From Nocardioidaceae bacterium (GTDB lineage Bacteria; Actinomycetota; Actinomycetes; Propionibacteriales; Nocardioidaceae), in NCBI GenBank assembly GCA_030655315.1, contig JAURVT010000035.1, positions 1 to 64,000 on the forward strand: 64,000 bases of DNA. The letters are read 5' to 3'. Shown one piece after another: positions 1 to 64,000 of this stretch. Position numbers and translations under genes: made by a program. The notes under the pieces are model-generated. The model saw only the letters and a program-made list of their open reading frames with translations, did no database searches and was not told where the DNA came from. Numbering within the stretch: the stretch's first letter is position 1; the number at the start of each line of letters is the position of its first letter.

Positions 1-786
1 CACGCGGACGCACCAGGCGCCGGCCCCGGCGGCCAGCGCGCTGACCGCGGCGGTGGCGGCCTCGCGGCGCTCGACGGGGGCCGGCTCGCCGTCGTCGCCG
101 GCGAGCAGCTGGCCGAGGAAGCGCTTGCGGCTCGCCGCGACCAGGACCGGGAGCCCGAGGACGCCGACCTCGTCCAGGCGCGAGAGCACCGTCCAGTTGT
201 GCTCGGCGGTCTTGGAGAAGCCGAGGCCGGGGTCGACGACGAGCCGGTGCAGGGGCACGCCGGCCGCGTCGGCCGCGGCCACCTGCTGCCGCAGCTCGTC
301 GACCACCTCGCGCACGACGTCACCGTAGACCGCGTGCTGCTGCATCGTGGCCGAGTGCTGGCGCCAGTGCATGAGCACGAAGGGGACGCCGGCGTCGGCG
401 GCCACCGCCAGCATCCGGTCGTCGGCGCGTCCGCCGGAGACGTCGTTGACGAGCACGGCACCGGCCTCGACGGACTGCTCGGCCACCCGGGCGCGCATGG
501 TGTCGACCGAGACGCGCACGCCCTCGGTGGCGAGCTCGCGGACCACCGGGACCACGCGCCGCAGCTCCTCGTCCTCGTCGACGCGCAGCGCGCCGGGACG
601 GGTCGACTCCCCGCCGACGTCGACGAGGTCGGCGCCCTGCCCGGCGAGCTCGCGGCCGTGGGCGACGGCGGCGTCGCGGTCGAACCAGAGCCCGCCGTCG
701 GAGAAGGAGTCGGGGGTGACGTTGACGACGCCCATGACGAGCGGCCGACCCGGGTCCGGGAGACCCGGGAGGGTGACCGGCTCCAC
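1..786 (-). CDS. folP: dihydropteroate synthase (3' end cut by window)
   Basis: Condenses 6-hydroxymethyl-dihydropterin pyrophosphate with p-aminobenzoate to dihydropteroate in cytosolic folate synthesis. The visible 262 residues carry the family start block VNVTPDSFSDGG, then GESTRPGA, a SVDT strand, LVNDVSGG, LVVDPGLGFSK and the ASRKRFLG loop, all in the expected order. Only about the last 20 residues of a usual ~280-residue enzyme lie beyond position 1. I chose the GTG at 786, one base after the folE stop. A later ATG at LVMGVVN would remove the leading strand. It is the last visible gene of an ftsH-folE-folP run, so it is probably co-transcribed with folE. Confidence 0.95.
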   Translation of the reverse strand, partial: MEPVTLPGLPDPGRPLVMGVVNVTPDSFSDGGLWFDRDAAVAHGRELAGQGADLVDVGGESTRPGALRVDEDEELRRVVPVVRELATEGVRVSVDTMRARVAEQSVEAGAVLVNDVSGGRADDRMLAVAADAGVPFVLMHWRQHSATMQQHAVYGDVVREVVDELRQQVAAADAAGVPLHRLVVDPGLGFSKTAEHNWTVLSRLDEVGVLGLPVLVAASRKRFLGQLLAGDDGEPAPVERREAATAAVSALAAGAGAWCVRV

Positions 787-787
787 G

Positions 788-1393
788 TCAGCGGCCCTTG
801 ATGAGGCCCATGGCCTCGGCGCGCGTGGCGGGGTCGCGCAGCTGGCCGCGGACGGCGCTCGTGATGGTGCGGGCACCGGACTTCTTGACGCCGCGCATGG
901 CCATGCAGAGGTGCTCGGCCTCGACGACGACGATCGCGCCCTGCGGCCGCAGGTACTCCTCGAGGGCGTCGACGATCTGGGTGGTGAGCCGCTCCTGCAC
1001 CTGTGGGCGGCGCGCGTAGACCTCGACGAGCCGGGCGAGCTTGGACAGCCCGACGACCTTGCCGTCGCGGGCCGGGATGTAGCCCACGTGCGCGACGCCG
1101 GTGAAGGGCACCAGGTGGTGCTCGCAGATCGACCACAGCTCGATGTCGCGCAGGAGCACCAGCTCGTCGTGGTCGACGTCGAAGCGCTTCTCCAGCACTT
1201 GGGCGGGGTCCTGGCGCAGGCCGCTCAGCATCTCGGCGTACGCGCGGGCCACCCGCGCGGGCGTCTCGCGCAGGCCGTCGCGGTCGGGGTCCTCCCCCAC
1301 CGCGATCAGCAGCTCGCGGACGGCCGCGGCGGCGCGTCCGAGGTCGACCTCGGGGACGTCGCCCGTGGCGGCGGCGTCCCGCTCGGCCGTCAT
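788..1393 (-). CDS. folE: GTP cyclohydrolase I
   Basis: Converts GTP to 7,8-dihydroneopterin triphosphate, the entry step of folate synthesis, as a cytosolic decamer. The 201-residue protein has the signature segment [20 protein letters not shown], with the zinc-binding Cys and His residues, and the C-terminal block [20 protein letters not shown], both diagnostic of FolE type IA. I chose the ATG at 1393, one base past the ftsH stop (TGA-C-ATG), rather than an in-frame upstream start inside ftsH. It overlaps neither neighbour but is almost touching both, so ftsH, folE and folP look like one operon. Length is normal for the family. Confidence 0.97.
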
Positions 1394-1394
1394 G

Positions 1395-3422
<2,028 letters not shown>

Positions 3423-3604
3423 AGTGGGGGGCTGCGCCCCGCTCCTCGGAGGATAGGTGGGTGACTCCCGAACGGTACACGGGGCGGGGGCGACCGACCC
3501 GTCCGGTCACGCCGGTCGCACGGTCGGGCACCTGCGCCCACAGCACGTCAACGAGCGGGCCCGCGACGGTGTTCCGCTCCGCGTCCGCCCTCGGCGAACG
3601 GGGG
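3423..3604. other. hpt-ftsH intergenic region
   Basis: No supported gene lies here. Next to the ftsH start, the ftsH strand contains GAGGAG, then a GGGGC-GCA-GCCCC hairpin (about 3427-3439) and then the start codon. The rest is GC-rich sequence with no clear promoter. Confidence 0.5.
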
Positions 3605-4162
3605 CTAGGAGTAGACGTGGGGGGCGAGGGTGCCGATGCAGCGCAGGTTGCGGTACTTCTCGTCGAAGTCGAGGCCGTAGCCGACGACGAAGGCGTTGGG
3701 GATGTCGAATCCGACGTACTTGACGTCGACCTTCATCTGCTGGGCGTCGGGCTTGCGGAGCAGGGTGGCGATCTCGACCGACGCGGGGCCGCGCGAGCGC
3801 AGGTTCGACACGAGCCACGACAGCGTCAGGCCGGTGTCGATGATGTCCTCGACGATCAGGACGTGACGGCCGGAGATGTCGGCGTCGAGGTCCTTGAGGA
3901 TGCGGACGACGCCGGACGAGGTGGTGCCCGAGCCGTAGGACGACACCGCCATCCAGTCCATCTCGACGTGGCGGTCGAAGGCGCGGGCGAGGTCGGCCAT
4001 CACCATCACGGCACCCTTGAGCACGCCGACGAGCAGCACCTCCTGCCCCTCGTAGTCCGCCTCGATGGTGCGGGCGATCTCGGTGAGACGGTCGCGGATC
4101 TGCTCCTCGGTGATGAGCAGTCCGTCGGGGTCGAGGTCGGCGTCCACGCGCGTCTGGTCCAC
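3605..4162 (-). CDS. hpt: hypoxanthine phosphoribosyltransferase
   Basis: Salvages hypoxanthine (and usually guanine) to the nucleotide using PRPP. The 185-residue protein has the purine-PRTase PRPP-binding signature [14 protein letters not shown] at about 101-114, the flexible-loop region SSYGSGT (74-80) and the family C-terminal [16 protein letters not shown]. The GTG at 4162 is the only start that keeps the full N-terminal helix. No clear Shine-Dalgarno precedes it. It sits between tilS and ftsH, a conserved actinobacterial neighbourhood, but is separated from tilS by a strong hairpin (4214-4257), so it probably has its own promoter. Confidence 0.96.
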
Positions 4163-4213
4163 GGGTGAAGCGTCGCACAGCCCCGCACCCCCTCCACCGC
4201 CGGTTCTGCCGAG

Positions 4214-4257
4214 CTGTCGGTGCGTGGTGACGTCCCGGCATCACCACGCACCGACAG
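4214..4257. terminator. long perfect hairpin downstream of tilS (element A)
   Basis: Two 17-base arms, CTGTCGGTGCGTGGTGA and its exact complement, flank a 10-base loop. There is no T-tract, which is usual for terminator-like hairpins in high-GC actinobacteria. It lies just past the tilS stop and before hpt. A near-identical copy with the loop inverted is found at 22606-22649. Confidence 0.6.
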
Positions 4258-4266
4258 GTCCGCGGG

Positions 4267-5244
4267 TCAGGGGCGGGCGAGGAGCAGACGGCCGTCGACG
4301 CGGGACGCGCGGAGGCCGCCGGGGAGGTCGAGGGGGCCCTGGCCGTGCCAGTCGGTGAGCAGGGCCTCGACGGCGGAGACGTGGCCGGCGGTGAGGTCCG
4401 TGGCCGGGCTGCCCGCCGCGAGGGCGGCCCGGCGGACGACGCGGGAGCGCAGCGCCGGCGGCAGGGACCCGAGCACCTCGGCGTCGAGCTCGCCGGTGTG
4501 GTCGAGGCAGCGCGCGTGCGACTCCTCGGCGAGGCGGTCGAGCAGGTCGGCGTCGTCGCGCAGGAGCGACGCCGTGCGCGCGAGGGCCGCGCCGACACCG
4601 GGGCCGAGCGCGTCCTCCAGCGCCGGCAGCGCCTCGTGGCGCACGCGCACGCGGGCGTAGGACGGGTCGTCGTTGTGGGGGTCGTCCCACCACGGCAGGC
4701 CGTGCGCGGCGCACACCTGCTCGGTCTGCACCCGCGTGAGCGACAGGAGGGGCCGGCGCCACAGCCCGTCGACGGGCGCCATGCCGGCGAGCGAGCGCGC
4801 GCCGGACCCGCGGGCGAGCCCGAGCAGGACGGTCTCGGCCTGGTCGTCGCGGGTGTGGGCGAGCAGCACCGCCGCGGCGTCCTCGCGGACGGCGGCACGG
4901 CGCAGCGCGTCGTACCGGGCCCGTCGTGCGGACGCCTCGGGGCCACCGCGGCCGGCCACGCGGACGCGGGCGACGTCGACCGGGTCGAGCCCGACGTCGT
5001 GGGCCCGCCGGGCCGCGAGCTCGGCGACCTCGGCCGACCCGTCCTGCAGGGCGTGGTCGACGACGAGGCCGTGCGCCCGCAGGCCGAGGCGCGGCGCCAC
5101 GAACCCGGTGGCCGCGGCGAGCGCCAGCGAGTCGGCCCCGCCCGAGACCGCGACGAGCACGCGCGCGCCGCGCGGGAGGTCGCCGATCGCCGCGCGGACG
5201 CAGGTGCGCGCCCGCGCGACCTGGGGGTCGAGGGTTCCGCCCAC
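4267..5244 (-). CDS. tilS: tRNA(Ile)-lysidine synthase
   Basis: Modifies the wobble cytidine of tRNA-Ile(CAU) to lysidine with ATP and lysine, allowing AUA decoding. The 325 residues open with the PP-loop SGGADSLAL (34-42), followed by the N-type ATPase features VVDHALQ, a LLAHTRDDQAETVLLGL helix and PLLSLTR, matching TilS rather than TtcA. The C-terminal part is short, as in actinobacterial forms. The start is GTG at 5244, four bases after the stop of the upstream DUF2342 gene. Upstream of hpt and ftsH, this is the normal position for the gene. Confidence 0.95.
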   Translation of the reverse strand: MGGTLDPQVARARTCVRAAIGDLPRGARVLVAVSGGADSLALAAATGFVAPRLGLRAHGLVVDHALQDGSAEVAELAARRAHDVGLDPVDVARVRVAGRGGPEASARRARYDALRRAAVREDAAAVLLAHTRDDQAETVLLGLARGSGARSLAGMAPVDGLWRRPLLSLTRVQTEQVCAAHGLPWWDDPHNDDPSYARVRVRHEALPALEDALGPGVGAALARTASLLRDDADLLDRLAEESHARCLDHTGELDAEVLGSLPPALRSRVVRRAALAAGSPATDLTAGHVSAVEALLTDWHGQGPLDLPGGLRASRVDGRLLLARP

Positions 5245-5248
5245 GGGC

Positions 5249-6310
5249 TCAGCCGTGGACGCGCGCGACCCAGAGCGCGGGGTCGAGGATCTCGTCGGCC
5301 GAGGGCAGGCGGTCGGGCGACTCCCACACCACGTTGAAGCCCTCGTGCCCGACGTCGCGCGTGACGGCGCGGACGAACGCGGCGCCGTCGCGGTACTGAC
5401 GCATCTTCGCGTCCATCCCGAGCAGCCGGCGCAGCACCGAGTCCAGGCCGCGGCTGCTGTCGCGTCGCTGCTCGAAGCGGCGGCGGATCGTGCGGACGGA
5501 CGGGACGACGTCGGGGCCGACCTCGTCCATGATCACGTCGGCATGGCCCTCGAGGAGGCTCATCACGCCGGTCATCGCCTCGACCGCGGCCTTCTGCGCG
5601 GGGTTCTGCAGGACGTCCATGATCGAGGCGCCCTCCTCGCCGCGCAGCACCCGCCCGAGCTCGGTGACGCCGTCGCCCAGCAGGCGTCCGACGTTGCCGG
5701 GGTCGACGTCGGTCGCGCCGACGAACCCCCCGACGAGCGAGCGCAGGTGGTCGCGCAGCCAGGGCACCGCGGTGAACTGGACGCGGTGGGTCTCCTCGTG
5801 GAGGCAGACCCAGAGCCGGAAGTCGTGGGGGTCGACGCCCATCGCGCGCTCGACGGCGACGATGTTGGGCGCGACGAGCAGCATCCGTCCGGTGGAGCCC
5901 TCGGGTCCGTCCCAGAACGGGTCGAACTGGCCGAGGATCTTGCCCGACATGAACGCGAGCAGCGCGCCCAGCTCGGCGCCGGAGACCTTGGACCCGACGG
6001 CGCGCGCGACCGCGCCCGACGGACGCTGCTCGGCGATCTTGTCGACGAGCGGCTCGAGCACCGTGGCGAACCCCTCGACCGACGAGGTCACCCAGCCACG
6101 GCGGTCGACGACGAGGACGGGGGCGGTCGACGAGCGCGCGTGCAGGCCGGTGTGGTCGCGCACGGGCTGCTCGGAGCGGGCGGCCCCCTCGCGGAGCTCG
6201 GCCACCACCTCGGCGGCCTCGGCGGCGCTCACCTCCGGCCCCGGACGCACCAGACGACGGGCCGTGGACGCGGCCAGGCCCCAGTCGATCATCGCCGCGT
6301 CGTCGCTCAT
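5249..6310 (-). CDS. zinc-dependent metalloprotease-like protein, DUF2342 family
   Basis: A 353-residue protein of the actinobacterial DUF2342 family, sometimes annotated as an F420-associated hydrolase, whose physiological substrate is not known to me. It contains a clear HEETH zinc motif at 171-175 (HExxH) within an HRVQF context, and a downstream helix with EGHADVIMDE that supplies a further conserved Glu/His block. It has no signal peptide or membrane segment, so it is predicted to be cytosolic. The ATG at 6310 has a TACGCT hexamer 6 nt upstream on its strand, a leaderless-promoter arrangement. It is followed after 4 bp by tilS and preceded by dacB, a common actinobacterial order. Confidence 0.88.
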   Translation of the reverse strand: MSDDAAMIDWGLAASTARRLVRPGPEVSAAEAAEVVAELREGAARSEQPVRDHTGLHARSSTAPVLVVDRRGWVTSSVEGFATVLEPLVDKIAEQRPSGAVARAVGSKVSGAELGALLAFMSGKILGQFDPFWDGPEGSTGRMLLVAPNIVAVERAMGVDPHDFRLWVCLHEETHRVQFTAVPWLRDHLRSLVGGFVGATDVDPGNVGRLLGDGVTELGRVLRGEEGASIMDVLQNPAQKAAVEAMTGVMSLLEGHADVIMDEVGPDVVPSVRTIRRRFEQRRDSSRGLDSVLRRLLGMDAKMRQYRDGAAFVRAVTRDVGHEGFNVVWESPDRLPSADEILDPALWVARVHG

Positions 6311-6336
6311 CCCCCGAGCGTACGGCGCAGGGGCGC

Positions 6337-7896
6337 TCAGCCCGCCGAGCAGGCGCAGGCGGCGAGCGCGGCGGCCACGCGGTCGAGCTGCGCGCGGGCG
6401 TCGAGGGTGAGCGGCACCGGGACACGGTCGGCGAGACCGACGAAGGCGAACGGCGTGCCGGACGCATCCACGCCGACGCCGGCGAGCGCGTGCACGCCCG
6501 TCAGCGTGCCGGTCTTGGCGCGCACGACGCCGAGGCCCGCATCGGTGCCCGACGACGTGAAGCGCCCGCCCAGGCTGCCGTTGAACCCCGCGACCGGGAG
6601 GCCCGCGACGATGCCGCGCAAGGCCTCGAGGTCGGGGTCCTCGGTGGCGGCGGGCGCGGCCGAGGCGAGTCCGAGGAGCGTCAGCATCGAGGTCGCGGTG
6701 ACGCGGTTGTCGCGCGAGAGACCGCTGCCGTCGACGACGGTGTTGCCGTCCCACGGCACGCCGAGCCCGGTCAGCACCTGCTCGACGGCCGCGGCGCCGC
6801 CGTCGAACGACGCCGGCTGCCCCTCGGCCACCGCCACCTGGCGCAGCAGCACCTCGGCGGCCTCGTTGTCGCTGGACTCCAGGGTGTGCTGGACGATCTG
6901 GTCGACCGTGGGGCTCTCGACCCGGGCCAGCTCGGTGGCCCCCGCCGGCGCCGCCTGGCGCGCGGGCTCGTCGGTCACCGTGATGCCCTGCTGGCCGAGC
7001 AGCCGGACGAAGGCGCGGGTCGCGTCCAGCGCGGGCTCGCGCGAGCGGACCCCGTCGTCGCCGAGCAGGCCCTCGTCGGTCCACAGCGCCGAGACGGTGG
7101 TGGCGAGGTCGCCGGCGACGTACTGCGGCTCCCACCGCGGGCTGTCGCCCGGGCCCGTGAACAGCGAGTCGTCGAAGGCGACCGTCGCCTGGGTGACGCC
7201 CTGGTCGCGCAGGCCCGCGGCGGTGCGGCGCGCGAGGTCGCGCAGGGTCGCCCGGGCGACGGGGTAGGCGGCGTCGTCGCCGGTCTGCGGTCGGGTGAGG
7301 AGCAGGGGGTCGCCGCCGCCGACCAGCACGAGACGTGCGGGGGTGACGGGGGCCGGCGCCGCGTCCGGCGTCGCCCCCGTGGCGGGCGACGTCGGGGCCG
7401 CGGACGGTGCGGCGACCTGGCGGACCGTGGTCGCGAACCGCGTCTGCGGGCCGACCGACGCGAGCGCCGCGGCGCTCGTGAGCAGCTTCAGCGTGGACGC
7501 CGGCACCAGCGACGGACCACCCTCGGCGTAGGCGTACACGTCCTGCTCCGACGACAGGTCGCGGACCGCGACGCCCACGTGCGGCCCGAGCGACTCCGCG
7601 TCGAGGAGCCCCGCCACGGCGCCCTCGACCTTCGCCGGGTCGAGCGCCGGGCCCTGCGCGGGCTCCAGGACGGTGCCCGCGGCGCGAGACGCGGGGAGGT
7701 CGAGCGAGCTCGGCGCCGCGACGTCGGTCGGCGCGCAGGTGCCGCCCTCGCAGAGGAACCGGTCGAGCGCCCCCGCGTACCAGGCGCCGACGCCACCGGC
7801 CCCCACCAGGAGCACCGCCACCAGCAGCCACACCACCACCCGTCCGCCGTCACCCCGGTCACCGGGGAGAACCCTCGTTGGCCGGGCACGTCGCAT
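6337..7896 (-). CDS. dacB: D-alanyl-D-alanine carboxypeptidase/endopeptidase (PBP4 type)
   Basis: Peptidoglycan DD-peptidase of the S13 family acting outside the membrane. The 519-residue protein has a basic N-terminus and one membrane anchor at about 20-42. The penicillin-binding motifs are SxxK at Ser134-Lys137 (STLK), SxN at 342-344 (SDN) and KTG at 461-463. The long region between the first two motifs is the extra domain typical of PBP4/DacB rather than of DacA. I chose ATG 7896 because upstream in-frame codons run into the ppa promoter. A TAGTCT hexamer 7 nt upstream suggests a leaderless transcript. It is divergent from ppa. Confidence 0.93.
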
Positions 7897-7942
7897 GTGG
7901 GGGAGACTACCGACACGAGCTCGCCTGCAAGACGGAGGAACA

Positions 7943-8434
7943 GTGCACTTCGACGTGACCGTGGAGATCCCGAAGGGGAACCGCAACAAGTACGAGGTCG
8001 ACCACAGCAACCACCGCATCCGTCTGGACCGGACGCTGTTCACCGCGACCCAGTACCCCGCGGACTACGGGTTCATCGACGACAGCCTCGGCCTCGACGA
8101 GGACCCGCTCGACGCGCTCGTCCTGCTCCCCGAGCCCACCTTCCCCGGCTGCCTGATCACCTGCCGCGCCATCGGCATGTTCCGCATGACCGACGAGGCC
8201 GGCGGCGACGACAAGGTCCTCTGCGTCCCCGCCACGGACCCGCGCCAGGAGCACCTCCAGGACATCCGCCACGTCCCCGAGTTCGACCGCCTCGAGATCG
8301 AGCACTTCTTCCAGGTCTACAAGGACCTCGAGCCCGGCAAGTCCGTCGAGGGCGCCGCCTGGGTCGGACGCAAGGAGGCCGAGGCCGAGATCATCGCGTC
8401 CTACGCCCGTTTCAAGGACAACGGCGGTTACTGA
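7943..8434 (+). CDS. ppa: inorganic pyrophosphatase
   Basis: Soluble family I pyrophosphatase that hydrolyses PPi and so pulls biosynthetic reactions forward. The 163-residue protein has [10 protein letters not shown], the YPADYGF block and the metal-binding motif DEDPLD (52-57). Its length is normal for bacterial hexameric enzymes. The GTG start at 7943 has a good ribosome-binding site, GGAGGA at 7934-7939. It is divergent from dacB and convergent with the NlpC/P60 gene, with a 22-bp tandem repeat in between. Confidence 0.97.
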
Positions 8435-8554
8435 GGCCTCCGCATCCGATCTGGGTGCGTTCTCGTCGCATCGGCGAACGAAACCAGTTCGCCTTCGCTC
8501 CTCCGCCTGCCCAGATCGGCGCGTAGACCCCAGTACTGGTCGCTGATGCTTCGC
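8435..8554. other. ppa downstream spacer
   Basis: About 120 bp between the ppa stop and the tandem repeat. I see no gene and no strong hairpin. The sequence around 8445-8525 is less GC-rich than its surroundings. Confidence 0.4.
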
Positions 8555-8730
8555 GATCCGTCGCTCCCACCCCACCGATCCGTCGCTCCGCCCCCCGCGA
8601 TCCGGCGGTTCTGCTGGTGCGGTCCGGCGGTTCTGCTGGTGTGGTCCGGCGGTTCTGCAGGTGTGGTCCGGCGGTTCTGCAGGTGCCATCCGGCGGTTCT
8701 GCAGGTGCCATCCTGCGGTTGCGCTGGTGG
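8555..8730. repeat. 22-bp tandem repeat, eight units
   Basis: Eight consecutive 22-bp units begin at 8555, 8577, 8599, 8621, 8643, 8665, 8687 and 8709. The first two share GATCCGTCGCTCC. The next five share TCCGGCGGTTCTG followed by C(A/T)GGTG, and the last is a diverged copy (TCCTGCGGTTGCGCTGGTG). There are no spacers. The array abuts the stop codon of the NlpC/P60 gene (8733) and lies between convergent genes. Two further units of the first type occur at 44802-44845. Confidence 0.9.
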
Positions 8731-8732
8731 GG

Positions 8733-10190
8733 TCAGGGGCGGCCGGCGAGGTCGGGGCGGGTCCACTCGTCGACGGGGACGATCCTGACGCCCTGGCCGG
8801 GGCGGGGGGCGTGGATCATCTGGCCGCCGCCGAGGTAGAGGGCGACGTGGTAGATCGAGCCGGGGCCGCCGTTGCTCCAGAAGAGCAGGTCGCCGCGGCG
8901 CACGGATCCGGTCGACACCGGGGTGGAGGCGGCGTACTGGGCGCCGGAGAAGTGCGGGATGGTGCGGCCGCCGGCCGCCCAGGCGCGCATCGTGAGGCCC
9001 GAGCAGTCCCAGGTCGACGGACCCGCGGCGCCGAAGACGTACGGCTCCCCCAGCTGGGCCTTCGCGTACGAGATCGCGGCCTCGACCCCGCCTGAGGGTG
9101 CCGGGGCCTCCGGTGCCGGGTCGGCCTTGGGCTTCCTCGGCTTCGTCGGCCTCGTCCGGGGCTTCTCGGCGGGCGCCGGCTCCGGCTCCGCGTCTGCCTC
9201 CGGCGTCGGGTCGGGGCGTGCCGACGGCGAGGGGCTGGGCTCCTGCGCCGGGCCCGACGCCGGGGCCCGGCCCGGCTGCTCCTCCGGAGCCACCGTGGCC
9301 TCGTCCGCAGGCTCCTCGGTGGGCGCGTCGGCACCGTCCTGCGTCGCCACCGCCGCCTGGGCCCGGTCGTCGGCCTCGGCCTCGCGACGGCGCGCGGCCC
9401 GCTCGAGGTCGTCCTGACGCTCGGTCGCGAGCCTCACCGAGACGCCCTGGGCGGCGGCGAGGCGGCGCACCAGGCGGGTCTTCTCGGACGCGACCTCGCC
9501 CACGGCGGCCTCGCTCGCGGCGACCGCGGCGTCGGCGGCCGCCCGGGCGTCGGCGGCCTGCGCGGTGAGCGTCCGACGGCGCGACAGGGCCGCACGGTCA
9601 CGGGCTGCGAGCACGTCCCCGACCGACCGGGCCGACTCGTACGCGTCCAGCGCGGCGGTGAGCGCGTCGTTGGTGCTGTCGTAGGCGCCCTCCTGCTCGA
9701 GCAGCTGGGCCGGCCCGTCGGCGGCGAAGACCGCACCGAGCCGGCCCATCGACGTCCCGTCCTGCACGCCCTGCACGCTGAGCCGGGCCACCGCGCGGCT
9801 CTGCGCGGCGACGGACACCTGGGCCGCGGCAGCACGCGCCGCGGTGTCGCGGGCGTCGCGACGCGCGACGGACAGCTCGTAGCGGGCGCCGTTCCAGGCC
9901 TCGCCGGCCTTGGCCGCCTCGATGCCCGCGGTCTCCAGACGCTGGTCGGCCGCGGCGAGCCGGGCCCGGATCACCCCGACCTCGGCCGCTCTGGCCGTGA
10001 CGGCGTCCTGGGCCGCGGCGACGTCGTCCGCGCTCGGCGTCCCGTCGTCGCCCCGGGCGGCGCCCGTCGAGCCGAGCGCGAGGGCCGCGCAGACCGTGAC
10101 CGCGGCGACGGCACGGGGGCGTCCACGACGTGACCAAGCTGCTCGCACGCGTCCGGCTCCTCGGTGGTCGACGTCCTGGGTCGACCGCAC
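8733..10190 (-). CDS. secreted NlpC/P60 peptidoglycan endopeptidase
   Basis: Predicted C40-family cell-wall hydrolase of 485 residues. There is an N-terminal signal/anchor near 25-46, then two long alanine-rich coiled-coil stretches (about 55-135 and 185-270), then a Pro/Glu/Lys-rich linker (about 285-365) and a C-terminal NlpC/P60 domain. The catalytic residues are visible as Cys396 in STWDCSGL, His448 in IYHVALYLG and His460 in MIHAP. The architecture resembles RipA-like hydrolases kept inactive by an N-terminal coiled coil. The start is GTG 10190; a second in-frame GTG at 10148 is also possible. It is divergent from a sugar dehydrogenase gene with a palindrome between. Confidence 0.92.
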   Translation of the reverse strand: MRSTQDVDHRGAGRVRAAWSRRGRPRAVAAVTVCAALALGSTGAARGDDGTPSADDVAAAQDAVTARAAEVGVIRARLAAADQRLETAGIEAAKAGEAWNGARYELSVARRDARDTAARAAAAQVSVAAQSRAVARLSVQGVQDGTSMGRLGAVFAADGPAQLLEQEGAYDSTNDALTAALDAYESARSVGDVLAARDRAALSRRRTLTAQAADARAAADAAVAASEAAVGEVASEKTRLVRRLAAAQGVSVRLATERQDDLERAARRREAEADDRAQAAVATQDGADAPTEEPADEATVAPEEQPGRAPASGPAQEPSPSPSARPDPTPEADAEPEPAPAEKPRTRPTKPRKPKADPAPEAPAPSGGVEAAISYAKAQLGEPYVFGAAGPSTWDCSGLTMRAWAAGGRTIPHFSGAQYAASTPVSTGSVRRGDLLFWSNGGPGSIYHVALYLGGGQMIHAPRPGQGVRIVPVDEWTRPDLAGRP

Positions 10191-10307
10191 CCGGAGGGGC
10201 CGTGGCCCCGTGAGTCACAGCAGTCGCACCGTCAACGTAGACCTCATTCGTCCCATCCGACACATCTGCAGGCGAAATTCTCGAACCCGTCGGCGTGTCG
10301 GCTTGCA

Positions 10308-10325
10308 AATGACAGGTGTGTCATT
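10308..10325. promoter_or_regulatory. palindrome in divergent promoter region (AATGACA..TGTCATT)
   Basis: Perfect 7-bp arms AATGACA and TGTCATT with a 4-bp spacer. It lies between the divergent NlpC/P60 gene (start 10190) and the sugar dehydrogenase (start 10363), 38 bp from the latter. This is the symmetry of a dimeric repressor site. No regulator gene is adjacent. Confidence 0.45.
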
Positions 10326-10362
10326 CTCTGGCGCCGGCCGGACGGATCGCGCACGATGAGGT

Positions 10363-11496
10363 GTGCCCCTGTCTCGGACGTCCCTGCGCGCGGCCACGTT
10401 GACCGCCGCCCTCGCCCTCGCGACCCCGCTGCTCGGCGGCGCCCCGGCGCCGGCCGCCGCGCCCCGGCTGGTCGCGACCACCGTGCTGTCGGGACTGCAG
10501 AACCCGTGGGACCTGAGCTTCGTCTCGTCCCGCTCGTTCCTGTTCACCCAGCGCGACCGCAGGACGATCTCGCTCGGCACCCTCGGCGGCGCGCAGCGCG
10601 TCGTGGCGCGCCCCGCATCGGCCTGGGCCTCGGGCGAGACCGGGATGATGGCGGTCGAGGCACGTCCGGACTTCGCCCGCACGCGCGAGTTCCTCACCTG
10701 CCACGGCGCACGCACGGGCACCAGGACCGACGTGCGCGTGGTGCGCTGGCGCCTCGACGCCGCCGGCACGAGCGCGCGCATCGTGCGCACGATCGTCCGC
10801 CTGCCGATCACGTCCGGTCGTCACGGCGGCTGCCAGCTCGCGTTCACCAGCCGCGGCGCGCTGCTGGTCGGCACCGGCGACACCGCACGCACGGGCATCG
10901 CGCAGAGCCTGACCTCCGGCGGCGGCAAGGTGCTGCGCGTCGACCCGACCACCGGCCGCGGCTGGCCGACCAACACCTGGGCGTCCTCGGCGAACGCCCA
11001 GAAGCGGCGGGTCTTCTCCTACGGCCACCGCAACGTGCAGGGGCTCGCGGTCCGACGTGGCGGCGGCGTCTGGTCGGTCGAGCAGGGCTCCTACCGTGAT
11101 GACGAGGTCAACCGGCTGCGCAAGGGCGGCAATGCCGGCTGGCGGCCAGGCCCGGGCTACGACGAGTCCGCGCCGATGACCGACACCCGCCTGCCGCGGG
11201 CCTACCGCGCGCGCTGGAGCTCGGGCTCGTCGACGATCGCCGCGTCGGCCGGGGCCTGGCTGTACGGGTCGCGCTGGGGCGACCGCTCGGGCCGCGTCCT
11301 CGCGATCACGGCGCTCAAGGGTGAGCAGCTGCGCTTCCTGCGGTTCACGGCCGCGGGCCGGCTCACGTCCCAGACCGTGCACCTCGAGGGCACCTACGGA
11401 CGTCTGCGTGGCGTGGTGCTCGGCCCCGACCAGGCGCTCTACGTGACGACCTCGAACGGGCGCGACGACAGGATCCTGCGCGTCACGCTGCGCTGA
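10363..11496 (+). CDS. secreted PQQ-dependent glucose/sorbosone dehydrogenase-like protein
   Basis: A 377-residue predicted exported protein of the soluble glucose/sorbosone dehydrogenase (GSDH) beta-propeller family. The signal peptide spans about 1-31, ending near PAPAAA. The mature part begins with the family opening VLSGLQNPWDLSFV and later has SGGGKVLRVDP, VFSYGHRNVQGLAV, VEQGSYRDDEVNRL and NAGWRPGPGY, which match propeller blades around the cofactor site. The exact substrate cannot be told from sequence. The GTG at 10363 lacks a strong ribosome-binding site. It is convergent with pgm, with only 3 bp between the stops. Confidence 0.85.
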   Translation: MPLSRTSLRAATLTAALALATPLLGGAPAPAAAPRLVATTVLSGLQNPWDLSFVSSRSFLFTQRDRRTISLGTLGGAQRVVARPASAWASGETGMMAVEARPDFARTREFLTCHGARTGTRTDVRVVRWRLDAAGTSARIVRTIVRLPITSGRHGGCQLAFTSRGALLVGTGDTARTGIAQSLTSGGGKVLRVDPTTGRGWPTNTWASSANAQKRRVFSYGHRNVQGLAVRRGGGVWSVEQGSYRDDEVNRLRKGGNAGWRPGPGYDESAPMTDTRLPRAYRARWSSGSSTIAASAGAWLYGSRWGDRSGRVLAITALKGEQLRFLRFTAAGRLTSQTVHLEGTYGRLRGVVLGPDQALYVTTSNGRDDRILRVTLR

Positions 11497-11499
11497 CCG

Positions 11500-13125
11500 T
11501 CAGGCCAGCGCGGTGTCGACGACGCCTCGCGCCGCCTCCTGCACCTCGGCGAGGTGGTCGGGCCCGCGGAACGACTCGGCATAGATCTTGTAGATGTCCT
11601 CGGTGCCCGACGGACGCGCGGCGAACCAGGCCGAGTCGGTGCAGACCTTGAGGCCGCCGATGGCCGCGCCGTTGCCGGGCGCCTCGGTGAGGACCTGGGT
11701 GATCGGCTCGCCGGCGAGCTCGGTGGCCGAGACCGCCGACGCGTCGAGCGCGCCCAGGCGCTTCTTCTGCTCGCGGGACGCAGGCGCGTCCACCCGTGCG
11801 TAGGCGGGCTCGCCGTGCTGCTCGACGAGGTCGGCGTAGTGCTCGCTCGGGCTCCGCCCGGTGACGGCCTGGATCTCGGCCGCGAGCAGCGCGAGCAGCA
11901 GGCCGTCCTTGTCGGTGGTCCAGACGGTGCCGTCCTTGCGCAGGAACGACGCCCCGGCGCTCTCCTCGCCCCCGAACGCGACGCTGCCGTCGAGCAGGCC
12001 CGGCACGAACCACTTGAAGCCCACCGGCACCTCGACCAGGCGACGGCCGAGACCGGCGACGACGCGGTCGATCATGCTGGAGGAGACGAGCGTCTTGCCG
12101 ACGGCGACGCCGTCGCCCCAGCCGCGGTGCTCGCACAGGTACTTGATCGCCACGGCGAGGAAGTGGTTGGGGTTCATCAGGCCGGCGTCGGGCGTGACGA
12201 TGCCGTGCCGGTCGGCGTCGGCGTCGTTGCCGGTGGCGATGTCGAACCGGTCGCGGCCCGCCACCAGCGAGGCCATCGCGTACGGCGAGCTGCAGTCCAT
12301 CCGGATCTTGCCGTCGTGGTCGAGCGTCATGAACGCCCAGCGCGGGTCGACGTCGGGGTTGACCACGGTGAGGTCGAGCCCGTAGGCCTCGCCGATCGCA
12401 CCCCAGTAGCCGACGGACGCGCCGCCCATCGGGTCGGCGCCGATGCGCACGCCGGCGGAGCGGACGGCGTCGAGGTCGAGCACCGCGTCGAGGTCGCCGA
12501 CGTAGTGGCCGAGGAAGTCGTAGCCCTCGACGGCGGCGCGCGCGGCGTCCGTCGAGACCCGCTTGACCGAGCCGACGCCCGCTCGGAGCAGCGCGTTGGC
12601 GCGGTCCTGGATCCAGCCGGTGGACTCGGACCCGGCCGGTCCGCCGTGCGGCGGGTTGTACTTGAAGCCGCCGTCGCGCGGCGGGTTGTGCGACGGCGTG
12701 ATGACGATGCCGTCGACCTGCCCGTGACCGCCCTCGGCGTTGAGCCGCAGGATCGCGTGCGACACCGCGGGGGTGGGCGTGTAGCCGTCCTGCTCGTCGA
12801 CGAGCACGGTGACGTCGTTGGCCACGAGCACCTCGAGCGCGGTGTGCCACGCCGGCAGCGACAGCCCGTGGGTGTCGCGGCCCATCACCAGCGGGCCGTC
12901 GACGCCCTGCGCCGCGCGGTACTCGCAGATGGCCTGGGTGGTGGCGATGATGTGCGCCTCGTTGAAGGCGGTGTCGAGGCTCGAGCCGCGGTGGCCCGAG
13001 GTGCCGAACGCGACCTGCTGGTCGGGGTCGTCCGGGTCGGGCGTGAGCTCGTAGTACGCACGCTCCAGCGCGGTGGGGTCGATCAGGTCCTCGGGCTTGG
13101 CAGGCTGTCCGGCGCGCTCGTGCAT
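11500..13125 (-). CDS. pgm: phosphoglucomutase (alpha-D-glucose-phosphate-specific)
   Basis: Interconverts glucose 1- and 6-phosphate. The 541-residue protein has the phosphoserine loop [12 protein letters not shown], the Mg-binding loop [10 protein letters not shown], the sugar-binding loop GEESAGASF and the C-terminal phosphate-binding [12 protein letters not shown], in the order of the E. coli Pgm subfamily. The start ATG 13125 has TAGGGT exactly 6 nt upstream on its strand, so the mRNA is probably leaderless. Length and motifs are complete. It overlaps nothing and is convergent with the sugar dehydrogenase gene. Confidence 0.96.
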
Positions 13126-13225
13126 GGCCTCACCCTAGGACCAGTCGGGGACGGTGCGCTCGTTCCGTCGCAGCCGTCCGGGGCGACGTCTAGCCTGGGA
13201 CCTCGACCACCCGGGGGAGCACACG

Positions 13226-13663
13226 ATGACCGAGCAGTTCCCGCCGTCCGGCGACGGCCTGCCCCAGCCCCACGGCCGGCCTCCGGGGTACGGCCCACCG
13301 CCGGGGTACGGGCCTCCCCCGCCCGGGTACGGCCCGCCGCCGGGGTACGGGTACGGCGCGCCCGACCCGTACGCGCCGTGGGGTCGTCACCCGGCCACCG
13401 GTGAGCCGCTGTCGGAGAAGTCCAAGCTGGTCGCCGGGCTGCTGCAGATCTTCCTCGGCACCCTCGGCATCGGACGCTTCTACATGGGGTCGACCGGGAT
13501 CGCGATCACGCAGCTGCTGCTCACCGTCTTCGGCTTCCTGCTGGCCATCGTCCTGGTGGGCTTCGTGCTGCTGCTCGGCGTCGGCATCTGGGCCCTGGTC
13601 GACGGCATCCTCATCCTCACCGGCAGTCCCCGCGACGGCGACGGTCGCCTCCTCAGGAGCTAG
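13226..13663 (+). CDS. TM2-domain membrane protein with proline/glycine/tyrosine-rich N-terminus
   Basis: A 145-residue protein. Residues 1-65 are a low-complexity run built of PPGYGPPP-like repeats, then a short basic segment precedes two membrane helices (about 70-92 and 98-128) with the TM2 signature GIGRFYMGSTGIA between charged turns. The function of TM2 proteins in bacteria is unknown; the tail is probably cytosolic. GGGGGAG at 13213-13219 is a good ribosome-binding site for ATG 13226. A TAGCCT hexamer around 13192 may be its -10. The last 11 bp overlap the end of the convergent TetR gene. Confidence 0.85.
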   Translation: MTEQFPPSGDGLPQPHGRPPGYGPPPGYGPPPPGYGPPPGYGYGAPDPYAPWGRHPATGEPLSEKSKLVAGLLQIFLGTLGIGRFYMGSTGIAITQLLLTVFGFLLAIVLVGFVLLLGVGIWALVDGILILTGSPRDGDGRLLRS

Positions 13664-14261
13664 GCAGGCCCATCACCGCGCGGAGCGTGGCGGTGAAGAC
13701 CTCGACGTCGACGTCGGGATCCAGCGAGCGCTGGGCGCCCAGCCCGATGCCGAGGCTGAGCAGCGCGGTGGCGGCCTGGTCCGGCGTGAGCGCGATCTCG
13801 ACGCCGGTGTCCTCGAGCACCGCCTCGACGAGCTGGGCGATCGCGGCGCGGACGGCGCGGTGCCGCTCGAGCAGTGCCTGCGCCACGAACGGGCTCTGGC
13901 GGGCCACCGACCCGAACTCGACCTCGAGCGCCGTCCAGCGCGGCTGGCCGATGCGCTCGCGCGCCCAGCGGCCGAACGCCGCCAGCCGGTCGTCCAGGCT
14001 GGTGTGGTCGCGGAAGGCGGCGGCGACCTCGTCGATCTGGCGCTGCTGGATCGAGTCCAGCACCGCGAGGCACAGCTCCTCCTTGTTCTTGAAGTTGGAG
14101 TAGACCGCGCCCTTGGAGAACCCCGCCTCGAGCGCGACCTTGTCGAGCGACGTCGCGCCGTACCCGTCCGCGAGGAACATCCGGCGCGCGGTGACGATCA
14201 GCGTCTCGCGCGTCCGCGCCTGCCGCTGCGCCCGTGTGACCGGTCCCGTCCCGTCAGCCAT
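13653..14261 (-). CDS. TetR/AcrR-family transcriptional regulator
   Basis: A 202-residue TetR repressor. The N-terminal helix-turn-helix covers about residues 10-60 (TRETLIVTARRMFLADGYGA, then GFSKGAVYSNFKNKEEL), followed by a ligand-binding C-terminal half with no cysteine or metal motif. The start ATG 14261 has TATCAT 6 nt upstream, giving a leaderless arrangement. It is divergent from the monooxygenase gene, and the intervening 37 bp hold a 21-bp palindrome, so it very probably represses that gene and itself. The ligand is unknown; a ketone or lipid-like substrate of the monooxygenase is an obvious guess. Confidence 0.92.
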   Translation of the reverse strand: MADGTGPVTRAQRQARTRETLIVTARRMFLADGYGATSLDKVALEAGFSKGAVYSNFKNKEELCLAVLDSIQQRQIDEVAAAFRDHTSLDDRLAAFGRWARERIGQPRWTALEVEFGSVARQSPFVAQALLERHRAVRAAIAQLVEAVLEDTGVEIALTPDQAATALLSLGIGLGAQRSLDPDVDVEVFTATLRAVMGLPSS

Positions 14262-14274
14262 CTGGTCATGATAG

Positions 14275-14295
14275 TCAGATACCGTTAGTATCTGA
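14275..14295. promoter_or_regulatory. TetR operator overlapping monooxygenase promoter
   Basis: A perfect inverted repeat of TCAGATAC and GTATCTGA around a 5-bp centre. It ends 3 bp before the monooxygenase ATG and contains a -10-like TAGTAT (14286-14291). On the other side it reaches to within 14 bp of the regulator start. It is a strong candidate binding site for the divergent TetR protein. Confidence 0.75.
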
Positions 14296-14298
14296 AAG

Positions 14299-15795
14299 AT
14301 GAGCGTCCACGACATCGTCATCATCGGCACGGGCTTCGCGGGTCTCGGGATGGCCATGAAGCTCCGCGAGGCCGGCCGCGACGACTTCGTCGTCCTGGAG
14401 AAGGCCGACGACGTCGGCGGCACCTGGCGCGACAACACCTACCCCGGCTGCGAGTGCGACATCCCCAGCCACATGTACTCCTTCTCCTACGAGCTCAACC
14501 CCGACTGGAGCAAGAGCTTCTCGCGGCAGCCCGAGATCCTCGCCTACATGAGGGGCGTCGCGGACGACCGCGGCCTGCGCAGCCACGTCGAGTTCGGCGT
14601 CGAGGTCACCGGTGCCACCTGGGACGACGGCCGCCAGCGCTGGACGATCGACACCCGCGGCGGCGAGACGTACGAGGCGCGCGTGCTCGTGTCGGGCGCG
14701 GGGGGCCTGCACATCCCCAGCATCCCGACCATCGCCGGCGCCGACACCTTCGAGGGCCCGCAGTTCCACTCCGCCGGGTGGCGCCACGACGTCGACCTCG
14801 CGGGCCAGCGCGTCGCCGTCATCGGCACCGGCGCCTCGGCCATCCAGTTCGTACCGATCATCGCCGACGAGGTCGCCGAGCTCACCGTCTTCCAGCGGAC
14901 GCCCCCGTGGGTGCTCCCCAAGGCCGACAAGCCCATCCCGGAGTGGCAGAAGCGGGTGTTCCGGTCGGTGCCCGGAGCCCAGCGCGCGTACCGCGACCTG
15001 ACGTACTGGGCGCTCGAGTCGCGCGCCATCGGCTTCAACGGCTGGGCGCTCGGGGCGCTCAAGCTCGCCGAGAAGGTCGTCACGCGACAGCTGGCCAAGA
15101 CCGTCGACGACCCCGAGGTCGCGCGGCAGCTCACGCCCGACTACCGGCTGGGCTGCAAGCGCGTCCTGCAGTCCAACACCTACTACCCCACGTTCAACCG
15201 CGAGCACGTCTCGCTCGACACCAGCGGGATCGCCGAGATCACCCCGCAGGGCGTCGTCGACGGCGACGGCGTGCTGCACGAGGTGGACGTGATCGTCTAC
15301 GGCACCGGGTTCCACGTCACCGACTCCTACGAGTACCTGAACTTCGTGGGCCGCGACGGGCTCGACCTCGGCAAGCAGTTCGCCGAGCACGGCATCGAGA
15401 GCCACCTGGGCATCACGGTCAACCGGTTCCCGAACCTGTTCTTCATGCTCGGCCCCAACACCGCGCTCGGCCACAATTCAGTGGTGTTCATGATCGAGCA
15501 GCAGACCAAGTTCGTCGTCCGGATGCTCGCCGAGATGGACGCCCGCGGCGCCGTCGCCGTCGAGCCGACGCTCGAGGCCCAGACCCGGTACAACGTCGAC
15601 GTCCAGCGCCGCGTCAGCAAGGGCATCTGGACCCAGGGCGGCTGCACGAGCTGGTACCTCGACAGCCAGGGCCGCAACCGCACGATCTGGCCGAAGTTCA
15701 CCTTCCAGTACTGGTGGGAGACCCGCCAGGTGCCCACCGAGGCGTACGCGTGGGAGCCCGCACGCGTCCGGGAGCCCGCGGCCGACCTAGGGTGA
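14299..15795 (+). CDS. flavin-containing Baeyer-Villiger-type monooxygenase
   Basis: NADPH- and FAD-dependent oxygenase of 498 residues that likely inserts oxygen into a ketone or oxidises a heteroatom. It has the FAD Rossmann motif GTGFAGLG (10-17), the DVGGTWRDNTYPGCECDIPS block, the Baeyer-Villiger fingerprint FEGPQFHSAGW (FxGxxxHxxxW) and the second Rossmann motif GTGASA for NADPH. The ATG at 14299 has no Shine-Dalgarno sequence but sits 7 nt after TAGTAT, so translation is probably leaderless and directly under the TetR operator. The next gene starts 6 bp after the stop, making a two-gene operon. Substrate unknown. Confidence 0.92.
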   Translation: MSVHDIVIIGTGFAGLGMAMKLREAGRDDFVVLEKADDVGGTWRDNTYPGCECDIPSHMYSFSYELNPDWSKSFSRQPEILAYMRGVADDRGLRSHVEFGVEVTGATWDDGRQRWTIDTRGGETYEARVLVSGAGGLHIPSIPTIAGADTFEGPQFHSAGWRHDVDLAGQRVAVIGTGASAIQFVPIIADEVAELTVFQRTPPWVLPKADKPIPEWQKRVFRSVPGAQRAYRDLTYWALESRAIGFNGWALGALKLAEKVVTRQLAKTVDDPEVARQLTPDYRLGCKRVLQSNTYYPTFNREHVSLDTSGIAEITPQGVVDGDGVLHEVDVIVYGTGFHVTDSYEYLNFVGRDGLDLGKQFAEHGIESHLGITVNRFPNLFFMLGPNTALGHNSVVFMIEQQTKFVVRMLAEMDARGAVAVEPTLEAQTRYNVDVQRRVSKGIWTQGGCTSWYLDSQGRNRTIWPKFTFQYWWETRQVPTEAYAWEPARVREPAADLG

Positions 15796-15800
15796 CCCGC

Positions 15801-16772
15801 ATGCGAGCCGCCCAGATCAGCAGCCTCGACGGCCCCGCGGCCGTCACCGTCACCGACGTCGCCGCGCCCGAGCCCGCCGACGGGCAGGTGCTGATCGACG
15901 TGCACGCCGCGGGGGTCTCGTTCCCCGAGGTGCTGCAGACGCGAGGGCGCTACCAGATCAAGCCCGACCTCCCGTTCGTGCCGGGGAGCGAGGTCGCCGG
16001 CGTCGTCGTCTCGGCCCCGGACGGGTCCGGGCTCTCCGTCGGCGACCGCGTGGCGGCGATGAGCATGCTCGGCGGGTTCGGTGAGCAGGTGCTCGCCCAG
16101 CCCGACCTCGTGCTGCCGGTGCCCGACGCCGTGTCCTTCGCCCAGGCGGCCGCACTGCCGCTGAACTACCTGACGGCGCACTTCGCGCTCGTCGCGCGCG
16201 GCGACATCGCGCCCGGCGAGACGGTGCTCGTCCACGGCGCTGCCGGTGGCGTCGGCACCGCGTCGATCCAGGTGGCCAAGGCGTTCGGCGCGGGCGACGT
16301 GATCGCGGTCGCGTCCACCGACGCCAAGGGCGAGTACGCGGTCGCCGCGGGCGCCGACTCCTACGTCCTGGCCGAGGGCTTCAAGGACGCCGTGAAGGAG
16401 CGGACCGGTGGACGCGGCGTCGACCTCGTCGTCGACCCCGTCGGCGGCGACCGCTTCACCGACTCGCTGCGCAGCCTCGCCGAGGACGGCCGGCTGCTCG
16501 TGGTGGGCTTCACCGCCGGGTCGATCCCGGAGGTCAAGGTCAACCGGCTGCTGCTCAACAACGTGAGCGTGGTCGGCGTCGGCTGGGGCGCCTACGTGCT
16601 TAAGCGCCCCGGCTACGTGCGCGACCAGTGGGACGCGCTGCTCCCCCACGTCGCGTCCGGCGTCGTCGACCCGCCGATCGGCGCCACGTTCGCGCTCGAC
16701 GACGCGGTCGCCGCGCTCACCGAGATCGACGAGCGCCGCGCCACCGGCAAGGTCGTCCTCACCGTCCGCTGA
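15801..16772 (+). CDS. NADPH:quinone reductase-like medium-chain dehydrogenase
   Basis: A 323-residue zinc-free MDR-family oxidoreductase. It shows the N-terminal GroES-like domain (FVPGSEVAGVV, SVGDRVAA) and the nucleotide-binding loop VHGAAGGVGTASIQVAKA, with no catalytic-zinc cysteines, which points to the quinone oxidoreductase/enoyl reductase-like group. I took ATG 15801. A GTG at 15792 overlapping the monooxygenase stop (GTGA) is equally in frame and would add three residues. Its position suggests it reduces a substrate or product of the monooxygenase, under the same TetR control. Confidence 0.88.
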   Translation: MRAAQISSLDGPAAVTVTDVAAPEPADGQVLIDVHAAGVSFPEVLQTRGRYQIKPDLPFVPGSEVAGVVVSAPDGSGLSVGDRVAAMSMLGGFGEQVLAQPDLVLPVPDAVSFAQAAALPLNYLTAHFALVARGDIAPGETVLVHGAAGGVGTASIQVAKAFGAGDVIAVASTDAKGEYAVAAGADSYVLAEGFKDAVKERTGGRGVDLVVDPVGGDRFTDSLRSLAEDGRLLVVGFTAGSIPEVKVNRLLLNNVSVVGVGWGAYVLKRPGYVRDQWDALLPHVASGVVDPPIGATFALDDAVAALTEIDERRATGKVVLTVR

Positions 16773-16784
16773 CATGTCGGCGGC

Positions 16785-17507
16785 TCAGGTGCCCCAGAGG
16801 CCCGTCTCGAGGCCGCCGGACATGACGAGCGTGCTCGCCGCGTCGGCCTCAGTGGTACGGACCAGCAGCAGCACCCCGCGGTCGGGCAGGGCGGCGGCGA
16901 CGTCGTCGAGGTCGGCGAGGTAGCGACCCGCGAGGCCGAGGGAGGTGTAGGAGTCGGCGACGGCGACCTGCCCGGCGACCGGGTCGAGGCCCCACAGCAC
17001 GACGAAGTGCCCGACGTGCCACAGTCCGCCGCTGATCGGCCCGGTGCGGAGGTTGGCGACCACGCCCGTCGGGAACGGCGCGTCACGCACGGCCGTCAGC
17101 AGGGACGCGACCGACGCGGACGTCCACGGCCCCGTGACGCCGACGACGGCCACCTCGCCCGCCGTCGCACGCTCGACGCCCGCCGCGAGGGACGCGGCGT
17201 CGGTGCCGGACTCGTCGAGGGACCCGGCGCGCGGCAGGCCGTCCCAGCCGTCGACGCGCGAGGCCTCGCCGGGCGGACGCGCCGCGGGCTCGTCGTGCGG
17301 CCACACCCGGGTCCCGGCGGCGCGGGCGAGGTCGCCGAGCGACGGGACGCCCGGCAGGCCGACGCCGTGCAGCGCGACCTGTGCCGCGAACGGGCCGCAC
17401 AGCTGGTCGGGCTGCGGCAGGTCGAGGGCCTGGGCCGACAGCACCGCGGTGCTGCGGGAGAGCGGGTGGACCCCGGCGAAGGGATCGAGGCCGGTCAGTA
17501 CAGCCAC
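16785..17507 (-). CDS. C39-like papain-fold protein coupled to glutamine-synthetase-like gene
   Basis: I do not recognise a named family with certainty. The 240-residue protein has a C39-peptidase-like pattern: Cys37 in QLCGPFAAQVAL, His167 in VGHFVVLWGLD and Asp185 in VADSYTS, spaced as a Cys-His-Asp papain-type triad. There is no signal peptide or membrane helix, so it would act in the cytosol. The GTG start at 17507 lies inside the last codons of the upstream glutamine-synthetase-like gene (13-bp overlap), so the two are translationally coupled. A role in cleaving an amide or gamma-glutamyl product of its partner is possible but is inference. Confidence 0.7.
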   Translation of the reverse strand: MAVLTGLDPFAGVHPLSRSTAVLSAQALDLPQPDQLCGPFAAQVALHGVGLPGVPSLGDLARAAGTRVWPHDEPAARPPGEASRVDGWDGLPRAGSLDESGTDAASLAAGVERATAGEVAVVGVTGPWTSASVASLLTAVRDAPFPTGVVANLRTGPISGGLWHVGHFVVLWGLDPVAGQVAVADSYTSLGLAGRYLADLDDVAAALPDRGVLLLVRTTEADAASTLVMSGGLETGLWGT

Positions 17508-18862
17508 CGGGTCGAGGTGACGACGTCGTCGGGCGAGCGGTCGGCGGCCCACGCGGCGTCGGCCTCGCGCACGGCGACGAACGCCCCGAGCAGGTCGTCG
17601 CCGAGCACCTCGCGGACCAGGGCGCTGGCCCTCAGGTGCGCCAGCTGCTCCTCGTGCGTCGTCGCCAGCGGCACGACGCCGTGCTCGGCGCGGCGCGCGT
17701 CGTCCCAGCCGCCCACGTCCTCCTGGACGGGGTCGGGCAGCGGCGCGTCGTCGTCGATGCCGGCGAGCCCGGCGGCGATGACGACCGCGAGCGCGAGGTA
17801 GGGGTTGGCCGACGCGTCGGACGGCTTGAGCTCGACGTTGGTGACGTCGGGGCCGAGCAGGCCGGACGCGGGCACCAGGCGGAGCGCGGCCTCGCGGTTC
17901 TCGACGCCCCAGCAGCCGTAGGCGCCGGCCCAGAAGCCCGGCCGTCGGCGCACCAGCGACCCGGTGCTCGGCGCGGTGATCGCGACGATGCCGGGCAGCT
18001 CGCGCAGCAGCCCCGCGACGTACCCGCGTCCGACGTCGGACAGCCCGTGCGGGCCATCGCCGGTGAGCGCGTTGGTGCCGCCCGAGAAGAGCGACGTGTG
18101 CAGGTGCCAGCCGTTGCCGGCGTTGTCGGTGGTGACGACGGGCGCGAAGCTCGCACGCAGGCCGTGCGCGCGAGCGGCGGCGTGGATCGTCTGGCGGGCC
18201 AGCACCTGGGCGTCGGCGGCTGCGACGGCGTCGAGCGGCGCCAGCGCGATCTCCACCTGCGACTGCCCGTACTCGGCGTGCAGCTGGCCGATGCGCAGGC
18301 CGTTGGCGTCGAGGTCGACGAGCAGCTGGCGCGCGAACTCGTCGACGTCGCGCAGCGCGTTGGGGCCGTAGGCCGGTCCGCCGAGGGCGCGCGCGTAGTC
18401 GTCGCCGGCCTCGGCGCGGCTCAGCACGAACTCCATCTCGTAGCCGGCGCGCACCTCGAACCCGCGCTCGGCGGCGCGGGCCACCTGGCGCTCGAGCACG
18501 GCCCGCTGGTCGTACGGCCACGGGCCGCCGTCGGCGTCGAGCTGGCGCCCGGGCACCCACGCGAAGCCGGGCTGGCCCGCGAGGGCGACGGGCGCGTCGA
18601 GCACGGGCACGAGCCGGACGTCGCCCGAGGGCGTCGAGAGCCCCTCGTGCGCGAAGGTGATGCCGTCGTGGGAGTCGAACACCGCGAAGACCGCCGTGAC
18701 GCCGACGCCCCGGCGCGCCGCGGCGGCGAGCTCATCGGTGGGCACCGTGCGCGAGCGGACGATGCCGTTGTTGTCGACCCAGCCGATCGTCACGCCGACG
18801 ACGCCCTTCCCCCTGAGGTGGCCGGCGACCTGGACGGGATCGGACGCGTGGGGCGTGCTCAT
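17495..18862 (-). CDS. glutamine synthetase-family enzyme (gamma-glutamyl-amine ligase type)
   Basis: A 455-residue member of the glutamine synthetase fold that probably joins glutamate to an amine other than ammonia. It has the beta-grasp N-terminus and catalytic-domain marks GYEMEFVL, GNGWHLHTSLF, the RRRPGFWAG segment followed by WGVENREAALR, and the C-terminal SANPYLAL. The adenylylation tyrosine loop of GlnA is absent and the usual GNGMHVH reads GNGWHLH, both typical of GlnA3/PuuA-like paralogues. ATG 18862 has TAACGT 7 nt upstream (leaderless arrangement). It overlaps the next gene, a C39-like protein. Confidence 0.88.
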   Translation of the reverse strand: MSTPHASDPVQVAGHLRGKGVVGVTIGWVDNNGIVRSRTVPTDELAAAARRGVGVTAVFAVFDSHDGITFAHEGLSTPSGDVRLVPVLDAPVALAGQPGFAWVPGRQLDADGGPWPYDQRAVLERQVARAAERGFEVRAGYEMEFVLSRAEAGDDYARALGGPAYGPNALRDVDEFARQLLVDLDANGLRIGQLHAEYGQSQVEIALAPLDAVAAADAQVLARQTIHAAARAHGLRASFAPVVTTDNAGNGWHLHTSLFSGGTNALTGDGPHGLSDVGRGYVAGLLRELPGIVAITAPSTGSLVRRRPGFWAGAYGCWGVENREAALRLVPASGLLGPDVTNVELKPSDASANPYLALAVVIAAGLAGIDDDAPLPDPVQEDVGGWDDARRAEHGVVPLATTHEEQLAHLRASALVREVLGDDLLGAFVAVREADAAWAADRSPDDVVTSTRWLY

Positions 18863-18888
18863 GGGCGCGACGTTACCGGGCGGGGCCG

Positions 18889-19482
18889 TCAGCGACGCCA
18901 GGGCGCGGGACGGCCGTGGAGCCACCAGTCGAACGCCTGCGTCATCCGCGGCAGCAGGAGGTAGGTCATGATCGGCGTCGCGACGAGGGTCGTGACGAGC
19001 GTCCGGACGACGACGCCGACGTCCAGGTCCGTCAGCAGGAGCAGCTCGCCGAGCGCAAGGCTCAGGGGGAAGAAGGCCACCCAGATCACCACGGCCTGCT
19101 TCCAGCGCGGCGGTGCGGACGGCGCGGGGCGGAGGTCCTCGACGTCGTGCTGGCGCGGCGGGTCGAACCAGCCCTCGATGCCGGTGCGACGCTCGAGCCG
19201 CGACTCCCCCACCAGTCCCTGCGCGGAGTCGAGCCACCAGCGGCGCTGGTCCGAGGCCTCCCAGGCGGCGAGGCTGTCGCCGTCGGTGAAGCGGTAGAGC
19301 ATGTGCCACTCGTCGGAGTCGACGCCGGGCCGGACCCAGCCGGTGCCGAGGAACCCCGGGAACCGCTCGGCGAGCGAGGAGCCGGCCCGCACCCACGCGA
19401 CCATCTGGTCGACGTGCGTGGGGTCGACGTGGCGGGTGATCGACACGGTGACGGCGTCCGGCGACGCGGTGGGGCTGCTCAC
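18889..19482 (-). CDS. antibiotic biosynthesis monooxygenase-like domain with membrane anchor
   Basis: A 197-residue protein. Residues 1-100 resemble the ABM ferredoxin-like fold (VTVSITRHVDPTHVDQMVAW, then WHMLYRFTDGDSLAAW). Residues about 128-180 form two membrane helices ending in a basic tail. Such ABM-TM proteins are widespread and uncharacterised; the ABM half may bind a small hydrophobic ligand or haem. The GTG start at 19482 has TAGCCT 7 nt upstream, consistent with a leaderless message. It lies between the phosphoesterase and the glutamine-synthetase-like gene on the same strand, with gaps of 81 and 26 bp. Confidence 0.78.
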   Translation of the reverse strand: MSSPTASPDAVTVSITRHVDPTHVDQMVAWVRAGSSLAERFPGFLGTGWVRPGVDSDEWHMLYRFTDGDSLAAWEASDQRRWWLDSAQGLVGESRLERRTGIEGWFDPPRQHDVEDLRPAPSAPPRWKQAVVIWVAFFPLSLALGELLLLTDLDVGVVVRTLVTTLVATPIMTYLLLPRMTQAFDWWLHGRPAPWRR

Positions 19483-19563
19483 GCGGACCAGGCTAGGGCG
19501 GCCCGATGACGCCGAGGTCGCACGGGACGAGGAGGTCGCCGCCGTCGTGACGCACGTCGCGCG

Positions 19564-20058
19564 TCAGCTCACCTCGACCAGCTCGACGGACCTCAGCGCG
19601 CCGCCGTCGAGCTCGAGCAGCATGACGGTGCCGTGCGCCTGGCGGCGCTTGTCCGTGGGCGAGCCCGGGTTGAGCACCCGGAAGCCGTCGGCGTCGGCCT
19701 CGTCCCACGGGATGTGGGAGTGGCCGAACACCACCACGTCGGCGTCCGGGAACCAGCCGCGCAGCCGACGCAGACGGCCCTGCTTGGGCCCGCTGTCGTG
19801 CACCATCGCGAACGCGACGCCGTCGACGTCGAGCTCGAGCCGCTCGGGCGCGCCCCAGGCGGCCACGTCGGGCCCGTCGTTGTTGCCGAGCACGACGTGC
19901 ACGGGCGCGATCGCCGCCAGCTCGTCGAGGACCGACGGCTCGCACACGTCGCCGGCGTGCAGGACCAGGTCGACGCCGTCCAGCGCCGCGGCGACGCGCG
20001 GCGGCAGGCCCTTCCAGAACCGCGGGGCGTGGGTGTCGGAGACCAGCGCGACGCGCAC
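19564..20058 (-). CDS. metallophosphoesterase, YfcE/MJ0936 type
   Basis: Small calcineurin-like phosphodiesterase of 164 residues. All metal-ligand motifs are present: SDTH (8-11), HAGDV, GNND, and GHSH followed by a C-terminal NPGSPTDKRR typical of the YfcE/Vps29-like group. The natural substrate is unknown. The GTG at 20058 follows the stop of the XRE gene after 2 bp, so the two are one operon under the palindrome at 20359-20372. The downstream spacer of about 80 bp holds no gene. Confidence 0.9.
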   Translation of the reverse strand: MRVALVSDTHAPRFWKGLPPRVAAALDGVDLVLHAGDVCEPSVLDELAAIAPVHVVLGNNDGPDVAAWGAPERLELDVDGVAFAMVHDSGPKQGRLRRLRGWFPDADVVVFGHSHIPWDEADADGFRVLNPGSPTDKRRQAHGTVMLLELDGGALRSVELVEVS

Positions 20059-20060
20059 GC

Positions 20061-20336
20061 CTACCCGGCCCGCCGGTGGACGGCCTCGAGGCCCGGCGCG
20101 CTCCAGGCGTCGGCCAGCACCTGGACGTCGCAGCCGAGCGACTCGCTGAGGCGCACCACCACCCCGAACGACGGCGACGGCATCCGGCCGGTCTCGATCT
20201 TGCGCAGGGTCTCGGGCGAGATGCCGGCGGCGACGGCGACGTCCGCCGGCGGACGCGAGCCGCGCGCCGTGCGGACGGCAGCACCGAGACGTCGGCCGGC
20301 CTCGAGCTGCTCGGGGGTGAGGGGCACACGGACCAT
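20061..20336 (-). CDS. XRE-family helix-turn-helix regulator
   Basis: A 91-residue DNA-binding protein with a single XRE-type domain: LGAAVRTARGSRPPADVAVA, then AAGISPETLRKIETGRMPSP as the recognition region. There is no further domain. The ATG at 20336 has TAGGAT 6 nt upstream (leaderless arrangement). It is divergent from a methionine aminopeptidase, and the 36-bp gap contains an AT-rich palindrome that this protein probably binds. XRE-MAP pairs of this kind recur in actinobacteria, though I cannot say what signal they sense. Confidence 0.88.
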   Translation of the reverse strand: MVRVPLTPEQLEAGRRLGAAVRTARGSRPPADVAVAAGISPETLRKIETGRMPSPSFGVVVRLSESLGCDVQVLADAWSAPGLEAVHRRAG

Positions 20337-20358
20337 GGGGGGATCCTACGTCGATGCT

Positions 20359-20372
20359 GGTATTTTAATACC
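20359..20372. promoter_or_regulatory. XRE operator / MAP -10 palindrome
   Basis: GGTATT and AATACC flank a TT centre. TATTTT (20361-20366) stands 6 nt before the aminopeptidase GTG, the spacing of a -10 box for a leaderless mRNA. The site is strikingly AT-rich for this genome and ends exactly at the start codon, so a bound repressor would block initiation directly. Confidence 0.6.
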
Positions 20373-21152
20373 GTGATCGACATGAAGACCCCAGCCCAGA
20401 TCGAGCAGATGCACGTCACCGGCAGGTTCGTCGGCGAGGTGCTGGAGCAGCTGACGGCATCAGCGCGGGTCGGGGTCGACCTGCTCGACCTGGAGCAGCA
20501 GGCCCGCGACCTGATCCGCGACCGCGGCGCGACGTCCTGCTACTGGGACTACAGCCCGTCCTTCGGCCGCGGGCCGTTCCGCAACGTCGTCTGCACGTCG
20601 GTGAACGACGCCGCGCTCCACGGCCTGCCGCACGCGTACCGCCTGCGCGACGGCGACGTCCTGAGCCTCGACCTCGCCGTGTCGATCGACGGGTGGGTGG
20701 CCGACTCGGCGGTCACCGTCGTCGTCGGGACGGCGTCGGAGGACGACGCCCACCTGGTCCGCACGACCGAGGCGGCGCTCGCGGCCGCCATCGACGCCGC
20801 CGTGCCCGGGGGGCGGATGGGCGACGTCTCGGCAGCCATCGAGGCCGTTGCGACGGCCGCTGGGTACGGCGTCAACGCCGAGTTCGGCGGGCACGGGCTC
20901 GGCCGGACCATGCACGAGGACCCGCACGTGTCGAACCGCGGACGCGCCGGCCGGGGGCTCCGCCTCAAGCCCGGCCTCACCCTCGCCCTCGAGCCGTGGC
21001 TCATGACCGGCACCGACCAGCTCGTCGTCGACCCCGACGGGTGGACCCTCCGCTCCGCCGACGGGTCCCGCGCGTCCCACAGCGAGCACACCATCGCCAT
21101 CACCGAGGAGGGGACCGTCGTGCTCACGCGGCGGGCGTCCGAGGTGGGGTGA
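20373..21152 (+). CDS. map: methionine aminopeptidase type I
   Basis: Removes the N-terminal methionine from nascent proteins. The 259-residue enzyme has the metal ligands in order: Asp in SLDLAVSIDG, Asp in VADSAVTV, His in GGHGLGRTMHE, Glu in LALEPW and Glu in SEHTIAI. I chose GTG 20373 because the reading VIDMKTPAQIEQM aligns with the usual KTPxxIExM opening; ATG 20382 is the alternative. It is divergent from an XRE regulator and is probably a second, regulated paralogue, since housekeeping map genes normally lie near the ribosomal-protein cluster. Confidence 0.92.
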   Translation: MIDMKTPAQIEQMHVTGRFVGEVLEQLTASARVGVDLLDLEQQARDLIRDRGATSCYWDYSPSFGRGPFRNVVCTSVNDAALHGLPHAYRLRDGDVLSLDLAVSIDGWVADSAVTVVVGTASEDDAHLVRTTEAALAAAIDAAVPGGRMGDVSAAIEAVATAAGYGVNAEFGGHGLGRTMHEDPHVSNRGRAGRGLRLKPGLTLALEPWLMTGTDQLVVDPDGWTLRSADGSRASHSEHTIAITEEGTVVLTRRASEVG

Positions 21153-21207
21153 GGGGTGGGCCGGCGCGGGCGGTCTTCTGCACCGTCCACAGATGACTGC
21201 AAGAGCC

Positions 21208-21250
21208 TTCACGCGCCGCCTTGATTTGCTAGAATCGAGCATACGTTCGA
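21208..21250 (+). promoter_or_regulatory. SOS (LexA) box overlapping promoter of HNH gene
   Basis: TCGAGCATACGTTCGA at 21235-21250 matches the actinobacterial/mycobacterial LexA consensus TCGAAC-N4-GTTCGA with one mismatch. It overlaps a -10-like TAGAAT (21230-21235), which has a TTCACG 16 bp upstream (21208-21213). The start codon is at 21268. LexA binding here would cover the -10 and transcription start. Confidence 0.75.
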
Positions 21251-21267
21251 CTCACTGGGGACCTGTC

Positions 21268-22586
21268 ATGACCGTCTCTGCCCTCCCGCTCGGCGAGCAC
21301 CCCGCGTTCGCGGTGCTCGCCGCGGTCGAGGGCGCGCTGGCCGGGGGTGGTGACCTGTCGGTCTACGACGGGTTGTCGGCCGAGGACGCGGTGACGCTGG
21401 CGGGGCGTTGGAGCCGGGTGAACTCGAAGGTCGCGGCCCATGCGATGGCCGCGACGCGGTCGGTGGACCGGTCGGGTGCTGCGAGGAGGGCCGGTGCGTC
21501 CTCGACCGGATCGCTGCTGGCGAGTCAGTTCGGTGGCGACCGCAACGCGGCCGCACGGGACGTGCATCTGGGCTGGGCCCTGGAGAAGGCCACGCTGACC
21601 GAGCATGCCCTCGCGGACGGCCGGATCTCCAAGGAGCAGGCCCGGCTGATCGCCCGGGCCATCGCTGGCCTGCCCGATGACATTCCGGCTGAGACGCGCC
21701 AGAAGTGCGAGCGGGCGCTGATCGAGGACGCCAAGACGCTCACGATGCGGGACCTGCAGTACCGGGCCGACCGGATCAGCGACATGCTCAAGCCGGTCGA
21801 GGAGGTGGACGCCGACGAGGGACAGAAGGTCGAGGACCGCGAACGGCAGGCGTACGAGCGGTCGCAGCTCTGGCTGCGGGACAATCGCGACGGCACCTGG
21901 GCTGGGTCGTTCACCCTCCCCGAAGCGCAGGCCGGAGCGCTGAAAAGCGCGTTGGACGGGTTCTCCGCACCCCGCCGACGCCACCTCGACGACGGCCAGG
22001 CCGACACCGACCTCACCTACCCCCAGCGCCAGGGCCGCGCCTTCATCGCCCTCATCGACCACCTGCCCACCGACGGACTCCCCGACGCCGGCGGATCGGG
22101 CATGACGGTCACGCTGAACCTCGACCTCCAGCAGCTGATCGACGGCCTCGGGACGGCCACCACGTCCACCGGCCAGCGGATGTCCGCCTCGCAGGTGCGG
22201 CAGCACGCGTGCCGGGTCGGGATCGTCCCGCAGGTCCTCGGAGGCCAGTCGCTCCCGCTGGACCTGGGCCGCAAGCAGCGCCTCTTCACCCCGCCCAACG
22301 CGTCGCCCTGGCGCACCGGGACCAGGGGTGCGCGATGCCCGACTGCGACCGGCCGCCGTCCTGGTGCGAGGCGCACCACGCGCGGGAACCCTGGGCCCAC
22401 GGCGGGAGCACCGATCTGGAGGACGGGGTGCTGCTCTGTGCCTTCCACCACCGGATGATTCACGAGGACGACTGGGTCATCACCTTCGAGACCGAAGACC
22501 GACGGCCCGCGTTCATCCCACCGGCACGCCTCGACCCGTACCGGAGACCCCGCACCAGCACCCGCTACCGGCCGAGGCGGACGTGA
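21268..22586 (+). pseudogene. DUF222/13E12-family HNH endonuclease-like protein, frameshifted
   Basis: Residues 1-340 form the DUF222 domain in one frame, up to GRKQRLFTPP. The HNH zinc-finger nuclease part (QRVALAHRDQGC, AMPDCDRPPSWCEAHH, LCAFHHRMIHEDDW) continues in another frame to the stop at 22586. Restoring one base in the CCCCGCCC run near 22291-22295 gives a continuous 439-residue protein, so this is a single 1-nt deletion or a sequencing error. In the frame as given, the product would read past the shift to a stop at 22458 without the nuclease motif. The gene has an SOS box, as do several mycobacterial 13E12 genes. The HNH residues themselves are intact. Confidence 0.85.
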
Positions 22587-22605
22587 CGGCCCCCGTCCGC
22601 CGGAG

Positions 22606-22649
22606 CTGTCGGTGGCTGGTGATGCCGGGACATCACCACGCACCGACAG
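22606..22649. terminator. long hairpin between HNH gene and cobF (element B)
   Basis: Arms of 18 bases (22606-22623 and 22632-22649) pair except for a two-base swap and share CTGTCGGTG..CACCGACAG with element A at 4214-4257. The loop is the reverse complement of the loop of element A, so this copy is inverted. It lies between convergent genes, which suits a bidirectional terminator. Confidence 0.6.
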
Positions 22650-22657
22650 GTCCGGGG

Positions 22658-23467
22658 TCAGGCGGGGCGGCGGCGGAGCAGGTAGGTGTCCATCACCCAG
22701 CCGTGCTGGGCCTTGACGCGGTCGCGCGCGGCGACGACGTCGTCCGCCACGTCGGCGAGGGGGCCGGAGACGAGGGCCTCGCCGGGGGTGCCGAGGTTGG
22801 CGCCCCACCACAGGTCCCAGTCGCCGTGGGCGCCGTCGACGAGGGCGGTGGCCGAGAAGTCGCGGTTGAGGACGACGAGGATCGCGTCGCGGCCGGCGTC
22901 CACCTCGGCCATCAGCTGGCGTCCGGTGGTGACGGTGAGCGGGGCGCCGACGTCGTTGAGGACGATGCGGTGACGGGCGGCGAGCAGCTGCAGGGCGCTG
23001 ATGCCGGGCACCACGTCCCAGTCGGGGACGACGTGGCCGCGCTCGGCCATCCGACCGACGATGCGGATGGTCGAGTCGTAGAAGGCCGGGTCGCCCCAGA
23101 CCAGGAAGCCGACCGTCTCGCCGTCGGCCACCTCGTCGGTCAGCACCTGCTCGTAGGCCTCGACGCGGGCCTCGTGCCAGTCCGCGACGGCGCGCTCGTA
23201 GGCCGCTGGGTCGTCGTCGACACGCTTGGAGCGGTCGCGCCGGGGGTCGTCCACGTACGCCACCCGGTGCGGGTGGGTGACGTGGCGGCGGAGCACCTCC
23301 TCGCGCAGCGCGACGAGGTCGTCGGTGGCTCCGCCGTTACCGCGACGCTTGTCGGCGACGACGAACACGTTGACCTCGTCGAGCGCGCGCACCGCCTCGA
23401 CCGTCACCTGGTCGGGGTGGCCGGCGCCGATGCCGACCACCCGGACCCGGCGGTGGACCGGGCTCAC
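22658..23467 (-). CDS. cobF: precorrin-6A synthase (deacetylating)
   Basis: S-adenosylmethionine-dependent C1 methyltransferase of the aerobic cobalamin pathway that removes the extruded acetyl group of precorrin-5 to give precorrin-6A. The 269-residue protein begins with the tetrapyrrole-methylase signature VRVVGIGAGHPDQVTVEAV and has GFLVWGDPAFYDSTIRI and VVPGISALQLLAARH, as in CobF rather than the other cobalamin methylases. The GTG at 23467 follows the cobN stop after 10 bp, so both are read from the riboswitch-controlled promoter near 27270. CobF is specific to the oxygen-dependent route. Confidence 0.93.
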   Translation of the reverse strand: MSPVHRRVRVVGIGAGHPDQVTVEAVRALDEVNVFVVADKRRGNGGATDDLVALREEVLRRHVTHPHRVAYVDDPRRDRSKRVDDDPAAYERAVADWHEARVEAYEQVLTDEVADGETVGFLVWGDPAFYDSTIRIVGRMAERGHVVPDWDVVPGISALQLLAARHRIVLNDVGAPLTVTTGRQLMAEVDAGRDAILVVLNRDFSATALVDGAHGDWDLWWGANLGTPGEALVSGPLADVADDVVAARDRVKAQHGWVMDTYLLRRRPA

Positions 23468-23477
23468 GGGAGGCGGC

Positions 23478-26400
23478 TCACTGCTCGTCGCGGTCCTCGA
23501 GATCGCCCTCGACGTCGAGGTACAGCTGCTGCAGCTGCGACATCGTCTCGGGCTCCGGCTCGGCCCACAGGCCACGGTCGGCCGCCTCGGTGAGGCGCTC
23601 GATCATGCCGCGCAGCGCCCAGGGGTTCGCGTGGCGCAGGAACGCCTGGTTGGTCTCGTCGAGCGCGTACGTCTGAGCGAGCTGCTCGTACATGTGGTCG
23701 CCGACGACGCCGGTGGTGGCGTCGTAGCCGAACATGTAGTCGACGGTGGCGGCCAGCTCGAACGCGCCCTTGTAGCCGTGCTTGCGCATCGCGGCGATCC
23801 AGCGCGGGTTGACCACGCGGGCGCGGAAGATGCGCGACGTCTCCTGCTCCAGCGTGCGGGTACGCACGGCGTCGGGCGTGGTGGAGTCGCCGATGTAGGC
23901 CTTGGGCGCGGTGCCCGTGAGCGCGCGCACCGTGGCGACCATGCCGCCGTGGTACTGGAAGTAGTCGTCGGAGTCGATGATGTCGTGCTCGCGGGTGTCG
24001 GTGTTCTTGGCCGCCACCGCGATGCGCTTGTAGTTGGAGCGCATGTCGTCCGACGCCGCGATGCCCGCGAGGTCGCGGCCGTACGCGAAGCCGCCCCACG
24101 CCGTGTAGACCTCGGCGAGGTCGGCGTCGTCGCGCCAGTTGCCCGACTCCATCAGCGGCAGGATGCCCGCGCCGTACGCGCCGGGCTTGGAGCCGAAGAT
24201 GCGCGTGGTGGCGCGACGCTCGTCGCCGTGCTCGGCGAGGTCGGCCTGCGCGTGCGCGCGGACGTAGTTCTGGTCCTCGGGCTCGTCGAGCGCGGCCACC
24301 AGGCGGACGGCGTCGTCGAGCATCGTCACGACGTGCGGGAACGCGTCGCGGAAGAAGCCCGAGATGCGCACGGTGACGTCGATCCGCGGACGGCCGAGGT
24401 CCTCCAGCGACACCACCTGCAGGTCGGTGACGCGGCGCGACGCCTCGTCCCAGACCGGCTGGACGCCGAGCAGCGCGAGCACCTCGCCGACGTCGTCGCC
24501 GCTGGTGCGCATCGCCGACGTGCCCCAGACCGACAGGCCCACCGAGCGCGGGTGCGCACCGGTCTCCTCGACGAACCGCTGCACCAGCGAGGCGGCCATC
24601 GCGGCGCCGGTGTCGTAGGCCAGGCGCGACGGCACGGCCTTGGGGTCGACGGTGTAGAAGTTGCGGCCCGTGGGCAGCACGTTCACCAGACCGCGCAGCG
24701 GCGAGCCCGACGGGCCGGCGGGGATGAAGCCGCCGTCGAGCGCGTGCAGCACGTTGTCGAGCTCGTCGGTGGTGCGCTCCAGGCGCGGGACGACCTCGCG
24801 GGCGGCGAACTCGAGCACCTGCTGCACCACGGGGTCGGCCTGGCCGAGGCGCTCGGCGACGACGGTGGCCGCGGCGGGCACCGTCCAGCCGGCGTCCTCC
24901 ATGCCCTGGACGAGACCGCGGGCCCGCTCCTCGATCGCGTCGATGGCGTGCAGGCCCTCGCCGGTGTCGTTCTCCTTCAGGCCGAGCGCCGAGCGCAGGC
25001 CCGGCAGCGCGCCGGCCTGGCCGCTCCACACCTGCGACGCGCGCAGGATGGCGAGCACCAGGTTGACGCGGGCCTCGCCGGCCGGCGGGGCACCGAGCAC
25101 GTGCAGGCCGTCACGGATCTGCATGTCCTTGATCTCACAGAGCCAGCCGTCGATGTGCAGGATGAAGTCGTCGAACTCGGCGTCGTGCGGGCGGTCGTCG
25201 AGCCCGAGGTCGTGGTCGAGCTTGGCGGCCTGGATGAGCGTCCAGATCTGCTGGCGGACGGCCGGCAGCTTGGCCGGGTCCATCGCCGCGATGTTGGCGT
25301 GCTCGTCGAGCAGCTGCTCGAGCCGCGCGATGTCGCCGTACGTCTCGGCGCGCGCCATGGGCGGCACCAGGTGGTCGACGACGGTGGCGTGGGCGCGTCG
25401 CTTGGCCTGGGCACCCTCGCCCGGGTCGTTGACGAGGAACGGGTAGATCAGCGGCATGTCGCCGATCGCGGCGTCGGTGGCGCACGACGCCGAGAGCGCC
25501 GCGTTCTTGCCGGGCAGCCACTCCATCGAGCCGTGCTTGCCGAGGTGGACGACGGCGTGCGCGCCGAACTCCTCCTCGAGCCAGCGGTACGCGGCGAGGT
25601 AGTGGTGCGACGGCGCCATGTCGGGGTCGTGGTAGATCGCGACCGGGTTCTCGCCGAAGCCGCGGGGCGGCTGGATCAGGACGACGACGTTGCCGGCGCG
25701 CAGCGTCGCGATGACGATCTCGTCGTCGTCGTTGACGAAGAGCTTGCCGGGCGCCGGGCCCCACGCCTGCTCCATCGCGCCGGTCAGCTCGGCCGGCAGG
25801 TGGGCGATCCAGCGGCGGTAGTCCGCGGCCGGGATGCGCACGGTGCTGGTCGAGAGCTGCGCGTGCGTCAGCCACTCCTCGTCCTGGCCGCCGGCGGCGA
25901 TCAGGGCGTGGATGAGGGCGTTGCCGGACGTCGTGTCGGGCTCCTCGCCCTCGATCACGGGCAGCGGGTCGAGGCCGGGCAGCTCGCCCGGACCACCGAG
26001 GTCGTAGCCGGCGTCGCGCATGCGGCGCATCAGGCGGATGGCGCTGACGGGAGTGTCGAGGCCGACCGCGTTGCCGATGCGGGCGTGCTTGGTGGGGTAG
26101 GCCGAGAGCATCAGCGCGACCTTGCGGTCCGACGCCGGCACCTTGCGCAGCCGGGCGTGCGAGGCCGCGATGCCGGCGAGGCGCTCGCAGCGCTCGGCAT
26201 CGGCGACGTAGTGCGGCAGACCGTCCTGGTCGATCTCCTTGAAGCTGAACGGCACGGTGATGATGCGGCCGTCGAACTCGGGGATCGCGATCTGGTTGGC
26301 CGAGTCGAGCGGCGAGAGGCCGTCGTCGGACTCGGCCCACTCCTCGCGCGACCAGGTCAGGCACAGGCCCTGCAGGATCGGGATGTCGAGCGCGGCCATC

Positions 26401-27119
26401 GCGCCGACGTCCCAGGCCTCGTCCTCCTCGCCGGCGCTGGCGGTGGCCGGACGCGACCCGCCCGCGGCGAGCACGGTGACCACGAGCGCGTCGAGGGTGC
26501 CGAGGGCCTCGAGCAGGTCGGGGCTCGCGGTGCGCAGCGACGACGAGTGCAGCGGCAGGCCCACCGAGTCGCCCGTGGCGTCGATCGCGTCGGCCAGCGA
26601 GTGCGCGAAGGCGTCGTTGCCGCTGGTGGCGTGGGCGCGGTAGAAGAGCACGCCGATGCGGGCCCGGCGATCGGCGTCGGCGACGTCGGGGCGGTCGAGC
26701 CAGCCCCAGGTGGGCATCGTGGCGGGAGGCTCGAAGCCCTCACCGGTGAGCAGCACGGTGTCCGAGACGAACGCGTGCAGCTGCGACAGGTTGCCCGGGC
26801 CGCTCTCGGCCAGGTAGCGGTGCGCCTCGGCGGCGACGCCGATCGGCACCGTCGACTGCTCCATCAGCTCCGCGGACGGCTGCTGCTCGCCACCGACGAC
26901 GACCATCGGCTTGCCCGTCGCACGGATGCGCGCGAAGCCCGAGCAGAGGTCGTCGGGGGTGCCGAGGATGCGGGCGACGACGACGTCGGCCGCCTCGATC
27001 GCGGCCGCCATCTCCTGGTGCCCCGGGCGACCGGGGTTCGCGAGCAGCCAGTCGGCGCCGCTCGCGCGGGCCGCCAGCAGGTCGGTGTCGGACGTGGACA
27101 GCAGGGCGATTCGTGCCAT
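23478..27119 (-). CDS. cobN: cobaltochelatase subunit CobN
   Basis: Large substrate-binding subunit (1213 residues) of the ATP-dependent aerobic cobaltochelatase that inserts Co2+ into hydrogenobyrinic acid a,c-diamide. It has the characteristic CobN/BchH blocks VHLGKHGSMEWLPGKNAALS, IYPFLVNDPGEGAQAKRR and, near the C-terminus, GYKGAFELAATVDYMFGYDA. ATG 27119 is preceded by AAGGAG (27130-27135) and a cobalamin riboswitch. Its AAA+/VWA partner is the ChlI-ChlD fusion at 38487-40577, replacing separate CobS and CobT subunits. It is co-transcribed with cobF. Confidence 0.96.
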   Translation of the reverse strand: MARIALLSTSDTDLLAARASGADWLLANPGRPGHQEMAAAIEAADVVVARILGTPDDLCSGFARIRATGKPMVVVGGEQQPSAELMEQSTVPIGVAAEAHRYLAESGPGNLSQLHAFVSDTVLLTGEGFEPPATMPTWGWLDRPDVADADRRARIGVLFYRAHATSGNDAFAHSLADAIDATGDSVGLPLHSSSLRTASPDLLEALGTLDALVVTVLAAGGSRPATASAGEEDEAWDVGAMAALDIPILQGLCLTWSREEWAESDDGLSPLDSANQIAIPEFDGRIITVPFSFKEIDQDGLPHYVADAERCERLAGIAASHARLRKVPASDRKVALMLSAYPTKHARIGNAVGLDTPVSAIRLMRRMRDAGYDLGGPGELPGLDPLPVIEGEEPDTTSGNALIHALIAAGGQDEEWLTHAQLSTSTVRIPAADYRRWIAHLPAELTGAMEQAWGPAPGKLFVNDDDEIVIATLRAGNVVVLIQPPRGFGENPVAIYHDPDMAPSHHYLAAYRWLEEEFGAHAVVHLGKHGSMEWLPGKNAALSASCATDAAIGDMPLIYPFLVNDPGEGAQAKRRAHATVVDHLVPPMARAETYGDIARLEQLLDEHANIAAMDPAKLPAVRQQIWTLIQAAKLDHDLGLDDRPHDAEFDDFILHIDGWLCEIKDMQIRDGLHVLGAPPAGEARVNLVLAILRASQVWSGQAGALPGLRSALGLKENDTGEGLHAIDAIEERARGLVQGMEDAGWTVPAAATVVAERLGQADPVVQQVLEFAAREVVPRLERTTDELDNVLHALDGGFIPAGPSGSPLRGLVNVLPTGRNFYTVDPKAVPSRLAYDTGAAMAASLVQRFVEETGAHPRSVGLSVWGTSAMRTSGDDVGEVLALLGVQPVWDEASRRVTDLQVVSLEDLGRPRIDVTVRISGFFRDAFPHVVTMLDDAVRLVAALDEPEDQNYVRAHAQADLAEHGDERRATTRIFGSKPGAYGAGILPLMESGNWRDDADLAEVYTAWGGFAYGRDLAGIAASDDMRSNYKRIAVAAKNTDTREHDIIDSDDYFQYHGGMVATVRALTGTAPKAYIGDSTTPDAVRTRTLEQETSRIFRARVVNPRWIAAMRKHGYKGAFELAATVDYMFGYDATTGVVGDHMYEQLAQTYALDETNQAFLRHANPWALRGMIERLTEAADRGLWAEPEPETMSQLQQLYLDVEGDLEDRDEQ

Positions 27120-27159
27120 GGGGCGGGTGCTCCTTGCCGGGGTTCGCGCCCCGTCGGTG

Positions 27160-27268
27160 GTGGGAGTCGACGCGTGCAGTGTCTGGCTGGCCACCGCCGG
27201 TGGGCGGCGGCGTCACAGTGGCGGAACCGCCCCGGACTCGCACCGGGTTCCTGGGGACGCGACGTCCT
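27160..27268 (-). promoter_or_regulatory. cobalamin riboswitch upstream of cobN
   Basis: On the minus strand the leader contains the core AACCCGGTGCGAGTCCGG, then TTCCGCCACTGTGACGC, and a B12 box reading GCCAGCCAGACACTGC (about 27173-27190), the conserved features of adenosylcobalamin riboswitches. TAGGCT (27273-27278) is a plausible -10, placing the 5' end near 27266. A further GC hairpin lies between the B12 box and the ribosome-binding site. Binding of B12 should shut off cobN-cobF. Confidence 0.9.
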
Positions 27269-27294
27269 TCGCAGCCTACGTCAGGATCACTGGT

Positions 27295-27310
27295 TGCGAC
27301 CTGCGTCACA
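27295..27310. promoter_or_regulatory. CRP/GlxR-like site between cobN and HAD phosphatase
   Basis: TGCGACCTGCGTCACA fits the CRP/GlxR consensus TGTGA-N6-TCACA with one mismatch. It lies 67 bp upstream of the phosphatase gene and over the -35 region expected for the cobN riboswitch promoter. A related site sits before the secreted phosphoesterase at 53582-53597. Confidence 0.5.
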
Positions 27311-27376
27311 CCCTGGCAGGGTCCGCAGGGCCGGCTCGCACCCGTCCGGCCCGCCTCCCGAAGGGCCAGCCCGGCC

Positions 27377-28696
27377 ATGAAGCCACGCCACCGGATCACC
27401 CTCCTGACGCTCGGACTGGCCCTGGCCACCGCGGTCGCCACCCTCTCCGCCCCGGCGGGCGCGACCGGCCGCACGCAGGACGCGGCGACCACCGCGGTCG
27501 CGCGCTGTCCGCAGCTGCGCCTGACCGACCAGTGGTACGGCAGCACCGGCGAGCGGCTGCAGAAGGTGATCGACCGGGTCGGCACCTGCCAGGGCAGCCC
27601 CGGACGCGGCGTGCGTCCGGTCGCGGTCTTCGACTGGGACAACACGATGATGAAGAACGACATCAGCGACCAGACGACGTTCTGGCTGCTGCGCCGGTCG
27701 CTGCTGCGCCAGCCGGCGGGCAAGGACTGGCGCACCACCAGCCGCTGGATGACGCCGGCGGCCGCGAAAGCCCTTCGTCGCGCCTGCGGGCCGCTGGCGA
27801 AGCCGGGCGAGCGGCTCTCGACGGGGAAGAAGGACCGGCGGTCCGTGGCGTGCGCCGACGAGATCCTCTCGATGCGGCTCGACCAGGAGACCACCGCGGG
27901 CAGGCCCGGGTTCGCGGGCGACTACGACCACCGCCGGATGAACGCCGGCTACGCGTGGATGGCGCAGCTGATGGCCGGACGCACACCCGCCCAGGTGCGC
28001 GAGATCGCCCGCGACGCGCGCCGTGTCGCCCTGCGCGCGAGGATCGGCGACACCTGGCGCGTCGGCAGCACCACCCAGATCAAGTGGACCCGGTACTACC
28101 GGCCGATGAAGGACCTCGTCCGGACGTTGAAGAAGGCCGGCATCGAGCCGTGGGTGATCTCGGCGTCGCCCGAGCTGTGGGCCGACGTGTGGGGGCCGGG
28201 CATCGGCGTGCCGGCGAAGCACGTCGTCGGCATCCGCACCCAGGTGGAGGACGGCCGCGTCGTCGGCCACCTGAAGGGCTGCGGCGGCTACGCCGACGGC
28301 AGCGACCAGATCATGCCGTTCGTCGAGGGCAAGCGGTGCTGGGTCAACCAGGAGATCCGTGGCATCCAGGGACGGGCGGCGCTACGCCTCGCACCGGCGG
28401 ACGTGCGGCCCGTGATCGCGGCCGGCGACGCGTCCACCGACATCACGATGGTCGCCGACGCCACCCGCGCGCACGTCGTCCTCAACCGCAACGGCGCCGA
28501 GATCATGTGCCAGGCGTACGCGAACCAGGACGGCAGGTGGCTGGTCACGCCGATGTTCATCCAGCCGCTCCCCCAGCTGCCGGGCCGGTACCCGTGCGCC
28601 ACCGAGGGCCGCGAGAAGCGCGACGGCTCGCTCGGCCCGGTCCGCGGCATCGACGGCCGGGTGATCCCCGACCAGCGGGACGCGGTCTTCGGCTGA
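27377..28696 (+). CDS. secreted HAD-superfamily phosphatase
   Basis: A 439-residue exported protein with a signal peptide (about 1-29, ending SAPAGA) and a HAD core. Motif I is FDWDNTMMKND (nucleophile Asp in DWDNT), motif II is the serine in VISASPELW, and motifs III/IV lie around LKGCGGY and AAGDASTDITMVADA. The aspartates in DxDxT and GDxxTD are present, so it should be an active phosphohydrolase outside the cell. It is divergent from cobN but has no visible link to corrinoid chemistry, and the export signal argues against the cytosolic cobalamin-phosphate phosphatase step. No clear ribosome-binding site. Confidence 0.85.
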   Translation: MKPRHRITLLTLGLALATAVATLSAPAGATGRTQDAATTAVARCPQLRLTDQWYGSTGERLQKVIDRVGTCQGSPGRGVRPVAVFDWDNTMMKNDISDQTTFWLLRRSLLRQPAGKDWRTTSRWMTPAAAKALRRACGPLAKPGERLSTGKKDRRSVACADEILSMRLDQETTAGRPGFAGDYDHRRMNAGYAWMAQLMAGRTPAQVREIARDARRVALRARIGDTWRVGSTTQIKWTRYYRPMKDLVRTLKKAGIEPWVISASPELWADVWGPGIGVPAKHVVGIRTQVEDGRVVGHLKGCGGYADGSDQIMPFVEGKRCWVNQEIRGIQGRAALRLAPADVRPVIAAGDASTDITMVADATRAHVVLNRNGAEIMCQAYANQDGRWLVTPMFIQPLPQLPGRYPCATEGREKRDGSLGPVRGIDGRVIPDQRDAVFG

Positions 28697-28760
28697 GCCG
28701 TCGGTCGGGTCGTCGGCAGGACCGGCTGGCGGGACTGGACAGCGGACCTGGGACGGCCAC

Positions 28761-28779
28761 TAAGGTGAGCCACACCTTA
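28761..28779. promoter_or_regulatory. IdeR/DtxR iron box
   Basis: TAAGGTGAGCCACACCTTA is a near-perfect 19-bp palindrome matching the actinobacterial iron-box consensus (TTAGGTTAGCCTAACCTAA type). It is framed by a second inverted repeat, GGACGG and CCGTCC, about 4-6 bp outside each arm. It lies 23 bp before the lipoprotein start, so iron-loaded IdeR/DtxR should repress that gene. Confidence 0.85.
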
Positions 28780-28801
28780 CCTGCCGTCCCAGGAGCCCGC
28801 C

Positions 28802-29839
28802 GTGCCCGTCCCGCCTCCCGCCGCCCTCTCCCGTCGCGCCCTGCTCGCCGGCGCCGCCGCCCTCGCCCTCACCGCGTGCGGGTCGGGCGGGTCGTCCGAG
28901 CAGGCCGCCCCCGCCGCGACGTCCAGCGGCGTGTTCCCCGTGACGCTCGAGCACAAGTTCGGCACCATCACGGTGCCCTCGGAGCCCCGCCGCGTCGTCG
29001 TCGCCGGGCTCACCGAGCAGGACATCGTGCTGCAGCTCGGCATCGTCCCGGTGGCCACGACGGAGTGGTACGGCGAGCAGCCGAACGCCGTGTGGCCGTG
29101 GGCGAGCGACCTGCTGGACGGCGCGAAGCCGACCGTCCTGACGCAGACTGACGGGCTGGCGTTCGAGAAGATCGCGTCGCTCGAGCCCGACCTGATCGTG
29201 GCCGTCAACGGCGGTCTCGAGCAGGCCGACTACGACAAGCTCGCCGCGATCGCCCCCACGGTCGCGGGGAGCAAGGGCACCCCGCAGTACTTCTCGCCGT
29301 GGGACGACCAGACCGTCCTCGTGGCCACCGCGCTGGGCAAGAAGGCCGAGGGCGAGAAGCTCGTCGCCGACGTGAAGGCGAGGTACGCCGCGATCGCGGA
29401 GGCCAACCCCGACTGGGAGGGCAAGACGGCGACGTTCGCGCAAGGCGCGCCGTACGAGGGCGTCCTGTACGTCTACCAGAACGGCCTGAGCACCGACTTC
29501 CTCACGATGATGGGCTTCACCATCACCGCCGGGCTGGAGAAGTACTCCCCCAACGCCGGCGAGCAGGCCCAGATCTCGGCCGAGAACCTCGACGTGATCG
29601 AGGCCGACGTGGTGCTCTTCGCCACCGAGGAGGAGGCGAACTTCGACGCGCTCCGCGAGATGGAGACGTTCGAGTCGCTGCCGGCGGTGGTGGAGAACCG
29701 GACCGTCTACACCGACGCGACCCTCGCGGGCGCCTTCTACTTCATGACGCCCCTGTCGCTCGCCTACGTCGCCGACCACCTGCCCCCGCTGCTCGAGAAG
29801 GCCGTCGCCGGCACCTCCCCCCAGGAGATGCAGGGCTGA
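28802..29839 (+). CDS. iron-siderophore ABC transporter substrate-binding lipoprotein
   Basis: A 345-residue class III periplasmic-binding-type protein anchored as a lipoprotein. The N-terminus has an RR pair (SRRALLAGAA) and the lipobox LTAC followed by a GS-rich linker. Family marks are PSEPRRVVVAGLTEQDIVLQLG, FEKIASLEPDLIVAV, YDKLAAIAPTV and a C-terminal PLSLAYVADHLPP. The GTG start has AGGAG at 28791-28795. An iron box precedes it, so the ligand is probably a ferric siderophore rather than a corrinoid. No permease or ATPase gene is adjacent, so it is an orphan binding protein here. Confidence 0.92.
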   Translation: MPVPPPAALSRRALLAGAAALALTACGSGGSSEQAAPAATSSGVFPVTLEHKFGTITVPSEPRRVVVAGLTEQDIVLQLGIVPVATTEWYGEQPNAVWPWASDLLDGAKPTVLTQTDGLAFEKIASLEPDLIVAVNGGLEQADYDKLAAIAPTVAGSKGTPQYFSPWDDQTVLVATALGKKAEGEKLVADVKARYAAIAEANPDWEGKTATFAQGAPYEGVLYVYQNGLSTDFLTMMGFTITAGLEKYSPNAGEQAQISAENLDVIEADVVLFATEEEANFDALREMETFESLPAVVENRTVYTDATLAGAFYFMTPLSLAYVADHLPPLLEKAVAGTSPQEMQG

Positions 29840-29855
29840 CCACCCCCGACTCCGG

Positions 29856-29903
29856 AGTTGTCGGTGCCTCAGGGGCCCATAGCCCGTTGAGGCACCGACA
29901 ACT
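29856..29903. terminator. perfect 16-bp-arm hairpin (element C)
   Basis: AGTTGTCGGTGCCTCA (29856-29871) pairs exactly with 29888-29903 across a 16-base loop. It shares the TGTCGGTG..CACCGACA end with elements A and B while the inner arm differs and remains complementary. It lies between the convergent lipoprotein and VTT-domain genes. Confidence 0.65.
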
Positions 29904-29921
29904 CTGGGACGGATGAGTGCG

Positions 29922-30416
29922 TCAGCTGCGGTGGGCGAGCACGAACGGGTAGACGACCACGAGGAACCGGGCGACGCGGCCGACCAGGCAGCAGATCGCG
30001 AAGTCCAGGCGACGGTTGCGGGCGGCGCCGGCGAGGACGGCGACGGCGAGCAGGGGCGGGATGCCGACGGAGGCCGAGAGCAGCACGACCCCGTTGGAGC
30101 GCCACCGGCCGTGCATGGCGGCGAGGCAGCGGTCGCTCCACTCGCCGATCCTCTGCCGCCAGCGGGGCAGCTCCTCGCGCGGGCGGCGGGGGCCCTTCTC
30201 CCTGCGCCACTCGCGGCCGCGTCGGGCCGCCTCGAACAGGATGATCTTGCCGATCGTCTGGCCGACGCCGACGCACACCGCGGCGACGTAGGCGAGCGCG
30301 GCGGGGGTCGTCGAGGCCGTGACGGCCAGCGCTGCCTCGGCGTTGACGATCGGCACGAGCGCCGACAGCACCCCGGTGCCGACGGCCGCCGCGACGACGC
30401 CCAGCCAGTCGAGCAC
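29922..30416 (-). CDS. VTT/SNARE-associated-like small membrane protein
   Basis: A 164-residue multi-helix membrane protein with the pattern of the YqaA/DedA-like VTT group: a first hydrophobic hairpin (about 2-55), a charged cytosolic loop (about 64-100, RRGREWRREKGPRRPREELP) and a second pair of helices with SVGIPPLLAVAVLAG. Its function is unknown; relatives move lipids or act in membrane homeostasis. The GTG start at 30416 lies 3 bp after the stop of the CDP-alcohol phosphatidyltransferase, so the two membrane-lipid-type genes form an operon. Confidence 0.75.
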   Translation of the reverse strand: MLDWLGVVAAAVGTGVLSALVPIVNAEAALAVTASTTPAALAYVAAVCVGVGQTIGKIILFEAARRGREWRREKGPRRPREELPRWRQRIGEWSDRCLAAMHGRWRSNGVVLLSASVGIPPLLAVAVLAGAARNRRLDFAICCLVGRVARFLVVVYPFVLAHRS

Positions 30417-30419
30417 GGG

Positions 30420-31031
30420 TCAGGCCGCTGCGGCGTCCTCGGCGGTGACGAGCCGCAGCACCGCCCGCGCCGTCCAGATCTTGATGGCGACCTGGGCGAT
30501 CGCGATCGCCAGCGCGACGGGCAGCGAGCCGGCGGCGACGGCCAGGACGAGCGCCATGGTGTTGATGGTCTTGATCGGCACCGACCAGTTCCAGCGCCAG
30601 ATGGTGCGGTCGACCTCGTAGAAGTAGTTGGGGCTGACGATGGGCCAGCGCAGGAAGCACAGCGACAGCACCGAGTCGAGCACCATGAACTGCAGGAAGT
30701 AGATGAGCAGCGCGGGCGCCAGCTCCGGACGCAGCATGAGCAGGCCCGAGATCAGCACGGCGCAGCAGGCGCGGTCGCTGAGGATGTCGAACACCGCGCC
30801 GAGACGGGTCTCCTGCCCGAACCAGCGGGCGACGTTGCCGTCGAGCGAGTCGCCGACCCAGTACACGGCGTACGCGATCGCGAGCAGCACCCACGAGCGC
30901 TCCATGATCCCGGCGAACCCGATGGCGATCGCGGCGACCGTGCGCACCGCGGTGACGTAGTTGGCAGCCGTGCCGACGGGCGCGCCGCCCCAGGTGAGGC
31001 GGGGGCGTGCCGTGGTGGCGCTGGAGGTCAT
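30420..31031 (-). CDS. CDP-alcohol phosphatidyltransferase family membrane protein
   Basis: A 203-residue integral membrane enzyme that should transfer a phosphatidyl group from a CDP-alcohol to an acceptor alcohol. The catalytic signature DGxxAR-x8-G-x3-D-x3-D is visible at about 63-85 as DGNVARWFGQETRLGAVFDI followed by LSD. About five to six membrane helices follow. The acceptor cannot be told from sequence. ATG 31031 has TAGGGT exactly 6 nt upstream, a leaderless arrangement identical to pgm. It is divergent from cobG and leads the VTT-protein gene. Confidence 0.88.
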   Translation of the reverse strand: MTSSATTARPRLTWGGAPVGTAANYVTAVRTVAAIAIGFAGIMERSWVLLAIAYAVYWVGDSLDGNVARWFGQETRLGAVFDILSDRACCAVLISGLLMLRPELAPALLIYFLQFMVLDSVLSLCFLRWPIVSPNYFYEVDRTIWRWNWSVPIKTINTMALVLAVAAGSLPVALAIAIAQVAIKIWTARAVLRLVTAEDAAAA

Positions 31032-31122
31032 GGCGCCACCCTAGATCGGTTGCGTCACGAGGCCGATCCGACCGGCCGGACGGGCGCCGGGAGGCCTCGA
31101 ACGGCTGTGCGACCATGACGGC

Positions 31123-32025
31123 GTGCTGCGGACGAGGACGGACCGGTGCCCGGGCGTGCTGCGTCCCTGGCCCGCCGACGACGGTGCGCTGGTGCGGCTG
31201 CGGCTCCCCGGCGGACGTCTGTCGACCGCTCAGCTCGAGGCCCTCGCCGAGCTGGCCGACGTGCACGCCGACGGCCGCCTGCACCTCACGTCGCGCGCCA
31301 ACGTCCAGCTGCGCGGGGTCGACACCGACGACGACGGCGCGCCCGTCGCGACGTTCGTCGACGCGCTCCGCGAGGCGGGCCTGCTGCCGTCGCCCGCGCA
31401 CGACCTCGTCCGCAACCTCGCCTGCTCGCCCCTGACGGGCTACCGCGGCGGCCTGGTCGACCTGCGCCGCACGCTGGCCGACCTCGACGCGCGGCTGCTC
31501 GCGACCCCGGTGCTCGCCGACCTGCCCGGCAAGTTCCTCCTCGCTCTCGACGACGGCCGCCTCGACGTCGCGGCCGACGGCGCCGACCTCACCGCGGTGG
31601 CCCAGGACGCGCGCACCGCCCGCGTCGTCGTGGGCGACCTCGACGCCGGCACCGTCCCGCTCGCCGACGTGGTCGAGACGCTCGTCGGGCTGGCGCACGC
31701 GTTCCTCGCCGCCCGCGGGGAGGGCGACGACGGCGCGTGGCACGTCGTCGAGCTGCCGGGGAGCGGTCGTGAGCTCGTCGGCGACCTGCCCACCTGGCGG
31801 CGGCCCGAGCACCGCGAGCCGGAGGTCCGCGGCCTGCTGCCGCAGGACGACGGCGGCCGCTACCTGTGCCTGGGCGTGCCCGACGCGGTGCTGACGTCCG
31901 ACGCGGCCCGCCGCGTGGCGGCCGTGGCCGGCGTCGAGGTCGTCGTGACCCCCGACCGCGGGCTCGTCCTGCCGTCCCTGCCCCACCCCGAGACCGCGCA
32001 GCGCGCGCTGGAGGACCTGCGGTGA
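31123..32025 (+). CDS. cobG: precorrin-3B synthase CobG, C-terminally short
   Basis: Monooxygenase-like enzyme of the aerobic pathway that prepares precorrin-3A for ring contraction. The 300 residues contain the CobG/nitrite-sulfite-reductase ferredoxin-like domain (LRLPGGRLSTAQLEALAELA, then HLTSRANVQLRGV), the LVRNLACSPLTGYRGG segment and a second half-domain ending PDRGLVLPSLPHPETA. It stops there, where relatives continue with a C-terminal cysteine motif of the type CxGxPGC that ligates the Fe-S/siroheme centre; no CxxxC is present. The start is GTG 31123. The stop overlaps the cobH start (GTGA). No riboswitch is seen upstream. Confidence 0.82.
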   Translation: MLRTRTDRCPGVLRPWPADDGALVRLRLPGGRLSTAQLEALAELADVHADGRLHLTSRANVQLRGVDTDDDGAPVATFVDALREAGLLPSPAHDLVRNLACSPLTGYRGGLVDLRRTLADLDARLLATPVLADLPGKFLLALDDGRLDVAADGADLTAVAQDARTARVVVGDLDAGTVPLADVVETLVGLAHAFLAARGEGDDGAWHVVELPGSGRELVGDLPTWRRPEHREPEVRGLLPQDDGGRYLCLGVPDAVLTSDAARRVAAVAGVEVVVTPDRGLVLPSLPHPETAQRALEDLR

Positions 32026-32768
32026 CCCGCACGACCACCGACCACCCGACCCCGGCCGAGACCGCGATGACCGGCGCGGCTCCCGTCGGTGCCGTGCCCA
32101 CCGGCGCGACGCCGGACGTCGAGCCCGTCCGCCCGACGCGCCGCTACGACTACGTGCCGCACGGCGCCGACATCTACGAGGCGTCGTTCGCGATGATCCG
32201 CGCCGAGGCCGACCTGACGGGCGTGCCGGCGTCGGCGGAGAAGGTCGCGGTGCGGATGATCCACGCGTGCGGCCAGGTGGACCTCGCGCCCGACCTGCTG
32301 ATCCACCCCGACCTCGTGCCCGCCGCACGCGACGCGCTGCAGGCCGGCGCGCCGGTGCTCACCGACGCCAACATGGTGGCCTCGGGCGTCACCCGTGCCC
32401 GGCTCCCGCTCGACAACGACGTGGTCTGCACCCTGCGCGACCAGCGCGTGCCCGACCTCGCCCGCGCCTGGGGCACCACCCGGTCCGCCGCCGCGGTGTC
32501 GCTGTGGGCCGACCGGCTGGACGGCGCCGTGGTCGCGATCGGCAACGCCCCGACCGCGCTGTTCCACCTGCTCGAGCTGCTCGCCGACGGCGCCCCCCGT
32601 CCGGCCGCCATCATCGGCGTGCCCGTCGGGTTCATCGGGGCCGCCGAGTCCAAGGAGGCGCTCGCGGCCTTCGCTCCGGCCGTGCCGTACCTCGCGGTGC
32701 GCGGGCGGCGCGGCGGGTCCGCGATGGCGGCGGGCGCCGTCAACGCGATCGCGCAGGAGCGGGAGTGA
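32022..32768 (+). CDS. cobH: precorrin-8X methylmutase
   Basis: Moves the C11 methyl group to C12 to form hydrogenobyrinic acid, without a cofactor. After a 45-residue low-complexity N-terminus, the 248-residue protein has the family sequence IYEASFAMIRAEADL, the catalytic-histidine segment RMIHACGQVDLA, ILTDANMV-like VLTDANMVASGV and the C-terminal PVGFIGAAESKEAL. I chose the GTG at 32022 overlapping the cobG stop; ATG 32067-32069 would also give a complete domain. It is overlapped at its end by cobIJ (GTGA), so cobG-cobH-cobIJ are tightly coupled. Confidence 0.95.
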   Translation: MTRTTTDHPTPAETAMTGAAPVGAVPTGATPDVEPVRPTRRYDYVPHGADIYEASFAMIRAEADLTGVPASAEKVAVRMIHACGQVDLAPDLLIHPDLVPAARDALQAGAPVLTDANMVASGVTRARLPLDNDVVCTLRDQRVPDLARAWGTTRSAAAVSLWADRLDGAVVAIGNAPTALFHLLELLADGAPRPAAIIGVPVGFIGAAESKEALAAFAPAVPYLAVRGRRGGSAMAAGAVNAIAQERE

Positions 32769-34294
32769 GCGGGCGCCTGTTCGGCGTCGGCGTCGGCCCG
32801 GGCGACCCCGGGCTGGTGACGCTGCGCGCCGCCGAGCTCGTGCGCGGCGCCGACGTCGTGGCCTACCACTCCGGCACGCACCGCTCGTCGATCGCGCGCG
32901 GGATCGCCGACGCCGCCGGCCTGCTGCACGACGGGCAGGTCGAGGAGAACCTCGTCTACCCCGTCACCACCGGCACCACCGACCACCCCGGCGGGTACGC
33001 CGGTGCGATGGCCGACTTCTACACCGAGTGCGCCGAGCGGCTCGAGAAGCACCTCGCCGCCGGCCTGACGGTCGTGGTGCTGGCCGAGGGCGACCCGCTG
33101 TTCTACGGGTCCTACATGTACCTGCACGACCGGCTGTCCGGCCGCTACGAGACCCGGGTCGTCCCCGGCGTGACGTCGGTGTCGGCGGCGTCGGCGGCGG
33201 TCGCGTCGCCGCTCGTCCGGCAGACCGACGTGCTGACGATCCTGCCGGGCACCCTGCCCGAGCCCGAGCTCGCGCGTCGCCTCGCCGACACCGAGGGCGC
33301 GGTGATCATGAAGCTCGGCCGGACTTTCGCCGCGGTGCGGCGCGCGCTCGCGTCGGCCGGTCGCCTGGACGAGGCGCTGTACGTCGAGCGCGCGTCGACG
33401 GGCCGCGAGGTCACGCGTCGCGCCGCCGACGTCGACCCCGACACCGTCCCCTACTTCTCGATCGTGCTCGTGCCGGGCGACACCGCCCCGCAGCGCACCC
33501 GGTACGAGGCCGACGCGTCCGACGTCGAGGTGGGGGCCCCCGCGGCGGCGGCCGAGGTGCTGGTCGTCGGCCTGGGGCCCGGGCCCGACCGCTGGGTGAC
33601 GCCGGAGGTGACCGAGGCGCTCGCCGGCGTCGGCCACGTCGTCGGCTACGCGCCGTACGTCGACCGCGTGCCGCAGCGCGAGGGCCTCGTCCGGCACGCG
33701 TCGGGCAACACCGTCGAGGTCGACCGCGCCCGTCTGGCCCTCGACCTCGCCCGCTCCGGCGAGCGCGTCGCCGTCGTCTCCGGCGGCGACGCCGGCGTCT
33801 TCGGCATGGCCTCGGCGGTCTACGAGGCGCTCGACGTCGCGGTGGCCGAGGACCCGGCGTACGCGTCCGTGGCCGTGCGCGTGCTGCCCGGGGTGTCGGC
33901 CGTGCAGGCCGTCGCCGCCCGTGCGGGCGCGCCGGTGGGCGGCGACTTCGCGGTGATGAGCCTGTCGGACCGGCTCAAGCCGTGGTCGCTGATCGAGCGA
34001 CGTCTGCGCGCCGTGGCCGAGGCCGACCTCGCGCTCGCCGTCTACAACCCGGCGTCCCGCTCGCGCACCACGCAGGTCGCCGACATGCAGCGCGTCCTGC
34101 TCGAGGTGCACGACCCGTCGGTCGTGGTGGTCGTCGGGCGCGACGTGGGCCGTGCCGAGGAGTCCCTGGTGGTCACCACGCTGGGCGAGCTCGACCCGTC
34201 GTCGATCGACATGAAGTGCCTGCTCGTGATCGGCTCGTCCAGCACCCGCGTCGGCCCCACCGGCGCCGCGTGGACGCCCCGCTCGACGCCGTAG
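32765..34294 (+). CDS. cobIJ: CobI-CobJ fusion: precorrin-2 C20- and precorrin-3B C17-methyltransferase
   Basis: Two tetrapyrrole methylases in one 509-residue chain. The CobI half (about 1-245) starts FGVGVGPGDPGLVTLRA and has VVVLAEGDPLFYGSYMYLHD. The CobJ half (about 258-509) starts VVGLGPGPDRWVTPEV and has AVVSGGDAGVFGMAS and YNPASRSRTTQ. Together they methylate C20 of precorrin-2 and perform the ring contraction with C17 methylation of precorrin-3B. Such CobIJ fusions are known in actinobacteria. The GTG start overlaps the cobH stop. A long hairpin (34325-34416) follows the gene. Confidence 0.95.
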   Translation: MSGRLFGVGVGPGDPGLVTLRAAELVRGADVVAYHSGTHRSSIARGIADAAGLLHDGQVEENLVYPVTTGTTDHPGGYAGAMADFYTECAERLEKHLAAGLTVVVLAEGDPLFYGSYMYLHDRLSGRYETRVVPGVTSVSAASAAVASPLVRQTDVLTILPGTLPEPELARRLADTEGAVIMKLGRTFAAVRRALASAGRLDEALYVERASTGREVTRRAADVDPDTVPYFSIVLVPGDTAPQRTRYEADASDVEVGAPAAAAEVLVVGLGPGPDRWVTPEVTEALAGVGHVVGYAPYVDRVPQREGLVRHASGNTVEVDRARLALDLARSGERVAVVSGGDAGVFGMASAVYEALDVAVAEDPAYASVAVRVLPGVSAVQAVAARAGAPVGGDFAVMSLSDRLKPWSLIERRLRAVAEADLALAVYNPASRSRTTQVADMQRVLLEVHDPSVVVVVGRDVGRAEESLVVTTLGELDPSSIDMKCLLVIGSSSTRVGPTGAAWTPRSTP

Positions 34295-34324
34295 CCCCGG
34301 GTCCGGCCCGCGTCCCGATCACCC

Positions 34325-34416
34325 GTCGGATTCCCAGGTAGGCACGGTCTTCCGACAGGACCATGGAGAGTTCTCCGTGGTCCTGTCGGTCTCCCGTGCC
34401 TACCTGGGAATCCGAC
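34325..34416. terminator. 92-bp nested long hairpin (element D)
   Basis: The outer arms are 23 perfect pairs (34325-34347 with 34394-34416). The inner arms are 18 pairs with one G-T wobble (34352-34369 with 34372-34389), separated by a symmetric 4-base internal loop. The inner arm carries CCGACAG..CTGTCGG. It lies between convergent cobIJ and the OsmC gene, six bases from the latter's stop. It would fold as one ~45-bp stem in RNA of either strand. Confidence 0.8.
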
Positions 34417-34422
34417 GCCCGG

Positions 34423-34848
34423 TCAGAGGACCTGGAGCTCGACCGGGACGCCGGACAGCGCGCGGCCGACGGGGCACTGCTCCTTGGCCTGGCGGGCCGC
34501 CTCGGCGACCGCGTCGACGTCGAGGCCGGGCACGACGGCGCGGACGGTGAGCGCGATGCCGGTGAGGTCGAAGTCGACGTCGGGACCGCCCTGCGTGACC
34601 CGCGCGCCGACGTCGATCGACTCCGGCGGCGTGCCCCCGAAGGTCAGGATCGCCGAGAGCTGCATGGCGAAGCAGGCGGCGTGGGCCGCGGCGAGGAGCT
34701 CCTCGGGGCCGGTGCCGTCGGGGGTGTCCGAGGCGCGTCGGTCGAGGCTGAAGCCCAGCTCGGCCGCGCCGCTCGTCGTCAGCGCGACGGTGCCCTCGCC
34801 GTCGGGGAGGGACCCGGTCCACCGTGCTCGTGCCTCGCGCGTCGCCAT
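34423..34848 (-). CDS. osmC: OsmC-family peroxiredoxin
   Basis: Thiol-dependent (hydro)peroxide reductase of 141 residues. The two redox cysteines are visible in AAHAACFAMQLSAIL and KEQCPVGRAL, and the N-terminus WTGSLPDGEGTVAL is typical of OsmC itself rather than Ohr. A Shine-Dalgarno AGGTGAG lies just upstream of ATG 34848. It stands alone between hairpin element D and an unknown membrane protein gene. Confidence 0.93.
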   Translation of the reverse strand: MATREARARWTGSLPDGEGTVALTTSGAAELGFSLDRRASDTPDGTGPEELLAAAHAACFAMQLSAILTFGGTPPESIDVGARVTQGGPDVDFDLTGIALTVRAVVPGLDVDAVAEAARQAKEQCPVGRALSGVPVELQVL

Positions 34849-34938
34849 GGGCTCACCTGTCTGCTCGGGGCCCCGCGGTCGGCGGCCGTGACCTGATCAT
34901 CGGTCCCACCGGTCCGGTCGACAACTCATGACCGCCGG

Positions 34939-35490
34939 CTACCAGCGGACGGGCGGGGTGAGGCCCTCCACGACGGTGCGGACGTGACCGGCGTTGGAGC
35001 CGTAGTCGACGAGCGTCGTCCGCAGGCGGGGCCGGCTGGCCACCTGGACGAGGGTCGAGCCCTGCCCCTCGGCCTGGAGCGTCACCGTGACGACGTCGCC
35101 CCAGCTCCACCAGCTCGGCCGGGTGGTCACGGTCAGCGTGCCCGCGGCGGGGTCCTCCTGGGCGTGCGAGCCGGCGAGGTGCCACAGCACGTTGCGGGCC
35201 TGCAGCACCACGTCGTGCACCGGGATCGCGACCCGCATCCGGTGCGACGGCCTGGTGCCGCCCGCGAGCGGGGCGCCGGTGCGGGTGCGACGCATCTGGT
35301 CGACCACCGTCACGAACACCGCCATGAAGAGCCCGAAGAACAGGCCCGACGCGAGGCCGCCGACCACGCCCGCCGTCAGGGCCGAGTCGCGGCCGTCGGT
35401 CGAGATCGCGAGGTAGAGGCCCATGAACACGCCGAACGGCAGCCCCATCAGCGCGAAGACCTTGAGGGCGAGGGTGGCGCGCGGCGTCAT
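34939..35490 (-). CDS. hypothetical membrane protein
   Basis: A 183-residue protein I do not recognise. Two membrane helices (about 8-28 and 37-62) form an N-terminal hairpin, followed by a soluble domain of about 115 residues with alternating hydrophobic beta-strand pattern (MRVAIPVHDVVLQARNVL, GTLTVTTRPSW, TLVQVASRPRLRTTLVDYG). A GGAGG ribosome-binding site precedes ATG 35490. It lies downstream of cobL-cobM's end on the same strand but is separated from the cobM stop by being upstream of neither promoter, so it is probably independent. Confidence 0.65.
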   Translation of the reverse strand: MTPRATLALKVFALMGLPFGVFMGLYLAISTDGRDSALTAGVVGGLASGLFFGLFMAVFVTVVDQMRRTRTGAPLAGGTRPSHRMRVAIPVHDVVLQARNVLWHLAGSHAQEDPAAGTLTVTTRPSWWSWGDVVTVTLQAEGQGSTLVQVASRPRLRTTLVDYGSNAGHVRTVVEGLTPPVRW

Positions 35491-35536
35491 GGGGTCATCC
35501 TCCCCGACCGCGGGTCACCGGCCGGCCGACGGCGGG

Positions 35537-36301
35537 TCAGGCGCGGGTGCGGGCGGGGTCGTAGAGGTGCGAGCCACGGACGTCGACGGTGGCGCCGACC
35601 GCCTTGGACGACGCGAGCGCCCGGCCGACGAGGATGACGGCCGCCTGCCGCAGGCCCGCCTCCTCGACCGCGTCCGCGACGTCCGCGAGCGTGCCCACGA
35701 TGACCTGCTCGTCGGGCTGGGACGCGCGGTGCACCACCACGACGGGACAGTCGGCGCCGTACTCGGGGACGAGGTCGTCGACGAGCACCCGGATGCGCGT
35801 GATGGCGAGGTGCAGCGCGAGGGTGGCGCGGGTCGCGGCCAGCAGCGGGAGCGCCTCGGTGGCCGGCATCCTCGTCGAGCGGGCCTGGGTGCGGGTGAGC
35901 ACCACGGTCTGGGCCACCTCGGGCACCGTCAGCTCCGCGCCGACGAGCGCCGCCGCCGCCGCGTAGGCCGGGACGCCGGGCGTCACGTCCCACGGCACGC
36001 CGGCGGCGTCGAGGCGCCGGGCCTGCTCGGTCATCGCCGAGTAGACCGACGGGTCGCCCGAGCAGAGGCGCACCACGTCCTGCCCGGCCTCGTGGGCCGT
36101 GACGAGGGCCGCGGTGATCTGGTCGAGGTCGAGGTGCTGGGTGTCGACGAGCGTCGCGTCGTCCGGGCACAGCGCGAGCACCTCGGGGTCGACGTAGGTG
36201 CCGGCGTAGACGCAGACGGGCGACGAGCCGAGCAGCCGGGCGGCACGGACGGTGAGCAGGTCGGCGGCACCGGGGCCCGCGCCGACGAAGTGGACGGTCA
36301 C
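35537..36301 (-). CDS. cobM: precorrin-4 C11-methyltransferase
   Basis: Methylates C11 of precorrin-4 to give precorrin-5 in the aerobic route. The 254-residue protein begins VHFVGAGPGAADLLTVRA and has VRLCSGDPSVYSAMTEQ and VTPGVPAYAAAAALVGAELT, the CobM/CbiF signature. The GTG at 36301 overlaps the cobL stop (GTGA), so translation is coupled. No riboswitch precedes the cobL-cobM pair. Length is normal. Confidence 0.95.
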   Translation of the reverse strand: MTVHFVGAGPGAADLLTVRAARLLGSSPVCVYAGTYVDPEVLALCPDDATLVDTQHLDLDQITAALVTAHEAGQDVVRLCSGDPSVYSAMTEQARRLDAAGVPWDVTPGVPAYAAAAALVGAELTVPEVAQTVVLTRTQARSTRMPATEALPLLAATRATLALHLAITRIRVLVDDLVPEYGADCPVVVVHRASQPDEQVIVGTLADVADAVEEAGLRQAAVILVGRALASSKAVGATVDVRGSHLYDPARTRA

Positions 36302-37506
36302 GCCCTCATGCTCCACTGCACCACCGCACGGGCCGGCGCCCACCCGGTGAACCCGCCGATGGAGTCCGCGTGCTCCACCGACAACCGGGTCATCTCGCCG
36401 CCGTGCTCGACGAACGCACGGTGCAGCCGGGTCTCGGTCTCGAGCGTCACGCCGTGCACGACGAGCCGGCCACCGGGTCGCAGCGCCGCGACGCACGCCT
36501 CGAGCACGCCCTCGACGGTCGCACCGCCACCGACGAACACCGCGTCGGGCGCGGGCAGGCCGGCCAGCGCGTCGGGCGCCCGCCCGCGCACCACCTCCAG
36601 CGCGGGCACGCCGAGTGCCTCGGCGTTGCGGACGACCCGGTCGGCCCGCTCCTGGTGGGCCTCGACGGCGACGGCCCGGTTGCGCGGGTGGGCTCGCATC
36701 CACTCGATGCCGACGGATCCCGCGCCCGCGCCGACGTCCCACAGCAGCTCGCCCGGCGCCGGCGCCAGCCGCGCCAGCGCGGACGCGCGCACGTCGCGCT
36801 TGGTCAGCTGGCCGTCGTGCTCGAAGGCGTCGTCGGGCAGGCCGGGCAGCGTCGGGCGGTGCACGGCGGGGTCGTCGACGGCGCACGTCAGCGCGACCAC
36901 GTTGAGCCGGGGCGCGTCGCCGGAGAAGCAGTCGGCCCGGGGGTGGTGGGTGCGGGTCTCGGTCGCCGCGGCGAGGTCGCCGAGCACGGTCATCGAGCTG
37001 GCGCCGTAGCCGAGGCCCGAGAGCAGGTCGGCGACGACGGCGGGCGTCGTGCCGTCCGACGAGAGCAGCAGCAGGCGTCGTCCCGGGGCCACCCACCGCG
37101 CGAGCACCGCCGGGTCGCGCCCGACGAGCGTGACCGTGTCGTAGGACTCCGACGACCACCCGAGCCGGGACGCGGCTAACGCCACCGACGAGACGTGCGG
37201 CAGCACCACGACGCCGTCGGCACCGAGCAGCCCGACCAGCGTCGAGCCGATGCCCGACACGAACGGGTCGCCGGACGCGAGCGCCACGACCGCACGTCCG
37301 TCGAGCGAGCCGAGCAGCTCGGGCAGGCCCTCCCGGAGCGGCGACGGCCAGGCCTCGCGACGCTGGCCGGCCACGTCGGGGACGAGCGCCAGGTGCCGCG
37401 CACCGCCCAGCAGCACGTCGGCGTGGAGGACGAGCGCCTGCGGTCCGGGCGCCAGGCCCTCCCAGCCGTCCGCACCGATGCCGACGACGTGCACCAGCGG
37501 GGTCAT
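36298..37506 (-). CDS. cobL: precorrin-6Y C5,15-methyltransferase (decarboxylating)
   Basis: Bifunctional enzyme (402 residues): an N-terminal CbiE-like tetrapyrrole methylase domain (VHVVGIGADGWEGL, VALASGDPFVSGIGSTL, VLPHVSSVALAASRLGW) and a C-terminal CbiT-like Rossmann methylase (LTKRDVRASALARL, LLWDVGAGAGSVGIEW) that also decarboxylates the acetate side chain. ATG 37506 has TAGGCT 8 nt upstream on its strand and no Shine-Dalgarno sequence, suggesting leaderless translation. It is divergent from the bluB riboswitch promoter and overlaps cobM. Confidence 0.95.
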   Translation of the reverse strand: MTPLVHVVGIGADGWEGLAPGPQALVLHADVLLGGARHLALVPDVAGQRREAWPSPLREGLPELLGSLDGRAVVALASGDPFVSGIGSTLVGLLGADGVVVLPHVSSVALAASRLGWSSESYDTVTLVGRDPAVLARWVAPGRRLLLLSSDGTTPAVVADLLSGLGYGASSMTVLGDLAAATETRTHHPRADCFSGDAPRLNVVALTCAVDDPAVHRPTLPGLPDDAFEHDGQLTKRDVRASALARLAPAPGELLWDVGAGAGSVGIEWMRAHPRNRAVAVEAHQERADRVVRNAEALGVPALEVVRGRAPDALAGLPAPDAVFVGGGATVEGVLEACVAALRPGGRLVVHGVTLETETRLHRAFVEHGGEMTRLSVEHADSIGGFTGWAPARAVVQWSMRA

Positions 37507-37594
37507 GACGCGCAAGCCTAGGGCCCGGCGCACCGCGCGGCCGCCCCTGGACGCGCGCACGGGCGTCACCGGTGCCCGGGGCTACGATGGCGAC

Positions 37595-37785
37595 GGCAGC
37601 ACGAACGAGGTGCCCTCGCGAGGGGGATAATCGGGAAGCCGGTGAGAGTCCGGCACAGGCCCGCTGCGGTGACCTGGGAGCCGCCGACCGGCGCGAGAGC
37701 GCAGCCACTGGGACGAGAGCCCCGGGAAGGCGGTCGGTGGGCGTCGATCAGGAAGTCCGAAGACCGGCCTCGGGACGCCGCCACC
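37595..37785 (+). promoter_or_regulatory. cobalamin riboswitch upstream of bluB operon
   Basis: The leader has the core GGGAAGCCGGTGAGAGTCC, followed by GGCACAGGCCCGCTGCGGTG, and a B12 box region near 37747-37775 containing ATCAGGAAGTCCGAAGACCG. TACGAT (37583-37588) is a likely -10, giving a 5' end near 37595. This and its flanks fill the 309-bp gap between cobL and bluB. It should repress the bluB-chlID-cobO-cobBC-cobA operon when B12 is ample. Confidence 0.93.
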
Positions 37786-37815
37786 GAACCGTCCACGACA
37801 GCGGGAGCCTGTTCA

Positions 37816-38490
37816 GTGATCGGCACCACCCAGTCCACCCAGCCCTCCAGCGACCTCTACGACGTGATCGGCAGGCGTCGTGACGTCCGCGCGGAGTTCA
37901 CCGGCGGGCCGCTCGACGACGACGTGCTGATGCGCGTCCTCGGTGCGGCCCACCAGGCACCGAGCGTCGGCCTGACGCAGCCGTGGGACTTCGTCGTCGT
38001 CCGCGACGCCGCCACCCGCGGCGCGTTCGCCGACCACGTCGCGCAGCAGCGCACCGCGTACGCCGACTCGCTCGACGCCGACCGCGCCGCCACGTTCGCG
38101 CCGATCAAGGTCGAGGGGATCCGCGAGTCGAGCGCCGGCGTCGTCGTCACCTACGACCCGACGCGCGGCGGGCCGTCGCCGCTCGGGCGCCACACCATCG
38201 CCGACACCGGTCTGTACTCGACGTGCCTGGCCATCCAGAACCTCTGGCTCGCCGCGACCGCGGAGGGGCTCGGCGTCGGGTGGGTGTCGTTCTACCGCGA
38301 GCCGTTCCTGTCCGCGCTGGTCGGGCTGCCCACCCACGTCCGCCCCGTCGCCTGGCTGTGCGTCGGGCCGGTCGAGCAGCTGCAGGAGGTGCCCGACCTC
38401 GTCCGGCACGGGTGGCGCGAGCGCCGTCCGCTGGCCGACGCCGTGCACGCCGAGCGGTACACCCGTCGCGAGGAGGTGGCCGCGCGATGA
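37816..38490 (+). CDS. bluB: 5,6-dimethylbenzimidazole synthase
   Basis: Flavin-destroying oxygenase that converts reduced FMN to 5,6-dimethylbenzimidazole, the lower ligand of cobalamin. The 224-residue nitroreductase-fold protein has RRDVRAEFTGGPLDDDVLMR, APSVGLTQPWDFVVV, the FMN-site region HTIADTGLYSTCLAIQNLWL and GVGWVSFYRE, which together distinguish BluB from ordinary nitroreductases. GTG 37816 has GGGAG at 37803-37807. It overlaps the next gene (ATGA), so it leads a riboswitch-controlled operon. Confidence 0.95.
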   Translation: MIGTTQSTQPSSDLYDVIGRRRDVRAEFTGGPLDDDVLMRVLGAAHQAPSVGLTQPWDFVVVRDAATRGAFADHVAQQRTAYADSLDADRAATFAPIKVEGIRESSAGVVVTYDPTRGGPSPLGRHTIADTGLYSTCLAIQNLWLAATAEGLGVGWVSFYREPFLSALVGLPTHVRPVAWLCVGPVEQLQEVPDLVRHGWRERRPLADAVHAERYTRREEVAAR

Positions 38491-40577
38491 ACCGCTTCCC
38501 GTTCACCGCGGTCGTCGGCGCCGACGACATGGCGCTGGCCCTGACCCTCTCGGCGGTGTCGCCCGCGATCGGCGGCGTCCTGGTGCGGGGCGAGAAGGGC
38601 ACCGCGAAGTCGACGATGGTCCGGGCACTGCCCGACCTGCTGCCGCCCATCGACGTCATCACCGACGACCGCTTCTCCAGCGACCCCGCCGACCCGTCGC
38701 CGCTGAGCCCCGACGGCCCGTTCGCCGCCGACGCCCCCACGACGACGCGCCCCGTCCGCCTCGTGGAGCTGCCCGTGGGTGCCACCGAGGACCGCGTGCT
38801 CGGCTCGATCCACCTGGAGAAGGCCCTCACCAGCGGCGTCAGCGAGTACGAGCCCGGCCTGCTCGCCGCCGCGCACCGCGGCATCCTCTACGTCGACGAG
38901 GTCAACCTGCTGCACGACCACCTCGTCGACCTCCTCCTCGACGCTGCCGCCATGGGCCGTTCGACGGTCGAGCGTGACGGCGTCTCGGTCAGCCATGCCG
39001 CGCAGTTCGTGCTCGTCGGGACGATGAACCCCGAGGAGGGCGAGCTGCGCCCGCAGCTGCTCGACCGGTTCGGCCTGACCGTCGAGGTCGCCGCGCCGCG
39101 CGACCCGTCCGTCCGCGTGGAGGTGGTCCGCCGCCGCCTCGCCTACGAGCAGGACCCGGCCGCCTTCACCGCCCGCTACGCGGCCGCCGAGCGCGAGCTG
39201 GGCGAGCGCATCGCCAGCGCCCAGGCGGTCCTGGACGACGTCGAGCTGGGGCTCGACGCGCTCACCAAGATCGCCGAGGTGTGCGCCGCGTTCGAGGTCG
39301 ACGGGATGCGCGCCGACATCGTCACCGCCCGCACCGCCGTGGCCCACGCCGCCTGGCAGGGACGGCTCGCGGTCACCCGCGCCGACGTCCGCGCCGCCGC
39401 GCGCCTGGCCATCCCGCACCGCCGCCGCCGCAACCCCTTCGACGCGCCCGGCATCGACGAGGACCTCCTCGACGCGATCCTCGGCGACGCCGAGCCCGAG
39501 CCCGACCCGCCGTCGCCCGCGCCCGACGACGAGCCCGGCGGCACCGACGGCGAAGGCAACGACGACCAGCAGTCCGGGCAGGACGACGCTCCGCCGGAGC
39601 AGCCGGGGTCGCCGACCGATCCGACCACCACCGAGCCCACCGACCAGCCGCCGAACCAGACGGCCGAGGCCGACCAGGCGCCCGCCGCCGAGCCGGACGA
39701 GAAGCCCGCGGGCGACCAGCAGGGCGACCAGTCCCCGACGAGCGTCGTCGCTCCGCAGGAGGCCTACCGCACCCGGCTGTTCCAGGTGCCGGGCGCCGGT
39801 GCGGGCGAGGCCGGACGCCGCTCGCGCGCGCTGACCACCAGCGGACGCACCGTCGGCGCGCGTCGCCCGGGCGGCGAGCCCGGTGCGATCCACCTGCTCG
39901 AGACCATCCGCGCCGCCGCGCCGCACCAGCGCTCGCGGGGCGCGTCCGGCCCCGGTCTGTCGCTGCGTGGTGGCGACCTGCGCCTGGCGGTCAAGGAGGG
40001 ACGCGAGTCCAACCTGGTGCTCCTGTGCGTCGACGCGTCCGGCTCGATGGCCGCGCGCCGCCGCATGGAGCAGGTCAAGACCGCCGTGCTCTCGCTGCTG
40101 CTCGACGCCTACCAGCGCCGCGACAAGGTGGGCCTGGTGACGTTCCGCGGCCAGGGCGCCGCGCTCGACCTGCCGCCCACGGGCTCGGTGGAGATCGCCG
40201 CCGCACGCCTGCGCGAGCTGCCCGCCGGGGGGCGCACGCCGCTCGCCGAGGGCCTGTGGACCGCCAGCGAGACGCTCCGCCTGGAGCGCATCCGCGACCC
40301 CCGACGTCGTCCGCTGCTCGTCGTGGTCACCGACGGCCGCGCCACCGCGGGCACCGACGCCGTGGGCCGCTCGCGGCAGATGGCCGACCACCTGGCCGCG
40401 CAGGGCGTCGCGAGCATGGTCGTCGACTGCGAGACCGGACGGTTTCGGATGGGCCTGGCGCGGACGCTGTCGGACCACCTGCAGGCCGCCTACGTCCCCC
40501 TCGGCGAGATCGCCGCCGAACAGCTCGCCGCCGTCGTCCGCCAGGGCGCCGACGCCGTCGCAGGAAGGGCCGCCTGA
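38487..40577 (+). CDS. ChlI-ChlD-type cobaltochelatase ATPase/VWA subunit
   Basis: A 696-residue fusion of an AAA+ ATPase (Walker A GEKGTAKS 35-42; Walker B ILYVDEVNLL) and a C-terminal von Willebrand A domain whose metal-site motif is D516-x-S518-x-S520 (DASGS). A linker of about 120 acidic, proline- and glutamine-rich residues (about 335-425) joins them. In actinobacteria this protein takes the place of CobS plus CobT and powers CobN in cobalt insertion. The ATG overlaps the bluB stop, and the stop overlaps the cobO start (TGATG). Complete and normal for the family. Confidence 0.93.
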   Translation: MNRFPFTAVVGADDMALALTLSAVSPAIGGVLVRGEKGTAKSTMVRALPDLLPPIDVITDDRFSSDPADPSPLSPDGPFAADAPTTTRPVRLVELPVGATEDRVLGSIHLEKALTSGVSEYEPGLLAAAHRGILYVDEVNLLHDHLVDLLLDAAAMGRSTVERDGVSVSHAAQFVLVGTMNPEEGELRPQLLDRFGLTVEVAAPRDPSVRVEVVRRRLAYEQDPAAFTARYAAAERELGERIASAQAVLDDVELGLDALTKIAEVCAAFEVDGMRADIVTARTAVAHAAWQGRLAVTRADVRAAARLAIPHRRRRNPFDAPGIDEDLLDAILGDAEPEPDPPSPAPDDEPGGTDGEGNDDQQSGQDDAPPEQPGSPTDPTTTEPTDQPPNQTAEADQAPAAEPDEKPAGDQQGDQSPTSVVAPQEAYRTRLFQVPGAGAGEAGRRSRALTTSGRTVGARRPGGEPGAIHLLETIRAAAPHQRSRGASGPGLSLRGGDLRLAVKEGRESNLVLLCVDASGSMAARRRMEQVKTAVLSLLLDAYQRRDKVGLVTFRGQGAALDLPPTGSVEIAAARLRELPAGGRTPLAEGLWTASETLRLERIRDPRRRPLLVVVTDGRATAGTDAVGRSRQMADHLAAQGVASMVVDCETGRFRMGLARTLSDHLQAAYVPLGEIAAEQLAAVVRQGADAVAGRAA

Positions 40578-41191
40578 TGCCCCAGGGAGTCCCCACCACC
40601 GTCCCCGACGACGGCCTCACCACCAAGCAGCGCCGCAACCGGCCGCTCGTGATCGTCCACACCGGCGACGGCAAGGGCAAGAGCACCGCCGCGTTCGGCC
40701 TCGCGCTGCGCCACTGGAACCAGGGCTGGCCCGTCGGGGTGTTCCAGTTCGTCAAGTCCGCCAAGTGGCGCATCGGCGAGCAGACCGCCGTCGAGACCCT
40801 CGCCGACCTGCACGAGCGCGAGGGCACGGGCGGGCCGATGGAGTGGCACAAGATGGGCGCCGGCTGGTCGTGGTCGCGCAAGGACGGCGACGAGACCGAC
40901 CACGCCGCCGACGCGCTCGCCGGGTGGCAGGAGATCAAGCGACGGCTCGCCGCCGAGACGCACCGGATGTACGTGCTCGACGAGTTCACCTACCCGGTCA
41001 ACTGGGGCTGGATCGACGTCGACGACGTGGTCGAGACGCTCGCCAACCGGCCGGGTCAGCAGCACGTCGTCATCACCGGACGCCGCGCCGACCCCAAGAT
41101 CATCGAGCTCGCCGACCTCGTCACCGAGATGACGCAGGTCAAGCACCCCTTCGAGCAGGGCCAGAAGGGCCAGCGGGGGATCGAGTGGTGA
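40577..41191 (+). CDS. cobO: cob(I)yrinic acid a,c-diamide adenosyltransferase
   Basis: Adds the 5'-deoxyadenosyl group to the cobalt of the corrinoid using ATP. The 204-residue CobA/CobO-type protein has the P-loop HTGDGKGKSTAAFGLALR, the RIGEQ segment, WHKMGAGWSW and YVLDEFTYPVNWGWID, with the C-terminal KHPFEQGQKGQRGIEW. It overlaps genes on both sides (TGATG upstream, GTGA downstream), so it is made in step with the chelatase and the CobB-CobC fusion. The family needs Co(I), but no reductase gene (CobR) is present in the window. Confidence 0.96.
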   Translation: MPQGVPTTVPDDGLTTKQRRNRPLVIVHTGDGKGKSTAAFGLALRHWNQGWPVGVFQFVKSAKWRIGEQTAVETLADLHEREGTGGPMEWHKMGAGWSWSRKDGDETDHAADALAGWQEIKRRLAAETHRMYVLDEFTYPVNWGWIDVDDVVETLANRPGQQHVVITGRRADPKIIELADLVTEMTQVKHPFEQGQKGQRGIEW

Positions 41192-43716
41192 CCGCCCTCC
41201 CCCGCGTCGTGATCGCCGCTCCCGCTTCGGGCCACGGCAAGACCACGGTCGCCACCGGCCTGATGGCCGCGCTGCGCCGCGCCGGCCACGAGGTCAGCGG
41301 CCACAAGGTGGGCCCGGACTACATCGACCCCGGCTACCACGCGCTCGCCACCGGTCGTCCCGGCCGCAACCTCGACCCGCACATGGTCGGCGAGCAGCGG
41401 CTCGTCCCGCTCCTGCTGCACGGTGCCGCCACTCCCAAGCAGGCCGACGTGGCGATCGTCGAGGGCGTGATGGGGCTGTTCGACGGCGCGCTCGGACGCG
41501 AGGGGTTCGCGTCCACCGCGCACGTCGCCGGCCTGATCCAGGCGCCGGTGGTGCTCGTCGTCGACGTGTCGTCGGCCTCGCGGACGATCGCCGCGCTCGT
41601 GCACGGCATGGCCACCTTCGACCCGCGCGTGCGGATCGCGGGCGTCATCCTCAACAAGGTCGGCTCGCCCCGCCACGGCGACGAGGTGGTGTCCGCGCTC
41701 GAGGCCACCGGCGTCCCGGTGCTCGGCGTGCTCTCGCGCCACGACGGCGTCAGCGCGCCGTCGCGCCACCTCGGCCTCGTGCCGGCGGCCGAGCGCGGCG
41801 ACGCCGCGTCCGCGCTCGACCTCCTCGCCACGCAGGTCGCCGAGCACGTCGACCTCGCCGAGCTGCTGCGCATCGCCCGCTCGGCCCCCGACCTCGACGC
41901 CGCGCCGTGGTCGGCCGCCGACGCCGTCGGCCGGGAGCCGTCCGCGGACGGCGACGCGCCGCTCGTCGCGGTGGCCGGCGGTCGCGCGTTCACGTTCCGC
42001 TACGCCGAGACCACCGAGCTGCTCCACGCCGCCGGGCTGCGCACCGCGTACGTCGATCCCACCACCGACGAGTCGCTGCCCCCGGGCACCGCGGGCCTCT
42101 ACCTCGGCGGCGGGTTCCCCGAGGTGCACGCCGCCGGCCTGTCCGCCAACGAGCCGCTGCGGCACGCGCTGCGCGAGGCGGTCCGTCGCGGCGTGCCCAC
42201 GGTCGGCGAGTGCGCCGGGCTGCTGTACCTGACACGCACGGTCGACGGCGCGTCGATGGTCGGCGCGATCGACGCCACAGCCGTGATGACGCCGAGGCTG
42301 ACCCTGGGCTACCGCACCGCGGTCGCGCCGGCCGACACGCTCCTGGCCCCGGCCGGCGGACGGGTCACCGGCCACGAGTTCCACCGCACCACGGTCGACC
42401 CGCCGCACGACGCCACCGACGGCGCGAGCCCGGCCTGGATCGTCGACGGGGCGCGGCACGGCTTCAGCGCCGACCCCGCGGGCACCGGCAGCCCCACGCT
42501 CCACGCCGCCTACCTGCACACGCACTGGGCCGGCCACCCCCGCTCGGCCGCGCGCTTCGCCGACGCGGTGCACGCCGCGGTGGCCGACGGTCGCGTCGCG
42601 CCGTCGACGGTCGCGCCCCGACGTCCGCCGGCACCGTCCGTCCCCGACGTCCGGCCGGCGGTCGACCTGCACCACCACGGCGACGCCGACCAGGGGGTCG
42701 GCCTCACCGACTTCGCCGTCAACGTGCAGCGGCTCCCTCGGCCGGACTGGCTCGAGCGGGCGCTGGCCGACAGCCTGGGCGACACCCACGAGTACCCGGA
42801 CGCGACCCGCGCCCGCCACGCGATCGCCGAGCGGCACGTGCGTCACCCCGACGAGGTGCTGCCGACCGCGGGCGGCGCCGAGGCGTTCACGCTCGTGGCG
42901 CGGATGCGTCCGTGGCACGCGCCGGTGGTCGTGCACCCGCAGTTCACCGAGCCCGAGGCCGCCCTGCGGGCCGCGGGCCACGACGTGCGGCACGTGCTCT
43001 GCAGTCCCGACGACGGGTTCGTGCTGCACCCCGCCGCGGTGCCCGACGACGCCGACCTCGTGGTGGTCGGCAACCCCACCAACCCCACCGGCGTGCTGCA
43101 CCCCGCGTCGACGATCCGTGCCCTGCTCCGCCCGGGCCGCGTGGTCGTCGTCGACGAGGCGTTCATGGACGCCGTCAGCGGCGAGCGGCAGTCGCTCACC
43201 GCGCAGGCCGTCCCCGGCCTGCTCGTCGTCCGCAGCCTCACCAAGACCTGGTCCGTGCCCGGCGTGCGCGCGGGATACGTCGTCGGCGAGGCGGGCCTGG
43301 TCGCCGAGCTCGCCGCCCAGCAGCCGCCGTGGTCGGTCTCGTCGACCGCGTCGGCCACCATGCTGGCCTGCTCGACCGGAACCGCCGTCGCCGAGGCGGA
43401 GCGACGTGCGGTGCTCGTCGCCCGGCACCGCGCCGTGCTCGTGCAGGGGCTGGCCGACCTCGGCCTGCCCGTCGTCGGCACGCCCACCACCCCGTTCGTG
43501 CTCGTGCGCGTCGGCGACGGCGTGCGCGAGCGGCTGCGGGCCGAGGGGCACGCCCTGCGCCGCGGCGACACCTTCCCGGGCCTTGGTCCCGCATGGGTGC
43601 GCATCGCCGTCCGGGAGCCCGCCACCACCCGTGAGCTGCTCGCGGCGCTGGTCCGCATCGGCATCACCCCCACCACTGGTCGGGACCAGCTGCAGAAGGA
43701 GCCGTCCCATGGCTGA
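41188..43716 (+). CDS. CobB-CobC fusion: hydrogenobyrinate a,c-diamide synthase and threonine-phosphate decarboxylase-like domain
   Basis: An 842-residue two-enzyme chain. Residues about 1-455 are CobB: ATP site APASGHGKTTVATGLMAALR, GHKVGPDYIDPGYH, and the class I glutamine amidotransferase nucleophile Cys342 in VGECAGLLYL. Residues about 485-842 are a fold-type I PLP aminotransferase like CobC/CobD: the opening DFAVNVQRLPRPDWL, NPTNPTG, VVVDEAFMD and the Schiff-base lysine Lys686 in SLTKTWSVPGVRAGY. The first amidates hydrogenobyrinate; the second should make aminopropanol phosphate. A Pro/Ala-rich linker (about 460-485) separates them. Start GTG overlaps cobO. Confidence 0.93.
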   Translation: MTALPRVVIAAPASGHGKTTVATGLMAALRRAGHEVSGHKVGPDYIDPGYHALATGRPGRNLDPHMVGEQRLVPLLLHGAATPKQADVAIVEGVMGLFDGALGREGFASTAHVAGLIQAPVVLVVDVSSASRTIAALVHGMATFDPRVRIAGVILNKVGSPRHGDEVVSALEATGVPVLGVLSRHDGVSAPSRHLGLVPAAERGDAASALDLLATQVAEHVDLAELLRIARSAPDLDAAPWSAADAVGREPSADGDAPLVAVAGGRAFTFRYAETTELLHAAGLRTAYVDPTTDESLPPGTAGLYLGGGFPEVHAAGLSANEPLRHALREAVRRGVPTVGECAGLLYLTRTVDGASMVGAIDATAVMTPRLTLGYRTAVAPADTLLAPAGGRVTGHEFHRTTVDPPHDATDGASPAWIVDGARHGFSADPAGTGSPTLHAAYLHTHWAGHPRSAARFADAVHAAVADGRVAPSTVAPRRPPAPSVPDVRPAVDLHHHGDADQGVGLTDFAVNVQRLPRPDWLERALADSLGDTHEYPDATRARHAIAERHVRHPDEVLPTAGGAEAFTLVARMRPWHAPVVVHPQFTEPEAALRAAGHDVRHVLCSPDDGFVLHPAAVPDDADLVVVGNPTNPTGVLHPASTIRALLRPGRVVVVDEAFMDAVSGERQSLTAQAVPGLLVVRSLTKTWSVPGVRAGYVVGEAGLVAELAAQQPPWSVSSTASATMLACSTGTAVAEAERRAVLVARHRAVLVQGLADLGLPVVGTPTTPFVLVRVGDGVRERLRAEGHALRRGDTFPGLGPAWVRIAVREPATTRELLAALVRIGITPTTGRDQLQKEPSHG

Positions 43717-44797
43717 GCCCCGTCGGTACGTCGTCGGGCTCGCCCTCGAGGGACGTCCGGTCCTCGTCGTCGGCGCGGGCACCCCGGCCATCGGCCACGT
43801 CGCCGCGCTGCGCGACGCCGGCGCCCGCGTGACCGTCGTCGCCACGGAGGCGGTCGCCGCGATCGCCGACCTCGCCGATCGCGGCATCGTCGCGTGGCGG
43901 CACCGCGGCTACAGCCCCGCCGACCTCGCGGGCGCGCGGCTCGTCGTCGCCGCCTCGGGCGACGCCGCGCTCGACGCCCGGGTGGCCGACGACGCCGAGG
44001 ACCAGGGGCTGCTCTGCGTCACGGCGGACGCGCCGTCCGCCGACGGCCTCGTCGACGCCCCGGGGCGAGCGGGCGAGGTCGTCCTCGTCGGGGGCGGCCC
44101 CGGCGACCCCGGTCTGCTCACCGTCGCGGGTCTCGAGGCGCTGCGGGCCGCCGACGTCGTGGTCTGCGACCGCCTCGCCCCGCTGGCCGCGCTCACCGGC
44201 CTGCGACCCGGCGCCGAGGTCGTCGACGTCGCCAAGATCCCGCGCGGCGAGTTCACCGCCCAGGAGCGGATCAACGACATCCTCGTCGAGCACGCCCGCG
44301 CGGGGCGTCGCGTGGTGCGCCTCAAGGGCGGCGACAACTTCGTCTTCGGGCGCGGCGGGGAGGAGCTGCAGGCCTGCGCGGCGGCCGGGGTCGCCACCCG
44401 CGTCATCCCCGGCATCAGCTCGGCGCTCGCCGGTCCGGCGCTCGGCGGCATCCCCGTCACCCACCGCGGCCTGAACCAGGGATTCACCGTGGTCTCGGGC
44501 CACGTGCCGCCGGACGACGAGCGCTGCACGATCGACTACGCGCACCTCGCCCGCGCCGGTACCGACCTCGTCCTGCTGATGGCGGTCGCCAACCTCCCCG
44601 CGATCGCCGAGGCCCTCGTGGCGGGCGGCATGCCCGCCGACACGCCGGCGGCCATGGTGGCCGACGCGTCGCTGCCCTCGCAGCACGTCGTCCGCGCGAC
44701 CCTGACCACGCTCGCCGAGGCCGCCGCCGTCGCCGGGCTGCGGGCCCCCGCCATCACCGTCGTCGGCGCCGTCGCGGCCTTCGACCCCCTCGTCTGA
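43709..44797 (+). CDS. cobA: uroporphyrinogen-III C-methyltransferase with CysG-type N-terminal domain
   Basis: Makes precorrin-2 from uroporphyrinogen III, the entry into cobalamin and siroheme. Residues about 1-120 form a Rossmann domain like the precorrin-2 dehydrogenase part of CysG (GRPVLVVGAGTPAIGHVAAL, ARLVVAASGDAALDARVADD). Residues from 127 are the SUMT domain (LVGGGPGDPGLLTVAGLEAL, VVRLKGGDNFVFGRGGEE, GISSALAGPALGGIPVTHRG). At 362 residues it is shorter than full CysG, and the ferrochelatase dimerisation helix region is missing, so the first domain may be partly degenerate. ATG 43709 overlaps the previous gene by 8 bp. Confidence 0.92.
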   Translation: MAEPRRYVVGLALEGRPVLVVGAGTPAIGHVAALRDAGARVTVVATEAVAAIADLADRGIVAWRHRGYSPADLAGARLVVAASGDAALDARVADDAEDQGLLCVTADAPSADGLVDAPGRAGEVVLVGGGPGDPGLLTVAGLEALRAADVVVCDRLAPLAALTGLRPGAEVVDVAKIPRGEFTAQERINDILVEHARAGRRVVRLKGGDNFVFGRGGEELQACAAAGVATRVIPGISSALAGPALGGIPVTHRGLNQGFTVVSGHVPPDDERCTIDYAHLARAGTDLVLLMAVANLPAIAEALVAGGMPADTPAAMVADASLPSQHVVRATLTTLAEAAAVAGLRAPAITVVGAVAAFDPLV

Positions 44798-44801
44798 CCG
44801 C

Positions 44802-44845
44802 CATCCGTCGCTCCGGCCCCACCGGTCCGTCGCTCCGCCCGCCGG
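44802..44845. repeat. two units of the 22-bp tandem repeat
   Basis: Units at 44802-44823 and 44824-44845 share TCCGTCGCTCCG and the 22-bp period of the first two units of the array at 8555-8730. They begin five bases after the cobA stop. A weak GTGTC..GACAC hairpin (44845-44878) follows. Confidence 0.75.
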
Positions 44846-44871
44846 TGTCGCGCCCGAGGGACGGACGCTCG

Positions 44872-44901
44872 GTGACACGGGCGGAGGTCGGGGGCTACAG
44901 T
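44872..44901 (+). promoter_or_regulatory. promoter of cbtB riboswitch transcript
   Basis: GTGACA (44872-44877 region) and TACAGT (44896-44901) are separated by 18 bp and fit actinobacterial sigma-A-type boxes. The expected transcription start, about 44908, is at the 5' edge of the riboswitch. Confidence 0.5.
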
Positions 44902-44907
44902 GCGCTG

Positions 44908-45010
44908 ACGCCACCCTGACACGGGAAGCCGGTGAGAACCCGGCACAGTTGCGCTACTGCGATGGCCGCCTCGACGGTCGAGTCAGACCCCGCCTCGGTG
45001 TCTTGTCTTC
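44908..45010 (+). promoter_or_regulatory. cobalamin riboswitch upstream of cbtB
   Basis: The leader reads GGGAAGCCGGTGAGAACCCG, then GGCACAGTTGCGCTACTGCG and a B12-box-like GAGTCAGACCCC near 44980-44992. It is shorter than the bluB switch and lacks the long peripheral stem. A small AGGGA..TCCCT hairpin (45020-45036) lies before the cbtB ribosome-binding site. It controls cobalt import and the cobT-cobS genes. Confidence 0.9.
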
Positions 45011-45053
45011 CATTCACACAGGGACGCATCATCCCTCCACGGAAGGTCCAACC

Positions 45054-45278
45054 ATGGCCACCAGCAACACCCCCGCCGTCCACGCCACCCCCGAGGTCGT
45101 CGTCCCGGCGATCTCCGGCCGCCAGGTGCTCCCCTGGCTGCTCCTGCTCGCCCTCGTCGCCGTCATCGCGGTCTACTTCGTGGGCGCCGAGCAGGGCGCG
45201 ACGTCGCTGTTCTCCGGCACCGCGATCCACGAGTGGACGCACGACGGCCGGCACCTCCTCGGCTTCCCCTGCCACTGA
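45054..45278 (+). CDS. cbtB: cobalt transporter subunit CbtB
   Basis: A 74-residue protein with one membrane helix (about 24-44) and the family's C-terminal histidine motif: HEWTHDGRHLLGFPCH ends the protein and probably binds cobalt. GGAAGG at 45041-45046 is the ribosome-binding site for ATG 45054. It always pairs with CbtA, which follows after 68 bp. The upstream cobalamin riboswitch agrees with the known B12 control of this transporter family. Length is normal. Confidence 0.93.
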   Translation: MATSNTPAVHATPEVVVPAISGRQVLPWLLLLALVAVIAVYFVGAEQGATSLFSGTAIHEWTHDGRHLLGFPCH

Positions 45279-45346
45279 TCCTCGGCCGCTGACCCGCGGC
45301 TCCTGAGGCGCCTCGGGTCCTCCCTACCCAGATCCAGGGGACACCC

Positions 45347-46207
45347 ATGAGCTCTTCCACCATCCCCCGCGCGCCGCTGGCGGTGCGCACCTTCCTGGTC
45401 CGCGGCCTCGTCGCGGGCCTGCTCGCCGGGTTCGCGGCCTTCGCCGTCGCGTACGTCGTCGGCGAGCCACCCGTCGACGCCGCGATCCAGATCGAGGAGT
45501 CCGGCGCCGCCGCGCCCGCCGAGACCGAGGCGCACAGCCACGCGGAGGGCACCGAGGCGCACTCGCACGACGAGGCATCCGCCACCGAGGGCCACTCGCA
45601 CGGCGAGGACGCCGCCGTCAGCCGCGGCGAGCAGTCCACCGGCGGCCTGCTGACCGCCACGGTCGTCTTCGGCACCGCGCTCGGCGGGATCGTCGGGGTC
45701 GTCACGGCGTTCGCGACCGGTCGTCTCGGCCGGTTCGGCCCCGCCGCGTCGGCCGGTGTCGTCACCGGCCTGGGCTTCCTGGCCTACTACCTGGTGCCCT
45801 ACACCAAGTACCCGCCGAACCCGCCCGCCGTGGGCAGCGGCGACACCATCGGTGCCCGCACCGCCGACTACTTCTCCATGGTGGTCGTCTCGGTGGTCGC
45901 CGTCGTCGTCGCCGTGGCGGTCGCGCGGGCGATCGCCGCACGTCGCGGGGCCTTCACGGGCATCGCCGCCGCGGCGGTCGGCTACGTCGTCGTGGTCGTG
46001 GTCGCCGGCCTCCTGCTGCGCACCCACCAGGAGGTGCCCGACACCTTCCCGGCCGCCCTGCTGTGGCAGTTCCGGCTCGCGTCGCTGATGACGCAGGCCG
46101 CGCTGTGGGGCGTCCTCGGCCTCGTCCTCGCGGGGCTCCTCGACCGCGACTGGCGCCGGGCCGGCGAGCCGCGCGAGCGCGCCGAGCTCGTCGGCGCCGG
46201 ACGGTGA
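45347..46207 (+). CDS. cbtA: cobalt transporter subunit CbtA
   Basis: A 286-residue membrane protein with about five or six helices. Helix 1 (about 17-40) is followed by a long extracytoplasmic loop (about 44-100) with three HSH clusters (EAHSHAEGTEAHSHDEAS, EGHSHGED), likely cobalt ligands. The remaining helices carry TGLGFLAYYLVPYTKYPPNP and LRTHQEVPDTFPAALLWQFR, family marks of CbtA. It follows cbtB in the same riboswitch-controlled unit and its stop overlaps the cobT start (GTGA), tying metal uptake to late cobalamin assembly. Confidence 0.92.
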   Translation: MSSSTIPRAPLAVRTFLVRGLVAGLLAGFAAFAVAYVVGEPPVDAAIQIEESGAAAPAETEAHSHAEGTEAHSHDEASATEGHSHGEDAAVSRGEQSTGGLLTATVVFGTALGGIVGVVTAFATGRLGRFGPAASAGVVTGLGFLAYYLVPYTKYPPNPPAVGSGDTIGARTADYFSMVVVSVVAVVVAVAVARAIAARRGAFTGIAAAAVGYVVVVVVAGLLLRTHQEVPDTFPAALLWQFRLASLMTQAALWGVLGLVLAGLLDRDWRRAGEPRERAELVGAGR

Positions 46208-47259
46208 CCGTCCCGCCGCTCGCGCCCGGCACGCCGGTCGACCCGCCCGACGGGGTGGTCGCGGCCGCCGCGCGCGAGCGTCTCGCCGCACTGGCCACGC
46301 CGACCGGTGCGCTGGGTCGTCTCGGTGAGGCCGCCGTCTGGTCGGCGGCCGTGCAGGGCGTGTGCCCGCCGCGGTCGTTCGACGCGGTGCGCCTGGTCGT
46401 CCTCGCGGGCGACCACGGCGTCGCCGCGCACGGCGTCTCGGCCTACCCGAGCGCGGTCACCGGGCTGATGGTGCGCGCGTTCCTCGACGGCACCGCGGGC
46501 GCGGCCGTCCTCGCGCGTCAGCACGACGTTCACCTGCGCGTGCTCGACGTCGCGGTCGACGACGCCCTCGACGGCGTGCCCGACGCCGTCCGCGCCCACC
46601 GGGTGCGCCGCTCGTCCGGCGCCATCCACCTCGAGGACGCGCTCACGGCCGAGCAGGCCTCTGCCGCGCTGGCCGCCGGGGTGGCGATCGCGGCCGAGGA
46701 GGTCGCCGCGGGGGCGGACCTGCTGATCGTCGGCGACATGGGCATCGGCAACACCACCCCGGTGGCCGCGCTCGTGGCCGCGTCCCTCGGCGTGCCCGCC
46801 GAGGACGCCGTCGGTCGCGGCACGGGCGTCGACGCCGACGGTCTCGCGCGCAAGCTCGACGTGGTCGAGCGGGCGCTCGCGCGGGCCGGCGACCGCGTCG
46901 ACGACCCCGTCGAGCTCCTCACCGCGCTCGGCAGCGCCGACCTCGCCGCGACGGTCGCGTTCCTCGTCACCGCCGCTCGATCGCGCGTCCCGGTGCTGCT
47001 CGACGGCGTGGTGTCGGTGGCGTGCGCGCTCGCCGCCGAGCAGCTGGCGCCCGGCACCGTCGCCTGGCTCGCAGCCGGTCACCGCTCCACCGAGCCCGCC
47101 CAGTCGCTCGCGCTCGACAAGCTCGGGCTCGTCCCGCTGCTCGACCTCGGGCTGCGCCTCGGCGAGGGCAGCGGCGCGCTCACCGCGCTGCCGGTGCTGC
47201 GCTCGTCCACGCTGCTGCTCGCGCAGACCGCCCTGCTCGCCGACGTCCTCGGTCAGTGA
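46204..47259 (+). CDS. cobT: nicotinate-nucleotide:dimethylbenzimidazole phosphoribosyltransferase
   Basis: Activates the lower ligand made by BluB to alpha-ribazole phosphate. The 351-residue protein has LATPTGALGRLGEAA, VVLAGDHGVAAHGVSAYP, the GDMGIGNTTPVAALVAA loop and, near the C-terminus, AGHRSTEPAQ with the catalytic glutamate position, followed by LDLGLRLGEGSGA. The GTG start overlaps cbtA, and its stop overlaps cobS. Complete and normal length. Confidence 0.96.
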   Translation: MTVPPLAPGTPVDPPDGVVAAAARERLAALATPTGALGRLGEAAVWSAAVQGVCPPRSFDAVRLVVLAGDHGVAAHGVSAYPSAVTGLMVRAFLDGTAGAAVLARQHDVHLRVLDVAVDDALDGVPDAVRAHRVRRSSGAIHLEDALTAEQASAALAAGVAIAAEEVAAGADLLIVGDMGIGNTTPVAALVAASLGVPAEDAVGRGTGVDADGLARKLDVVERALARAGDRVDDPVELLTALGSADLAATVAFLVTAARSRVPVLLDGVVSVACALAAEQLAPGTVAWLAAGHRSTEPAQSLALDKLGLVPLLDLGLRLGEGSGALTALPVLRSSTLLLAQTALLADVLGQ

Positions 47260-48146
47260 CCGAGAAGGTCTCGCCGGTCTGGCTCGACGGTCTCCGGCTG
47301 TCGGTGGGCACCCTCACCGCGCTGCCCGTGACGCCGCCGTCGCGCGTCGACCGTCCGCGGGCGGCCGTGGCGATGTCCGTCGCACCGCTGGCCGCGCTGC
47401 CGCTGGGCGTGCTCGCGGCGGCGGTGACCTGGGCGGGCACCTGGCTCTCGCTGCCGAGGGCCGTGGTCGGGCTGCTCGTCGTCGCCGTCCTGGCCGTCGC
47501 CAACCGCGGCATGCACCTCGACGGCCTCGCCGACTCCGCCGACGGCCTCGCCGCCCCCAAGGACGCCGACGGGCGGCTCGCGATCATGCGCACGGGCGAC
47601 GTCGGACCTGTCGGCGCCGCGGCGCTCGTGCTGGTGCTCGGGCTGCAGGTGGCCGCGATCGCGGAGCTGGCGACCGGGCCCCGCGGCTGGCTGGTCGTCG
47701 GCGTCGCGGTCTGCCTGTCCCGCGCGGCCCTCGCCCTCGTGTGCGTGCGCGGCGTCCCGGCCGCGCGCGGCTCGGGGCTCGGGGCCGCGGTGGCGGGCAC
47801 CGTGCCCCGCCTCGTCGCGGCGGCGATCTGGGCGCTCGTGGCGGCGGCCCTCGCCGGGGTGCTCGCGCTGGCCCCGTCCAGCGCCGAGGGCGTCCTCTCC
47901 TACGGCGGCAGCTACGAGCCGATGACGGCCTCGCGCGAGGCTTACTCGTCGTCCCTGACCATGACCTTCGACCGGTTCGAGCTGGTCGCCTGGGCGTCCG
48001 GTGTGCTCGCCACGCTGGTCGCCCTGGCCGTCGTCGCCCTGCTGGTGCGCCGCGCCGTCCGCGCCGTCGGCGGGGTGACGGGCGACGTCTGCGGCGCCGC
48101 GGTCGAGCTCTGCCTCGCCGCCCTCCTCGTCGCCCTGCTCGTCTGA
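47256..48146 (+). CDS. cobS: adenosylcobinamide-GDP ribazoletransferase (cobalamin synthase)
   Basis: Membrane enzyme joining adenosylcobinamide-GDP to alpha-ribazole. The 296-residue polytopic protein has the metal-binding signature RGMHLDGLADSADGL followed by DGRLAIMRTGDVGPVG, and the C-terminal GGVTGDVCGAAVEL. It is some 40 residues longer than typical CobS: between two C-terminal helices lies an extra polar segment (about residues 209-242, SSAEGVLSYGGSYEPMTASR onwards) with no counterpart I know. GTG start overlaps cobT. A palindromic element follows. Confidence 0.93.
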   Translation: MTEKVSPVWLDGLRLSVGTLTALPVTPPSRVDRPRAAVAMSVAPLAALPLGVLAAAVTWAGTWLSLPRAVVGLLVVAVLAVANRGMHLDGLADSADGLAAPKDADGRLAIMRTGDVGPVGAAALVLVLGLQVAAIAELATGPRGWLVVGVAVCLSRAALALVCVRGVPAARGSGLGAAVAGTVPRLVAAAIWALVAAALAGVLALAPSSAEGVLSYGGSYEPMTASREAYSSSLTMTFDRFELVAWASGVLATLVALAVVALLVRRAVRAVGGVTGDVCGAAVELCLAALLVALLV

Positions 48147-48164
48147 GCGCGGCCGGCCGGGGGA

Positions 48165-48252
48165 CCAAATACCACGTGAACGTGGTAATTGACGCGAAGC
48201 ATGGGAGATCTACCGTGCTTCGATCCAAATACCACGTTCACGTGGTAATTGG
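48165..48252. repeat. inverted/direct repeat element with ACGT palindromes (element E)
   Basis: Two copies of a 27-bp block (48165-48191 and 48225-48251) differ mainly at the centre; each contains the palindrome TACCACGT-NN-ACGTGGTA. Between them CGAAGCA and TGCTTCG form a third inverted repeat. The whole can fold as one imperfect palindrome. It is unusually AT-rich for this genome and lies between the convergent cobS and cobU genes. Confidence 0.8.
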
Positions 48253-48260
48253 GCGGCGCG

Positions 48261-48794
48261 TCAGAGGTGGAGGACGCGCCCCGCGACGACGAGGGCGACC
48301 TCGTCCGACGCCGCCGCGACGCGCTGGTTGACGGTGCCGAGGACGTCGCGGAAGACGCGGCCGGAGCGGTGGGCGGGGACGACGCCCATGCCCACCTCGT
48401 TGGTCACCGCCACGACGACGCCCGGCGCGTCGGACCAGGCGGCGGCGAGGTCCTCGACGCGGGCGTCCACCTCGTCCGACCACACGTCGCGGGGCGCCTC
48501 CCAGGCGTCGAGCTCGTCGAGGACGGCGGTGACCCAGGTGCCGAGGCAGTCCAGGAGCAGGGGGCCGGGATGGTCGCGGACGGCGGCCGCGACGTCGGTG
48601 GTCTCGACGGTGCTCCACGCGGACGGGCGACGCGCGCGGTGCACCGACACCCGCTCGGCCCACTCCGGGTCGCCGTCCGGCGACGGCCCGGGTGCGACGT
48701 AGACGACCGGCTCGTCGGGCTCGAACAGCCCCTCGGCGTGGCGCGACTTGCCCGAGCGCACGCCCCCCGTCACGAGCACGCGACGTGCGGTCAT
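48261..48794 (-). CDS. cobU: adenosylcobinamide kinase/adenosylcobinamide-phosphate guanylyltransferase
   Basis: Bifunctional nucleotide-loop enzyme of 177 residues. The P-loop TGGVRSGKSRHAEGL, VDCLG-type LLLDCLGTWVTAVLDE and VVAVTNEVGMGVVPAHRSGR segments are those of CobU/CobP. A GGGAGG ribosome-binding site precedes ATG 48794. It is divergent from cbiB with 55 bp between and convergent with cobS across element E. Confidence 0.95.
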   Translation of the reverse strand: MTARRVLVTGGVRSGKSRHAEGLFEPDEPVVYVAPGPSPDGDPEWAERVSVHRARRPSAWSTVETTDVAAAVRDHPGPLLLDCLGTWVTAVLDELDAWEAPRDVWSDEVDARVEDLAAAWSDAPGVVVAVTNEVGMGVVPAHRSGRVFRDVLGTVNQRVAAASDEVALVVAGRVLHL

Positions 48795-48849
48795 CGACTG
48801 GTCCCTCCCGTCGCGGCCCGGGCGGGCCGCTCTGCCTAGGCTGCAGCCT

Positions 48850-49782
48850 ATGCAACCCCGCGCCACCGGGCTCGCCCTCGGGTTCGTCCTCGACCGGTGG
48901 CTCGGCGACCCGCGCCGGCTCCACCCCGTCGCCGGGTTCGGCACGCTGGCCGCGGCCCTCGAGCGAAGCACCTGGGCGGACGACCGCGCCCACGGCGTCG
49001 TGCACTGCGCGACGCTCGTCGGCGCCGCCGCGCTGCTCGGCGTCGCGGCCGAGCGGACCGCCCGGCGGCCCGCCGCCCGTACCCTGGCCACCGCCGCCGC
49101 CACGTGGGTCGTCCTCGGCGGACGCTCGCTCGAGCGCGAGGCCGTCGCCGTCGCCCGGTACCTCGACGCCGGCGACCTGGCAGCCGCCCGCGAGCAGGTG
49201 ACGCACCTCGTCGGGCGCGACCCCTCGCGGCTCGGGCCCGACGACGTCGCGCGCGCCACCGTCGAGTCCGTCGCAGAGAACACCTCGGACGCGGTGGTCG
49301 CGCCGCTGCTGGCGGGCGCGGTCGCCGGGGTCCCCGGACTGCTCGCCTACCGGGCGGCCAACACGCTCGACGCGATGGTCGGCCACCGGTCCGAGCGGTA
49401 CCGACGCTTCGGGTGGGCGTCGGCACGCCTCGACGACCTGCTCAACCTCGTGCCCGCCCGCACGTCCGCGCTGCTCGCCGCGGCGTGCGCCCCGCTCGTC
49501 GGCGGACGCCCGTCCGACGCCGTCCGCGCCTGGCGCCGCGACGCCGCGCTGCACCCGAGCCCGAACGCCGGACCCGTCGAGGCGGCGTTCGCCGGCGCAC
49601 TCGGCCGCACGCTCGGCGGCAGCAACGTCTACGGCGGCGTGGCCGAGGACCGCGGCACGCTCGGCGACGGTCCCTCCCCCGGCGTGGTCGACGTCCGTCG
49701 CGCGACGCGTCTCGCGGCGGCGGTCGGCGCCGGCGCGACGCTCGTGGCGGTCGGCGTCGCGAGCCTCACCTCGGCCCGGTGA
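48850..49782 (+). CDS. cbiB: adenosylcobinamide-phosphate synthase (CbiB/CobD type)
   Basis: Membrane protein that attaches aminopropanol (phosphate) to adenosylcobyric acid. The 310 residues include DRWLGDPRRLHPVAGFG, the VESVAENTSDAVVAPLLAGA block, AYRAANTLDAMVGHRSERY and DDLLNLVPARTSALL, all typical. ATG 48850 has TAGGCT (48837-48842) 7 nt upstream and no Shine-Dalgarno sequence. The 3' end overlaps the convergent cobK by 17 bp. Because E. coli and Pseudomonas names conflict (cobD), I use cbiB. Confidence 0.94.
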   Translation: MQPRATGLALGFVLDRWLGDPRRLHPVAGFGTLAAALERSTWADDRAHGVVHCATLVGAAALLGVAAERTARRPAARTLATAAATWVVLGGRSLEREAVAVARYLDAGDLAAAREQVTHLVGRDPSRLGPDDVARATVESVAENTSDAVVAPLLAGAVAGVPGLLAYRAANTLDAMVGHRSERYRRFGWASARLDDLLNLVPARTSALLAAACAPLVGGRPSDAVRAWRRDAALHPSPNAGPVEAAFAGALGRTLGGSNVYGGVAEDRGTLGDGPSPGVVDVRRATRLAAAVGAGATLVAVGVASLTSAR

Positions 49783-50515
49783 CCCTCGTGAGGACCCAGG
49801 TCACGGCCTCGTGCACGGTCGCGACGGACGGTGCGCCGGAGCGGTCTGGACGGCGCACGACCACCACGGCGACGCCGAGCGCCGCGGCCGCGTCCAGCTT
49901 GGCGCTGGTCAGCGCACCGCCGGAGTCCTTGGTGACGAGCACGCGCACGCCGCGGGTGCGCAGCAGCTCGGTCTCGCCCTCGAGCGTGTAGGGCCCGCGG
50001 TCCTGCAGCACCGTCCACGACGGCGGCAGGGCCACCTCGGGCGGGTCGACGACGCGCGCCACCACGGACGCGTCCCGCAGCGCCGGGACGAACGCCTCCA
50101 GCCCCTGACGCCCCGTGGTCAGCAGCACCCCGCCTCCGAGGTCCGCCGCGACGGTCGCCGCCTCGCCCGTGTCGTCCACCCAGCGCCACGTGGCCGCATC
50201 GGGCCGCGAGCCCCACCCCGGGCGCGCCAGCCGCAGCAGCGGCACGCCGGCCGCCGAGCACGCCGCCACCGCGTTCGCCGAGATCGTCGCCGCGAACGGG
50301 TGCGTGGCGTCCACGACCGCGTCCACCCGGTGCTGGCGGAGCCACGCCACCAGGCCGTCGACGCCGCCGAACCCGCCGACGCGCGTGCGTCCCTCGGGCA
50401 GGGCCGGACGCGCGACCCGTCCGGCCAGCGACGACACCACGTCGACGTCCGCCGCCACCAGCGCCGCGGCCAGTGCCCGTGCCTCGCCGGTGCCGCCGAG
50501 CAGCAGGACGGTCAC
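49766..50515 (-). CDS. cobK: precorrin-6A reductase
   Basis: NADPH-dependent reductase converting precorrin-6A to precorrin-6Y. The 249-residue protein has the N-terminal LLLGGTGEARALAAALV, the VVDATHPFAATISANA block, LLRLARPGW, GGGVLLTTGRQGLEAF and VTKDSGGALTSAKLDAA, the family pattern of CobK/CbiJ. The GTG at 50515 overlaps the cobQ stop (GTGA), so it is translated with cobQ. Complete. Confidence 0.95.
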   Translation of the reverse strand: MTVLLLGGTGEARALAAALVAADVDVVSSLAGRVARPALPEGRTRVGGFGGVDGLVAWLRQHRVDAVVDATHPFAATISANAVAACSAAGVPLLRLARPGWGSRPDAATWRWVDDTGEAATVAADLGGGVLLTTGRQGLEAFVPALRDASVVARVVDPPEVALPPSWTVLQDRGPYTLEGETELLRTRGVRVLVTKDSGGALTSAKLDAAAALGVAVVVVRRPDRSGAPSVATVHEAVTWVLTRVTGPR

Positions 50516-52023
50516 GGCGACGGCTCGAGCACCGGCCGCAGGACGGGCAGCGCGGGGTCGGCACCCTGCTCCACCAGCCGCAGCAGCGCCTCGACGTCGA
50601 CGTGCTCCTCGAGCGCGTCGGCCAACGCGTCGACGCGGGCCTGGCGCCGGTCCTCGAACCGCAGCCCGGGGTCGGGCGCGAACCCGTCGCGACCGACGTG
50701 CGCGGCCACCTCGCGCAGCCACGCGCGCCGGAACCCGTCGCTCTCCAGGCTCCCGTGCCACATCGTGCCGAACACGCCGCCGGACCGTGCTCCGCCGGGC
50801 AGCTCGTCGCCGGACGGGCCGCGCGTGACGCGTCCGTGGTGGATCTCGTAGCCCGACACGGGCGCCCCGAGCCCGTGGCCGGACGGCAGGCCCAGCACCT
50901 TCTCGCGACCGAACACCGTGACGAGGTCGAGCAGGCCGAGGCCCTCGACGGACGCGCCGGGCGTGCCCTCGATCCCGTCGGGGTCCTCGACGCGACGCCC
51001 GAGCACCTGGCAGCCGCCGCACACGCCGAGCACGGCCCCGCCGCGCGCGACGTGGTCGAGCACGGCACGGTCGAGCCCGCGCTCGCGCATCCAGGCGAGG
51101 TCGGCGAGGGTGGCGCGCGAGCCGGGCAGCACCACGACGTCGGCGCCGGCCAGCGCCGCGGGGTCGCGCGCGAACGTCACGTCGACGGACGGCTCGAGCG
51201 TCAGCGCGTCGACGTCGGTGAAGTTGCTGATCCGCGGGAACGCGACCACGGCCGCGGCCAGTCGTCCCCGACGGTCGCCGCCGGTGGGCACCGGCCGGCT
51301 CTGCAGGTCGAGCGCGTCCTCGGAGTCCAGCCACAGCCCGCTCTCCCAGGGCAGCACGCCGACGACCGGACGTCCGGTGAGGTCCTCGATCGTGTCCAGC
51401 CCGGGACGCAGCAGGTCGACGTCGCCCCGGAACTTGTTGACGCAGAACGCCGCGAGCAGAGCCTGGTCGGCCGGCTCGAGGAGCGCGAGCGTGCCGTAGA
51501 GCTGGGCGAAGACCCCGCCCCGGTCGATGTCGGCCACGAGCAGCACCGGGACGTCACCGTGCCGGGCCAGCCCCATGTTGACGTAGTCCCAGCGCCGCAG
51601 GTTGATCTCGGCCGGGCTGCCCGCGCCCTCGCAGACGACGACGTCGAATCGGCCGCGCAGGTCGTCGAACGCGGCGAACGCCGCCTCGGCCAGGGCCGCG
51701 CGTCCGCCGGCGAACTCCCCGGACTCGAGCACGCCGGCCGGCTCGCCCATCACCACGACGTGGCTGCGCCGGTCGCTGCCGGGCTTCAGCAGCACCGGGT
51801 TCATCGCGGCTTCGGGGACGGCCCGGGCCGCGACCGCCTGCACCCACTGCGCCCGGCCGATCTCGGTGCCGCCCGGCGTGACCATCGAGTTGTTCGACAT
51901 GTTCTGCGCCTTGAACGGGGCGACCGACACGCCGCGGCGGGCCAGCACGCGGCACAGCGCGGTGGTGACGATGCTCTTGCCCGCGTCCGAGCTCGCCCCC
52001 GCGACCATCAGCGTCCCGGCCAT
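50512..52023 (-). CDS. cobQ: cobyric acid synthase
   Basis: Glutamine-dependent amidase that adds four amide groups to adenosylcobyrinic acid a,c-diamide. The 503-residue protein has the ATP site VAGASSDAGKSIVTTALCR, APFKAQNMSNNSMVT, the CEGAGSPAEINLR block and the class I amidotransferase nucleophile in GVCGGCQVLGRRV, with the later EIHHGRV and FGTMWHGSLESDGFRR. ATG 52023 has TAGGCT 6 nt upstream (leaderless arrangement). It leads the cobQ-cobK pair and has no visible riboswitch. Confidence 0.97.
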   Translation of the reverse strand: MAGTLMVAGASSDAGKSIVTTALCRVLARRGVSVAPFKAQNMSNNSMVTPGGTEIGRAQWVQAVAARAVPEAAMNPVLLKPGSDRRSHVVVMGEPAGVLESGEFAGGRAALAEAAFAAFDDLRGRFDVVVCEGAGSPAEINLRRWDYVNMGLARHGDVPVLLVADIDRGGVFAQLYGTLALLEPADQALLAAFCVNKFRGDVDLLRPGLDTIEDLTGRPVVGVLPWESGLWLDSEDALDLQSRPVPTGGDRRGRLAAAVVAFPRISNFTDVDALTLEPSVDVTFARDPAALAGADVVVLPGSRATLADLAWMRERGLDRAVLDHVARGGAVLGVCGGCQVLGRRVEDPDGIEGTPGASVEGLGLLDLVTVFGREKVLGLPSGHGLGAPVSGYEIHHGRVTRGPSGDELPGGARSGGVFGTMWHGSLESDGFRRAWLREVAAHVGRDGFAPDPGLRFEDRRQARVDALADALEEHVDVEALLRLVEQGADPALPVLRPVLEPSP

Positions 52024-52108
52024 CCCCCGAGCCTAGGCCTTGGCTCCCCCGGGCAGGACCAGGGTCGACCCCGATGACACCGCGCCCACCGGTCGCGAGG
52101 GTGGACCC

Positions 52109-52600
52109 GTGGACGACCTCCGAATCCTCGCCCGACGCACCGCGGTCACGCTGGGGCTCGCGTCCGCCGCGCTCAGCCTCGCCTGGGCGCTCGGCGCGAC
52201 GTCGTTGCTCGACACCGTGGGCGGCCCGGCCGACGTCGTCACCGGTCTCGGCGCGTCGCTGGTGCTGCTGGGCGCGGCCGGGGCGAAGTCCGCGGTGGCC
52301 CTGCTGCCCCTGGTCCCGCACGCCTGGGCACGGCTGCCCGGGCTGCTCGCCGGCTGGGTGCTGCTGGCCTACGGGAGCGCGGTGACGGTCGTGGGCCTGG
52401 GCGTGCTGACGGGGATCGTCCCGGCGTCGCCGGACGCCGACCTGCGCGCCATCGGGTGGCACACCTTCTTCTGGGACCCGTGGTTCGCGGCGTGGGGCGC
52501 CGCGCTGCTGCTCAGCCTGCGGCGAGGGCGAGGTGACGGCAGTCGGGGTAGGTGCAGCCCCGCGCCTCGGTCCGCGGCCGGGTGGGCAGGGCGTCGGTGA
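52109..52600 (+). CDS. DUF3995-like membrane protein
   Basis: A 163-residue protein with four predicted membrane helices (about 12-32, 41-66, 75-96, 118-140). The conserved end ADLRAIGWHTFFWDPWFAAWG matches what I know of DUF3995 proteins; function unknown. GTG 52109 was chosen because it starts directly before the first helix. Its last 89 bp overlap the 3' end of the convergent DtxR-family gene, a long overlap, so the C-terminal 30 residues (Gly/Arg/Ser-rich) may be constrained only by the other gene. Confidence 0.7.
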   Translation: MDDLRILARRTAVTLGLASAALSLAWALGATSLLDTVGGPADVVTGLGASLVLLGAAGAKSAVALLPLVPHAWARLPGLLAGWVLLAYGSAVTVVGLGVLTGIVPASPDADLRAIGWHTFFWDPWFAAWGAALLLSLRRGRGDGSRGRCSPAPRSAAGWAGRR

Positions 52601-53270
52601 CCCACACGTCGGCCAGGACGTCGTCGGCGAGCGCGAGCTGACGGCCGGCGACCCCGGCACCGACCTCGACCGTGACCGAGCCGCGGAAGCGCTGGCGCTC
52701 GAGCACCGTGACCTGGTCGTCGAGGTGCAGGGCCTCGCCGGAGAGGTGGCGCAGCAGCTCGGGGTCGTCGTCGTTGATGCGGGCGACGAAGCCCCGCTCC
52801 CCGGCCTCGAGGTCGCTGAGCCGGCGGGCGACGGGCTGGTGCAGCGTGCCGTCGGGGGTGGGGATCGGGTCGCCGTGCGGGTCGCGCCAGGGGTGGCCGA
52901 GCGCGACGTCCATCCGGTCGACCAGCGTGGGCGAGACGGCGTGCTCGAGCACCTCGGCCTCGTCGTGCACCTCGTCCCAGGTGTAGCCGAGCGCCTCGAC
53001 CAGGTAGGTCTCGATCAGCCGGTGCCGGCGCACCACCTTGACGGCCTCGGCCCGCCCGAGCTCGGTGAGCGCGATGGAGCCGTAGCGGCGGTGGTCGACG
53101 AGACCGGCGGCGGCGAGCTTGCGCACCATCGCCGAGACCGAGGAGGCCGACACCTCGAGCCCGGACGCCACCGCGGCCGTGGTGACCGTGGCCTCGGGGT
53201 CCCACTCGGTGACGGCGAAGATCGTCTTGAGGTAGTCCTCGGTGGCGGTACCGGGGCGTTCAGTGGTCAC
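52512..53270 (-). CDS. DtxR/IdeR-family metal-dependent regulator
   Basis: A 252-residue iron- or manganese-responsive repressor. The winged helix (about 1-65) has TATEDYLKTIFAVTEWDPEA and EVSASSVSAMVRKLAAAGLV; the metal/dimerisation domain (about 70-140) has EVHDEAEVLEHAVSPTLVDR, DVALGHPWRDPHGDPIP; a C-terminal SH3-like FeoA domain follows, then a tail with two cysteines (GCTYPDCRHLAL). The tail and spacing look more like the MntR-like DtxR branch than IdeR. GTG 53270 has TAGGCT 6 nt upstream. A membrane microprotein gene precedes it, and an iron box occurs at 28761-28779. Confidence 0.9.
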   Translation of the reverse strand: MTTERPGTATEDYLKTIFAVTEWDPEATVTTAAVASGLEVSASSVSAMVRKLAAAGLVDHRRYGSIALTELGRAEAVKVVRRHRLIETYLVEALGYTWDEVHDEAEVLEHAVSPTLVDRMDVALGHPWRDPHGDPIPTPDGTLHQPVARRLSDLEAGERGFVARINDDDPELLRHLSGEALHLDDQVTVLERQRFRGSVTVEVGAGVAGRQLALADDVLADVWVTDALPTRPRTEARGCTYPDCRHLALAAG

Positions 53271-53311
53271 CGGGCCAGCCTAGGCCGTGCCACCGTCACC
53301 GCGGGCGCGGC

Positions 53312-53437
53312 TCAGCGGGTGAGAGCGGCGAGCACCGCGAGGGCGCCGACGAACAGCGCGAGGAAGGCCAGCAGGCGCACCAGGCCCAGGGCGACCGAGG
53401 AGGTCTCCGCGGTGAGGGGCAGGTGCAAGTTGGCCAT
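53312..53437 (-). CDS. 41-residue single-helix membrane microprotein
   Basis: A small open frame upstream of the DtxR-family gene on the same strand. It starts MANLHLPLTAETSSVALGLV and continues as one hydrophobic helix (about 14-39) ending LAALTR and a TGA stop. The start ATG 53437 has TACAAA 7 nt upstream, again the leaderless spacing, though this hexamer lacks the final T. The hydrophobic, codon-biased sequence and the clean start/stop suggest a real gene. I do not recognise a family, and a link to metal homeostasis rests only on the neighbour. Confidence 0.55.
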   Translation of the reverse strand: MANLHLPLTAETSSVALGLVRLLAFLALFVGALAVLAALTR

Positions 53438-53581
53438 GCCTCACTTTGTACCACACGCACGCCACCACCACACGCGTCTCACGCACATATCTGGGACGAG
53501 GGCCGTCCAGGTGGACGGACTTCACGCACGGACGGACGAGATCCCGGTCGACGTGGCGGTCTCTACCTTCGACGGGACTAG
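53438..53581. other. divergent promoter region of microprotein and phosphoesterase genes
   Basis: No gene. It contains the small inverted repeat CCGTCC-AGGT-GGACGG (53503-53518) and several GGACGGAC-like repeats around 53513-53540. No further promoter could be assigned with confidence. Confidence 0.4.
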
Positions 53582-53597
53582 CGTGACCTGCGTCACA
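53582..53597. promoter_or_regulatory. CRP/GlxR-like palindrome before secreted phosphoesterase
   Basis: CGTGACCTGCGTCACA fits TGTGA-N6-TCACA with one mismatch and contains the perfect GTGAC-CTGC-GTCAC. It overlaps a TAGCGT -10-like box (53579-53584) and lies 23 bp before the ATG, a position suited to repression. It shares the 15-mer GACCTGCGTCACACC with the site at 27295-27310. Confidence 0.5.
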
Positions 53598-53619
53598 CCA
53601 GTGACCCGAGGAGCCCGCC

Positions 53620-55578
53620 ATGTCGTCGCTGCGCCGCACCGCCACCGCCCTGTCCGCCACCGCCCTGTCCGCCCTCGTGCTCGCCGCCTCGGGTCTCGCG
53701 ACCACCGGCCCCGGCCACGTCGCCGCGCCGACCGCCGTCGAGGCCGCCGCGGTCACGGGCACCGTCCGGTTCACCGCCTCGGGCGACATCGCCGCCGGGG
53801 CGAACGCGTCGGCCACCCTGACCCGCGTGGGCCAGCTCGCGCCGGACCTGCACCTGGCCGTCGGCGACCTGTCCTACGGGGCCACCGGCGCCGAGCAGCA
53901 GTGGTGCGACTTCGTCAAGGCCCGGGTGGGCCAGGGCGCGGCCTTCGAGCTGGTCTCCGGCAACCACGAGTCCAACGGCCAGAACGGCAACATCAACGAC
54001 TTCTCGGCTTGCCTGCCCAACCAGCTTCCGGGCCTGGTCGGCACCTACGGGCGGCAGTACTGGGTCGACGTGCCGCGCGAGGACCCCGTCGTGCGGTTCG
54101 TGATGATCTCGCCCGGGATCACCTACCCGACCGGGCTGCAGACCTACGCGAGCGGCACCCCCGAGTACGCGTGGACGGCCGCCGCGATCGACGGCGCCCG
54201 CTCGAGCCAGGTGCCGTGGGTCGTCGTCGGCACGCACATGCCGTGCCTCTCGGTGGGTGTGTACGGCTGCGCGGCCGGGGCCGACATCACCAACCTGCTC
54301 GTGCAGAAGAAGGTCGACCTCGTGCTGAACGGGCACGAGCACGCCTACCAGCGCACGCACCAGCTCGCGATCTCCGCCGGGTGCACCGGCATCCTCCCGG
54401 GCACCTACACCGCGGCGTGCGTGAGCGACTCCGACGCCACGATGCGAGCGGGCGCCGGCACCGTGATCGCCACCGTCGGCACCGGTGGGCAGGCGCTGCG
54501 CGACATCTCGACCACCGACCCCGAGGCGCCCTACTTCGCCGCCGCCCAGGGCCTGAACGCCGACCCGACGTGGGGCAACCTGCTGGTCTCGGCCACGGAC
54601 TCCGTGCTCTCGGCCTCCTTCGACCGTGCGGCCGGCGGCACCTTCACCGACGCGTTCACGCTCGACCGCGACGCGACGCCGCCGGCCAACCAGGGCCCCT
54701 CGGCGTCGTTCACGTCGTCCTGCGACGCGCTCACCTGCGCCGTCGACGGACGCGGATCCTCCGACCCCGACGGCACCGTCGCCTCGTACGCCTGGAGCTG
54801 GGGCGACGGCGCCTCGAGCACCGGTCCGACGCCGTCGCACGCCTACGCGGCGCCCGGCACCTACACCGTCTCGCTGACGGTGACCGACGACGACGGCGCG
54901 ACCGCCACGACCACCCGCCAGGTCGCGGCCACCGCGGCGAACGGCCCGCTCGCCCGCGACGCGTTCGGCCGCACGACCGCGAACGGGTGGGGCGTGGCCG
55001 ACGTCGGCGGTCCGTGGACGGTCAGCGGGACGACGTCGCGGTACTCCGTCGCCGGCGGGGCGGCCCGGATGGCGTTCCCGACGGCCGGACTGACCCTCAG
55101 CGCGTGGCTCGACCAGGTCTCCTCGAGCTCGACCGACCTGACACTGACTCTCACCACGGACAAGACCGTCACCGGTTCGGGTCTGTACACCGACGTCACC
55201 GGTCGCCGTACCGCCGCGGGAAGCTACCTGGCGCCGGTCGTGATCACGTCCACCGGTTCGGTCAACCTGAGGTTGGCCAGCCGTGTCGGGGCGACCAGCA
55301 CCGTCATCGCCCCCGCGATCTCGACCGGGATCACCTACGCCCCCGGGGACCGCCTGCGGGTGAGGCTCCGCGTCGTGGGAACGACACCGACGACCCTGCA
55401 GGCCCGTGTGTGGAAGGTCGGCACCCTAGAGCCCTCCACCTGGCAGCGCACCGTCACCGACAGCACTGCGGGCCTGCAGTCGGCGGGCGGGGTCGGCATC
55501 AGCAGCTACCTGTCGAGCGGCTCCACGAACACGCCGTTCGCCCTCACGATCGACGACGTGCAGGTCACCGCACCCTGA
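53620..55578 (+). CDS. secreted metallophosphoesterase with PKD domain
   Basis: A 652-residue exported protein. A signal peptide (about 1-44) is followed by a calcineurin-like phosphoesterase domain with metal-ligand motifs SGDIAAG, VGDLSYG, SGNHESNG, VVGTHMPCL and NGHEHAYQRTH, resembling purple acid phosphatase/MPP_PAPs forms. A PKD domain follows at about 365-440 (FTSSCDALTCAVDGRGSSDP, YAWSWGDG), and then a ~200-residue beta-rich C-terminal domain that may bind a surface ligand. GAGGAG at 53608-53613 is the ribosome-binding site. A CRP-like palindrome overlaps the promoter. It probably scavenges phosphate from extracellular esters. Confidence 0.9.
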   Translation: MSSLRRTATALSATALSALVLAASGLATTGPGHVAAPTAVEAAAVTGTVRFTASGDIAAGANASATLTRVGQLAPDLHLAVGDLSYGATGAEQQWCDFVKARVGQGAAFELVSGNHESNGQNGNINDFSACLPNQLPGLVGTYGRQYWVDVPREDPVVRFVMISPGITYPTGLQTYASGTPEYAWTAAAIDGARSSQVPWVVVGTHMPCLSVGVYGCAAGADITNLLVQKKVDLVLNGHEHAYQRTHQLAISAGCTGILPGTYTAACVSDSDATMRAGAGTVIATVGTGGQALRDISTTDPEAPYFAAAQGLNADPTWGNLLVSATDSVLSASFDRAAGGTFTDAFTLDRDATPPANQGPSASFTSSCDALTCAVDGRGSSDPDGTVASYAWSWGDGASSTGPTPSHAYAAPGTYTVSLTVTDDDGATATTTRQVAATAANGPLARDAFGRTTANGWGVADVGGPWTVSGTTSRYSVAGGAARMAFPTAGLTLSAWLDQVSSSSTDLTLTLTTDKTVTGSGLYTDVTGRRTAAGSYLAPVVITSTGSVNLRLASRVGATSTVIAPAISTGITYAPGDRLRVRLRVVGTTPTTLQARVWKVGTLEPSTWQRTVTDSTAGLQSAGGVGISSYLSSGSTNTPFALTIDDVQVTAP

Positions 55579-55672
55579 CGGCGGCCGGTCGCGGGCGACC
55601 CCCGCCGCCGCTACCGTGGCGGCACCGGCGCGCGTCCACGGGAGAGGCGCGGCACCGATCCAGGGGGATCCC

Positions 55673-56305
55673 ATGACCGCGACACCACCGGGCCCCGGGC
55701 CCGACCAGAACCGACCGTCGGACTACCCGGGAGCCGCACCGTACCCAGGGCCCGGCCCGCAGGGCGGACCCGCACCGTCGGGATGGCAGCCCTACCCGGG
55801 CTCCGGCGCCCAGCAGCCCGCAGGCCCGCCGCCGGCGCGGCCGGCGTCGATCACGTGGGCCGTGCGGCTGCTCGTCGTGGGCGGCGTGATCTCGCTGATC
55901 TCGCTCGTCGTCGGCCTGCTCACCGCCGGAGACCAGCGCGGCGAGGTCGCGGACCAGCTCGAGGGCCAGGGCACCGACGCGTCGCCCGAGATCGTCGACG
56001 CGGCGTTCGCCCTCGGCATCGGCGCGGCCATCGTGTTCGGGCTCGTCGGGGCCGTGCTGTGGTTCTGGATGGCGTGGAAGAACGGCCAGGGTCGCGGCTG
56101 GGCGCGGATCCTCGCCACCGTGCTCGGTGGTCTCAACCTGCTGCTCACCGGTGGGACGCTGCTGGTGCCCGGCGCCGGGATCGGCCTCGTCGAGGTCATC
56201 GTCTCGGTGGTGACGGTCCTGGTGGGCGTCGCCGTCCTGATCCTGCTGTGGCGACCGGAGTCGAGCCGCTTCTACGCCGAGACCGCGGCACGTCGGGCGT
56301 ACTGA
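55673..56305 (+). CDS. proline-rich membrane protein of unknown function
   Basis: A 210-residue protein. The first 55 residues are Pro/Gly/Tyr-rich (PYPGPGPQGGPAPSGWQPYP), then four membrane helices follow at about 62-84, 108-130, 141-163 and 167-190, ending with a short basic tail. Proteins of this plan are common in actinobacteria and uncharacterised. GGGGGATCC precedes ATG 55673. Its last 34 bp overlap the end of the convergent DUF998 gene. Confidence 0.75.
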   Translation: MTATPPGPGPDQNRPSDYPGAAPYPGPGPQGGPAPSGWQPYPGSGAQQPAGPPPARPASITWAVRLLVVGGVISLISLVVGLLTAGDQRGEVADQLEGQGTDASPEIVDAAFALGIGAAIVFGLVGAVLWFWMAWKNGQGRGWARILATVLGGLNLLLTGGTLLVPGAGIGLVEVIVSVVTVLVGVAVLILLWRPESSRFYAETAARRAY

Positions 56306-56913
56306 CCCAGCAGCACCACGCCCGTCCCGACGTACCAGGCCACGACGGGCCAGATCGCGACGCGCTCCCCCAGGCCGGGCGGGGCGTCGAGGCCGAGCGC
56401 CACGATGCCCGCCAGGCCGGTGGCCGCGCACGCGAGCGTCACCCAGCCGTAGGCCCGACGGCCGCGGCGCCGGACGCACAGCAGACCGACCAGACCGACG
56501 GCCAGGCTGGCCCCGCCGATGGCGAGGACGGCACCCACGTAGTGCACCGCGTCCTCGCCGTCGACGGTGAGCGGGAAGAGGCCGACGAGCGCGTTGCCGG
56601 CCGCGGTGACCACGAACATCGCCAGCACAGCACGCCGGCCACGGCCGACGAGCGGTGACAGGAGGACGGCCGCCGTCAGCACGAGGGTCGCGTGCAGCAC
56701 CAGCGAGGCGTCGAACAGCCACCACAGCGACGAGCAGCCGCCGGGTTCGCAGGCCGGGGCGCCCAGGTCGCTGACGTAGTCGCGCGACCAGTCGTAGGCC
56801 TCGCCCCGCCAGGCCGCCGCGGCGACGACCTCGGCGAGGACGTACTGGACGACGAGCACGAGCGCGACCGCCCCCGCGAGGAGGCGGCCGCGCCCGACGA
56901 CGTCACCGGTCAC
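56272..56913 (-). CDS. DUF998-family membrane protein
   Basis: A 213-residue protein with six predicted helices. It has the DUF998 features: an N-terminal helix with VVQYVLAEVVAAAAW, the RDYVSDLGAPAC block between helices 1 and 2, ALVGLFPLTVDGEDAVHYVG in the centre and GLGERVAIWPVVAW near the end. Function unknown. The GTG start overlaps the stop of the MMPL transporter gene (GTGA), so it is translated with it and likely under the same TetR regulator. Confidence 0.82.
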   Translation of the reverse strand: MTGDVVGRGRLLAGAVALVLVVQYVLAEVVAAAAWRGEAYDWSRDYVSDLGAPACEPGGCSSLWWLFDASLVLHATLVLTAAVLLSPLVGRGRRAVLAMFVVTAAGNALVGLFPLTVDGEDAVHYVGAVLAIGGASLAVGLVGLLCVRRRGRRAYGWVTLACAATGLAGIVALGLDAPPGLGERVAIWPVVAWYVGTGVVLLGQYARRAAVSA

Positions 56914-59228
56914 CGGGCGTGGGACCCCGAGGTCGCCTCGTGGAGGCCGTGCGGCCCGTGCGGCGGGCCGTCCGGCTCGTCGTCCGAGTCGTCGGCCTGC
57001 CCGTCGGCCCGGCCCGCGGGCTCCAGGTGCCGGAGCAGCCGCTCGCCCTCGATGTCGAGGTTGGGCAGGAGCCGGTCGAGCCAGCGCGGCAGCCACCAGG
57101 CGCGGTCACCGATCATCGACATCACGGCGGGCACCAGCGTCATGCGCACCAGGAACGCGTCGGCCAGGATGCCGATCGCGAGACCGAAGCCGATCGACTT
57201 GACGATCGCCTGGTCGCTGAAGGCGAAGCTGCCGAACACCCCGACCATGATCGCCGCGGCGGCGGTGACCACGCGGGCGCCGTACTGGAAGCCGTGCGTG
57301 ACGGCTTCCTGCGCGGGTCGGCCGTGCACGTACTCCTCCCGCATCCGCGACACCAGGAACACCTCGTAGTCCATCGCCAGGCCGAACAGGATGCCCGTCA
57401 GCAGCAGCGGCAGCAGGCTGATCACCGGCCCGGGGTTGTCGACGCCGAGGACGCCGGACAGCCAGCCCCACTGGAAGACCGCGGTGGTGGCGCCGAGCGA
57501 CACCACGACCGTCACCAGGAACCCGAGCACGGCCTTGAGCGGCACGAGAACCGAGCGGAAGACGGCCATCAGGAGGATGAAGGCGAGCCCGACGACCACG
57601 AGCAGGTAGCGCGGGAACGCGTCCGACAGCGACTCCGAGACGTCGACGCCGACGGCGGTCTGGCCGGTCACGAGCACCCGGGCGCCGGTCTGCGCCTCGA
57701 CCTCGGTGACGTCGGCACGGATGGTGTCGACGAGCTGCTGGGTGTCGGCGTCCGACGGCCCGCTCTCGGGGATGACGGTGACGATCGCGTACTGCGCCTG
57801 GTCGAGCTGGCCCTGGTAGGCCTGCTCGGCCGCGGCGTCCGACGGGTCCGCGGGCGAGGCGGGCACCACCTGGGCGACGTCCGTGCCGATGGCGCCGATG
57901 CGGTCGGTGACGGCCTGCACCGCGCCGGCCGGGTCGGCGGCCCCCTTGGTGTCCACGACGGCGAGCAGCGGGCCGTTGGCGCCCGGGCCGAAGCTGTCGG
58001 AGATCAGGTCGTAGGCCTGGCGCGCCGAGCTCTCCGCGGGGGCGGTGCCGTCGTCGGGCAGGGCGAGCTGCAGCGACAGCGCCGGGACCGCCACCACGCC
58101 GGCGGCGATGATGCCGACGAGGAAGACCGGGTACCGGCGGCGGGTCACGAAGTCGGCCCAGCGACGTCCGGCGGTGGGCTTGCCGGAGTCGTCCTCGGGG
58201 TCGCGGCCCCGCAGGCCCGGGATGCGACCCGACAGGATCCGCTTGCCCGCGAACCCGGCCAGGGCCGGGAGCAGCGTCAGGGCGATGAGCACCGCGACGA
58301 GGACGGTCCCGGCGGCGGCGACGCCCATCTCGGTCAGGAAGGAGATGCCGACGATCGACAGGCCGAGCAGCGCGATCATCACGGTCAGGCCGGCGAAGAC
58401 GACCGCCGACCCGGCGGTGCCGACGGCGCGCCCGATCGCGTCCTCGGACTCGCGTCCGCCCCGGATCTCGTGCCGGTAGCGCGAGACGATGAACAGGGCG
58501 TAGTCGATCCCGACCGCCAGGCCGAGCATGGTGGCGAGGATCGGGGTGGTGGACCCGAGGTCCATGAAGCCGGTGAGCGTGGTGATGCCCGCGACACCGA
58601 TGCCGACGCCGACGAGCGCCGTCACGAGCGGCATGCCGGCGGCCACGAGGGAGCCGAAGGTGATGACGAGGACGACGAGCGCGAGCACGACGCCGATGGC
58701 CTCGCTGCTGCCCGTCTCGGGCAGCTCGGTGAGCGCGTCGCCGCCGACCTCGACGCGCAGGCCCGCGTCCTCGCCGAACTGCGGGGCGTCCTCGAGCGCC
58801 GTCCTGACCGACGCGTCGAGCGAGGTGGACTGCTCGGCGTAGGAGACGGTCGCGTAGGCGACCCGGCCGTCCTGCGAGATCGTGCCGCCGGCGGCGGGGC
58901 TCGTGATCGTCGCGTCGGGCGACTCCAGGCTCGCCAGGGTCCGGTCGATCGCGGTCTGGTTGGCGCCCTCGGTGACGCTCTGGCCCGTCGGTGCCTGGAA
59001 CACGATCCGGGCGGTGGCGCCGTCCGGCGCGGCCTGCGGGGTGCGCTCCTTGATCAGGTCGAACGCCTGGATGGACTCGATGCCGGGCACGCTGAACTGG
59101 TCCGACGTCGGCCCGGACAGCGTCGCGGCGCCCGCCCCGGCCAGGACGAGCAGGCTCAGCCAGATCGACAGCACGAGCTTGCGGCTGCGGAACGACCAGC
59201 GTCCGAGGCGGTAGAGGTACCAGGCCAT
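56910..59228 (-). CDS. MMPL/RND-family transporter
   Basis: A 772-residue efflux-type transporter with two repeats of a helix, an external loop domain and five or six helices. The first helix is about 17-37; the first helix cluster (about 190-330) includes TTPILATMLGLAVGIDYALF and FLTEMGVAAAGTVL; a second large external domain spans about 395-535; the second cluster includes GILFGLAMDYEVFLVSRMRE, the RND proton-relay aspartate region. The His/Asp-rich C-terminus is disordered. It lies 44 bp behind a TetR gene with a clear operator and carries AAGGA ahead of ATG 59228. Substrate unknown; relatives export lipids or drugs. Confidence 0.92.
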   Translation of the reverse strand: MAWYLYRLGRWSFRSRKLVLSIWLSLLVLAGAGAATLSGPTSDQFSVPGIESIQAFDLIKERTPQAAPDGATARIVFQAPTGQSVTEGANQTAIDRTLASLESPDATITSPAAGGTISQDGRVAYATVSYAEQSTSLDASVRTALEDAPQFGEDAGLRVEVGGDALTELPETGSSEAIGVVLALVVLVITFGSLVAAGMPLVTALVGVGIGVAGITTLTGFMDLGSTTPILATMLGLAVGIDYALFIVSRYRHEIRGGRESEDAIGRAVGTAGSAVVFAGLTVMIALLGLSIVGISFLTEMGVAAAGTVLVAVLIALTLLPALAGFAGKRILSGRIPGLRGRDPEDDSGKPTAGRRWADFVTRRRYPVFLVGIIAAGVVAVPALSLQLALPDDGTAPAESSARQAYDLISDSFGPGANGPLLAVVDTKGAADPAGAVQAVTDRIGAIGTDVAQVVPASPADPSDAAAEQAYQGQLDQAQYAIVTVIPESGPSDADTQQLVDTIRADVTEVEAQTGARVLVTGQTAVGVDVSESLSDAFPRYLLVVVGLAFILLMAVFRSVLVPLKAVLGFLVTVVVSLGATTAVFQWGWLSGVLGVDNPGPVISLLPLLLTGILFGLAMDYEVFLVSRMREEYVHGRPAQEAVTHGFQYGARVVTAAAAIMVGVFGSFAFSDQAIVKSIGFGLAIGILADAFLVRMTLVPAVMSMIGDRAWWLPRWLDRLLPNLDIEGERLLRHLEPAGRADGQADDSDDEPDGPPHGPHGLHEATSGSHAR

Positions 59229-59272
59229 GAGGGTTCCTTCGGGTCGTGCGGTGGTGCGGCGGGTGACGCAGG

Positions 59273-59845
59273 TCAGGAGGTGATGCCGAGTGCCGGCAGC
59301 AGCACGGCGTCGACGAAGCGGAGCATGTAGGTCGGGTCGGACGGCTCGCCGTCGATGACCTCGCGCAGCAGGGCGGGTCCGATCAGGAGGGGCAGCACGA
59401 ACGCGATCGCCGGGCGGTCGGCGGCGACCTCGCCGCGCTCGACCCCCCGCTGCACGATCGTGTCGAACGTGGCCCGCTGGGCGGCGACGACGTTGTCGCG
59501 GACGCCGGTGGCGAGGTCGGGGTTGGTGCGGCAGGCGTGGACGATGGCGCCGACGATCGTCATCTCGATGTCGGGCTTGTCGGCGTGGTCGCACATCAGC
59601 GCCTCGAGGTCGCCGCGCACCGAGCCGGTGTCGGGGACCTCGGGCTCCACCGGGAGCAGGGTGCCGAGCGCGTCGACGACCAGCGTCTCCTTGTCGCCCC
59701 ACTGGCGGTAGAGCGTGGCCTTGCTGGTGCGGGCGTCGGCGGCGACGCGGTCCATGGTGAGCCGGTCGTAGCCGTCCTCGGCGAGGATCGCGAGCACGGC
59801 GGCGTGCAGCTCGGCCACGCGCGCGGCCGTCATCCTGCTGCTCAT
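59273..59845 (-). CDS. TetR/AcrR-family regulator of the MMPL transporter
   Basis: A 190-residue TetR protein. The HTH lies at about 8-55 (VLAILAEDGYDRLTMDRVAA, ARTSKATLYRQWGDKETLVV), and the C-terminal half is the TetR_C_11-like fold with DNVVAAQRATFDTIVQRGVE and LLREVIDGEPSDPTYMLRFV. I chose ATG 59845 because GGGGGATC stands just before it; ATG 59860 is a weaker alternative. A perfect palindrome 17 bp upstream is the likely autoregulatory operator. The transporter gene follows in the same direction. Confidence 0.92.
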   Translation of the reverse strand: MSSRMTAARVAELHAAVLAILAEDGYDRLTMDRVAADARTSKATLYRQWGDKETLVVDALGTLLPVEPEVPDTGSVRGDLEALMCDHADKPDIEMTIVGAIVHACRTNPDLATGVRDNVVAAQRATFDTIVQRGVERGEVAADRPAIAFVLPLLIGPALLREVIDGEPSDPTYMLRFVDAVLLPALGITS

Positions 59846-59861
59846 CGATCCCCCACACATG

Positions 59862-59878
59862 AACGAAACGGTTTCGTT
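59862..59878. promoter_or_regulatory. TetR operator upstream of TetR-MMPL operon
   Basis: AACGAAAC-G-GTTTCGTT is a perfect 17-bp palindrome with an adjoining extra CGTTTCG-like half (59875-59881). It lies 17 bp before the regulator start, the usual place for TetR autoregulation. Confidence 0.7.
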
Positions 59879-59958
59879 TCGCTTCTCACGGTACGCCGGT
59901 GCGCCCGCCGGGGCCAGGTGGGACCCGTGTGACGTCGGACGCAGGGGCGCGCGGGGCG

Positions 59959-60786
59959 TCAGCGCAGGGCGGTGGCGAGCGTCGTGAGGGTGTCGGCGCA
60001 CCCGGCGTCGACGTGCAGCGTGGCGAGCTCGTCGCCCCGCGTCGTGCCGCGGTTGACGATCACGACGGGCGTGCCGTCCTTGGCCGCGCGACGCACGAAC
60101 CGCAGCCCCGACATCACGTGCAGCGAGGAGCCCGCGACGAGCACGGCGTCGGCCGCCGCGAGCATGTCGAAGGCACGCTCGACCCGGGGCTTGGGCACGC
60201 TCTCGCCGAAGAAGACGACGTGCGGCTTGAGCGGGCCGCCGCAGGTGAGGCAGTCTGCCAGGACGAAGCCGTCGGTGTCGTCGAGCAGCGCGTCGCCGTC
60301 GGGCGCGACCGCGGCGTCCTGCTCGGACCAGCCGGGGTTGAGGTGCGTCAGCCGGTCGTGCAGCGACCGGCGCGAGGTGACCTCGTCGCAGCGCAGGCAG
60401 ACCACCTCGTGGATGCGGCCGTGCAGCGCGACGAGGTCGTCGTGGCCGGCCGCCTCGTGCAGGCCGTCGACGTTCTGCGTGACCAGGCCGGTCAGGCGCC
60501 CGTCGACCTCCATCGCCCGCAGCGCGTGGTGCGACTCGTTGGGGGCCGCCGCGCGCATCCGGGCCCAGCCGACGTGGGCGCGGGCCCAGTAGCGCTGCTG
60601 CGCCCCCCGCCCCGACATCAGCTCCTGGAACGTCATCGGGGTGCGCGGCACCGACCCGGGGCCGCGGTAGTCGGGGATCCCGGAGTCCGTCGAGACCCCG
60701 GCCCCGGTCAGGACGAACAGCCGTCTGCCCGCCAGCACCTCGCACGCGTCGTCGATCGTCGCGCTGCCGGAGGTGGTCGTGCTCAC
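59959..60786 (-). CDS. NAD-dependent protein deacylase (sirtuin)
   Basis: Sir2-family enzyme of 275 residues. The NAD-binding block is VLTGAGVSTDSGIPDYRG, followed by QNVDGLHEAAGH, the catalytic histidine in LHGRIHEVVC, the zinc site CLRC...CLTCGG (two CxxC pairs), VVFFGESVP and VAGSSLHV. It belongs to the bacterial class with a typical small domain. GTG 60786 has TAGGCT 7 nt upstream (leaderless arrangement). It is divergent from the acyl-CoA dehydrogenase, so a role in controlling acyl-CoA metabolism by deacylation is plausible but inferred from position only. Confidence 0.93.
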   Translation of the reverse strand: MSTTTSGSATIDDACEVLAGRRLFVLTGAGVSTDSGIPDYRGPGSVPRTPMTFQELMSGRGAQQRYWARAHVGWARMRAAAPNESHHALRAMEVDGRLTGLVTQNVDGLHEAAGHDDLVALHGRIHEVVCLRCDEVTSRRSLHDRLTHLNPGWSEQDAAVAPDGDALLDDTDGFVLADCLTCGGPLKPHVVFFGESVPKPRVERAFDMLAAADAVLVAGSSLHVMSGLRFVRRAAKDGTPVVIVNRGTTRGDELATLHVDAGCADTLTTLATALR

Positions 60787-60828
60787 GACCTCAAGCCTAG
60801 GTCGCCCGCCCCACCCCCACCGAGTGCG

Positions 60829-60885
60829 CGAGATACGGCTTCTGCACCACCGGAGCGTCCCGCGTGGTGCAGAACCCGTATCTCG
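60829..60885. repeat. 22-bp-arm inverted repeat in a divergent promoter region (element F)
   Basis: Arms 60829-60850 and 60864-60885 match at 21 of 22 positions (CGAGATACGG end, CTGCACCAC inner end) around a 13-base loop. Unlike the other long hairpins it lies between divergent genes, 43 bp from the sirtuin and 73 bp from the acyl-CoA dehydrogenase start. Confidence 0.75.
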
Positions 60886-60933
60886 ACCACTCCCGGGGGC
60901 GGGTGGGACGTGACACGATCGATGGCACGTGGG

Positions 60934-60949
60934 GCTACCCCGGAGTAAC
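60934..60949. promoter_or_regulatory. imperfect palindrome before acyl-CoA dehydrogenase
   Basis: GCTACCCCGGAGTAAC is a near-palindrome (GTTACTCCGGGGTAGC in reverse), nine bases before the ATG. It overlaps TAACAT (60946-60951), a -10-like box 6 nt from the start codon. A regulator cannot be named. Confidence 0.4.
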
Positions 60950-60957
60950 ATCGAGAC

Positions 60958-62877
60958 ATGGACACCACGCAGGACCAGGCGCTCGGGCTGCGACTCCGCG
61001 ACGCGCTCGACGGACGCTGGCACGACATCAAGGCGCAGTCGCGTCGCGAGCTCGCCGAGGCGGAGCTCCTCACGGACCCGCTGATGGACTCCGCCACCGC
61101 CCGCGCCACCGTGCTCGAGCAGATGAAGGTGCTCGTCGACACCGGCACCCCGGCGATGGGCTTCGCCGTGGACCACGGCGGCAGCGGTGACGTCGGCGCG
61201 TCCGTGACGGCGTTCGAGATGCTCGCCTACGCCGACCTCTCGCTGATGGTCAAGGCCGGCGTGCAGTGGGGCCTGTTCGGCGGGGCGATCGAGAACCTCG
61301 GCACCGAGCGCCACCACCGGGCCTACATCAAGCGCCTGATCGACCTCGACCTGCTCGGCTGCTTCGCGATGACCGAGACCGGGCACGGCAGCAACGTCCA
61401 GGAGCTCGAGACCACCGCGACGTACGACCCGGACACCCAGGAGTTCGTGCTCCACACCCCCACCGCCTCGGCCCGCAAGGACTACATCGGCGGGGCCGGC
61501 CAGCACGCCACGGTCGCCGCGGTGTTCGCCCAGCTGGTCACGGCGGGCGAGACGCACGGCGTCCACTGCTTCGTGGTGCCGATCCGCGACGACGAGGGCG
61601 CGGACCTGCCCGGCGTCACCACCTCGGACTGCGGGGCCAAGGCCGGGCTCGCCGGCGTCGACAACGGCCGGCTCGTGTTCGACCGGGTCCGCGTGCCGCG
61701 CGACAACCTGCTCAACCGCTACGCCGACGTCGACGAGGACGGCACCTACCGCTCGTCCATCGAGAACGCCAACCGCCGCTTCTTCACGATGCTCGGCACC
61801 CTGATCCGTGGACGCGTCAGCGTCGGTGGCGCCGGTGGTGCCGCCGCCCGGGTGGGCCTGTCGATCGCGGTCCGCTACGCGCTGCAGCGTCGCCAGTTCG
61901 GGGCGCCGGGCAGCGACGAGGAGGTGCTCCTGATGGACTACCTGCTCCACCAGCGCCGTCTCCTGCCGCTCGTCGCGCGGTCCTACGCGCTACAGCTCGC
62001 CCAGAACGAGCTGGTGGGGGCGATGCACGACGTGCAGAGCGCCGACGAGGTGGACGAGCTCGCCCAGCGCGAGCTCGAGGGACGCGCCGCGGGGCTCAAG
62101 GCCGCCAACACCTGGCACGCGACCCGGGCCATCCAGGAGGCCCGCGAGGCCTGCGGCGGCGCCGGCTACCTCGCCGAGAACCGGCTCGTGCTCCTCAAGG
62201 CCGACACCGACGTGTTCACCACCTTCGAGGGCGACAACCACGTCCTCACCCAGCTCGTGGCCAAGGAGCTGCTCACGGCCTACGCCGACGAGGTGCGCGG
62301 CCTCGACCCGCTCGGGATGGTGCGGTTCGCCACCCGGACCATCGCCGACGTGGTCGTCGAGCGCACCGCCGCGCAGAGCCTGATCCAGCGCCTCGTCGAC
62401 GCCTCGCCGCTGGGCGACGACGCCGACCTGCTGTCGCGAGGCACCCAGCTGAGCCTGTTCGAGGACCGCGAGAAGCACCTGCTGGAGACCGTCGCCCGTC
62501 GGCTGCAGCGGGCCCGCAAGGACGGCGCGGACGCGTTCGCGATCTTCAACGCCGCGCAGGACCACGTCGTCGCCGTCGGCACCGCGCACGTCGATCGCGT
62601 GGTGCTCGAGGCGTTCGTCGCGGGCATCGACGCCACCGCCGACCCCGAGGCCAAGGCCCTGCTGGGCAAGGTCTGCGACCTCTACGCGCTGTCGGTGCTC
62701 GAGGCCGACCGGGCCTGGTTCATCGAGCACAAGCGGCTGACGGTGTCGCGGGCCAAGGAGATCCCCTCGCTGGTCAACCAGCTGTGCCGCGAGCTCCGGC
62801 CGCACGCCCTCACCCTCGTCGAGGGTCTCGGCGTGCCCGAGTCGATGCTCGGCGCCGCCATGCTGCACGACGCCTGA
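60958..62877 (+). CDS. acyl-CoA dehydrogenase / acyl-CoA oxidase-like flavoprotein
   Basis: A 639-residue FAD enzyme for the first step of fatty-acid beta-oxidation. It has FAMTETGHGSNVQELETTAT, RKDYIGGAGQHATVAAVFAQ, the RRQFGAP segment, EACGGAGYLAENRLVLLKAD and VFTTFEGDNHVLTQL, and a C-terminal extension of about 170 residues like acyl-CoA oxidases. Length and the extension make it closer to the ACOX-like ACAD group than to the short 380-residue enzymes. ATG 60958 has TAACAT 6 nt upstream and no good Shine-Dalgarno sequence. It stands alone, with a hairpin behind it. Confidence 0.92.
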   Translation: MDTTQDQALGLRLRDALDGRWHDIKAQSRRELAEAELLTDPLMDSATARATVLEQMKVLVDTGTPAMGFAVDHGGSGDVGASVTAFEMLAYADLSLMVKAGVQWGLFGGAIENLGTERHHRAYIKRLIDLDLLGCFAMTETGHGSNVQELETTATYDPDTQEFVLHTPTASARKDYIGGAGQHATVAAVFAQLVTAGETHGVHCFVVPIRDDEGADLPGVTTSDCGAKAGLAGVDNGRLVFDRVRVPRDNLLNRYADVDEDGTYRSSIENANRRFFTMLGTLIRGRVSVGGAGGAAARVGLSIAVRYALQRRQFGAPGSDEEVLLMDYLLHQRRLLPLVARSYALQLAQNELVGAMHDVQSADEVDELAQRELEGRAAGLKAANTWHATRAIQEAREACGGAGYLAENRLVLLKADTDVFTTFEGDNHVLTQLVAKELLTAYADEVRGLDPLGMVRFATRTIADVVVERTAAQSLIQRLVDASPLGDDADLLSRGTQLSLFEDREKHLLETVARRLQRARKDGADAFAIFNAAQDHVVAVGTAHVDRVVLEAFVAGIDATADPEAKALLGKVCDLYALSVLEADRAWFIEHKRLTVSRAKEIPSLVNQLCRELRPHALTLVEGLGVPESMLGAAMLHDA

Positions 62878-62888
62878 CGCAGACCGAA

Positions 62889-62924
62889 CGGTGGCTCAGC
62901 GGCCCGGAGGACGCTGAGCCACCG
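62889..62924. terminator. hairpin between acyl-CoA dehydrogenase and ndh (element G)
   Basis: CGGTGGCTCAGC (62889-62900) pairs perfectly with 62913-62924. The right side continues into CACCGACAGC, the shared end of elements A-C, but the left side does not complement that part. It lies between convergent genes and is a likely bidirectional terminator. Confidence 0.6.
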
Positions 62925-62932
62925 ACAGCTCG

Positions 62933-64000
62933 TCAGGAGTGGCCGGTGGATGCGCCGGTGCGTGATCCCTCGGCGTCGGCGCCGAGGTCGAGCTGCGGGT
63001 CGGGCACGCGGACGTCGGCGTCGCCCTCGCCGCCCTCGGAGATCCGCTCGCCCTCGTGGTCGGGGTGGAGGTCGTCGGCGGCGGCCGGGCCGCCCTCGCC
63101 ACCGTCGCGCTCGCGGGCCGGCTCGTCGAGCTCGCCGGCCTCGCCACCGGTGATGGCCGGCCCGGGCTCGCGGCGGCGCAGCGCGACCGGAGGCGTCTCG
63201 CCCACGATCGCGTTGGTGCTCTTGGTCAGGTACTTCACCGTGAGGTTGATCAGGGTGTTGAGGCGGTTGCGGTTGCCCAGCAGCGTCAGGATGTGGATCG
63301 CGATCCAGATCACCCAGGCGAGGAAGCCGGTCAGGCGCGGGCCGTGCGCGATGTCGGCGACCGCCGAGCTGCGCCCGATGGTGGCCATCGTGCCCTTGTC
63401 GCCGTACTTGAACGGCTTGTGCTCCTGGCCCTTGAGGTCGGCCCGGATCACCTTGGCGACGTACTTGCCGCCCTGCAGCGCGGGCTGCGCGAGCTGCGGG
63501 AGGGCGCGGTCGCCGTCCTCGACGCCGATGTCGCCGACGGCGAACACGCGCGAGAGGCCCTGCACGCGCAGGTGGTCGTCGATCATGATGCGACCGCCGC
63601 GGCCCTGCGGGACGCCCCAGTCCTTGACGACGGGGTGCGCGGTGACGCCGGTGGCCCAGATGACGATGCCCGCGGGCAGGAACTCGTCGTCGCCCACGAC
63701 GACGCCGTCGTCGCGGACCTCCTTGACGCCCGTGTTGAGGCGCAGGTCGACGTCGCGCTTCTCGAGCGACTTCTTGGCGTAGTCGCGCAGCTTGGGCGCG
63801 AACGGCGCGAGGACGAACGGCGCCTGCTCGACCAGCGTGATGTGCGTGCGCTTGCGGTCCAGCTCGGGGTAGGTCGTCGCCATGTCCTTGTTGCGCAGCT
63901 CGGCGAAGGCGCCGGCGGTCTCGACGCCGGTGGCGCCGCCGCCGACGACGACGATGCGCAGGTCGCGGTCCTGGCCGTTGACCGCCGCGTCCTCGAGGTT
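62933..64000 (-). CDS. ndh: type II NADH dehydrogenase (5' end cut by window)
   Basis: Membrane-associated FAD enzyme passing electrons from NADH to quinone without proton pumping. The visible 355 C-terminal residues include the NADH Rossmann motif RIVVVGGGATGVETAGAFAE, VIWATGVTAHPVV, the FAD-closing ROV motif RVFAVGDIGV and a C-terminal membrane-interacting segment (FLAWVIWIAIHILTLLGNRN). A disordered Glu/Gly/Asp-rich tail of about 75 residues follows, longer than usual. The N-terminal FAD-binding motif lies past position 64000. It is convergent with the acyl-CoA dehydrogenase, which feeds electrons to the same quinone pool via other carriers. Confidence 0.9.
   Translation of the reverse strand, partial: NLEDAAVNGQDRDLRIVVVGGGATGVETAGAFAELRNKDMATTYPELDRKRTHITLVEQAPFVLAPFAPKLRDYAKKSLEKRDVDLRLNTGVKEVRDDGVVVGDDEFLPAGIVIWATGVTAHPVVKDWGVPQGRGGRIMIDDHLRVQGLSRVFAVGDIGVEDGDRALPQLAQPALQGGKYVAKVIRADLKGQEHKPFKYGDKGTMATIGRSSAVADIAHGPRLTGFLAWVIWIAIHILTLLGNRNRLNTLINLTVKYLTKSTNAIVGETPPVALRRREPGPAITGGEAGELDEPARERDGGEGGPAAADDLHPDHEGERISEGGEGDADVRVPDPQLDLGADAEGSRTGASTGHS

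Follow-up and report, generated by a model that had tools for sequence, protein, structure and literature searches.

We describe a two-gene unit in which a glutamine-synthetase-like ligase is encoded next to a small protein of the Pfam family DUF6885, and which we read, with moderate confidence, as a gamma-glutamyl-amide ligase together with a papain-fold gamma-glutamyl-amide hydrolase. The pair lies on the minus strand of the window (the whole stretch of DNA analysed, 64,000 nucleotides), which comes from a 4.18-Mb draft genome in 57 contigs; all relatives in this analysis are Actinomycetota. The combination of a ligase with a gamma-glutamyl hydrolase is a known kind of system; what is new here is a partner with a papain fold. 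The features of the pair are given in Table 1, where the residues of the DUF6885 protein are counted from its GTG.

Table 1. The ligase-DUF6885 pair and its key codons (positions in the window)
Feature	Position	Strand	Basis
Glutamine-synthetase-like amide ligase, 455 aa, ATG start	17495..18862	-	Gln-synt_C, E 7.4e-75
DUF6885 (PF21819) papain-fold protein (predicted fold), 240 aa, GTG start	16785..17507	-	Pfam E 7.6e-42, 143.6 bits
13-bp overlap between the ligase end and the DUF6885 start	17495..17507	-	-13 offset shared by 8 loci
Cys37 codon of DUF6885 protein, predicted nucleophile	17397..17399	-	Invariant in 31/31 aligned members
His167 codon of DUF6885 protein, predicted general base	17007..17009	-	Invariant in 31/31; GHF motif
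Asp185 codon of DUF6885 protein, third predicted triad residue	16953..16955	-	Invariant in 31/31
Trp311 codon of ligase, position of the glutamine synthetase flap Glu	17930..17932	-	Alignment with B. subtilis glutamine synthetase and PA5508 (4hpp)

A first-pass annotation of the window had proposed that the two genes overlap by 13 bp; both frames are open over the intervals in Table 1, and the overlap is there. Eight loci (the window, L029, L034, L037, L046, L049, L050 and L051) have a start codon, ATG or GTG, in frame at precisely this -13 offset. In all eight, the Arg of a C-terminal R-W-x-Y motif in the ligase is encoded by CGA, CGG or AGG, which generates the DUF6885 start codon at this offset, while CGC or CGT is used in 13 of the 15 non-overlapping named loci that have this Arg. 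The overlapping start thus exceeds chance. In most other loci DUF6885 starts 1-4 nt past the ligase stop, with distances of up to 56 nt in deep-branching loci and several hundred nt in L038.

The best NCBIfam match of the ligase is gamma-glutamylputrescine synthetase (NF045547), at 284.7 bits and below the cut-off of 650, and it scores 180.8 bits against GlnA (cut-off 429.15). In glutamine synthetase (GS), the metal ligands bind metal and a flap Glu helps to bind ammonium. The window ligase has conserved residues at the aligned metal-ligand positions (E142, E144, E197, E204, H253 and E344), but the flap Glu of B. subtilis GS is replaced by Trp311. PA5508 (4hpp) also has W here, and the position is W or F in all full-length ligase rows surveyed. 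We reject a plain glutamine synthetase on the GlnA score and the missing flap Glu. Judged by these residues, the enzyme is probably an organic-amine ligase: GS fold, metal ligands and absence of the flap Glu fit the pattern of the gamma-glutamyl organic-amide ligases (GoaS/GGL), and gamma-glutamyl ligases are described as lacking the key acidic residues for ammonium (PMC6478659).

The small protein scores 143.6 bits with PF21819 (DUF6885, a "family of unknown function"), for which the cut-off is 27, and NCBIfam gave no match for it; all 31 aligned members match the Pfam family. Cys37, His167 and Asp185, the pattern proposed in the first-pass annotation, are found at these residues and are invariant in the 31 members, together with Q32, D34, G38, G101, T102, G166, F168 and Y187, among others. 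Because the triad is invariant, catalysis by DUF6885 is likely. An AlphaFold2 model of the window protein (mean pLDDT 95.0, pTM 0.92) predicts a papain-like fold, with a triad layout to match; as judged from secondary structure (DSSP) and superposition, C37 opens the central helix (H37-46), H167 stands at the start of a strand (E166-175) and D185 follows the next strand (E180-184). The first-pass annotation had named a predicted structure that fails to bring these three residues together as grounds for refutation, and at this level the model passes that check.

To place this fold, we ranked solved chains with Foldseek and re-aligned them with VIA-align. Papain-fold chains fill the list of matches. 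The top match is the phytochelatin synthase Alr0975, with Z 16.6 and 2.6 A over 174 residues. Tied with it within 1 Z is 22oc, "P210 CD lyase" (Z 15.9), a name for which a literature search found nothing; next come the pseudomurein endoisopeptidase PeiR (Z 15.2) and the C39 peptidase ComA (Z 13.7). A second model, of a Streptosporangium DUF6885 (pLDDT 90.6), gives the same top order, with phytochelatin synthase at Z 15.5 and 2.9 A over 179 residues. By sequence alone, a search for solved relatives returned only unrelated proteins (best E 1.8 and 0.87). No member of the 31 matches PF05023 (phytochelatin synthase) at E up to 1, and a PF05023 search matched none of 296 genomes and no controls, so that no phytochelatin-synthase profile could be built.

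The first-pass annotation had called the protein C39-like. The predicted fold is indeed papain-like, and C39 is among the near matches, but the named Pfam family is DUF6885 and the closest solved fold is phytochelatin synthase. Peptidase C39 and C39_2 share with DUF6885 the papain fold, a Cys near the N-terminus and a GHF...D motif. At E up to 1, PF13529 (Peptidase_C39_2, cut-off 24 bits) weakly matches three of the 31 members (best 0.041), and hhalign aligns DUF6885 with C39_2 at a probability of 33% over 53 columns containing the His and Asp. The ABC transporter and secreted leader that accompany peptidase C39 are missing at the window pair. A C39 bacteriocin protease is ruled out, as the annotation had held: none of the 31 members matches PF03412 (bacteriocin-processing peptidase C39) at E up to 1, and the window shows no ABC transporter next to the pair. 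It had also reported no export signal, and by eye the N-terminus has no evident hydrophobic one.

Conservation of the pair in related genomes had been set beforehand as a test of the proposed link. Scanning named genomes, we obtained 22 loci, of which 12 are from Rhodococcus/Rhodococcoides and the rest from Nocardioides, Marmoricola, Streptosporangium and Actinocorallia. In 22/22, spanning five actinobacterial genera, a ligase lies immediately upstream of DUF6885 on the same strand, with 63-76% identity to the window ligase. The ligase gene is disrupted in two: that of Rhodococcoides fascians NBRC 12155 (L036:6611-7978) contains a single in-frame stop, and that of Rhodococcus sp. IEGM 1381 (L032:6630-7996) is frameshifted, in each case through either decay or a sequencing error. 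Among 197 genomes of the window's family, a ligase ortholog (67-75%, tblastn) is found in 11, including the window's own, and DUF6885 is found in the same 11, adjacent to it (Fisher p 3e-18, a statistic that ignores relatedness); several of these coincide with named-locus genomes. Two weak DUF6885 matches in this search (E 1.7e-4 and 9e-4) were set aside as chance, and one genome (G453) has a 44% ligase without DUF6885. This conservation in the named loci and family genomes rules out chance adjacency.

We also drew genomes more widely. Of 394 genomes drawn across the class, six have DUF6885 and five a ligase at 62% or more, four of them having both; one of the DUF6885 genomes has a 34% ligase about 7 kb away (G838), and in another the contig ends at DUF6885 (G795). 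A phylum-wide draw of 396 genomes gave 12 DUF6885 matches, 11 of them above the cut-off, and a ligase or ligase remnant adjoins DUF6885 in 9 of these 11. The remaining two (G285 and G296) have DUF6885 without an adjacent ligase, on short or truncated contigs. These counts show that DUF6885 is rare but seldom distant from such a ligase.

The surroundings of the pair vary between genera, indicating that the pair itself is the conserved unit. In 12/12 Rhodococcus/Rhodococcoides loci (L031, L032, L033, L035, L036, L040-L044, L047 and L052), it interrupts the ribosomal spc operon between rplE and rpsH (named by eye from the protein sequences) and is encoded on the opposite strand. The neighbours in the other genera (Nocardioides, Streptosporangium and Actinocorallia) are unrelated. 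Searches of plasmid, phage and viral-contig collections gave no match to the pair in those collections. In the window, its neighbours offer no pathway clue. A DUF222 protein is encoded at 21193-22458 (+), DUF222 being a repeat-like family that is common in genomes of this kind. A tetrapyrrole methylase gene (22658-23575, -) adjoins a long open frame (23478-27194, -) that appears CobN-like by eye; together these look like a cobalamin locus.

The nearest other ligases of the Actinomycetes share 40-45% identity with that of the window, and they keep different company. We examined 26 of the 39 sister-ligase loci found (the 25 best of 38, plus G453). An Amidohydro_2 gene lies within 1.5 kb of the ligase in 22 of the 26, and DUF6885 in none. 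Conversely, tblastn found no FluG/SCO6961-type Amidohydro_2 around the window pair or the 22 named pairs (flanks of 1.5 kb in the window and about 8 kb in most named loci). In a maximum-likelihood tree of 65 ligases (midpoint-rooted for drawing only), 28 DUF6885-paired ligases and an orphan, that of G820, form one group with support 100/100. The 26 other ligases form a second group (100/98), and the two groups are joined at 97/91.

Several systems combine such a ligase with a second enzyme. PuuD hydrolyses a gamma-glutamyl amide after the ligase product has been modified. Aniline degradation uses the ligase AtdA1 together with the GAT-like AtdA2, which hydrolyses gamma-glutamylanilide (PMC11335346). 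In AtdA1/AtdA2 and NpaA1/NpaA2 (gamma-glutamylanilide and naphthylamide), as in the window, the gene for a GS-like organic-amine ligase adjoins that for a second enzyme, AtdA2 and NpaA2 being reported or inferred to hydrolyse the gamma-glutamyl product of the ligase (PMC11335346). However, the Atd and Npa hydrolases are GAT-like and belong to a five-gene dioxygenase cluster, whereas the window has a papain-fold DUF6885 in a two-gene cassette. In Streptomyces coelicolor, glnA3, encoding a gamma-glutamylpolyamine synthetase, is followed by the amidohydrolase-2 gene SCO6961, which is polyamine-induced and encodes the predicted hydrolase of the pathway (PMC5403932). Fungal FluG is a fusion of ligase-type and amidohydrolase-type domains (PMC6478659), and the last gene of the GlnA4 cluster is predicted to encode an amidohydrolase or amidotransferase (PMC6529630). 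The ligase and amidohydrolase arrangement of GlnA3-SCO6961 and FluG matches that of the sister clade, which corresponds to GlnA3 by gene order and not by sequence comparison with SCO6962. The partner in GlnA3-SCO6961 is Amidohydro_2, a Pfam family other than DUF6885, and no Amidohydro_2 gene adjoins the window pair.

Because of this swap of partners, and of the described ligase-hydrolase pairs, DUF6885 appears to take the place held elsewhere by hydrolases. Our best reading is that it is a papain-type counterpart of AtdA2, PuuD and SCO6961. The ligase would spend ATP on coupling an organic amine, probably a polyamine-like or other small one, to the gamma-carboxylate of glutamate. DUF6885 would be a cytosolic Cys-His-Asp amidohydrolase that cleaves the gamma-glutamyl amide through a gamma-glutamyl-Cys37 acyl-enzyme, releasing glutamate. 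It might act directly on the ligase product and hold its level down, as AtdA2 does. Alternatively, it might act after the product has been modified by enzymes encoded elsewhere, like PuuD and, as predicted, SCO6961. The observed basis of this reading consists of the genes and their overlap, the conservation, the invariant triad, the predicted fold, the ligase residues and the partner swap. The first-pass annotation had offered an amide pathway in two steps or a self-regulating pair; the comparison with sister ligases favours the amide pathway, and the self-regulating pair gained no specific support.

In deep-branching DUF6885 operons the gene content is richer, with genes for amino-acid permease, ligase, M20 peptidase, aminotransferase, aldehyde dehydrogenase and GATase. 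One deep-branching actinobacterium (L025:4786-12157) encodes, on one strand, a permease, a ligase, DUF6885, a second ligase, an M20 peptidase and a FluG-type amidohydrolase. Amidohydro_2 and M20 accompany DUF6885 in L023 (by similarity), and class-I GATases, an aminotransferase and an aldehyde dehydrogenase share its operon in L026, where the DUF6885 gene precedes the ligase gene. In L110:500-9501, DUF6885 comes first and is followed, by eye, by a class-V-aminotransferase-like gene, a branched-chain-type ABC transporter (a different type from the bacteriocin-processing C39 kind), a class-II GATase-like gene and a 34% ligase. Since such operons carry both, DUF6885 is not simply a substitute for the other candidate hydrolases, and it may act on a bond other than that of the co-encoded ones.

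These operons bear on the first of the alternatives, in which DUF6885 works before the ligase: as an amidase or small-peptide hydrolase it would free an amine from a precursor, and the ligase would then glutamylate that amine. The amino-acid permease, M20 peptidase and amidohydrolase genes fit this order, as does the gene order of L026, and the FluG study proposes it for the amidohydrolase half (PMC6478659). In the nearest described pairs, however, the hydrolase follows the ligase, and we consider release of the amine first rather unlikely, although it ranks next after the ligase-hydrolase pair.

Phytochelatin synthase raises another alternative. It is a papain-fold transpeptidase that forms a gamma-Glu-Cys acyl-enzyme and cuts the Cys-Gly bond, not the gamma-Glu bond. 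Like DUF6885, Alr0975 (PF05023, MEROPS C83) has a papain fold with a Cys-His-Asp triad, and it acts on a gamma-glutamyl substrate. The triad of AtPCS1 is C56-H162-D180 (PMC3855540), and the His and Asp are 18 residues apart both there and in DUF6885 (H167-D185). Yet DUF6885 and Alr0975 share 10-12% identity and no Pfam match, and the Gln preceding the Cys stands at -5 in DUF6885 (the invariant Gln32) but at -6 in AtPCS1 (the oxyanion Gln). As the top structural match of both models is such a transpeptidase, DUF6885 might be a transferase that takes the gamma-glutamyl (or gamma-glutamyl-dipeptidyl) group from the ligase product and hands it to a second amine or peptide, which would also account for a two-gene cassette without oxidases. 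Against this, Alr0975 is reported to turn glutathione into gamma-glutamylcysteine without synthase activity (according to a title cited in PMC3855540), and the neighbourhood suggests no acceptor. We rate a transferase as a little less probable than prior release of the amine.

Could DUF6885 instead process or regulate the ligase, either as a peptidase or as a non-catalytic subunit, in the manner of the self-regulating pair? A complex would fit both the gene overlap and the 1:1 co-occurrence seen in the family genomes. However, the invariance of the triad speaks for catalysis; in G156 (L020:7304-8906), an intact DUF6885 gene adjoins a ligase remnant that is frameshifted and internally deleted, with the catalytic middle missing; and G820, in the class-wide draw, has a 62%-identity ligase and no DUF6885. 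A role as regulator thus seems improbable. That the two genes are neighbours through history only, with separate functions, is more improbable still: the ligase stands alone in G820, and DUF6885 lacks a ligase on a 5.8-kb contig of G285, but the pair is retained in surroundings as different as the ribosomal operon of Rhodococcus and the unrelated loci of Nocardioides, Streptosporangium and Actinocorallia.

Some observations also count against the ligase-hydrolase reading. Some deep-branching operons hold other candidate hydrolases, the G820 ligase is an orphan and that of G156 a remnant. The two-gene cassette has no oxidase or dehydrogenase as a conserved neighbour, so a ligase and a hydrolase alone would form a futile cycle. 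The model drawn from phytochelatin synthase is also imperfect, given its preference for Cys-Gly and the different Gln-Cys spacing. We nevertheless place the ligase-hydrolase pair ahead of both prior amine release and a transferase. Among the papers covered, a literature search found none naming DUF6885, and another, for a papain-like protein paired with a GS-like ligase, returned no report recognisable as this pair in the text it covered, the amidoligase survey of Iyer et al. (2009) being outside its scope.

A bolder version of the proposal, which we regard as possible but doubtful, is that DUF6885 represents a new papain-type class of gamma-glutamyl-amide hydrolases or transferases, on which, in Actinomycetota, one clade of organic-amine ligases has settled as its near-obligate partner. 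Together with its ligase it would form a reversible gamma-glutamylation switch for a small molecule, a writer and an eraser that moved between lineages as a two-gene unit. As it stands, a Pfam family without a function acquires a fold and an active site, both predicted, and is closely tied in function to a ligase, while what was loosely annotated as "glutamine synthetase" becomes part of a testable ligase-hydrolase pair. If the reading is true, at least three unrelated hydrolase folds (GATase, amidohydrolase and papain) have been recruited beside the same ligase superfamily, and the substrate of this actinobacterial ligase can be sought by means of two small soluble proteins.
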